Below the pieces are notes generated by a model. It was not told the origin of the DNA and made no database searches. It saw nothing but the letters and a program-made list of their open reading frames with translations. From a virus, in the IMG/VR virus record IMGVR_UViG_3300022707_005361, positions 1 to 27,934 of that record: a DNA stretch of 27,934 nucleotides; one strand, 5' to 3'. The stretch's first letter is position 1, and each line of letters begins with the position of its first letter. Of the stretch, positions 1 to 27,934 are shown in pieces. Made by a program: the position numbers and the translations under genes.

Positions 1-317
1 TGAATAAGTTCATAAAAGATATGATTCTGACTTGTGTAATATCACCTCAATCAGCTTCAGAAGATACAGACACCGGGTATGAACTGCATTTCTGCGAATA
101 TTATGAACATATTACGGCTTTATTATGGTTTATCTATGACCAGAATTTCGGTTCAACCGTTCAGATGATAAAAAAAAAATTATCAGACAAAGGGCTCTAT
201 ACCCCGAAGTCCTCGGAGAAGACAGAAACAAGCGACGAAGAGAAAGACGGACGGATAGACCCGTCGCTGAAAGCAGTGAGCCCGACGACAAGTCTTTTAA
301 CGAGTACGAATTACTGA
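1..317 (+). CDS. Tail assembly chaperone, short form (5' partial)
   Basis: The frame is open from the left edge. The first two bases are TG followed by AAT AAG, so the start ATG probably begins one base before the window. The 0-frame product is about 104 residues and ends at TGA 315-317. It lies directly upstream of the tape measure gene, where tailed phages encode the gpG/gpGT chaperone pair that coats the tape measure during tail assembly. The frame contains a ten-A run at 170-179, and the -1 frame stays open from there to 484, as expected for the frameshifted pair. I see no sequence motif that proves the family. The call rests on position and frameshift architecture. Confidence 0.65.
   Translation, partial: NKFIKDMILTCVISPQSASEDTDTGYELHFCEYYEHITALLWFIYDQNFGSTVQMIKKKLSDKGLYTPKSSEKTETSDEEKDGRIDPSLKAVSPTTSLLTSTNY
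170..179 (+). promoter_or_regulatory. Slippery A10 frameshift site
   Basis: Ten consecutive A residues sit inside the chaperone ORF (Met-Ile-Lys-Lys-Lys in frame 0). AAA AAA is a classic -1 slippery context, and a run this long also permits transcriptional slippage. The downstream -1 frame is open to the end of the intergenic space. I did not identify a clear downstream pseudoknot. Confidence 0.6.
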
Positions 318-484
318 AATGGTCAATAGTGCTTACAGGCAAAACCACCGCTACTGAAATAGAGGATAACTGGACTTATTCCGATATGCTCAGATGTATG
401 TATTTTATGGAACAGCAGGCTGTGGAAGTCTGGCTGTCCACCCCTCCTGAAACAGACAACACTTCAAACACTCTCAACTTATAA
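179..484 (+). CDS. Tail assembly chaperone, -1 frameshift extension
   Basis: This is the C-terminal half made if ribosomes slip -1 on the A run at 170-179. The new frame reads from ATT at 179 and is open for about 101 codons to TAA 482-484, three bases before the tape measure ATG. It has no good start codon near its beginning, which argues for expression as a fusion of about 161 residues. The extension begins with a very basic Arg-rich stretch and ends with a Thr/Asn-rich tail (TPPETDNTSNTLNL). In gpG/gpGT systems the extended form binds soluble tail tube protein. That role here is inferred. Confidence 0.6.
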   Translation: MIRQRALYPEVLGEDRNKRRRERRTDRPVAESSEPDDKSFNEYELLKWSIVLTGKTTATEIEDNWTYSDMLRCMYFMEQQAVEVWLSTPPETDNTSNTLNL

Positions 485-487
485 TCT

Positions 488-1693
488 ATGGCTACTATCA
501 GAGAACTGACAGCGAGACTTGGATTTGAGTTTGATCCTACACCCGCCACTCGTTTTGATGCCGCTATCAACCGTTCCAAGCGTAACCTGGAAGGTCTGAA
601 TAAGGTTAAACTTACCAAACTGCGTGCTAATCTGCTTAAGGCTTTTGGGATAATAGGGACTGCTGCCGCCGCTGCGTTTGGTGTCGGTTTTGCCGGGTTT
701 CTTAAGTTTTCAGATGTGGCTCAGGCGCTGGCTCAATTAAGATTACAGGCCAAAGATAGTTTTGAACCCATCAGATCAGAAATCAAAAATATTTTAGCTG
801 ATCCGGTGATAGGTAAACTGACTACTGAACTGGATCTATTAAACGGTGCTTTGGCTGTTATCGGCAAAGGTATTGATCCGGGGGTATTAATCCGGACTCT
901 GAAGCCCGCCCTTGAGTTTGCAATTGCCACCCGTCAGAGTATATCCGATGTAACCTTGGGTATCAGTTCATTTATAGCAGACGCTAATACTGATTTATTG
1001 GTACAGTTAGGTATTTTTGATCAGGCACAGCTTGAATTGCTGAAAGTAGCGGGGATTGATCCCGGCAAACAGGGACTTGTATCCCGGACTGCTTTTCTGG
1101 AGAACGCACTTGCTCAACAAGAGGGACGGACACGTAAGATAGTTACTGACCTGCAGGCATCCGGGGCTGTAGCTCAAAAAGAGTTGGCCAATACAGTTAA
1201 TAAACTACTGGTTTTGATAGGTGAAAAGTCCCTTCCTTTATTTAAAGGTATCATTGATGAACTTATAGCAATCCTAGATAGTTTTATACAGTTTCTTCGT
1301 GGTGAAATCACAGTCAGAGATGTAGTATTTCGTGGAACAGAAGAACAGACAAGAGGGTTTGGCGCTTTCGGTGGATTAGGCGATATAGGCAAAACCACCG
1401 GATTACAAACAGACCAACCTTCTAACGCTTTGGCTGACTTTTTTTCAGGATTAGTAGGAGGTTTCAGAACCCCTACTGTAGGAGGTTTCAGAGGAGGTAC
1501 TACAAGCGGCACAACCAATAATGATAATACCACAAGTACAATTACTGTCAGCGCTCCTATAACAGTCCAGACATCGGCAGGGGATGACGGCTCAATGATT
1601 GCCAGAAAAATAGGTGAGGAATTAAGAAAAGTGATCGGAACGGCAAAAGAACAGAGTGAAAGGACAACCATTATCAGAGGTAGTAATCAGTAA
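488..1693 (+). CDS. Tape measure protein
   Basis: 401 residues. This should be the rod that sets tail length and is threaded through the tail tube. Evidence: Lys/Arg-rich helical N-terminus; a hydrophobic Ala/Gly-rich segment at about residues 50-75; long amphipathic helical stretches to about 270; then a Gly/Thr/Asn-rich hinge (about 300-345) with a repeated VGGFR motif; and a C-terminal amphipathic helix. It follows the frameshifted chaperone and precedes a Dit-like gene, the standard order. At the usual 0.15 nm per residue it would specify a short tail of about 60 nm. ATG 488 is three bases after the chaperone-extension stop. Confidence 0.75.
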   Translation: MATIRELTARLGFEFDPTPATRFDAAINRSKRNLEGLNKVKLTKLRANLLKAFGIIGTAAAAAFGVGFAGFLKFSDVAQALAQLRLQAKDSFEPIRSEIKNILADPVIGKLTTELDLLNGALAVIGKGIDPGVLIRTLKPALEFAIATRQSISDVTLGISSFIADANTDLLVQLGIFDQAQLELLKVAGIDPGKQGLVSRTAFLENALAQQEGRTRKIVTDLQASGAVAQKELANTVNKLLVLIGEKSLPLFKGIIDELIAILDSFIQFLRGEITVRDVVFRGTEEQTRGFGAFGGLGDIGKTTGLQTDQPSNALADFFSGLVGGFRTPTVGGFRGGTTSGTTNNDNTTSTITVSAPITVQTSAGDDGSMIARKIGEELRKVIGTAKEQSERTTIIRGSNQ

Positions 1694-2232
1694 TGGCGCT
1701 TTTTCTGCCTACAGAAGTTAAACTACTGATTCAGCCGGCTGATAGAGCGGAACCTTTATTGGAGGTTGATGCTTCCATGAGTGAGGATCATCGCTTTTCC
1801 GGAGATGTTTCCGAATTACCCATAGAGGATGGATCAAAAAAGGTTGATCATGTTACCATACTGCCTATAAGACTTGAGTTTGATCTGCTTTTCAGTGACC
1901 TTGCCATCAGTAAATTCAATCCTTTGAAATCCATTGAGGAATCAGCAGACGGTAGAGGGCGGAAAGCCTTTGAAAAGCTCTTAGGTTGGCAGAGAGGTAA
2001 AAGAGAATTGATTGTGACTACCGGGCTTGCTTCTTATACTAATATGTTTATTAAAAATCTTGATGTCCCACGTTCAGCGGCGGACGGCAGGAGTATTACG
2101 TGTAGGGTTGTATTTGCTGAGCTACCTATAGTGGTACGTTCAGGAGCAGGACAGCAGGGAACCACCAAGACCGTGATTGCCGCAGTTGAACACACAGCTT
2201 TCGGGTTGATTGTACTGGGGGATATAAGCTGA
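1693..2232 (+). CDS. Dit-like distal tail protein
   Basis: 179 residues. Its ATG shares the last A of the tape measure stop (TAATG), so translation is probably coupled. The protein is mostly predicted beta, with a pattern typical of distal-tail adaptor proteins that join tail tube to hub: an N-terminal strand pair, an acidic loop (SMSEDHRFSGDVSELPIEDG), a beta core with the phrase RGRKAFEKLLGWQ, and a C-terminal strand ending in a Gly/Gln-rich linker. Its place between tape measure and plug/hub supports this. Assignment is from fold-like pattern and gene order, not catalytic motifs. Confidence 0.6.
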   Translation: MALFLPTEVKLLIQPADRAEPLLEVDASMSEDHRFSGDVSELPIEDGSKKVDHVTILPIRLEFDLLFSDLAISKFNPLKSIEESADGRGRKAFEKLLGWQRGKRELIVTTGLASYTNMFIKNLDVPRSAADGRSITCRVVFAELPIVVRSGAGQQGTTKTVIAAVEHTAFGLIVLGDIS

Positions 2233-2382
2233 ATGCTAGAATATATTAATCTATATTTTAAAAAAAGAACGACTTGGTTGCAAAGAATGATGTGTAGAAT
2301 TTTTGGGCATAAATATATTTTTTATTCCGATTTATTAGTACATTGCAGGCATTGTTATATATTAAAAAATGGCGATAGTTGA
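2233..2382 (+). CDS. Small zinc-ribbon protein, DUF1660-like
   Basis: 49 residues, starting at the ATG directly after the Dit-like stop and overlapping the next gene by 14 bases. The core reads CRIFGHKY followed by HCRHCYILK, giving a Cys/His plus CxxC arrangement that could hold one zinc ion. This resembles the tiny DUF1660 phage proteins (CxxFGHK...CxxC). The gene has no structural counterpart in tail operons, so it looks like a small insertion between baseplate genes. Function unknown. Confidence 0.5.
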   Translation: MLEYINLYFKKRTTWLQRMMCRIFGHKYIFYSDLLVHCRHCYILKNGDS

Positions 2383-2674
2383 AATTCCTCTGAGAAATGA
2401 TATTTTCCGTTATTCATTCACAAAAGAGCTTGAAGGTGTAGTGTTTTCCTTCAGAATAACGTATAATCTGAGGATGGACAGTTGGGTACTGGATTTTATT
2501 GACGTGGTTAATGGTATCCGGTTAGCAGGAGGTCAGGACCTGCTTAAACAGTTTCATCATCTGGATGTACCTCCAGGGAACTTAAGGATAATTGACCTTG
2601 ACGGGCTGAACACTGAACCGAACAAGACCAACCTTGGAGACAGGGTGGTGCTTCAATATACGGAGACTGAATAA
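2369..2674 (+). CDS. Baseplate plug-like protein (Pam3 gp18-like)
   Basis: 101 residues, all-beta in appearance. The pattern resembles the small plug proteins of simple contractile baseplates: an N-terminal IPLRNDIFRYSFTKELEG strand pair, then YNLRMDSWVLDFID, GIRLAGGQDLL and a C-terminal DRVVLQYTETE strand. Such proteins close the tail tube at the hub. Position between the Dit-like and hub genes fits. The stop codon overlaps the start of the next small ORF (TAATG). Confidence 0.6.
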   Translation: MAIVEIPLRNDIFRYSFTKELEGVVFSFRITYNLRMDSWVLDFIDVVNGIRLAGGQDLLKQFHHLDVPPGNLRIIDLDGLNTEPNKTNLGDRVVLQYTETE

Positions 2675-2676
2675 TG
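2660..2676 (+). repeat. 17-bp direct repeat, copy 1
   Basis: ACGGAGACTGAATAATG occurs here and at 2946-2962. In this copy it encodes the C-terminal Thr-Glu-Thr-Glu and stop of the plug protein, and provides the ribosome binding site and ATG of the next ORF. Confidence 0.85.
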
Positions 2677-2847
2677 TTATTATTTATAGCTGATGATGTA
2701 GTAGAAACTATGTTTGAAGATAAAAACCACATACCGAAACAACAGACTGTATGGCCGGAATTTATAAGGCCGACTGATAATCAAGGTACTAGCCTGTTTC
2801 AGTTATTGAAACATAATGATTATTTACAGGATATCGAAGCGGAATGA
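2674..2847 (+). CDS. Small hypothetical protein in tail operon
   Basis: 57 residues, acidic and soluble-looking, with no recognised domain. It starts in the TAATG overlap with the plug gene, with GGAG ten bases upstream. That upstream stretch (2660-2676) is duplicated perfectly at 2946-2962 in front of the next small gene. This suggests the ORF arrived as an insertion between two copies of a short sequence. Function unknown. Confidence 0.5.
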   Translation: MLLFIADDVVETMFEDKNHIPKQQTVWPEFIRPTDNQGTSLFQLLKHNDYLQDIEAE

Positions 2848-2945
2848 TAGACTACTTCCCGTACCTGGTTCAATGACAGGCGTTACTGAGTCACGATCAA
2901 CTACCGGAAGGTGAGAAAAGTTGTTTACGGGGTAAACCATTAATA

Positions 2946-2962
2946 ACGGAGACTGAATAATG
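2946..2962 (+). repeat. 17-bp direct repeat, copy 2
   Basis: Perfect second copy of the repeat at 2660-2676. Here it acts as ribosome binding site plus ATG for the 60-residue membrane protein. The frame leading into it also ends in codons for TETE and a stop, like the plug gene. The preceding noncoding stretch contains a small perfect stem, GTTTAC-GGG-GTAAAC, at 2923-2937. Confidence 0.85.
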
Positions 2963-3142
2963 CCTGTAGTACCACATCCAGCACCGAGGAAAAATGAAAC
3001 AGAAAGAGAATATACTTTAAGAATTATAGAATGGGCTGATAAAAATCATACAGGATACTTATTTAGCATAGTAGGAATAGCTGCTATCTTGGGTATAATA
3101 TCAATGTTGTATATCATATTTTATGACAGACTTCCTCTTTAA
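2960..3142 (+). CDS. Small single-span membrane protein
   Basis: 60 residues. It has a soluble, charged N-terminus of about 30 residues and one strongly hydrophobic segment (about 31-53, GYLFSIVGIAAILGIISMLY) followed by a short tail. It overlaps the hub start by 20 bases. Possible roles are holin-like, superinfection exclusion or another moron function. No endolysin is visible nearby, so a lysis role is unsupported. Function unknown. Confidence 0.55.
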   Translation: MPVVPHPAPRKNETEREYTLRIIEWADKNHTGYLFSIVGIAAILGIISMLYIIFYDRLPL

Positions 3143-4106
3143 CCGTGAAGTAAGGGTTGAATTCACTAACCGGGATGACCCGGACGATGTTGTGGTGATC
3201 GGAACTCCTGATCCGACAACCGGGGTTCAGGTGCCTAAAATCATAGGCGCTGAACCGCTTAAAATAGACTTCCAGGTTGAAAAGCAGTTATCTACTGAGC
3301 CTAACAGAGCGGACATTGATATTTCTAATTTAAGTGATGATTCAGCCTCTAAAATCAACTTCAGAAAACCTACTCTGGCTTTCAGATATGGACGCAGAGC
3401 GGATATATTCGCAGGTTATGAGGGTAGGATAAAGAAAATATTCTCAGGTGTTGTCATATCAGCTATCACCAGTAGAGAAGGGGCTATAAAAGTTACCAGA
3501 ATTGAATGTAGGAATATCTTTTATGAGTTGATGCAGCTTCCTATCAATAGATCATTTGCCAAGGGAGACCTGAAAAGCAACGCAATCCTTACGATTATCA
3601 AAGATATAGGGGGGATGATTACTCCCCAGGGTAGAAATACTTTAAACAGCAGATTGTCCGGGCAGACATTTAAAGACGCTACTAATTTTACCGGAACGGC
3701 TTATAATATCATCAATGAGATCAGCAGAGGGCTGCTTAGTTCTGTTGTCATCTCTTTTGATGATGTAGCTACCAGTTTTAATCCTGTAGGTATCCCGTTG
3801 GATGAACCTCCTACGATTTATGACCAATTTACAGGACTGCTGGGTACTCCGCAGCCTACAGAGATAGGAGCTGATTTCAGAATCATGCTTGATCCTGATC
3901 TGAAAATTTCATCTCCGGTGCTTCTGCTTTCCGACACCATCCAGGCTTTTTTCGGAGCCGGAACGGAATTCACGACAACCGGACGTTTTGTGGTTAAACA
4001 GCTCATTCACTCAGGAACCAACAGAGCAGACGGCGTATTTGAAAGCCGGGTGATATCTGTATTCAATCGGACTAATCAACCTGAAACAACTTTTGCAGTG
4101 GCTTAA
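3123..4106 (+). CDS. Baseplate hub protein (gp27/late control D-like)
   Basis: 327 residues. An N-terminal beta domain (NREVRVEF, PLKIDFQVEKQL, ADIDISNLS) is followed by a GYEGRIKKIFSGVV core and a LNSRLSGQTF segment. This is the pattern of hub proteins that form the trimeric ring between tail tube and spike (T4 gp27 / P2 gpD / Mu gp44 class). The C-terminal segment GTEFTTTGRFVVKQLIHSG is typical of the last beta domain. It lies just upstream of the spike gene, as in most contractile phages, with two tiny genes in between. Confidence 0.72.
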   Translation: MTDFLFNREVRVEFTNRDDPDDVVVIGTPDPTTGVQVPKIIGAEPLKIDFQVEKQLSTEPNRADIDISNLSDDSASKINFRKPTLAFRYGRRADIFAGYEGRIKKIFSGVVISAITSREGAIKVTRIECRNIFYELMQLPINRSFAKGDLKSNAILTIIKDIGGMITPQGRNTLNSRLSGQTFKDATNFTGTAYNIINEISRGLLSSVVISFDDVATSFNPVGIPLDEPPTIYDQFTGLLGTPQPTEIGADFRIMLDPDLKISSPVLLLSDTIQAFFGAGTEFTTTGRFVVKQLIHSGTNRADGVFESRVISVFNRTNQPETTFAVA

Positions 4107-4115
4107 TATAAAATT

Positions 4116-4316
4116 GTGGAAAAAGTAGATTTAGAAGCTGAAGGAGTAAAGATTATTAAAAAATTTATAAACTCCGATAAGTTAAATGATAATGAAAAAA
4201 AAGCGGTTGAGAGTGTTTTAAATGAAAATCATTTATTGAAAATCGGAAGTATTGTCATTATGGGAGTCTTTAGCCTTGTATGTATATATCTTACAGTAAA
4301 ATTACACTATAAATAA
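4116..4316 (+). CDS. Small C-terminal-anchored membrane protein
   Basis: 66 residues from a GTG start at 4116. The N-terminal 40 residues are charged and helical (Lys/Glu/Asn-rich). One hydrophobic span at about 43-62 is followed by a short basic tail. Followed one base later by a lipoprotein gene, which could suggest an envelope-acting pair. The topology is opposite to a classical i-spanin, whose membrane span is N-terminal, so I do not call it a spanin. Confidence 0.5.
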   Translation: MEKVDLEAEGVKIIKKFINSDKLNDNEKKAVESVLNENHLLKIGSIVIMGVFSLVCIYLTVKLHYK

Positions 4317-4317
4317 T

Positions 4318-4446
4318 ATGAAAAAATATATTGTGCTGATAAGCATATTACTAATGATGGGTTGCTCCTCTAAAACAATCACTGAACCTGTCAAGAAAAG
4401 CGTTAATTGCAGTTTTCCTATGAAGTATATTAACGATTGTAAATAA
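4318..4446 (+). CDS. Small lipoprotein
   Basis: 42 residues: a basic N-terminus (MKKY), a hydrophobic stretch and a lipobox (LLMMGC) giving a predicted mature peptide of about 27 residues, CSSKTITEPVKK onward. The gene begins one base after the preceding stop and ends immediately before the spike ATG. Short mature lipoproteins in phages include Rz1-like outer-membrane spanins and exclusion proteins, and either is possible here. No Pro-rich stretch typical of lambda Rz1 is present. Confidence 0.55.
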   Translation: MKKYIVLISILLMMGCSSKTITEPVKKSVNCSFPMKYINDCK

Positions 4447-5061
4447 ATGACAGCTGAACAGGATAATTTTATTGCAGGGGTAGAGGCTGTTGTTAATCGG
4501 GTATTTGACAATCTCTCAGTCATGTTTCCGGGGATTATTATAGCTCCATCAGCCAAAGAAGGGCTGGTGGATGTCCAACCTAATATTAAAATTAAATTTC
4601 TGGGCAGTAATGAAGAGGTGGAACCCAAGGCGATTAATAATGTTATTCTGCATTATCCGGCCAGAACAGGACAGACCATTATCCGGCCACCAAGAGAAAG
4701 TCTGATCGGCTCAAAAGTCATGGTTCATATTTCGGAACATTCTCTGACTGAATGGCGTGAAAGCGGTGGAAAATCCGTCTTCCCTGAAGAAAGCAGACGT
4801 TTTAATCTTAATGATGCTGTAGCGGTATTAGGAATGTACTCGGAGAAAGTCCTTTGGCCTAACCCTCAGTTACCTAATACTTTTCAGATAGCAGGCCTTG
4901 AGGGGACGAAATTTTCCATAGGAACTCAGACAGCCGATTTACTGAGTATTCTGTTTAATATAAACGCCGCTTTGATAAGCAGTGGCGTATTGCCTGGGGC
5001 AACAGTCACGGCTCTGACAGCTCAACAGGATCTTTTAACTACAATCGCTAATCCGGTATAA
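4447..5061 (+). CDS. Baseplate spike, Gp138/gpV-like
   Basis: 204 residues. The N-terminal OB-fold-like region (IIIAPSAKEGLVDVQPNIKI, then VILHYPARTG) matches the pattern of the Gp138 N-terminal domain of phage membrane-piercing spikes. A middle segment FNLNDAVAVLGM is typical of the end of this domain. The C-terminus has a short beta segment (FQIAGLEGTKFSIGTQT) and a hydrophobic helix. It lacks a long beta-helix, so the spike would be short. It directly follows the hub region and precedes gp25. Confidence 0.7.
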   Translation: MTAEQDNFIAGVEAVVNRVFDNLSVMFPGIIIAPSAKEGLVDVQPNIKIKFLGSNEEVEPKAINNVILHYPARTGQTIIRPPRESLIGSKVMVHISEHSLTEWRESGGKSVFPEESRRFNLNDAVAVLGMYSEKVLWPNPQLPNTFQIAGLEGTKFSIGTQTADLLSILFNINAALISSGVLPGATVTALTAQQDLLTTIANPV

Positions 5062-5065
5062 AGTA

Positions 5066-5455
5066 ATGGCCGCACAATTCATCATATACAAAGAAACTCC
5101 AGACCAGAACTTAGCTATTGAGAATGGGGATATTGTTCTATTGGAGGATCAGGACGCTATTATTCAACAACTGGGGACTGTTCTGAGATTGGCTAAAAAC
5201 GATTGGTTTCTTGATCTGGATGAAGGCTTAAGATATCTTGATGCTGATGAACAGGAAAGACAGATTCTCGGAGCTCCGAATTTAAGTCTGGAGAATGAAA
5301 CGGAAATTATTGAGAAAATCAACGGAGTTTTCGGCGTGGTTTCTCTGATTGATCTGAGTACTGAATTTCTGAATGATAATACTACTTTCAGTATAAAAGC
5401 AACAGTCACCACCATTTTTTCAACTATACCATTGAGCGTATCTATACAGGTGTAA
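5066..5455 (+). CDS. gp25/GpW-like baseplate wedge or sheath initiator
   Basis: 129 residues. The phrase NDWFLDLDEGLRYLD is characteristic of the gp25-like family (lysozyme-unrelated), whose members start sheath polymerisation and clamp baseplate wedges. It is preceded by IIQQLGTVLRLAK and followed by a C-terminal domain with TTFSIKATVTTIF. It sits four bases after the spike stop and one base before baseplate J, the canonical order. Confidence 0.75.
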   Translation: MAAQFIIYKETPDQNLAIENGDIVLLEDQDAIIQQLGTVLRLAKNDWFLDLDEGLRYLDADEQERQILGAPNLSLENETEIIEKINGVFGVVSLIDLSTEFLNDNTTFSIKATVTTIFSTIPLSVSIQV

Positions 5456-5456
5456 T

Positions 5457-6887
5457 ATGCCCATAATATTTAACGAAAACGGCCTTGTAATTCAATCTCT
5501 GGCTGAGATCAAAGAAGAGATTAAAAGTGGTTATACTGTGGATGGTGTTCCGAAAAAAGGATATATACAGCATTTCGGATTAGGCATTCAACTGGAGGAT
5601 GACACCGGTATAGGGAAGCAGATATCTATTAATGCAGAACGGGAACTGCTGCTGCAGGAAAAAATTGAAACTGTTAATGATTCGGCGTATAGGGCATCCG
5701 CAGGCGGAATATCATTGGATCGTACTCTGGAGGCTATTGAACTGCAACGGCAAGGGGGTTTGCCTTCAACTCTTATAGTCTATGCTGCCGGGACACCTTC
5801 AACTATTGTGACGGCTGAAGATTTAAATATGTCTGTGGATGGGACAGGCGCTTTATTCGTTAATCCGGCCGGATTTACTCTTGGTAGTCTGGTGGATGAA
5901 TCTGTGGATACTGTAACCCGTGTCAGTACTACTGTCACTGTAACTATCGGCGGCGGTCATTCTTTCCCATTGGACAGTTTTGTTTTCATAGAAGGCGCTG
6001 AACAGGATGAATATAATGGTCTACATGAGATTACAGCCATTACAGCCACTACTTTTGATTATGAATTAATCGGTATTCTGCCTGTTACCCCGGCTACCGG
6101 AACCATCATAACCAGAGAAGCAACACCTTTTAATGCTGAATCAGTAGAAAACGGGGCTATTCAGGCCCTTGACGGGGCTATCAATACTATTGCCACGGCT
6201 GTTCCCGGAATTGACCGGGTGGAGAATGCGGATGACGCTGCCTTAGGAAGATTAGGAGAAACTGACCCTGAAGTCAGAACCAGAGCGAATGAAAGTCTGG
6301 CTGTTCTCGGAGCGGCTACTACAGCAGCTATTCAATCTAAAGTATTAAATGTTCCAGGGGTGACCTTTGCTCAGGTATTTCAGAATGTGACGGACTTTGT
6401 GGACACTAACGGATTACCGCCTCATTCTATCCGGGTAGTGGTCTCCGGTGGCGATGATGATGATATTTTCAATACTCTTTTTCTGGATGCTGTTTCAGGC
6501 GGAATAAAGATGGATGGTACTGAAGAAACCACTATTATAGATAACGCCGGGGAACCCCAGCCTGTGGCTTTTTCACGACCTACTGCAGTACAGATTTTTG
6601 TCGATGCCGGAAACGGGCTGACAACGAATAGTGATATAAACCAGGGCGCTATCTTTCCTGCAAACGGTAGTGATCTGATTAAAGCGGCGCTTGTAGCTAT
6701 CCCGTTTCAGTTAGGAGCTGATGTCTGGCCATCATTAATTAAAGGAGCTATTGATTCAGTGGACGGTGTGATCACCAGTGATCCGGAGTTTGATATAACA
6801 CCATCTCCTACCAATAAGGCCACTATAATTATTTCATCTATTGAGCTGGCTGAAATTGACAGCGGAGATATTACAGGATTACCATGA
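5457..6887 (+). CDS. Baseplate J-like wedge protein
   Basis: 476 residues, a normal length for the baseplate J / gp47 / T4 gp6-like family that forms the ring binding tail fibres and triggering contraction. The family core is clear at about residues 222-285: PFNAESVENGAI, NTIATAVPGIDRVEN, DDAALGRLGETD, EVRTRANESL, then LNVPGVTFAQVF. An ASAGGISLDR motif lies near residue 81. A beta insertion at about 135-210 contains a SFPLDSFVFIEGAEQDEYNG stretch. Its last four bases overlap the next gene (ATGA). Bases 6122-6246 of this core are copied exactly, inverted, at 16120-16244. Confidence 0.85.
   Translation: MPIIFNENGLVIQSLAEIKEEIKSGYTVDGVPKKGYIQHFGLGIQLEDDTGIGKQISINAERELLLQEKIETVNDSAYRASAGGISLDRTLEAIELQRQGGLPSTLIVYAAGTPSTIVTAEDLNMSVDGTGALFVNPAGFTLGSLVDESVDTVTRVSTTVTVTIGGGHSFPLDSFVFIEGAEQDEYNGLHEITAITATTFDYELIGILPVTPATGTIITREATPFNAESVENGAIQALDGAINTIATAVPGIDRVENADDAALGRLGETDPEVRTRANESLAVLGAATTAAIQSKVLNVPGVTFAQVFQNVTDFVDTNGLPPHSIRVVVSGGDDDDIFNTLFLDAVSGGIKMDGTEETTIIDNAGEPQPVAFSRPTAVQIFVDAGNGLTTNSDINQGAIFPANGSDLIKAALVAIPFQLGADVWPSLIKGAIDSVDGVITSDPEFDITPSPTNKATIIISSIELAEIDSGDITGLP
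6122..6246 (+). repeat. 125-bp inverted duplicate, copy in baseplate J
   Basis: Read base by base, this segment is identical over 125 bp to the reverse complement of 16120-16244. It encodes baseplate J from Thr-Pro-Phe-Asn to Asp-Asp-Ala-Ala-Leu, the most conserved stretch of the family. Identity ends abruptly at both edges. Confidence 0.95.
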
Positions 6888-7519
6888 CCGAAATGACTAT
6901 TGAAATTCCACCTCCTATGATTATTCCTGTTGATACGCATGTTCAGGATGCGAAAGGCAGGGCTGTCTGGCAATATAAAAATAAATCAGAATGGGACGCT
7001 CTGACTGAAATTCATGCTGAAAGAATGCAGGTTTTAGAAAATGTACTGGAACAGATTCTTATAGAGCGTTCCTTAACCAGGTCAATAGGTGTCCAACTTG
7101 ACAGATACGGTGCTGATTTTAAGGTATTTCGGGAAGGCGATAATGACGAGGATTTCAGATTAAGAATCCGTGTAACAATTAATATCCTTAAAAGTTTCGG
7201 AGAGGTGAATTCATTACTCTTCAATCTGGAGAGGCTGGTTTTTCCAAGAACCGTAAGCCTTAATCAGGTTTTTCCGTTATTGATACTGATGTTTGTATCT
7301 GTAACCGACTTCGGAGAAATCAGTGATGAAGCATTGGCCATGGTTGATAAAACTATGCAGCTTATAAAGGCGGCCGGAGTAGGTCTGGAAATTGGCCTAC
7401 AGCTTGTCGGAAATGCTTTCATAGTATCTGATAATCCTTCAGGAGGTGCGGCAGGTGAAGGCGTAGCCACTCTGATAGATGGGTCGGATGGTGGGGCCTT
7501 TGTTAAGAGTATTGTTTAG
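6884..7519 (+). CDS. Baseplate protein, tail protein I / DUF2612-like
   Basis: 211 residues, translationally coupled to baseplate J through an ATGA overlap. In contractile phages the gene after J encodes the second wedge protein that completes the baseplate (P2 gpI, DUF2612 class). Supporting pattern: an ERSLTRSIGVQLDRYGADF segment at about residues 60-80, then REGDNDEDFRLRIRVTINI, which matches the family's LD.iG...G..R....D..yR..l...i. The Gly/Ala-rich C-terminus with GGAAGEG and DGSDGGAF could be a fibre attachment point. It ends the tail operon. The tail fibre itself lies far away at 18.4-19.8 kb. Confidence 0.65.
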   Translation: MTEMTIEIPPPMIIPVDTHVQDAKGRAVWQYKNKSEWDALTEIHAERMQVLENVLEQILIERSLTRSIGVQLDRYGADFKVFREGDNDEDFRLRIRVTINILKSFGEVNSLLFNLERLVFPRTVSLNQVFPLLILMFVSVTDFGEISDEALAMVDKTMQLIKAAGVGLEIGLQLVGNAFIVSDNPSGGAAGEGVATLIDGSDGGAFVKSIV

Positions 7520-7567
7520 ATTATCTGATATTATTTTTACTTTTCCATTCGGTTAATTCAACCCAAT

Positions 7568-7804
7568 TTAACAGCATAATTTCTGATATTGATTTAACTT
7601 TATCGATAAACGATATTGTAAGGCTAAATATGTTCTAGGATCATTGAATACATTTACGGGCAATCTGTTTGCTGATTCTGAGAATTGTCGTAAATATAAA
7701 CTTTGAATTGGGTCTGTCTCTAATCGTAAGAATAAATGAATCTCTTCTGATTCAGTTTTAATAATTGTGAAACGATATTCTTCTATATCAATTATATTGT
7801 TCAT
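7568..7804 (-). CDS. Hypothetical protein
   Basis: 78 residues, no recognised domain. It is the last gene of the leftward early operon and converges on the tail operon across a 48-bp AT-rich gap with no clear terminator hairpin. The product is mixed alpha/beta with a C-terminal Cys-Cys. Function unknown. Confidence 0.45.
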   Translation of the reverse strand: MNNIIDIEEYRFTIIKTESEEIHLFLRLETDPIQSLYLRQFSESANRLPVNVFNDPRTYLALQYRLSIKLNQYQKLCC

Positions 7805-7825
7805 ATCTCAATCCACATTTTAAAA

Positions 7826-8020
7826 TTACAAATAATCATTTTTCGGATAGTCCCACCATCTTTTAAGATTCCCGTACCTTTGCAGTGAGTCAATAGCGTC
7901 ATCCAGTTCCATAGTATATTTCCTATCATGTGAGTGTTCCCGCTTCCTGAATCTGACGAGCTTTCTGATCATCTGTTCTATTGAAGGCTGATCTTCTTCT
8001 GTAATCGGTGGTAATATCAT
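7826..8020 (-). CDS. Hypothetical protein
   Basis: 64 residues, basic and helical (IRKLVRFRKREHSHDRKY), ending RWWDYPKNDYL. No family recognised. Small size and spacing fit the leftward early operon. Confidence 0.45.
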   Translation of the reverse strand: MILPPITEEDQPSIEQMIRKLVRFRKREHSHDRKYTMELDDAIDSLQRYGNLKRWWDYPKNDYL

Positions 8021-8075
8021 AATTCTTTTAATTCTGACCTAGTTAATATATACTGGTTACATCAGATACAGCCGG

Positions 8076-8378
8076 TTATTTTTTATTGTTTGGAATACCA
8101 TGGGAATCGGTTGTGTCTGGTTTTTTATTTATGGGATTTAAATGCTTCACTATGTATTTCATCATTCTTTTATTCACTTTATCGGATTCAGAATCCGTTA
8201 AAAAACTTGCCAGTCTCAACCGATTAAATGCTGTACGATTCAGTTCAATATATTCTCCTCTGCTAATTTCCATTCCACTATCTGTATCATTTAACTCAAA
8301 ACCCTGTTTTTTAAGTTGTTCTGGAATAGTTTTTCCCATTAGGCCGAAAGTAATACCTACAGTTTGTTGTTCTTCCAT
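8076..8378 (-). CDS. Hypothetical protein
   Basis: 100 residues, helical and strongly charged, with a Lys-rich C-terminus (NPINKKPDTTDSHGIPNNKK). It follows the VRR-NUC gene after two bases. No domain recognised. Cotranscription suggests an accessory role in early phage DNA metabolism. Confidence 0.5.
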   Translation of the reverse strand: MEEQQTVGITFGLMGKTIPEQLKKQGFELNDTDSGMEISRGEYIELNRTAFNRLRLASFLTDSESDKVNKRMMKYIVKHLNPINKKPDTTDSHGIPNNKK

Positions 8379-8380
8379 CT

Positions 8381-8854
8381 TTAAACCTCAATATAAGCGT
8401 TTTTATCATAAGGCAGATAGTCAATGACGGCTTGCTTAGCCTCTGCCGTTGAGTAGCATATAACGTACCTGAATCCGACCTGAATCAGCAGAAGTCTTTT
8501 TACTTTCTGTTCATCGCTCAAGTCTATCAGATATTCCTCTGCTCGATGTTTAACCATCAGATTATCAGATAAACCTCCTTTACGGTATTTCATTTCAATT
8601 CTGAGACCGCATAAATCATCTACCGAGCGGTCAAGATTAATATCAGGTATCCCCTCAGTCATTCCCTCAGCTTTCATTTTCTTAGCTACAGGACTCCACC
8701 ATTGACCTTTATTATTCTGTCTTTTCGGGAACATACCTCCGTTAGGTACGGCGTAACATAAACCCATAGCGGCCTTTATTTCCGGCCGCTTATTGTAAAG
8801 TCTGTTAGCCCTTACCCAAAAGAAAAATGATACCTGGTTATCGTGTTCGCTCAT
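8381..8854 (-). CDS. VRR-NUC domain nuclease
   Basis: 157 residues. The motif order matches the VRR-NUC (PD-(D/E)XK superfamily) fold: YAVPNGGMF near residue 35, EGMTEGIPDINL near 65 with the catalytic Asp, and RIEMKYRKGGLSDN near 88 with the E-x-K pair and the following Gly. Standalone phage VRR-NUC proteins are thought to act on branched DNA. Start and stop overlap the RecT-like gene by one base (TAATG), so it is part of a recombination operon with exonuclease and annealing protein. Substrate is inferred. Confidence 0.8.
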   Translation of the reverse strand: MSEHDNQVSFFFWVRANRLYNKRPEIKAAMGLCYAVPNGGMFPKRQNNKGQWWSPVAKKMKAEGMTEGIPDINLDRSVDDLCGLRIEMKYRKGGLSDNLMVKHRAEEYLIDLSDEQKVKRLLLIQVGFRYVICYSTAEAKQAVIDYLPYDKNAYIEV

Positions 8855-9774
8855 TATCTGGCCAGCACCGCTTGAATTTCCTGAATAAGTATATCCGCTG
8901 CATCCTTGTCATTATCAAGAATAATAGCTTTTACTCTGGTTTTTGAAAAAGAGTTTTCCTCCTCCATTAAATCAAAGGTAGTAAAATATGCATCATCCTC
9001 AAACATCTTTTTGATTTTTTCCACTACAGGGTGGAGGGAAGGTTTGTCAGATGTTTGTTTGGCCGGAGGTTTTTCCGTTATTTGAGCATCTTCTGCTTTC
9101 TTTTTAAATGGCTCTTCAAAAGTATGCTTGGATTTTGAAGGTTTGGTTATTTTTTCAAGAGGAATGATATTTTCCTTCTCAGGTGTGATATTAAGCAGCT
9201 GAGAATCTTTTAACTCTTCCTGAGTATCCATCCCCATTAATACCTCAGGACAGTATTTACGGATCATTTTCATAGCGGCTCTGTAAGCCAGAAAAGTGGA
9301 TGTCATCTTAGACCACATAGGATTTTTAGTCCACCATCCCATATCCTTGGCTTCCTGCACGCTGCATGTATCCTCACAGAGAGCCCCATTTAGTGTCGTG
9401 GCGTATGCTTTACAGGCTCTTGAATCCTTTTCACCTGTGTATTCATATTGAATCACATCCGTGAATTTTCCTGATTTATTTACTAAAGCAATTGCCAGTT
9501 GTGTCTCAATCCCCATTTTCCCATGTACTACATATGTTTTCTGCATTAACAGCAAAGGGTCAATTTTCAGTCTCATAGCAAGATTAAAAGCTATCATGCA
9601 GTCAGCCTGATGTCCTTGGTAATGCATCGGCACCATTTTAGATTTTGCAAACATGGATGATACTCTTAAGGCATGTTCAAACTTGTTTGAATCCAGATAT
9701 CCCGAAAATTCACCATCATCTGTAACTGTAGGAAATTTACTGCCGTTGATGGTCTGTAGGTCTTTAGTGTCCAT
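8854..9774 (-). CDS. recT: RecT-type single-strand annealing protein
   Basis: 306 residues. The N-terminal two thirds match RecT/annealase organisation: ADCMIAFNLAMRLKIDPLLL, VVHGKMGIETQLAIALVNKS and a terminal helix FLAYRAAMKMIRKYCPEVLMG. The C-terminal third is a Lys/Glu/Pro linker and helical tail that may contact SSB or the exonuclease. A strong AAGGAG sits just before the ATG. It lies directly downstream of a PD-(D/E)XK exonuclease gene, giving a RecE/RecT-like pair for annealing-based recombination. Confidence 0.75.
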   Translation of the reverse strand: MDTKDLQTINGSKFPTVTDDGEFSGYLDSNKFEHALRVSSMFAKSKMVPMHYQGHQADCMIAFNLAMRLKIDPLLLMQKTYVVHGKMGIETQLAIALVNKSGKFTDVIQYEYTGEKDSRACKAYATTLNGALCEDTCSVQEAKDMGWWTKNPMWSKMTSTFLAYRAAMKMIRKYCPEVLMGMDTQEELKDSQLLNITPEKENIIPLEKITKPSKSKHTFEEPFKKKAEDAQITEKPPAKQTSDKPSLHPVVEKIKKMFEDDAYFTTFDLMEEENSFSKTRVKAIILDNDKDAADILIQEIQAVLAR

Positions 9775-9789
9775 TATATCTCCTTAAAA

Positions 9790-10722
9790 TTAATTAACCG
9801 GTCTCCCGTATTTATTCACACTTTGTTCTTTAAATCCTACAGCTTTTTTACCACCTTTGATCCATGACCAGCATTCAGTCAGTTTTTCACTGTATTCTGA
9901 TTGCAGCTGCATAACATCAAGGGGCTGCATTTCTCTGACATAAGTCAGATATGGCGCTGCGCACTCACATATGAGATAGATCATATTCAAAGGCGGTTCT
10001 ACATCATTCCTACGGCAATACTGGCCGTATCCAGTGGAGTAATGTCTGTCCTGCCATCTGGTTTTAATGAATCTGGTGGTGAACTGTTTAATTCCTCCTG
10101 TAAACTTCAGATCAATCAAGATGCCTTGTTTACCTTCGGAAGTTTCATAAACAGCTTCAATATCAGATTTCATTCGGCATTCCGCCCCACATTCAATATC
10201 TTTCCAGTAATGTTCTGTCTGGAATTTCACTGTATCCAGTCCCATGAGCATCTCTACAATGTTATTACCTCTCCACTCAGCTTTCAGGAAATTAGACCAC
10301 ATCTTTTCCATTTTATCCCAGCATCCTGTAGGGATAGGGCGCTTATGGTCATTAGCCTGTATTTCATCAAGTAGGATATGATAAGCAGCATAAGTCTGGT
10401 TTAATGCTTTCTTCCCTTTATTCCAGACATAAGCTGATTTAACGGCTTTCTTTACATTCTTGCTGTCCATCAGCTCAGGAATACCCGGAACTTTCTTCGG
10501 GTTGGGAAAGTCTGAGACAGTTGAGAGAAAGTATTTGTCATTAAAACCGTTTTTACCCCCGGTCAGATAATGCTCCACGAGGTCTTCCCATACTCTGCCG
10601 TTCTCCATCGGGTTAGTAGGTTTAACTTCCATTAAGGCATGGTCAGGGCTATCCTCTATGTAGGTACTAAGCAGACTTGATCCGATTGCCGGGTTATCAA
10701 AATAGGGTTGGTCTTTTCTCAT
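9790..10722 (-). CDS. PD-(D/E)XK exonuclease (RecE/Cas4-like)
   Basis: 310 residues. An N-terminal substrate-handling motif (GSSLLSTYIEDSPDHAL, then ENGRVWEDLVEHYLTG with the conserved Glu-His) is followed by the nuclease core CRMKSDIEAVY...GILIDLKFTG, giving the D...D-x-K catalytic set, and a Gln-Tyr motif (GYGQYCRR). This fits the DUF3799 / exodeoxyribonuclease VIII-type PD-(D/E)XK domain. It should resect double-stranded ends for the RecT-like partner downstream. Its start overlaps the previous gene by ATGA. Confidence 0.75.
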   Translation of the reverse strand: MRKDQPYFDNPAIGSSLLSTYIEDSPDHALMEVKPTNPMENGRVWEDLVEHYLTGGKNGFNDKYFLSTVSDFPNPKKVPGIPELMDSKNVKKAVKSAYVWNKGKKALNQTYAAYHILLDEIQANDHKRPIPTGCWDKMEKMWSNFLKAEWRGNNIVEMLMGLDTVKFQTEHYWKDIECGAECRMKSDIEAVYETSEGKQGILIDLKFTGGIKQFTTRFIKTRWQDRHYSTGYGQYCRRNDVEPPLNMIYLICECAAPYLTYVREMQPLDVMQLQSEYSEKLTECWSWIKGGKKAVGFKEQSVNKYGRPVN

Positions 10723-10940
10723 TCGCCCTCATCTATTATTACTTTCCTCTGTTCCCATTCAATGGCACCCCAAGGTGTTTTTTCATAGCAGGTATCGCAA
10801 ACCATTCCGCATTCCTCAATATCCAGTCCGTGTTCATCGGCCTCGGCTGTTGCCTCTTCCGGGCTCCATCCGAACTTAAAAATACCTTGGCACATTTCAC
10901 AACGGTATTCACCGGTTCCAGGTTGTTCGTTTTCACTCAT
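10719..10940 (-). CDS. Small zinc-finger-like phage protein
   Basis: 73 residues with two Cys pairs, YRCEMCQGIF near residue 12 and CGMVCDTCYE near residue 44, separated by an acidic segment (SPEEATAEADEHG). This resembles a widespread small phage protein pattern with a treble-clef-like zinc site. It overlaps its neighbours by one base upstream and four downstream, so it is tightly coupled to the exonuclease. Function unknown. Confidence 0.6.
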   Translation of the reverse strand: MSENEQPGTGEYRCEMCQGIFKFGWSPEEATAEADEHGLDIEECGMVCDTCYEKTPWGAIEWEQRKVIIDEGE

Positions 10941-11167
10941 TATTCAGCCTTTCTGAAGAAAGTCTGCTTATATGCCCACGCATCTAATTCCTGTATTTCT
11001 AATTCCATTACAGGTCCTTTTTTGTCGTTACTAAACTGTGTCCATAATATATTGAAAGACTGGTATAGTTTTTTGGCTGATGACACACGTCTTATTTCTT
11101 CTTTAGTAGCTGTCTGAGCAACTTCTAGATCAGCTATTTCCTCAGTTACTTGGCCCCATGTTTTCAT
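10940..11167 (-). CDS. Hypothetical helical protein
   Basis: 75 residues, largely alpha-helical with a likely N-terminal coiled coil (EEIADLEVAQTATKEEIRR). Its ATG overlaps the stop of the RHH gene upstream (ATGA). No family recognised. Second gene of the leftward recombination operon. Confidence 0.5.
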   Translation of the reverse strand: MKTWGQVTEEIADLEVAQTATKEEIRRVSSAKKLYQSFNILWTQFSNDKKGPVMELEIQELDAWAYKQTFFRKAE

Positions 11168-11340
11168 TCTGTTTTTCCTTTTAAGTACTGTTTAAAAAGA
11201 GTGGAATTTCTCACGTGTTCGTTGATAAAATCACTTTTCTGATGTTTAGCTGATAATATACTCAGGAACTCGTGAACATCTTTATCCACTACTATGGTTG
11301 ATCGTATTCTGTTATTGCTTTTTAAGTTAAAAGTTTTCAT
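11164..11340 (-). CDS. Ribbon-helix-helix regulator, first copy
   Basis: 58 residues. The pattern NRIRSTIVVDKDVHEFLSIL, then KSDFINEHVRN, is that of an RHH (CopG/Arc-like) fold: a short DNA-contacting beta strand followed by two helices. The product resembles the RHH gene at 16233-16433 (both read I.RS..VD.DV.EFL). It is the first gene of the 7.5-11.3 kb leftward operon, lies 30 bases from the proposed promoter, and overlaps the next ORF by ATGA. Autoregulation is likely by analogy. Confidence 0.6.
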   Translation of the reverse strand: MKTFNLKSNNRIRSTIVVDKDVHEFLSILSAKHQKSDFINEHVRNSTLFKQYLKGKTE

Positions 11341-11370
11341 TCTGTTTTGAATTAAAAGTTATGTATAGAA

Positions 11371-11398
11371 GTATTATGTAAAGTACACAGTAAGTCAA
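11371..11398 (-). promoter_or_regulatory. Sigma70-like promoter for leftward operon 1
   Basis: On the - strand TTGACT (11398-11393) is separated by 16 bases from TAATAC (11376-11371), 30 bases before the RHH start. The arrangement is the same as that in front of the second RHH gene. Confidence 0.5.
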
Positions 11399-11503
11399 CA
11401 CTTTATTTTAATTATTCACTTAAAGATAAAGGGGACTTATCAGGTAAGCCTATCTTCACATATAGAGTATGCTTTCAGCAACACTTTATATGTACTGAAA
11501 AAC

Positions 11504-11546
11504 ATATGACAAAGATATATTACTTAGATATATCACTTTGTCATAT
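11504..11546. promoter_or_regulatory. Operator-like inverted repeat in divergent region
   Basis: Perfect 11-bp arms, ATATGACAAAG (11504-11514) and CTTTGTCATAT (11536-11546), enclose 21 bases that are themselves partly symmetric (ATATAT...ATATAT). It lies between divergent genes and could be a repressor site or, less likely, an RNA stem. Confidence 0.5.
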
Positions 11547-11595
11547 ACTATAAGCATATCACTAAGCCATATTACCTAGTAACACAACTACACCA

Positions 11596-11739
11596 ATGAA
11601 AACAACGATAGGAATAACCACAGAATTACTGAAGGAAATAGAGAAAACAAGCAGAGAACTGAGCTTTAAATTTAAAGGTGAGGGGGTTTCTTTTTCTACT
11701 GAAAAATGCTCTCAGACATATCAGAAAAAGAGGATATGA
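11596..11739 (+). CDS. Possible small ORF before winged-helix gene
   Basis: 47 residues, starting MKTTIGITTELLKEIEKTSR, then a Lys/Ser-rich tail. The start has no good ribosome binding site. It ends 11 bases before the likely start of the winged-helix gene in another frame. It may be a leader peptide, a genuine small gene, or a remnant of the winged-helix gene's N-terminus after a frameshift. Confidence 0.3.
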   Translation: MKTTIGITTELLKEIEKTSRELSFKFKGEGVSFSTEKCSQTYQKKRI

Positions 11740-11749
11740 TTCTTTTCTG

Positions 11750-12130
11750 ATGAAAAATGAAGAGGTGCAGTTGACAGCTCCGATGGATATTCCAAAGGAA
11801 AAAATACAGAAGGCTGACCGGACCTGGGTAGTCTATAAAAAGAGCCTGGAAAGTCCTCTTTATAAAAATCCTCTGGTCTGGCGCTTATGGATGTATTGTT
11901 TGGATAAAGCGGTTACAGCAGAAAAATTGATCTATATCAACTCTTCGACATCTGTAACTTTAGCAGCAGGAAGTTTTCTGACTTCCAATGCCAAGACAAT
12001 AGAAGAGACAGGCTTAACAGATAAGAACTATAGGGTAGGTATGAAACTGCTGACAGAAGAGAAGATGATAGAAACCGCCAAGCATCAAAGCCGGGCGGTG
12101 GGGACTGTCATTAAGATTGTGGGGTATTAA
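11750..12130 (+). CDS. Winged-helix replication-type protein (N-terminal domain only)
   Basis: 126 residues from ATG 11750. An in-frame GTG at 11678 would add 24 residues but has a poor start context. The body reads NPLVWRLWMYCLDKA, then VTLAAGSFLTSNAKTIEETG, LTDKNYRVGMKLL and GTVIKIVGY. This is the arrangement of the winged-helix domain of DnaD/phage replication proteins (W..L...A, GQ..tS...ia...gls...vr..l..L, i.I..y). The second domain that normally follows is missing, so it is a single-domain version. It is the only early-type + gene here, divergent from operon 1 and convergent with operon 2. Confidence 0.55.
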   Translation: MKNEEVQLTAPMDIPKEKIQKADRTWVVYKKSLESPLYKNPLVWRLWMYCLDKAVTAEKLIYINSSTSVTLAAGSFLTSNAKTIEETGLTDKNYRVGMKLLTEEKMIETAKHQSRAVGTVIKIVGY

Positions 12131-12137
12131 AAATGAC

Positions 12138-12395
12138 TTATATTTTTTTCCCATTTATCAATACTTCCTTATCCATATCGACGCTAATGATTCGATAAAG
12201 TTTCTTGCCATTGACCTCAACAATATCATGTGTATTAATTGGGAATTTATGTTCCATAACCTGCAGAAATTCGCTGGTCACATCTCTCTTGCCCTCCCTC
12301 CAGCGTCCATTAGTTTGTTTTCCGAGATAAACATTTTTAGTTAAAGGGCTAAAACCTAAATGCAGTTTATTATCTTTTATTGGTTTTTCTTTCAT
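12138..12395 (-). CDS. Small phage protein, DUF7446-like
   Basis: 85 residues. The phrases LGFSPLTKNVYLGK, GRWREGKRDVTSEFLQVM and NGKKLYRIISVD resemble small beta-rich phage proteins of the DUF7446 type. Last gene of the second leftward operon, converging on the winged-helix gene seven bases away. Its start shares the AAATAAATTATG leader seen in front of the genes at 13483 and 13722. Biochemical role unknown. Confidence 0.55.
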   Translation of the reverse strand: MKEKPIKDNKLHLGFSPLTKNVYLGKQTNGRWREGKRDVTSEFLQVMEHKFPINTHDIVEVNGKKLYRIISVDMDKEVLINGKKI

Positions 12396-12423
12396 AATTT
12401 ATTCTTTTATTCGTTATTTACAT

Positions 12424-12913
12424 TTAAAACGGAATATCTTCCTCAATAAATTCCTCATCATTCTTTTTAACTTCAAACGGCTTAGCCTGCTGTTCAGCTT
12501 GCGGAGCAGCTGAATTATCATAGTTGGGGTAATTACTGGGCTTGTCGGTTCCTGCCTGATATCCACTGCCCTGACCCTGACCTTTCGGATCAAGCAATTG
12601 AATATTCTTACCCACAATCTCAGTAGTATATCTCTTATTTCCGTCCTTATCCTGCCATTCTCTGGTTTGGAGACTGCCTTCCACAAATAACTGAGAGCCT
12701 TTATGACAATACTGACTGACTATTTCAGCCAGCCTTTCCCATAACACAACTCTATGCCATTCTGTACGGTTCTGTTTATTGCCGTCTTTGTCTTTATAAA
12801 ACTCACTTGAAGCCAGCGTCACATTGAGGACTGACTTACCTGTTTTTGTCTGCTTCGGTTCAGGCTCCCCGCCTAGTCTTCCGATTAAAAAATACTTTGT
12901 TTAAATTGCCCAT
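12424..12913 (-). CDS. ssb: Single-stranded DNA-binding protein, apparent frameshift near N-terminus
   Basis: The OB-fold of SSB is clear: NKVF, then LIGRLGGEPEPKQTKTG, RTEWHRVVLWERLAE, KGSQLFVEGSLQTREWQD and an acidic tip ending EEDIPF, the protein-interaction tail. A GGAGG site precedes ATG 12913, which overlaps the upstream stop as TAATG. From this ATG the frame reads MGNLNKVFF and then leaves the SSB frame at a run of six T (12886-12881, seen as six A on +). Five T would give an intact protein of about 162 residues. The downstream frame has a stop just upstream, so no alternative start restores the first strand. Sequencing error, real mutation, or slippage at the T run are all possible. 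Confidence 0.85.
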
Positions 12914-13272
12914 TAATCCTCCACGGGTACAAGTTTGAATTTCTGCATTTTGTCTTTACTGAATAATCCTTTTTGAGGGCAAACAAGTGAATCAGGGAGC
13001 CCAAATCCTTTTGGTTCGGCATACAACCAGGATTGGTTTTGATCATCACACTTACCCCATACATAAATCGGTTCCGGCTGAATCTCCCATATCTGAGCTT
13101 TCTGCTGTTCAGGTGTCGGCCACCAATCATTGCCGATATTGTCGATATTCCGTAATCGACCAAGTTCCTCTTTATATTTATGCCAACCATTTTCATTGAA
13201 TCTTAATGCTTTCTCAGTCCCTACAACCTTGTCTAAAGCCTCTAAAAATCTGTATCTCTTTACATCACTCAT
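12913..13272 (-). CDS. Hypothetical protein upstream of SSB
   Basis: 119 residues. Trp-rich in the middle (NDWWPTPEQQKAQIWEIQ, EPIYVWGKC) and ending LFSKDKMQKFKLVPVED. No family recognised. Its stop overlaps the SSB start by one base, so the two are probably translated together, which hints at DNA metabolism. Confidence 0.5.
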   Translation of the reverse strand: MSDVKRYRFLEALDKVVGTEKALRFNENGWHKYKEELGRLRNIDNIGNDWWPTPEQQKAQIWEIQPEPIYVWGKCDDQNQSWLYAEPKGFGLPDSLVCPQKGLFSKDKMQKFKLVPVED

Positions 13273-13300
13273 TAATAAACTCCTTTATCTCATTCATAGT

Positions 13301-13483
13301 TTAATTTATAATTGCTGAAGTTCCGTTCATTTCATTCTGGAGTGTCACCAGCTCTTTGACCTCTTTCAGTTCTTTTTTCAGGTCTAATACCGCTGTGCAG
13401 AGTAAATCCAGTGTTTTACACTGTTTATCCATGATCTGTAACTGTCTTTCAAAAGTGTTCAATATTCTGTCTTTAATAGTCAT
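13301..13483 (-). CDS. Small coiled-coil protein
   Basis: 60 residues, nearly all helix with a leucine-rich heptad pattern (LDLLCTAVLDLKKELKEVKE). No enzymatic motif. Part of a run of very small early genes. Starts at the shared AAATAAATTATG leader. Confidence 0.45.
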   Translation of the reverse strand: MTIKDRILNTFERQLQIMDKQCKTLDLLCTAVLDLKKELKEVKELVTLQNEMNGTSAIIN

Positions 13484-13500
13484 AATTTATTTTAAGGTTC

Positions 13501-13722
13501 CTATGTTGGGTTAATGCCCGTAAGTTTTTTTTCTAAATATTCAATTCTATGCGCAGCTTCATCTAATATTAAATCTGCATCCCTATCAACTTCGGCGGGT
13601 ATTCTCATATCAAATTCACGTAATCCTTTTTCACCTTTTGTTACTGCTGTAGCTAATTCACGTAAACGCTTAACTAGTTTATAACTAGGCACTTCCCTAG
13701 TATTTTTGTATTTCCTGTTCAT
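13501..13722 (-). CDS. Small hypothetical protein
   Basis: 73 residues. Basic N-terminus (MNRKYKNTREVPSYKLVKRL) and a helical C-terminus (DLILDEAAHRIEYLEKKL) of the type seen in many small phage proteins that end in a short coiled coil. Function unknown. Confidence 0.5.
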   Translation of the reverse strand: MNRKYKNTREVPSYKLVKRLRELATAVTKGEKGLREFDMRIPAEVDRDADLILDEAAHRIEYLEKKLTGINPT

Positions 13723-13733
13723 AATTTATTTTA

Positions 13734-13901
13734 TTATTTGTTTACTATTTTGATTCTTACATAAGGAATCTTTTCTTCTATTAGCCAATCTATTAAAGTT
13801 CCTGGATCAACACTTTGATCCTCTCCCACTTGTTCTATTAGAAAATTTTCAATAGCGTCTCTAATCCGTGCTTCAGGTTCTCCCATCGTACTTTTCTCCA
13901 T
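13734..13901 (-). CDS. Small hypothetical protein
   Basis: 55 residues, acidic, starting MEKSTMGEPEARIRDAIENF and ending IPYVRIKIVNK. A second in-frame ATG five codons in is also possible. It sits 11 bases downstream of a perfect 14-bp-stem hairpin that may affect its expression. No family recognised. Confidence 0.45.
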   Translation of the reverse strand: MEKSTMGEPEARIRDAIENFLIEQVGEDQSVDPGTLIDWLIEEKIPYVRIKIVNK

Positions 13902-13912
13902 TTATGTTTTTA

Positions 13913-13946
13913 AAGTGTGTGTATAATTGATTTTATACACACACTT
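13913..13946 (-). promoter_or_regulatory. Strong hairpin between early genes
   Basis: Arms AAGTGTGTGTATAA (13913-13926) and TTATACACACACTT (13933-13946) pair perfectly over 14 bp around a six-base loop. It lies between two leftward genes, 11 bases before the next ATG. No T tract follows on the - strand, so it is unlikely to be a simple terminator. An mRNA processing or translation-control stem is more plausible. Confidence 0.6.
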
Positions 13947-13956
13947 GGATTTGCTC

Positions 13957-14139
13957 TTATTTTAAGTCTATTGAAATAACCTTTCTATTAGGGAAACCTT
14001 TGATTGATTTACTCATTTGTATCAATTTTGTTTTAACCCGTTTTATCCTCATAGAATCCTCAACTTCTATATCAATAGTTAAATCTCCATATTCATTCAT
14101 GGCGGCTTCTAAAGCAGTCAACAATTTACTTATTTTCAC
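13957..14139 (-). CDS. Small hypothetical protein
   Basis: 60 residues from a GTG with GGAGG upstream. MKISKLLTALEAAMNEYGDL followed by a beta strand (TIDIEVED) is a common layout in short phage proteins of unknown function. The leader AACAATCTGAGGAGG before its start is repeated before the next upstream gene. Confidence 0.5.
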   Translation of the reverse strand: MKISKLLTALEAAMNEYGDLTIDIEVEDSMRIKRVKTKLIQMSKSIKGFPNRKVISIDLK

Positions 14140-14347
14140 TCTCCCTCCTCAGATTGTTTATACCCGTTTCCCTCGGCCCATATTTTAATGGTTTATAAAT
14201 ATGACATGCCGATACATTATCATTTCCCTTGCCCGTTCCCCATATTATTTGTTTTGCTTTGCATGTTGCAAATTCATTTCGGCAACTATCGCATAGGTTA
14301 ATATTATTGATCATTCCTATAGATTGCATAGTAGTCTCTGCTATCAC
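14126..14347 (-). CDS. Small Cys-containing hypothetical protein
   Basis: 73 residues from a GTG with GGAGG seven bases upstream. NLCDSCRNEFATCKAKQI and a later DNVSACHIY give four Cys and a His that could bind zinc. It overlaps the next gene by 14 bases. Function unknown. Confidence 0.5.
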   Translation of the reverse strand: MIAETTMQSIGMINNINLCDSCRNEFATCKAKQIIWGTGKGNDNVSACHIYKPLKYGPRETGINNLRRESENK

Positions 14348-14388
14348 TATTCCTCCTCAGATTGTTTTAATAAGTTCCTGCCTGAAAC

Positions 14389-14583
14389 CTATAGTTTGTC
14401 CTGCCAGACAGGTGTTTGATTTTTATTAACGGTTTTTCTTTTCTGATCTTCCTCTTCCTGCCTTACCCTTTCTTTAATAAAGCGTAATGCCGTTTCATAT
14501 CGGGACTCACGGGGATAACCTATACTGACAGCACTAATCAGCTTCCTGTACCTCTGAGTTATCACTGTAGTTCTATCATTCAT
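14389..14583 (-). CDS. Small hypothetical protein
   Basis: 64 residues, basic and helical (YETALRFIKERVRQEEEDQK). Its start overlaps the YopX-like stop as ATGA, so it is probably coupled. No family recognised. Confidence 0.45.
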   Translation of the reverse strand: MNDRTTVITQRYRKLISAVSIGYPRESRYETALRFIKERVRQEEEDQKRKTVNKNQTPVWQDKL

Positions 14584-14984
14584 TCAATCTCCAATTTATA
14601 TTTCTCGACTAACTCCGGGTTCTGGAACACGTTGCCGAGGATTTTCATCCTCTCTTTGCATACCGGAGATACTATGTCATAATAAATATATACGTTACCA
14701 CTGTCATAAATTTTTATACAAAATCCAGCCTTCTGAAAGATGACAACCCCTGTCCAGATTCCGAACGTAACAATATCCCCTTCAAAAATCTTCTTCCCGT
14801 TGATGTCCTTTAATCCGGTGTATTGGGTTCCTGTCCCTGGAAAAATCATGTAAAAATCACCGTTTACCATACCTGATGTATAGCTATAAATACAATGTTG
14901 GTTGTGGAGGAATCCATATACCCATTTTTTGGTATCTTGACGCACTCCTCTGAATAAAATCTCTCTCTGTTTCCATTCCGTCAT
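14580..14984 (-). CDS. YopX family protein
   Basis: 134 residues. The family signature is plain: REILFRGVRQDTKKWVYGFL near the N-terminus, TGTQYTGLKDINGKKIFEGD in the middle, DIVTFG after it, and a C-terminal ILGNVFQNPELVE. YopX proteins are common in phages of many hosts, and their biochemical role is not established. It lies in the small-gene stretch of the second early operon. Confidence 0.85.
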   Translation of the reverse strand: MTEWKQREILFRGVRQDTKKWVYGFLHNQHCIYSYTSGMVNGDFYMIFPGTGTQYTGLKDINGKKIFEGDIVTFGIWTGVVIFQKAGFCIKIYDSGNVYIYYDIVSPVCKERMKILGNVFQNPELVEKYKLEIE

Positions 14985-14985
14985 T

Positions 14986-15282
14986 TCAATGCCTCACTCT
15001 TGAATATCCAACACTCTTTTTTACCCATGCTTCCTTTAATTTTATCAGTTTGTAGGTTCTTTTGTGGTCATCTGTGTAGATAACCGTTAACGGCAGTTCC
15101 AATCTTTCAATATAAAAATGAACAGTCTTTTTATTAGCACCGCAGATAGGCCTTAATCCTATAAAAAACACATTATCTTCATCGTCTACTGCCCAGTACT
15201 GATTCTGAATCAACAGATAACGAGTCTGGTCAGCAGGTGTTTTTAATATACTCTTAAGCGGTTTTCTTCTGTATCTTGTCAT
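14986..15282 (-). CDS. Hypothetical protein
   Basis: 98 residues, basic, alternating beta strands (YLLIQNQYWAVDDEDNVFFI, LPLTVIYTDD), with Arg/Lys-rich ends. No family recognised. One base separates it from the YopX gene. Confidence 0.45.
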   Translation of the reverse strand: MTRYRRKPLKSILKTPADQTRYLLIQNQYWAVDDEDNVFFIGLRPICGANKKTVHFYIERLELPLTVIYTDDHKRTYKLIKLKEAWVKKSVGYSRVRH

Positions 15283-15336
15283 TTTCTGATTTTTATATAT
15301 AATAAGCAGAGAGTTTGTAAGTCTCTCTGCCTTCGG

Positions 15337-15579
15337 TTAATGCCATACAATGTTATGAGCGGTTAATATTGCCTGTTTCTGAGTGCCCAATTCGTTCCAG
15401 GGTTTATTAATCATGTTCTCAGCTTCGGGAGTTAATTCACCGGTTACAGGATTTACAAACTCCTCACACATACCCAGGATGACTGTCCTCATCCATCTGT
15501 TTTCTTTATCCCAACGCAGAGACTCCGCTATCTCTGTTGTCTCCAGCATTGTGAATATATCCATCTGTCCCAGTTCCAT
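15337..15579 (-). CDS. Small hypothetical protein
   Basis: 80 residues from an ATG with GAGGAG upstream. WDKENRWMRTVILG, EEFVNPVTGELTPEAENM and a C-terminal ILTAHNIVWH are visible. No family recognised. Its first 74 bases lie inside the end of the preceding ORF in another frame, an unusually long overlap. Confidence 0.45.
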   Translation of the reverse strand: MELGQMDIFTMLETTEIAESLRWDKENRWMRTVILGMCEEFVNPVTGELTPEAENMINKPWNELGTQKQAILTAHNIVWH

Positions 15580-15856
15580 CCGACTCCTCCTCTATTACAG
15601 CAATGATATAAGCATGCTCACTGCGGTTTTTAAAATTAATTCTGTCCCATACACAGGGTGAATTCTCACCTAAATAAGCAGTATGATAATAATTCCATCC
15701 TTCCTTGGTTTTTCCTGCTATTACAACTCCAGGGCATTTAAACGGACTGTCTGATAATACCTTCTGCATCATCATTATTTCAGTCTCTATTCTCACTTTA
15801 TCCAGTCCGTGTTCCTTGATGAAGGATTTACGGAGTAATCGGGTTTTATAGCTCAT
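15506..15856 (-). CDS. Hypothetical protein
   Basis: 116 residues. Helical N-terminus (LLRKSFIKEHGLDKVRIETE) and a beta region (CPGVVIAGKTKEGWNYYHTA, HAYIIAVIEEE). The last 25 residues, over the overlap with the next gene, look unordered (DGTGTDGYIHNAGDNRDSG), so the real end may be shorter if an upstream indel exists. Function unknown. Confidence 0.45.
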   Translation of the reverse strand: MSYKTRLLRKSFIKEHGLDKVRIETEIMMMQKVLSDSPFKCPGVVIAGKTKEGWNYYHTAYLGENSPCVWDRINFKNRSEHAYIIAVIEEESDGTGTDGYIHNAGDNRDSGVSALG

Positions 15857-15880
15857 AGGTTTTTCTCTGTTCCATTTTAT

Positions 15881-16258
15881 TTAAAGTTTTTTTAATTCTG
15901 CTTCCAATGCTTCCAATTCATCTTTTTTTACTTGAAGAGCATCAGCCAGCACATTTCTGACATCTTCATATGGGACGAAGGTAAGAGAATTAATAGTCAT
16001 ATGCCCTATTGTATAAGAGCCGGGATGATCTTGATGATCTTTAAGATTTATCAGGTTTTTAATGTCTCTTATTAATCTATTTAATGTGGTTATTTTACCT
16101 AATAATTTCTGGCCTTCAACTAAGGCAGCGTCATCCGCATTCTCCACCCGGTCAATTCCGGGAACAGCCGTGGCAATAGTATTGATAGCCCCGTCAAGGG
16201 CCTGAATAGCCCCGTTTTCTACTGATTCAGCATTAAAAGGTGTTTGTTCTTTTTTCAT
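15881..16258 (-). CDS. Small early protein with embedded baseplate J fragment
   Basis: 125 residues from ATG 16258, with GGAGGAG upstream. An ATG 18 bases earlier is also in frame but overlaps that binding site. Residues 1-5 are MKKEQ. About 6-46 are the baseplate J core (TPFNAESVENG ... ENADDAAL), from a 125-bp exact copy. The remainder (VEGQKLLGKITTLNRLIRDI ... KDELEALEAELKKL) is unrelated and ends in a coiled coil. The copy keeps baseplate J reading phase and carries the stop of the upstream RHH gene. The native gene before this event cannot be restored simply, since 125 is not a multiple of three. Function unknown. A decoy of baseplate assembly is a speculative possibility. Confidence 0.6.
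   Translation of the reverse strand: MKKEQTPFNAESVENGAIQALDGAINTIATAVPGIDRVENADDAALVEGQKLLGKITTLNRLIRDIKNLINLKDHQDHPGSYTIGHMTINSLTFVPYEDVRNVLADALQVKKDELEALEAELKKL
16120..16244 (-). repeat. 125-bp inverted duplicate, early-gene copy
   Basis: Perfect reverse complement of 6122-6246. Immediately outside, the flanks differ (the base before the match is A here and C in baseplate J; T against G after it). It covers the last codons and stop of the RHH gene and codons 6-46 of the next gene. Confidence 0.95.
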
Positions 16259-16433
16259 TTTTCTTCTCCTCCACATAGGTTTTAAAATCTTCAGTACTTC
16301 TGAAATACTCTACCACTAAAGGACTTATTTTGACTCCTTTTGTAGTTAAATACTGTAGAAACTCTTCAACGTCAGGATCAACAGTTATTGATCTTTTTAT
16401 CTTTGGCGCTTTCTTTTCAAAAAAACTACTCAT
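16233..16433 (-). CDS. Ribbon-helix-helix regulator, second copy
   Basis: 66 residues. IKRSITVDPDVEEFLQYLTT followed by ISPLVVEYFRS gives the same strand-helix-helix layout as the RHH gene at 11164-11340. First gene of the second leftward operon, with a TTGACA promoter upstream whose spacer holds a near-palindrome suited to autorepression. Its final codons (Asn-Thr-Phe-stop) come from the baseplate J duplicate, so the original C-terminus may have been different. Confidence 0.6.
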   Translation of the reverse strand: MSSFFEKKAPKIKRSITVDPDVEEFLQYLTTKGVKISPLVVEYFRSTEDFKTYVEEKKNEKRTNTF

Positions 16434-16475
16434 GTTTTATTCCGTTCAATGTTAAAAAATCAGCTGATGTTTAAT

Positions 16476-16503
16476 ACCATACTACTATATAGATAGTTGT
16501 CAA
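16476..16503 (-). promoter_or_regulatory. Sigma70-like promoter for leftward operon 2
   Basis: On the - strand TTGACA (16503-16498), a 16-base spacer and TATGGT (16481-16476) lie about 42 bases before the RHH ATG. The spacer contains CTATATAG flanked by ACTA and TAGT, a likely operator for a small dimeric regulator. Confidence 0.55.
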
Positions 16504-16584
16504 TAGTTATTTACGCATAATAATAATTATTTCCAACATACCCAAGGCAAAAGAAAATCCTTCCGTTTATCTCTTTTTAAGATT

Positions 16585-16603
16585 ATGATTATTTTATAAT
16601 CAT
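16585..16603 (+). promoter_or_regulatory. AT-rich dyad upstream of lipoprotein gene
   Basis: ATGATTA-TTTTA-TAATCAT, a seven-base stem followed by a T run, lies 31 bases before the lipoprotein ATG. It could be an operator or a weak attenuator. Without expression data neither is preferred. Confidence 0.35.
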
Positions 16604-16634
16604 TTTTACGTCAAACCTCAAAAGAGAGTTAATT

Positions 16635-17939
16635 ATGTTCAGAATACTTTTATTTATCGGAGTAGTCCTTCTGTTAGGCTGCGGAAGCTCCAACCCGGCT
16701 TCTGATGGAACCGGAACAACCCAGGCCTCTGCTATTGTTCAGAGCATTGATCTTGCCGGCGCTTCAGTCCTGGCCTTAAAAGAAAAAGAGGAAGGCCTGG
16801 CGGCTTCCTACAGTCCTGGTTTTAATAGAGTATCCGCATCTGAAAGATGTGATGAGCTGGGAAGACTGGACGGGGTGACCTATTCGGGTTTGGATATCAA
16901 GGATAAAAACGGAGGTAGTCTGATGCCGTGCTTCAGAAATGTGCATTATCTGACAGGTAACAGTATCTATGGGCAGTATAAGCCGGATGTTGATAGTGAT
17001 TACGTTTCTTTCATTACGGATTCCAACGGCAAAGTACATCACCTTAAAAACCACCCTAAAAAGACATCAGGATTCAAAAGCGATAAATTAATAAGACAGT
17101 ATAAGGGGAACCCCGTTTATTTGGATTCTGAGGGCTTTCTGACATCATTTGATCTGAAAACTGATGAAGAGGAAATTCTTATCTATGCCCCCGTCGGTCA
17201 TTTTGTGATTCTGAATAAAAATAACGGCGAGAATATCGTTTATCACGACTTAGGCGGAGGACACGTAATCAGACCGAATGGAGGTATAGAGGATATCCCG
17301 GAAATCAATTCCTCCAGATTCTATTATAAAAACGGAAGTGAGGATTTAGGCTATGTCAGTACTCAGAAATTCAGGAATATTCTTTTTAATGATGATGGGA
17401 GTATCAACAACAGTACTGGTATTCCGGCCATGTATTCAGCTATTCCGGTGGCTTATGAAGCATTTATCACTGATGCTTCTGGTTCTCTGCCCAACCCTAT
17501 TAATACGGCTCCTGTTATAGCCACTTCTATGGTAACTTGTGAAAGATCTGAGAATCTGTTGATTTGTGATGGGAACTATCTGAAAGCTTATGTAATTGCC
17601 GGGAGTGATGAGGATATTAAGGAAATTAAATGGTGCGATTATGGTAATTGCAGTGGGTTAACTCCGCTGGCTTGTGTCGATAATGAGTATATTTATTACT
17701 ATTCAAGTAATAATACAGCTGAACCTTCCAGACAGTTAACACGTATCAAACGGGATTTTACCGCCTTTGAAAACATCATAACCAATATTGAAATTGATCT
17801 TTTAACCTGTATGAATAACGGCAAGCTGCTGATCAGTGGGCGTAATACGGATACTTCCATAGATGAAAAATTTCATTTTGATCCGGCGCTTAGAATAAAA
17901 ACCATGATTACTGAAAATATTACTGAGTTTATCAACTGA
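16635..17939 (+). CDS. Large surface lipoprotein (cargo)
   Basis: 434 residues. A signal peptide with lipobox LLLGC places the lipidated Cys near residue 16. The mature protein begins with a Ser/Thr/Gly linker, then a beta-rich body with repeating short strands and Gly/Asn/Asp turns (for example VYLDSEGFLTSFDLKTDEEE, FVILNKNNGENIVYHDLGGG, ICDGNYLKAYVIAG), suggesting a propeller-like fold. Seven Cys follow in the mature part. It stands alone on the + strand between early genes and the tail fibre, typical of a lysogenic-conversion or exclusion gene. No specific family recognised. It converges on and overlaps the fibre chaperone gene by eight bases. Confidence 0.6.
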   Translation: MFRILLFIGVVLLLGCGSSNPASDGTGTTQASAIVQSIDLAGASVLALKEKEEGLAASYSPGFNRVSASERCDELGRLDGVTYSGLDIKDKNGGSLMPCFRNVHYLTGNSIYGQYKPDVDSDYVSFITDSNGKVHHLKNHPKKTSGFKSDKLIRQYKGNPVYLDSEGFLTSFDLKTDEEEILIYAPVGHFVILNKNNGENIVYHDLGGGHVIRPNGGIEDIPEINSSRFYYKNGSEDLGYVSTQKFRNILFNDDGSINNSTGIPAMYSAIPVAYEAFITDASGSLPNPINTAPVIATSMVTCERSENLLICDGNYLKAYVIAGSDEDIKEIKWCDYGNCSGLTPLACVDNEYIYYYSSNNTAEPSRQLTRIKRDFTAFENIITNIEIDLLTCMNNGKLLISGRNTDTSIDEKFHFDPALRIKTMITENITEFIN

Positions 17940-18423
17940 TCCAACTTGGGGTGTTTGGTTTCATATCATCTATTTCAGCATCGGTTTTATAGGTGCTGAA
18001 ATCAGTCAATCCCGGCCAGTCCAATAACTCCTGGTGCAGATCATCTCTTTCTGTTATCTGCCCGGCCGTTAAATTATATTTCAACGGTTTGACATAAGTA
18101 TCATCTATCCATTCCGCCAGTTTCCCGTTTCTCCAGCGTCTGATTTTAACCTCAATAAAATGATCATTATCTGATTCCAATTTATCTTGTGCATCTGCTT
18201 CTTTGGCTTCCTTAGCTGTTCTCTGATCATATTCCTGCTGACTCTCACTGCTCCACTGCCAGGGTAAATGCATTCCGCCGTTCCAGATTTTAAGCAGATG
18301 ACCGTCTAAAAGAGGGGCAGGTTTATTAATATCCGGGTTATTGTAAAAATCATCCTGAACATCCAATAAAGCTTGGGCTTGAGATTTTGTTGTTACTTGG
18401 TAGTTTTTTCTGTATGTTTCCAT
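17932..18423 (-). CDS. Probable tail fibre assembly chaperone
   Basis: 163 residues, acidic and helical. Located immediately downstream of the tail fibre gene, where assembly chaperones are encoded. Pattern: a central helix (TAKEAKEADAQDKLESDND), a segment RWRNGKLAEWIDD, and a C-terminal DLHQELLDWPGLTDF that resembles the ...R..L.dwp... ending of fibre assembly proteins. The assignment rests mainly on position. Confidence 0.45.
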   Translation of the reverse strand: METYRKNYQVTTKSQAQALLDVQDDFYNNPDINKPAPLLDGHLLKIWNGGMHLPWQWSSESQQEYDQRTAKEAKEADAQDKLESDNDHFIEVKIRRWRNGKLAEWIDDTYVKPLKYNLTAGQITERDDLHQELLDWPGLTDFSTYKTDAEIDDMKPNTPSWIS

Positions 18424-19848
18424 TTACGTCCTATAATAGTAGTATACTGCACTTGAAATAGGTTGAGTCTGATCGTGGGTTCTGGCTGAAGGAGAGTTGG
18501 AAGCGTCAAAATTCATTAAATCAAAATCATCATCAGGAGGAGTTACAGAATTTGTTGATGCCTCAGTAGCACCTCCACCTGGGTTAAGAGTAAGGGCACC
18601 AGTGGCGGATACTAGTGTCGCATTACCACCTCTGCTTTCAACACTACCTACAATATTCTGAAAAGCATCGGCATCATGTGAACCCCCGGCTGCTCCTGAG
18701 TTATCGATAGTAATATTGAAAGAGCCGTCAGTAACAGTAGCATTAACTGCTGCTCCGGTCAGAGCGTCGAACATTTCTCCGGTTTCTGCGGTGGTATCCA
18801 GATTTCTGAGAATAGTTGTACCGACTGCTCCATCAGGAATACCTTGGGCACTGCCTCCGTTTATTCTCATCCCGTTTTTAGCTAAAGGGAACCCTGCTCC
18901 AGGAAAGCCAATCTGGTTGGAACCGTTTGTGACGGAAATTGAAAAAAGTATACTTACCCCTGTCGGATCGGTTCTTAAATTTATACGACTGTCCGCCGCT
19001 GAAATATCAGTAAAAAAACGGTTGGCTGTATTCAGGTTGAAAAGCCATGCTGATGTGGCTAAAGGAGAAAAACGGCTTTGATTCTCAGTAAATCCACCGG
19101 AACCGTCTGACCTCTGACCATCCAGAGCAATATTCAGGTCTCTGAACCAGGCCAGATTGTCAACAGCGGCATTACTCGTAAAAGGTTTTAAAGCGCCATC
19201 CATTCTTAAAAAATAAGGATTGATCGGCTGAGTATCATATTTGACTATCTGTCCGGCTGAGGATGGATCATAAATCACATTCCCATTTACTTTAATCTGA
19301 TTATTCTTACCCTGATTAGCTATGAACTGCCTCTGCGTAATAGTCAGATTCGCAAATTGAAGAAAATCAAAAGTCTGCTCCGTCTGTAAATCCAGCTTAC
19401 ATTCTGAAGTTCCTGAACCGAACATTATTTTAAAAGGTACTCCGCCTCCTGCATTGCCAAGCTGAAATTTAGGATTCTCTCCGGATTGTCCCGGCGTACT
19501 GCCTATATGGAATATCTCCAGGCCGGTGATATTATCAATCACAAGATTGTCAGTCAGTGTATCCATACCGATAACAGCGATTCTGTCATGATCAGTCAGA
19601 ATCACCTCATCACCTGCCTTATCCTCAAACCTCTGTTGTGCCTGATCCCAGGTCATAGTAGCGAAGTTACTTGATACCTGAGAAGCAGAACCTAAGATAT
19701 GTTCATACCCGTGTGCTTCAAAAAGAAGCTGATCCAGATGATCTCCGAAAATACCCTTATTGCCTAAAGCGCCTATTGTCCCGGCGCTTCTGAATGCCTC
19801 TCCGGGGTCTGCTTTAGTAAATCTCCCGTGGGCTAGTGTTCTACTCAT
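18424..19848 (-). CDS. Tail fibre / receptor-binding protein
   Basis: 474 residues. N-terminal 100 residues are a probable attachment domain. The middle is beta-rich with many Asn/Gly/Thr turns. The C-terminus has the collar-fibre layout: GGSHDADAFQNIVG, a Gly-rich stretch, then FDASNSPSARTHDQTQPISS and a terminal YYYYRT, matching the fdaSr...EtRP.n.a...Yi pattern of receptor-binding tips. It is likely a trimer contacting the cell surface. It lies 11 kb from the baseplate operon and on the opposite strand, so fibre expression may be controlled separately. Confidence 0.7.
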   Translation of the reverse strand: MSRTLAHGRFTKADPGEAFRSAGTIGALGNKGIFGDHLDQLLFEAHGYEHILGSASQVSSNFATMTWDQAQQRFEDKAGDEVILTDHDRIAVIGMDTLTDNLVIDNITGLEIFHIGSTPGQSGENPKFQLGNAGGGVPFKIMFGSGTSECKLDLQTEQTFDFLQFANLTITQRQFIANQGKNNQIKVNGNVIYDPSSAGQIVKYDTQPINPYFLRMDGALKPFTSNAAVDNLAWFRDLNIALDGQRSDGSGGFTENQSRFSPLATSAWLFNLNTANRFFTDISAADSRINLRTDPTGVSILFSISVTNGSNQIGFPGAGFPLAKNGMRINGGSAQGIPDGAVGTTILRNLDTTAETGEMFDALTGAAVNATVTDGSFNITIDNSGAAGGSHDADAFQNIVGSVESRGGNATLVSATGALTLNPGGGATEASTNSVTPPDDDFDLMNFDASNSPSARTHDQTQPISSAVYYYYRT

Positions 19849-19850
19849 AT

Positions 19851-20036
19851 TTAAATCCTTAAAAGGTCATCCATTATTTCAATTGCCTCTTTTTCGTCTT
19901 TACATGTTACTATAGTAGGCTCTGCTCTATCCCCATCTTTTACAAATACATCAAGAACGGCTCCCTTTCTGTAGATGAAGTCTATATCTGTAGTCCTGAC
20001 AAGTAATGAATTTCCTATTAGCGTAAACTGCTGCAT
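19851..20036 (-). CDS. Small hypothetical protein before tail fibre
   Basis: 61 residues, beta-rich N-terminus (QQFTLIGNSLLVRTTDIDFI) and a helical end (DEKEAIEIMDDLLRI). The pattern of a short strand set and one helix is common in small phage proteins. GGAG precedes the ATG, and a TATAAT (20051-20046) lies just upstream. First gene of the fibre cluster. Function unknown. Confidence 0.5.
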   Translation of the reverse strand: MQQFTLIGNSLLVRTTDIDFIYRKGAVLDVFVKDGDRAEPTIVTCKDEKEAIEIMDDLLRI

Positions 20037-20166
20037 ATAATCTCCATTATATTATTGATTGAAAAGTTATTATTCCGTTTTCCCTACCTGTTATGTATTA
20101 TAGATGAATTATCTGAAAAACGGCAGATTAAAATTGTTTTATGCTTAAAAAATAATTATAATGATG

Positions 20167-20191
20167 CTTTCATACCCTGCGGTTATGAAAG
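20167..20191. terminator. Hairpin downstream of leftward gene
   Basis: CTTTCATACC-CTGC-GGTTATGAAAG forms an eight- to ten-base stem with one bulge. On the - strand it is followed by AT-rich sequence with a T run, consistent with a weak terminator for the 20265-24126 gene group. Confidence 0.4.
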
Positions 20192-20216
20192 GCCCGCTTA
20201 AAAGAGGTATGAGATG

Positions 20217-20249
20217 CCCGGCGGATTTTCCTATTCTGAGTCTGCCGGG
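20217..20249. terminator. GC-rich stem-loop
   Basis: CCCGGCGGA pairs with TCTGCCGGG (one G-T pair) around 15 bases. It lies 16 bases beyond the stop of the leftward gene at 20265. No strong T tract follows on either strand. Together with the stem at 20167-20191 it accounts for most structure in this 228-base gap. Confidence 0.4.
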
Positions 20250-20264
20250 TTTCCTGTGTTATAC

Positions 20265-20765
20265 TTATTTAAGCATATACAGGATATAACTCCATTTATT
20301 CCTCAATGGTTTTCCCTGTTTATATTGAAGAAATCCATATTTACGCCACTTTCCTAAAAACTCTTTTCTATATGACAAAGTATCAATCACAGTAATTTTC
20401 TGCTGGCTGTTAATCTCTATGTAGAAATCATTTATCCCTGTTATGGGATTAAAAAACAGATATAAACGGCCGTTTTCATCATCTTGATACAGAGGTATAG
20501 GAATCAAAAATCTTTTCGGTGTCCTGTCGGGTTTATATTCGTTATAATATTCTTTTAAAAGAGGCTGAATCAGTTTAATATCCTCGGGGTATGTCGAGGG
20601 CATCTTTTTAATTGTGTCCTGATGGATCAGCCAGACAATTCGTCGTGTATTTGCATCCGTTCGCCTGTCTAATCCATTGATATAATAAGATGTGCCATGA
20701 TTATGTGTACTTTTAGAGCAGTCCATGCCTGTAATAATAACTAAAATAACCAGTAAATATTTCAT
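20265..20765 (-). CDS. Putative lipoprotein, hypothetical
   Basis: 166 residues. A hydrophobic N-terminal segment ends at ITGMDCS; the Cys at position 16 could be lipidated, although the residues before it (M-D) are atypical for a lipobox. The mature part is rich in Tyr, Lys and Asp, with IPLYQDDENGRLYLFFNPIT as a beta core. No family recognised. Envelope-associated if the signal is real. Confidence 0.45.
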   Translation of the reverse strand: MKYLLVILVIITGMDCSKSTHNHGTSYYINGLDRRTDANTRRIVWLIHQDTIKKMPSTYPEDIKLIQPLLKEYYNEYKPDRTPKRFLIPIPLYQDDENGRLYLFFNPITGINDFYIEINSQQKITVIDTLSYRKEFLGKWRKYGFLQYKQGKPLRNKWSYILYMLK

Positions 20766-20783
20766 TTTATCCTTTGTTAAAAT

Positions 20784-21227
20784 TTAAAAACTGAGGTCTT
20801 GTGGTTTGACTATCTTTTCTTTGAGAAGGTGGAGGAGGAGGCTGGACTTAATATGTGTTGGCTTCGCCTCTGTGTATCCGATTCCAGGTACTTCATTACT
20901 TACAGGATAGGGAAAATAGCCAGCTGTATAACTTACAGGGTGAATTTTCCTGCTGTCGTTGTCCCCGTTTTTCCGGAAATGATAAAATAATAAAATTTCG
21001 TCAATTGTACATCGGGAAGGCAGTAATACATCCAGTTCGGCTGAGGAATAGGCTGGATATTCACAAAAGTCATCTGATTTTACATAGGTCAGATTGGTAG
21101 TTAATATCCATTCCTTGCATTCCTTGTCTATTTCCATCCAAATAAAATAACTCTCCAGCTTCAACCCCAACTCATCAAATTTCCTAGCCTGCTTCAAAGT
21201 ACAGACCTGATTTTCAAGTGTGTACAT
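20784..21227 (-). CDS. Hypothetical phage protein
   Basis: 147 residues. It opens NQVCTLKQARKFDELGLKLE and continues with SAELDVLLPS, a pattern familiar from small phage proteins that match substrate-like 'VCSLEQAKKLKELG' sequences of unknown function. A Thr/Lys-rich helical C-terminus follows. Role unknown. Confidence 0.5.
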   Translation of the reverse strand: MYTLENQVCTLKQARKFDELGLKLESYFIWMEIDKECKEWILTTNLTYVKSDDFCEYPAYSSAELDVLLPSRCTIDEILLFYHFRKNGDNDSRKIHPVSYTAGYFPYPVSNEVPGIGYTEAKPTHIKSSLLLHLLKEKIVKPQDLSF

Positions 21228-21235
21228 TTTTTCTC

Positions 21236-21514
21236 TTAAAGTTCTTTCAGTTCTTTCTGGGCTTCGTTTTTATTGCCTATGTGGTAATCCTTAATCTCAA
21301 GTAATATTTTTTCAACTAATCCCTCATTTGGAATGTAGATGTTCGGATTTGCATTTAATATTTGTATATAGCCGGATGGAGGTTCATTTTCCCCCTGTGC
21401 CTGTTTGTAACTATTCATATTCAGAAATAAAGTTTCGATGCTTTTAATATTTTCTTCAGCTTCTGTAATTGTTACAAATAATTCTGTAGCCTTATCATAA
21501 TTTTCCTTGTTCAT
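21236..21514 (-). CDS. Hypothetical protein
   Basis: 92 residues, acidic and mostly helical, with one central beta/turn section (PPSGYIQILNANPNIYIPNE). Its start overlaps the DciA-like gene by 20 bases. No family recognised. Confidence 0.45.
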   Translation of the reverse strand: MNKENYDKATELFVTITEAEENIKSIETLFLNMNSYKQAQGENEPPSGYIQILNANPNIYIPNEGLVEKILLEIKDYHIGNKNEAQKELKEL

Positions 21515-21971
21515 TCTCTCTCCGTTTGATTGTTGTCATATAGCTGCTGAAAACGGCTCTTAAATCTTTATCTTTGATTTGATCTGATACCTGAGTAACC
21601 ATTTTCAGCTCGTCATTTTTAAGTGGCTTTAAACGCTGTTTCCGGTCGATTCTGATTTCAGGCGCTTTTACCTCTTCGCCTACCCTGAATTTTATTTTAA
21701 GTACCTTACCCTCTCCCAGAATCGCCGGAGAGGCTATCAGCTCAATCAGTCTGTCTGTAAAGTACGAAAGCTGATGGGCATAAGCAGAATCCTGAACCAG
21801 GATATAAAGTATTTTCCTTACCAGTCTGGACGGACTTGTTTTCTCAGCCAGCGAATCACCGACAACCACATGCCAATGTTCCTGTAGTATTCTGAAATAA
21901 TGAAATTCAGTATGTCTGTCTGATTTAACTGCGGTTTTTAAGGCTGTCTTTAAGGTGAAGAGATTTTCCAT
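21495..21971 (-). CDS. DciA-like (DUF721) protein, possible helicase loader
   Basis: 158 residues. The DUF721/DciA pattern is visible: EHWHVVVGDSLAEKTSPSRL near residue 32, KILYILVQDSAYAHQLSYFT, then LIELIASPAILGEGKVLKIK ending in FRVG. DciA proteins load the replicative DnaB helicase in bacteria that lack DnaC/DnaI. A phage-plasmid copy near a Rep initiator suggests it recruits host helicase to the plasmid origin, which is an inference. The C-terminal basic tail (TTIKRRENEQGKL) is additional. Confidence 0.6.
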   Translation of the reverse strand: MENLFTLKTALKTAVKSDRHTEFHYFRILQEHWHVVVGDSLAEKTSPSRLVRKILYILVQDSAYAHQLSYFTDRLIELIASPAILGEGKVLKIKFRVGEEVKAPEIRIDRKQRLKPLKNDELKMVTQVSDQIKDKDLRAVFSSYMTTIKRRENEQGKL

Positions 21972-21972
21972 T

Positions 21973-22431
21973 TTAAAACATAAGTATGTCTACGGGGTAA
22001 TTAATATTCGGATTCACACTGGTGTAACCTCCCTTTTTATCAATTAATTCAGCAACAGCCTGGAAAGATTTTAATTGCCCTTTGCTGAACCCATCCGGAT
22101 AAACCTGGAAAATACAGGTCACATTGTCCTGCCATGCGCTATCCACAGCTTCAGCAATGCTGAATGATCCCGTCATTTCTTTTGTGATAACATATAAATG
22201 GATATTACAGAGTTGTTTTTGTTTTCTCTCCTCTTCCTGACATTCCGGCGTCCAATCATCAACAACCGGATTAAAATAGCTGATATCAACTTCTACTAAG
22301 AGCGGGATCAGATCATTTCTCCAAGTGGATTCATTGCAGGTTCCCCCTAAAAATATTTTGTTTGCTCCTTTCAGTCTCTCTATTTCCGCTGCGGCACCTC
22401 TTTTTATTTTCTGCTCCATAATTGGTTTCAT
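21973..22431 (-). CDS. Nucleoside 2-deoxyribosyltransferase-like protein
   Basis: 152 residues. KIFLGGTCNESTWRNDLIPL, then YFNPVVDDWTPECQEEERKQ and LYVITKEMTGSFSIAEAVDS match the Nuc_deoxyri_tr2-type family: a nucleotide-binding Rossmann-like fold with a Gly-Gly-Thr loop, a conserved Pro-Val-x-x-Asp and a Thr-Gly/Glu helix. The acidic pair in the last motif could be catalytic. Phage members may process nucleotides or act in defence or counter-defence. The substrate here is unknown. Confidence 0.65.
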   Translation of the reverse strand: MKPIMEQKIKRGAAAEIERLKGANKIFLGGTCNESTWRNDLIPLLVEVDISYFNPVVDDWTPECQEEERKQKQLCNIHLYVITKEMTGSFSIAEAVDSAWQDNVTCIFQVYPDGFSKGQLKSFQAVAELIDKKGGYTSVNPNINYPVDILMF

Positions 22432-22628
22432 AAATAACTATCCTCAAAATGTATTAATATATCCTCCACCAGACGGTTGTCAGCTGTCATATAATGAATT
22501 TTCCCACCATCGCTGAAATAATCATCCTGAGCTTTTTCAACCTCCTCACGGCTGATTATCACCCGGTTTCTTTTGCTGTAAGGCCGGGGGAAGCGGGATT
22601 TCCATTTGCTTTCTTTAGGTGTTGTCAT
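22428..22628 (-). CDS. Small hypothetical protein
   Basis: 66 residues, basic N-terminus (WKSRFPRPYSKRNRVIIS) and acidic C-terminus. Coupled to the deoxyribosyltransferase-like gene by an ATGA overlap. No family recognised. Confidence 0.45.
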   Translation of the reverse strand: MTTPKESKWKSRFPRPYSKRNRVIISREEVEKAQDDYFSDGGKIHYMTADNRLVEDILIHFEDSYL

Positions 22629-22891
22629 TGTTTTTGTTTACCATCCTGCCCTCTCTCATCTACAAATTTATCAAAATTTAATAATCTATTCTGGCAGATT
22701 TTCAATAAGGCTGAATAGGATTCGTGTACATCGGTTACTCCATCAGCATTTTTATAAAAATCAGGCTCCCCGAACTGCGGACACCAACCACCGCAAGCAG
22801 CCTCACCACCACTATAAAAACATGCTTGAACTTTATATTTTTTACCTCTCTTAATCTCTAAATTACCATCTTTATCAATCTTACCTTCCAT
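22625..22891 (-). CDS. Small Cys-containing hypothetical protein
   Basis: 88 residues with ACFYSGGEAACGGWCPQFGE, three Cys and several Gly that may bind metal, followed by DGVTDVHESYSALLKICQNR. It overlaps the next gene by ATGA. Function unknown. Eleven bases separate it from rep. Confidence 0.45.
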   Translation of the reverse strand: MEGKIDKDGNLEIKRGKKYKVQACFYSGGEAACGGWCPQFGEPDFYKNADGVTDVHESYSALLKICQNRLLNFDKFVDERGQDGKQKQ

Positions 22892-22902
22892 TATATTTTT
22901 CC

Positions 22903-24126
22903 TTAAAATTCATCATCATTGAGTAATGATCCCCATTCAGAATGGACATCATCAAAATTATCATACTGCGTAAATAAAACATCAAACCTTTCTCTGAACA
23001 GTTTCCTATCCTCCTTAGATAGTGTTTTATAACCTCTTTTGAATTGATCGGGCTGTCTTTTATAAACCTCATCAAACCTTTCCTCGTTGGTACTCCCTTG
23101 ATAGAGTTTAAGGTCTGTTGCTTTGTCCTCTGCCTGCTGCTTGGCTTCGGTTTCTTTGTCTTCAGGCGCTTTGGACTTCAAAGTATCATCCATACTTGAT
23201 AATATCTGCTTAAGGTAAGCGCCGGAATTTTTGATAATTGAACCTTTTTTTTCGTTTTCTGCGATGATTTCCATGGCCTGTTCTATTTTTTCACCGGAGT
23301 ATGTCTTCCTCAAAGTCTCTATAGTTTTTTGAGGGACTTTAAACTCTTCCAGAACGGCTGTAATATTGTCTTTTTGGTATGGGATGGCTATTTTTTCTAT
23401 CGGTAGATTAAGGAACTTTTTATACTTGGGGTTTTTGGTAATATAAAAACTAATACTATTAATAGCCTGACCTTTTTTTTTTGTTTCTGATTTAATAAAA
23501 AGATCAGTCTGGTCATTCACTTCTTTAATAGCTGGTTGTACTACTCTGCGGTTGAAATCCCTATATTCTTTATATTTACCAGGGTCGATGCCGAAAAAAA
23601 TTCTTAAAACTGCAATACTTTTTTCAGGCGTTCGCCCTTTTTCAGGTATCTTGGTAATAGATGTTTTATAATCCCGGCATAATTCATAAAGCGCCCAGCC
23701 GTATTGTCCGCCTTTGTATTCCTTCTGAAGTTTTAAATTGATTTTAGCGTATAATGTTCTATCACTTAAAGCCGGGATTAATTCAGGCGCAAAGGAAAAA
23801 TAACATATTTTATTAAATTTGCCGATTCGTACTCCAGCCAGCAGGCTTAAACATCCCCATTCTTTTCTTTTGTCTTTTTCAAAAATATTATACTCAACAG
23901 ATGTGTCACGCAGGTTTTTAAGCATTATTTCTAGATTTTTAACACTATTAATACCTGGAACGTACTCTTTTAAAAGATCAATATTTACACTATGTATCGA
24001 TGTGGTTTTTAATTCATCAAAGGCCTCTGCAAGTAAAGCATTGAATAAATGCTGTTCCAAAAGGCTTATTTTATGGCTTATCTGTATAACGGCACTATGT
24101 TTAATCACGTCTTTTTTGGTAGTCAT
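22903..24126 (-). CDS. rep: Rep_3/RepB-family replication initiator
   Basis: 407 residues. Layout fits two winged-helix domains of the Rep_3 family: VIQISHKISLLEQHLFNALL at the N-terminus, FSFAPELIPALSDRTLYAKI in the first domain, YGWALYELCRDYK and SIAVLRIFFGIDPGKYKEYR in the second (dimer/iteron-binding region). The last 120 residues are a charged extension with a KGSIIKNSGAYLKQIL helix. Such proteins bind iterons and open the origin. A promoter with TTGACT lies at 24192-24220, five iterons just beyond it at 24241-24346, and ATG 24126 has a poor ribosome binding site. Autoregulation by iteron binding is expected but not shown. Confidence 0.8.
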   Translation of the reverse strand: MTTKKDVIKHSAVIQISHKISLLEQHLFNALLAEAFDELKTTSIHSVNIDLLKEYVPGINSVKNLEIMLKNLRDTSVEYNIFEKDKRKEWGCLSLLAGVRIGKFNKICYFSFAPELIPALSDRTLYAKINLKLQKEYKGGQYGWALYELCRDYKTSITKIPEKGRTPEKSIAVLRIFFGIDPGKYKEYRDFNRRVVQPAIKEVNDQTDLFIKSETKKKGQAINSISFYITKNPKYKKFLNLPIEKIAIPYQKDNITAVLEEFKVPQKTIETLRKTYSGEKIEQAMEIIAENEKKGSIIKNSGAYLKQILSSMDDTLKSKAPEDKETEAKQQAEDKATDLKLYQGSTNEERFDEVYKRQPDQFKRGYKTLSKEDRKLFRERFDVLFTQYDNFDDVHSEWGSLLNDDEF

Positions 24127-24191
24127 AGTTATTATTTTTATGGAGACTGTTAATTGTTAGGGTTAAAGTATTTTTGTTTTCTGATAAAAAT

Positions 24192-24220
24192 AAGGTACTT
24201 TTTAGTGTGGCAAAAGTCAA
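24192..24220 (-). promoter_or_regulatory. Promoter of rep
   Basis: On the - strand TTGACT (24220-24215), a 17-base spacer and TACCTT (24197-24192). It lies 66 bases upstream of the rep ATG and 20 bases from the first iteron. Confidence 0.5.
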
Positions 24221-24240
24221 GTTAATTTTGTCACAACCCT

Positions 24241-24346
24241 ACAGAAATCTGTCCACCGCTTTACAGAAATCTGTCCACCGCTTTACAGAAATCTGTCCAC
24301 CGCTAACAGAAATCTGTCCACCGCTAACAGAAATCTGTCCACCGCT
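24241..24346 (+). repeat. Five origin iterons
   Basis: Five perfect copies of the 20-base unit ACAGAAATCTGTCCACCGCT start at 24241, 24263, 24285, 24306 and 24327, spaced 22, 22, 21 and 21 bases. Each contains a small dyad (ACAGA..TCTGT). Spacing near two helical turns places initiator monomers on one face. AT-rich DNA (24347-24540) follows, a likely melting region. This is the plasmid origin, adjacent to rep. Confidence 0.9.
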
Positions 24347-24851
24347 ACTTTTTTTATCCCTTACCCACTATGCTTTTGCTATACCCCTAAAACTCTTAAA
24401 GCTCTTAAAAGTAATAAAAGGGTTTTTAAACGTGAAAAAATCAGAAAAAGGCGCAAAATTACAAAATTCTGCCTTTAAAAAGTGGTTGTTGTTCTTATAA
24501 TAAATTATTTTATTTGTTTTTCTATTGGAATAAAAAGAAAGGGAAAAACAGGATCGTAAATGGAAATGTGAGAAGAAGACTGAATGAGAAATTTGCGCCG
24601 GGATTTTAACCGTGGTGGTATCACCACAGTTCAATGTTAAAGCTAGAACGGGAATTCCCCTTTCGGTATAATTTCAATAGGTTAGTATTTTTTTGTTGTT
24701 CGCGAGACTTCGATAGAATACGAAACAACCATTTAACCAATATTGACAATACTTTCCAGGTTTTTCCTATTGAAAAAGGCTTTTGGCGGAAATATTCGAA
24801 AGCCTTACAGAGTAAGAATTTGGAATATTTTTCCGGTTTTAACCGTCGCGA

Positions 24852-24960
24852 TATCACAACAGTTGTTTCCATTTTGGAAATAGTTGATGTTTCTGGGTAC
24901 TCGAATTCGAGTAGTCTAACACCGAATTCGGTTTTTTTGTTTTCAGAATGGATCCGGGTA
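24852..24960 (+). repeat. Long inverted repeat, left copy (at least 109 bp)
   Basis: Identical over 109 bp to the reverse complement of 27826-27934. At 24960/27826 identity stops abruptly. The other end cannot be bounded because the window ends. It contains the 16-bp and 12-bp GAATTC-centred palindromes. Confidence 0.95.
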
Positions 24961-25009
24961 TGGTCCGTACTGCAGAACAGCATTAGAATTCAATGTTTAT
25001 AAGTATTTG

Positions 25010-25037
25010 ACAGTTGTAGGGGTATCCCTACAACTGT
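25010..25037. other. 12-bp perfect stem-loop
   Basis: ACAGTTGTAGGG, loop GTAT, CCCTACAACTGT. No T tract follows. The GTAT loop matches that of the shorter stem at 24612-24627. Confidence 0.6.
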
Positions 25038-25062
25038 TTCGCAGAAAAATTAATATCCTTTG

Positions 25063-25086
25063 TCAGTAAGGGATTACTGATTTTTT
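25063..25086 (+). terminator. Terminator-like hairpin
   Basis: TCAGTAA-GGGA-TTACTGA followed by six T gives a rho-independent-type signal for + strand transcription, although the stem is AT-rich. No + strand gene lies directly upstream, so it might end a short RNA from this noncoding region. Confidence 0.4.
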
Positions 25087-25157
25087 AGAAATTTAGGGAT
25101 CCGATATGGTCCGGAGAATTCGAACTGTTAGATATTTTCGAATAGTTGGAAAGGAGA

Positions 25158-25181
25158 AAGCCCGGGTTTAATTCCGGGCTT
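25158..25181. other. GC-rich hairpin
   Basis: AAGCCCGG, eight-base loop, CCGGGCTT, a perfect eight-base stem in the noncoding region. It could end transcription or form a protein site. No clear T tract on either strand. Confidence 0.4.
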
Positions 25182-25435
25182 CCGGTTTAAGGAGAGTGAT
25201 ACATTAAAGAAGAAAATCTGCTCGTGGATAATTAAAGCATTACCCGATTCTCTTTTTAATTAAATTAGTAATTATGGGTATATAATAGCAGGATTCGGCT
25301 ACAAAGAGCAAATCGGTGATTTTATTTTTAAAACTGTTGTAAAAATACATTCCTTTATTTAGAATACTAAGAGATTTAAGAAACCGCACAACTTGTGTAT
25401 GTTGAAATGGGGATGAAATATTTACGGAGATCTGA

Positions 25436-26116
25436 ATGAAGAAAATGCTGCTTTTTATCGGAATAATGCTGTTGATCAACTCTACCGTCTGGGCCGCAGA
25501 AGGCGCTATAACCCGTTTCGGGAACTGGCTGGATGGTACCGGACAAACATGTACTGAATGCCCTACCTGTCCCATCGGTTCGGAAGGTGTGATCTGTCCC
25601 GATACCCCGGTTGAAGATGTGAAAAGAGCGCCTTATGAAATAGGAATCCGCAGTGATGTTTTTGTCACTCCTACCGGCGGGCCGGCTCAATTCCACATTG
25701 ATAATTTCACTCTTCAGTTCAAACATAATTATTCCAGAGTTTTCAATGTCTATGCCAGTTACAGTTCAGCCACTATTGAAAAAACCGAATATGATAATTC
25801 GCTTTACGATAAAACATGGCATTATCAGACGATTGTAGCGGGAATAGGTTGGTATATTCATCCTATTTTTGAACTGTTTGTCGGAATAGGTAAAATAGAC
25901 GCTCAGAATTCGGAAGGTTCTGAAGAGTTGGGAATAGTTCTGGAACGTGGGTTAAGGGCGCATTGGGCTTTAAATAATCTGGGGTATAAAATCAATATAG
26001 CCTTGATCAGCCGTGAGATACCTTTAGCTGATGAGGGAGTGGACATCAACAGAAGTCCTGCTGTTGCGACACATACCAGCATCAGCGTCGGGATAGATAT
26101 TCCGATAGGATGGTAG
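25436..26116 (+). CDS. Outer-membrane barrel-like protein (cargo)
   Basis: 226 residues. A signal peptide (MKKMLLFIGIMLLI ... VWAAEG, cleavage near residue 21) is followed by a Cys-rich linker (CTECPTCPIGSEGVICPD) and a beta body with alternating hydrophobic/aromatic strands (VFNVYASYSSATIEKTEY, YQTIVAGIGWYIHPIFELF) ending in a terminal aromatic (IGW), the outer-membrane barrel signature. GGAG lies eight bases before the ATG. The short length suggests an eight-stranded barrel. As an isolated + gene inside the inverted-repeat-flanked segment it is likely host-modifying cargo. Exact family unknown. Confidence 0.6.
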   Translation: MKKMLLFIGIMLLINSTVWAAEGAITRFGNWLDGTGQTCTECPTCPIGSEGVICPDTPVEDVKRAPYEIGIRSDVFVTPTGGPAQFHIDNFTLQFKHNYSRVFNVYASYSSATIEKTEYDNSLYDKTWHYQTIVAGIGWYIHPIFELFVGIGKIDAQNSEGSEELGIVLERGLRAHWALNNLGYKINIALISREIPLADEGVDINRSPAVATHTSISVGIDIPIGW

Positions 26117-26117
26117 G

Positions 26118-26207
26118 ATGTTTATCACCTTGATTAAATGGGCTTTGATAGGAGTAGGAATATGGTTTATCTATACTCTGATGACAGGCGGCAGCCTGCC
26201 TTTCTGA
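26118..26207 (+). CDS. Possible 29-residue membrane peptide
   Basis: Begins two bases after the barrel gene stop. A single hydrophobic helix (MFITLIKWALIGVGIWFIYT) and a short tail. It could be a genuine small membrane protein or a chance ORF. The only support is close spacing and strong hydrophobicity. Confidence 0.35.
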   Translation: MFITLIKWALIGVGIWFIYTLMTGGSLPF

Positions 26208-26217
26208 AATATATAAA

Positions 26218-26649
26218 TTACTCCGTATCCATCAGAAATCTGATCTGTCTACGGCTCTTTGCCAGCTGTTCATCAGTCATTCTATCCAGAAGTATAGCTA
26301 TAATTTCATAGGCCCGTTGGATATTACGTCCGGAAGTCCCGTTTTTCAGTCTTTTGAAAATACCGTCTTTGCTGGTTGCCATGATCTGAGAAAGTTCCTC
26401 TTTCGTAGCACATTGTAGTTTATCCATCATTATGTCTACGGATTCAACCCGGATGCCGTACTTTTTTTTGTACTGACACAGAGATATCTCCGGGTGTTTC
26501 GTCTGAAGATGTATTTTCAGACCCCGGAATGAGAGGGTACAGATACGGCAGAAAGTCTTATCTTTAGCTGCTTGGACTGATGGGTTCATTTCCTGTTTGA
26601 TTTGTTTTTCAAGGCGTGTGAGGCGCTTTTTAAGTGCTTTTGTTGTCAT
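26218..26649 (-). CDS. Zinc-finger/helix-turn-helix regulator (Ros/MucR-like finger)
   Basis: About 143 residues from ATG 26649. An in-frame ATG at 26661 is also possible, but a neighbouring ORF overlaps it. CRICTLSFRGLKIHLQTKH gives a Cys2-His2 finger, and PEISLCQYKKKYGI follows, the pattern of Ros/MucR proteins. Residues about 90-135 (CATKEELSQIMATSKDGIF, then NGTSGRNIQRAYEIIAILL) look like a Cro/cI-type helix-turn-helix. The combination suggests a DNA-binding regulator, possibly of the lysogenic or plasmid state. Partner operators may be the repeats at 27271 and 27792, but this is untested. Confidence 0.55.
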   Translation of the reverse strand: MTTKALKKRLTRLEKQIKQEMNPSVQAAKDKTFCRICTLSFRGLKIHLQTKHPEISLCQYKKKYGIRVESVDIMMDKLQCATKEELSQIMATSKDGIFKRLKNGTSGRNIQRAYEIIAILLDRMTDEQLAKSRRQIRFLMDTE

Positions 26650-26754
26650 AGTATGAATCAAGGATTGATCCTATTTTTTTTGCGTCATGATTGTCAAAAC
26701 AAATCTGTTTAAGAGCTTCTTCAGCTTTTTCCAGTTTAGCTTTCAGTTACTCAT
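26630..26754 (-). pseudogene. Small ORF with apparent one-base deletion
   Basis: After the stop of the upstream gene the frame reads LKAKLEKAEEALKQICF, then HDAKKIGSILDSYYDNKST and a stop, an amphipathic helical small protein. An ATG eight bases before it (ATGAGTAAC) gives Met-Ser-Asn but in the wrong phase: one extra C (AACC) would join them into a 41-residue ORF. The region is therefore a frameshifted gene or a sequencing indel in a C run. Confidence 0.4.
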
Positions 26755-26950
26755 AATTACCGCTGTTCTCTATCTGACGGCCTGAATCGTGCCAGGGGAC
26801 GAAGGTGGAGGTAAGCACAGTTTGTCCTGAATGGGGAACAAAACTCCGATAAATCCAGCCACCAGGGACTCTTCTGACTGATTCAATACGGTGATCAGTT
26901 TTGGTAATAATGATTTCTTCATGCAGTTTCATTTTGTAGATGTCGTCCAT
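26747..26950 (-). CDS. Small hypothetical protein
   Basis: 67 residues. HEEIIITKTDHRIESVRRVP and GGWIYRSF show a beta-rich small protein of the kind found in many phages and plasmids (the VPGGWIYRS phrase is recurrent). Function unknown. Its stop overlaps the ATG of the frameshifted small gene. Confidence 0.5.
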   Translation of the reverse strand: MDDIYKMKLHEEIIITKTDHRIESVRRVPGGWIYRSFVPHSGQTVLTSTFVPWHDSGRQIENSGNYE

Positions 26951-26965
26951 TTTTTGTCCTTTAAG

Positions 26966-27265
26966 TTAAATTACAGGCCGTAAAACAGCCACGTTGTACT
27001 CAGTATGAGTGGGGTAATGCTGATGGGAAAATTCTTTACCAAGCTGAGGATCGGAATCAAAATGGAAGCCGTAACTTGGTTTTTCATCTTTATAGGTTTT
27101 GTAGGTAATGACAATAGGTACTTTATGGATTGTCGTATTATCTGAATAAGTCACCGTCTGAAGAGTGTGAGCTTTTTTTAATTCAGACATGACCAGTAGA
27201 ACATCGGCTCCTGATTTTTCAATCAGGTCGTCGGCCAGTTCGCTTTTGTATTTCATGGGGTTCAT
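26966..27265 (-). CDS. Hypothetical protein
   Basis: 99 residues. Helical N-terminus (MNPMKYKSELADDLIEKSGA) and a beta part (HKVPIVITYKTYKDEKPSYG). The start may be the ATG at 27265 or the one at 27256; neither has a strong ribosome binding site. A 20-base motif shared with the gene at 27778 lies directly upstream. No family recognised. Confidence 0.45.
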   Translation of the reverse strand: MNPMKYKSELADDLIEKSGADVLLVMSELKKAHTLQTVTYSDNTTIHKVPIVITYKTYKDEKPSYGFHFDSDPQLGKEFSHQHYPTHTEYNVAVLRPVI

Positions 27266-27270
27266 TTTGA

Positions 27271-27290
27271 GTTATTAAGTAATTCTTAAT
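27271..27290 (-). promoter_or_regulatory. Repeated operator-like motif, copy 1
   Basis: On + it reads GTTATTAAGTAATTCTTAAT, one base different from 27792-27811. The core ATTAAG-five-CTTAAT is a dyad. It sits immediately upstream of a leftward gene, so a shared regulator site is plausible. Confidence 0.5.
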
Positions 27291-27353
27291 TTAAAGGTTG
27301 ATAAAGTATTATTCTTGTTTTCAAAGGCAGAAATTAGTAACTTACGACTTTTG

Positions 27354-27399
27354 AGCCTAGTCAGGAAATGACACCTAGCCTAGTCAGGAAATGACATCT
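27354..27399 (+). repeat. Two tandem 23-base repeats
   Basis: AGCCTAGTCAGGAAATGACA followed by CCT, then a second copy ending TCT in place of CCT. It overlaps the last codons of the gene at 27384-27653, so the gene's end may have been shaped by the duplication. Confidence 0.75.
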
Positions 27400-27653
27400 A
27401 GTGCATAAACAAGTCTCTTCAGTTTTGCCAAAAGAATTTTGTCATATATTCTGAAGCTGAAAGGAAGTGAGTACTTTACTAAATTACCATGAAATACAGT
27501 ATAATTTTTCATTTTGCTGAACAAATTACCGTAGCTTTGTAAGGTGTGACCTTCTTTTTTAACCCATTGTAGTAAATCTATAGGGTTTGTGAAATTTCGC
27601 TTTGTGTAATCATATTCATAATATTCATAATCAAAATCAAAAGTTTTTTTCAT
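27384..27653 (-). CDS. Hypothetical protein
   Basis: 89 residues. MKKTFDFDYEYYEYDYTKRN is extremely Tyr/Asp-rich; then WVKKEGHTLQSYGNLFSKMK and a Leu-rich end. Its start overlaps the next upstream gene by ATGA. No family recognised. Confidence 0.45.
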   Translation of the reverse strand: MKKTFDFDYEYYEYDYTKRNFTNPIDLLQWVKKEGHTLQSYGNLFSKMKNYTVFHGNLVKYSLPFSFRIYDKILLAKLKRLVYALDVIS

Positions 27654-27778
27654 TTTTTCATCTTATTTTTAAGGTTTGATGCAGTAGGTGCTTCTTTAGG
27701 TATTTTGTACCCGTGAATTTTATCAATGAATGTTTTTACTTCGATTGTGCTCAGTCCGTCATTTTTTAAAGTTTTCAT
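27650..27778 (-). CDS. Small hypothetical protein
   Basis: 42 residues from ATG 27778, preceded by AAAGGA. An earlier in-frame ATG at 27838 lies inside the long inverted repeat and would bypass the operator-like motif, so the shorter form is preferred. Lys-rich product ending SNLKNKMKK. Function unknown. Confidence 0.45.
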   Translation of the reverse strand: MKTLKNDGLSTIEVKTFIDKIHGYKIPKEAPTASNLKNKMKK

Positions 27779-27791
27779 TTTATCCTTTGGT

Positions 27792-27811
27792 GTTATTAAG
27801 TAATGCTTAAT
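27792..27811 (-). promoter_or_regulatory. Repeated operator-like motif, copy 2
   Basis: GTTATTAAGTAATGCTTAAT on +, 19 of 20 identical to 27271-27290. It lies 13 bases upstream of the ATG at 27778, just before the ribosome binding site. Confidence 0.5.
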
Positions 27812-27825
27812 AGGTGGAAGCCGGT

Positions 27826-27934
27826 TACCCGGATCCATTCTGAAAACAAAAAAACCGAATTCGGTGTTAGACTACTCGAATTCGAGTACCCAGAAACATC
27901 AACTATTTCCAAAATGGAAACAACTGTTGTGATA
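27826..27934 (-). repeat. Long inverted repeat, right copy (runs off window)
   Basis: Perfect inverted copy of 24852-24960 over all 109 bases visible. The two copies enclose 25-27.8 kb, including the barrel gene, the zinc-finger regulator and small ORFs. Confidence 0.95.

What the first reader, a model, noticed from the sequence alone, without database searches (positions are those of the whole stretch)
16120..16244. Perfect inverted copy of the baseplate J core embedded in a small early gene
Bases 16120-16244 are an exact reverse complement of 6122-6246 (125/125). The copied piece is the most conserved part of baseplate J and keeps its reading phase, forming residues about 6-46 of a 125-residue protein. 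That protein is the second gene of an operon controlled by an RHH regulator, whose own stop codon lies inside the copy. No synonymous change has accumulated, so the event is recent or the copies are kept equal by gene conversion. Hypotheses: a decoy baseplate fragment that interferes with tail assembly of this or a related phage; or homology for DNA inversion.
Basis: partly seen in the sequence, partly recalled or inferred. Interest (0 to 1): 0.8.

Follow-up and report, generated by a model that had tools for sequence, protein, structure and literature searches.

The report
Tail-gene fragment pasted into another gene
A 125-base piece of a phage tail (baseplate) gene has been copied, exactly and in the opposite direction, into the front of an unrelated small gene; this looks like a recent accidental copying event (or possibly a laboratory chimera) rather than a decoy or a genetic switch.

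Summary
In detail: window 6122-6246 (baseplate J gene, +) equals the reverse complement of 16120-16244, 125/125. The copy forms residues 6-46 of a 125-residue open reading frame and supplies the stop codon of the gene upstream. The one relative found (IMGVR_UViG_3300022690_002056, J 84% identical) lacks both the second copy and the whole small gene: there the RHH-like gene runs straight into the next gene. No homology continues past the copy's edges. Best reading: one recent templated (ectopic) insertion of about 125 nt of J into the 5' end of a small operon gene, with the frame kept by chance or selection. The decoy idea has no positive evidence. The inversion idea is disfavoured: flipping truncates J, and the relative has the same orientation with no repeat. 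Caution: the contig holds a second exact inverted repeat (109 nt) whose outer arm is the last 109 bases of the contig, as a chimeric end would look; six reference phage stretches and the relative have no exact inverted match over 24 nt apart from one low-complexity stretch. A library chimera stays a serious rival (about 25%). Read mapping would decide. Interest is low to moderate.

The parts
6122..6246 (+). donor copy: 125 nt inside the baseplate J gene (residues 223-263)
   Evidence: exact match to the reverse complement of 16120-16244
5457..6887 (+). baseplate J / wedge protein gene, 476 aa, intact
   Evidence: PHROG 6 baseplate wedge subunit 2e-29; solved wedge proteins 4e-24; 84% identical full-length homologue in relative
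16120..16244 (-). second copy of the 125 nt, in J's reading frame
   Evidence: absent from relative G001
15881..16258 (-). small chimeric ORF, 125 aa: MKKEQ + 41 aa of J + 79 aa without known relatives (predicted helix - two short strands - helix)
   Evidence: no relatives in phages, plasmids or viral contigs; whole gene missing in G001
16233..16433 (-). upstream RHH-like small gene, 66 aa; its TAA stop lies in the copy
   Evidence: 37% identical homologue in G001 at the same place; RHH by eye only
15506..15856 (-). next gene downstream, 116 aa; in G001 its homologue follows the RHH-like gene directly (ATGA overlap)
16476..16503 (-). promoter-like site TTGACA-16-TATGGT upstream of the RHH-like gene
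   Evidence: a consensus match only

Best explanation
A single recent ectopic templated insertion. During replication or repair of the phage (or phage-plasmid) DNA, a strand being made at the 5' end of a small minus-strand operon gene switched template onto the baseplate J gene about 9.9 kb away, copied about 125 nt of it, and switched back. Because J lies on the other strand, the copy is inverted on the map but reads in J's sense in the small gene. The start codon and Shine-Dalgarno site of the small gene were kept and the insert is in frame, so the product is probably the old small protein with a 41-residue N-terminal insert. The fragment most likely has no baseplate-related function. Shown: exact copy, sharp edges, intact ORF, absence in the relative. 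Inferred: template switching, near-neutrality, and that the small gene existed before the insert.
For: Exact 125-nt identity. No homology beyond the edges: anchored alignments of 60-nt flanks score like shuffles, fraction of shuffles as good 0.23-0.64. The relative has J in the same place (84% aa), no second copy, and no small gene between the RHH-like gene and the next gene. The copy differs from its new host gene in composition: GC 0.51 against 0.32 for the rest of the small gene, GC3 0.41 against 0.23. Similarity at the edges is at most a few bases (GAA..AACACC; CTTC..CTAAGG). The genome encodes RecT (Pfam E 1.6e-6) and SSB, which act on single strands. Templated, often inverted, insertions with microhomology are documented in yeast (PMC11724301).
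Against: One contig only, without reads. No relative carries the small gene without the insert, so the pre-insertion state is not seen. The frame being kept at both edges has a chance of only about 1 in 9 if nothing selected for it. Two exact inverted repeats in one 28-kb contig is more than expected from a rare accident.
Confidence: 0.6

Rival explanations
1. The second copy is a library or amplification chimera (inverted template switching, as in multiple displacement amplification) that entered the metagenome contig.
For: MDA chimeras are inverted in 85% of cases, mostly between sites under 10 kb apart and joined at short complementary stretches (PMC1855051); the two copies are 9.87 kb apart and inverted. 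The same contig ends in another exact inverted repeat, 24852-24960 against 27826-27934, the last 109 bases, as a chimeric end would look. Apart from one low-complexity stretch (L015), the longest exact inverted match in the relative and six phage stretches is 24 nt.
Against: A patch needs two switches 125 nt apart with return to the same locus, and must win over normal reads. Gene order outside the copy is conserved with the relative on both sides, and the ORF, start codon and SD are intact. How the library was made is unknown here.
Confidence: 0.25
2. A real domesticated fragment: the small early protein carries a J peptide as a decoy or assembly regulator that interferes with baseplate assembly of this or competing phages.
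For: Intact in-frame ORF in an apparent operon with a promoter-like site and SD.
Against: The fragment is a short internal piece of a large wedge protein; no other contig was found to carry it; zero divergence leaves no trace of selection; the relative does without the gene altogether. The J fold prediction failed (mean pLDDT 28), so its structural role could not be tested.
Confidence: 0.05
3. The inverted repeat serves as homology for a reversible inversion of the 9.9-kb segment between J and the early operon.
For: 125 bp of perfect inverted identity is enough for homologous recombination in principle (general knowledge).
Against: The flipped isomer replaces J by a 342-aa fusion and puts J's second half behind the small gene's start, which should abolish tails; the relative has the same orientation with no repeat.
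Confidence: 0.03
4. An older partial duplicate of J kept identical by gene conversion.
For: Perfect identity would fit; the copy is in J's frame.
Against: No residual homology beyond the edges; no diverged copy in the relative.
Confidence: 0.05

Closest known systems
Templated (often inverted) insertions by microhomology-mediated template switching, e.g. at yeast double-strand breaks (PMC11724301)
   Same: a short segment of the same genome inserted elsewhere with sharp edges and little homology
   Different: most inverted insertions described there are 5-34 bp foldbacks; here 125 nt from 9.9 kb away, in a phage, and in frame
Inverted chimeras of multiple displacement amplification (PMC1855051)
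   Same: inverted joining of sites under 10 kb apart, microhomology at junctions
   Different: those are single junctions; here two junctions return to the same locus
Phage baseplate wedge protein J (PHROG 6)
   Same: the donor gene is a normal member
   Different: the small ORF carries only 41 residues of it

Membership tests
Baseplate J / wedge protein (donor gene 5457-6887) | match to a baseplate wedge family over most of the protein | tested here: met
   PHROG 6, 2.2e-29, residues 4-473; solved wedge proteins 4e-24
Baseplate J / wedge protein (small ORF 15881-16258) | contains the J domain rather than a fragment | tested here: not met
   only 41 of 476 residues; no family hit
Templated insertion by template switching | exact copy of a distant same-genome segment with sharp edges | tested here: met
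Templated insertion by template switching | the pre-insertion allele exists | tested here: inconclusive
   the relative lacks the copy but also lacks the whole small gene
Templated insertion by template switching | microhomology at both junctions | tested here: inconclusive
   a few bases with offsets only; the pre-insertion sequence is unknown
Programmed DNA inversion system | both orientations give useful products | tested here: not met
   the isomer truncates J; the relative has no repeat
MDA or library chimera | junction supported by a minority of reads | not testable with these tools
   no reads available
RHH regulator (16233-16433) | match to an RHH family model | tested here: not met
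   no significant hit in Pfam, PHROGs or NCBIfam

The most novel reading that the evidence does not exclude
A phage that has turned a piece of its own tail wedge protein into an early-expressed regulator or decoy by copying it, in frame, into a small operon gene.
Probability: 0.05. Interest if true: 0.7.

Novelty: new member of a known kind. Interest (0 to 1): 0.25.

Why it matters
If real, it is a clean and very young example of how a phage gene gains a new coding segment from elsewhere in the same genome, caught before any mutation blurred it. If it is a chimera, it is a warning that inverted repeats in metagenomic virus contigs need read support before functions are proposed.

Tried and rejected
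Searches for other relatives of J, a conserved tail protein, the small ORF, its C-terminal part and the RHH-like protein gave only the one relative contig and none in genome contigs. The pattern was by mistake specific to the relative's codons; one search repeated it in a general form. Residual homology around the copy was tested and rejected. A structural reading of the fragment failed: the J model has pLDDT 28 and the small-protein model is only moderate (pLDDT 61). Antisense regulation was rejected: both copies read in the same sense in their transcripts. No Rfam family in the window. Literature searches for phage cases found nothing direct.

Full report
What was checked. The window is a 27,934-base linear IMG/VR virus record. 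Bases 6122-6246 on the plus strand equal the reverse complement of 16120-16244 at all 125 positions; outside, the match stops sharply, with two mismatches in the next six bases on one side. A repeat of this length is not chance.

Anatomy. The donor lies inside an intact 476-codon gene (5457-6887) that is a baseplate wedge (J-type) protein by PHROG 6 and by solved wedge proteins. The second copy lies on the minus strand near the start of a small ORF: ATG at 16258, a GGAGGAG ribosome-binding-like site just before it, five own codons, 41 codons of J in J's frame, then 79 codons with no known relative. The other forward frames of the copy contain stops, so the ORF depends on the frame being kept. 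The upstream gene (66 aa, RHH-like by eye but matching no family model) ends at a TAA inside the copy. A promoter-like site lies upstream of it.

The relative. The only related contig found is IMGVR_UViG_3300022690_002056 (46,806 bases). It is collinear with the window over most of the window's length. Its J is 84% identical; the 125-nt segment is about 81% identical in DNA. It has no second copy of the segment. At the corresponding operon its RHH-like gene (37% identical) overlaps the start of the next gene directly; the small gene is missing altogether. So either the window lineage gained the small gene or the relative lost it, and the J copy arose (or was made) after the two split. With no differences in 125 nt the copies are at most about 2.4% diverged (95% bound, my arithmetic), far less than the roughly 19% between the two phages.

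Mechanism. There is no remaining homology around the copy, which argues against an old duplicate kept identical by gene conversion. Composition shows a foreign patch: GC 0.51 against 0.32 in the rest of the small gene. The simplest reading is one templated insertion by template switching; the phage encodes RecT and SSB. Similar templated insertions, often inverted, are known from yeast break repair (PMC11724301). Keeping the frame at both edges has a chance of about 1 in 9 under no selection, so it is weak evidence for retention of the protein.

Why an artefact stays open. The same contig has a second exact inverted repeat of 109 nt whose outer arm is the very end of the contig. Apart from one low-complexity stretch in a partial genome (L015), the relative and six other phage stretches have no exact inverted match longer than 24 nt. 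Inverted chimeras between sites under 10 kb apart are the main product of amplification template switching (PMC1855051). Against this, the copy needs two switches and a return to the same locus, and de Bruijn assemblers do not invent junctions that no read carries (general knowledge). I put the artefact at about 25%.

Function. A decoy or assembly regulator is not excluded but has no positive evidence. An inversion switch is disfavoured: the flipped form turns J into a 342-residue fusion, and the relative has the same order without repeats. Structure prediction did not help.

Verdict. It is an ordinary kind of event, neatly preserved, if it is real.

Noticed in passing
24852-24960 and 27826-27934: Second exact inverted repeat, 109 nt, whose outer arm is the last 109 bases of the contig; possible chimeric end or a true repeat that broke the assembly.
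   Followed up: partly
24537-25498: Stretch about 0.7 kb longer than in the relative, rich in hairpins (24580-25060 folds 4.7 sd better than shuffles), with palindromes such as TACTCGAATTCGAGTA; no match in plasmids. Nature unknown.
   Followed up: partly
22903-24347: Rep_3-type plasmid initiator with five 22-bp iteron-like repeats at 24240-24347; the relative also has the gene and tandem repeats there: probably a phage-plasmid.
   Followed up: partly
10940-11340: Another small RHH-like gene overlapping a small downstream gene, the same layout as the operon at 15881-16433.
   Followed up: no
27354-27399: Two tandem copies of a 23-bp unit AGCCTAGTCAGGAAATGACACCT.
   Followed up: no
2956-3050 against relative 23826-23920: A small gene piece (86% identical) sits at a different place and in the opposite orientation in the relative.
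   Followed up: no
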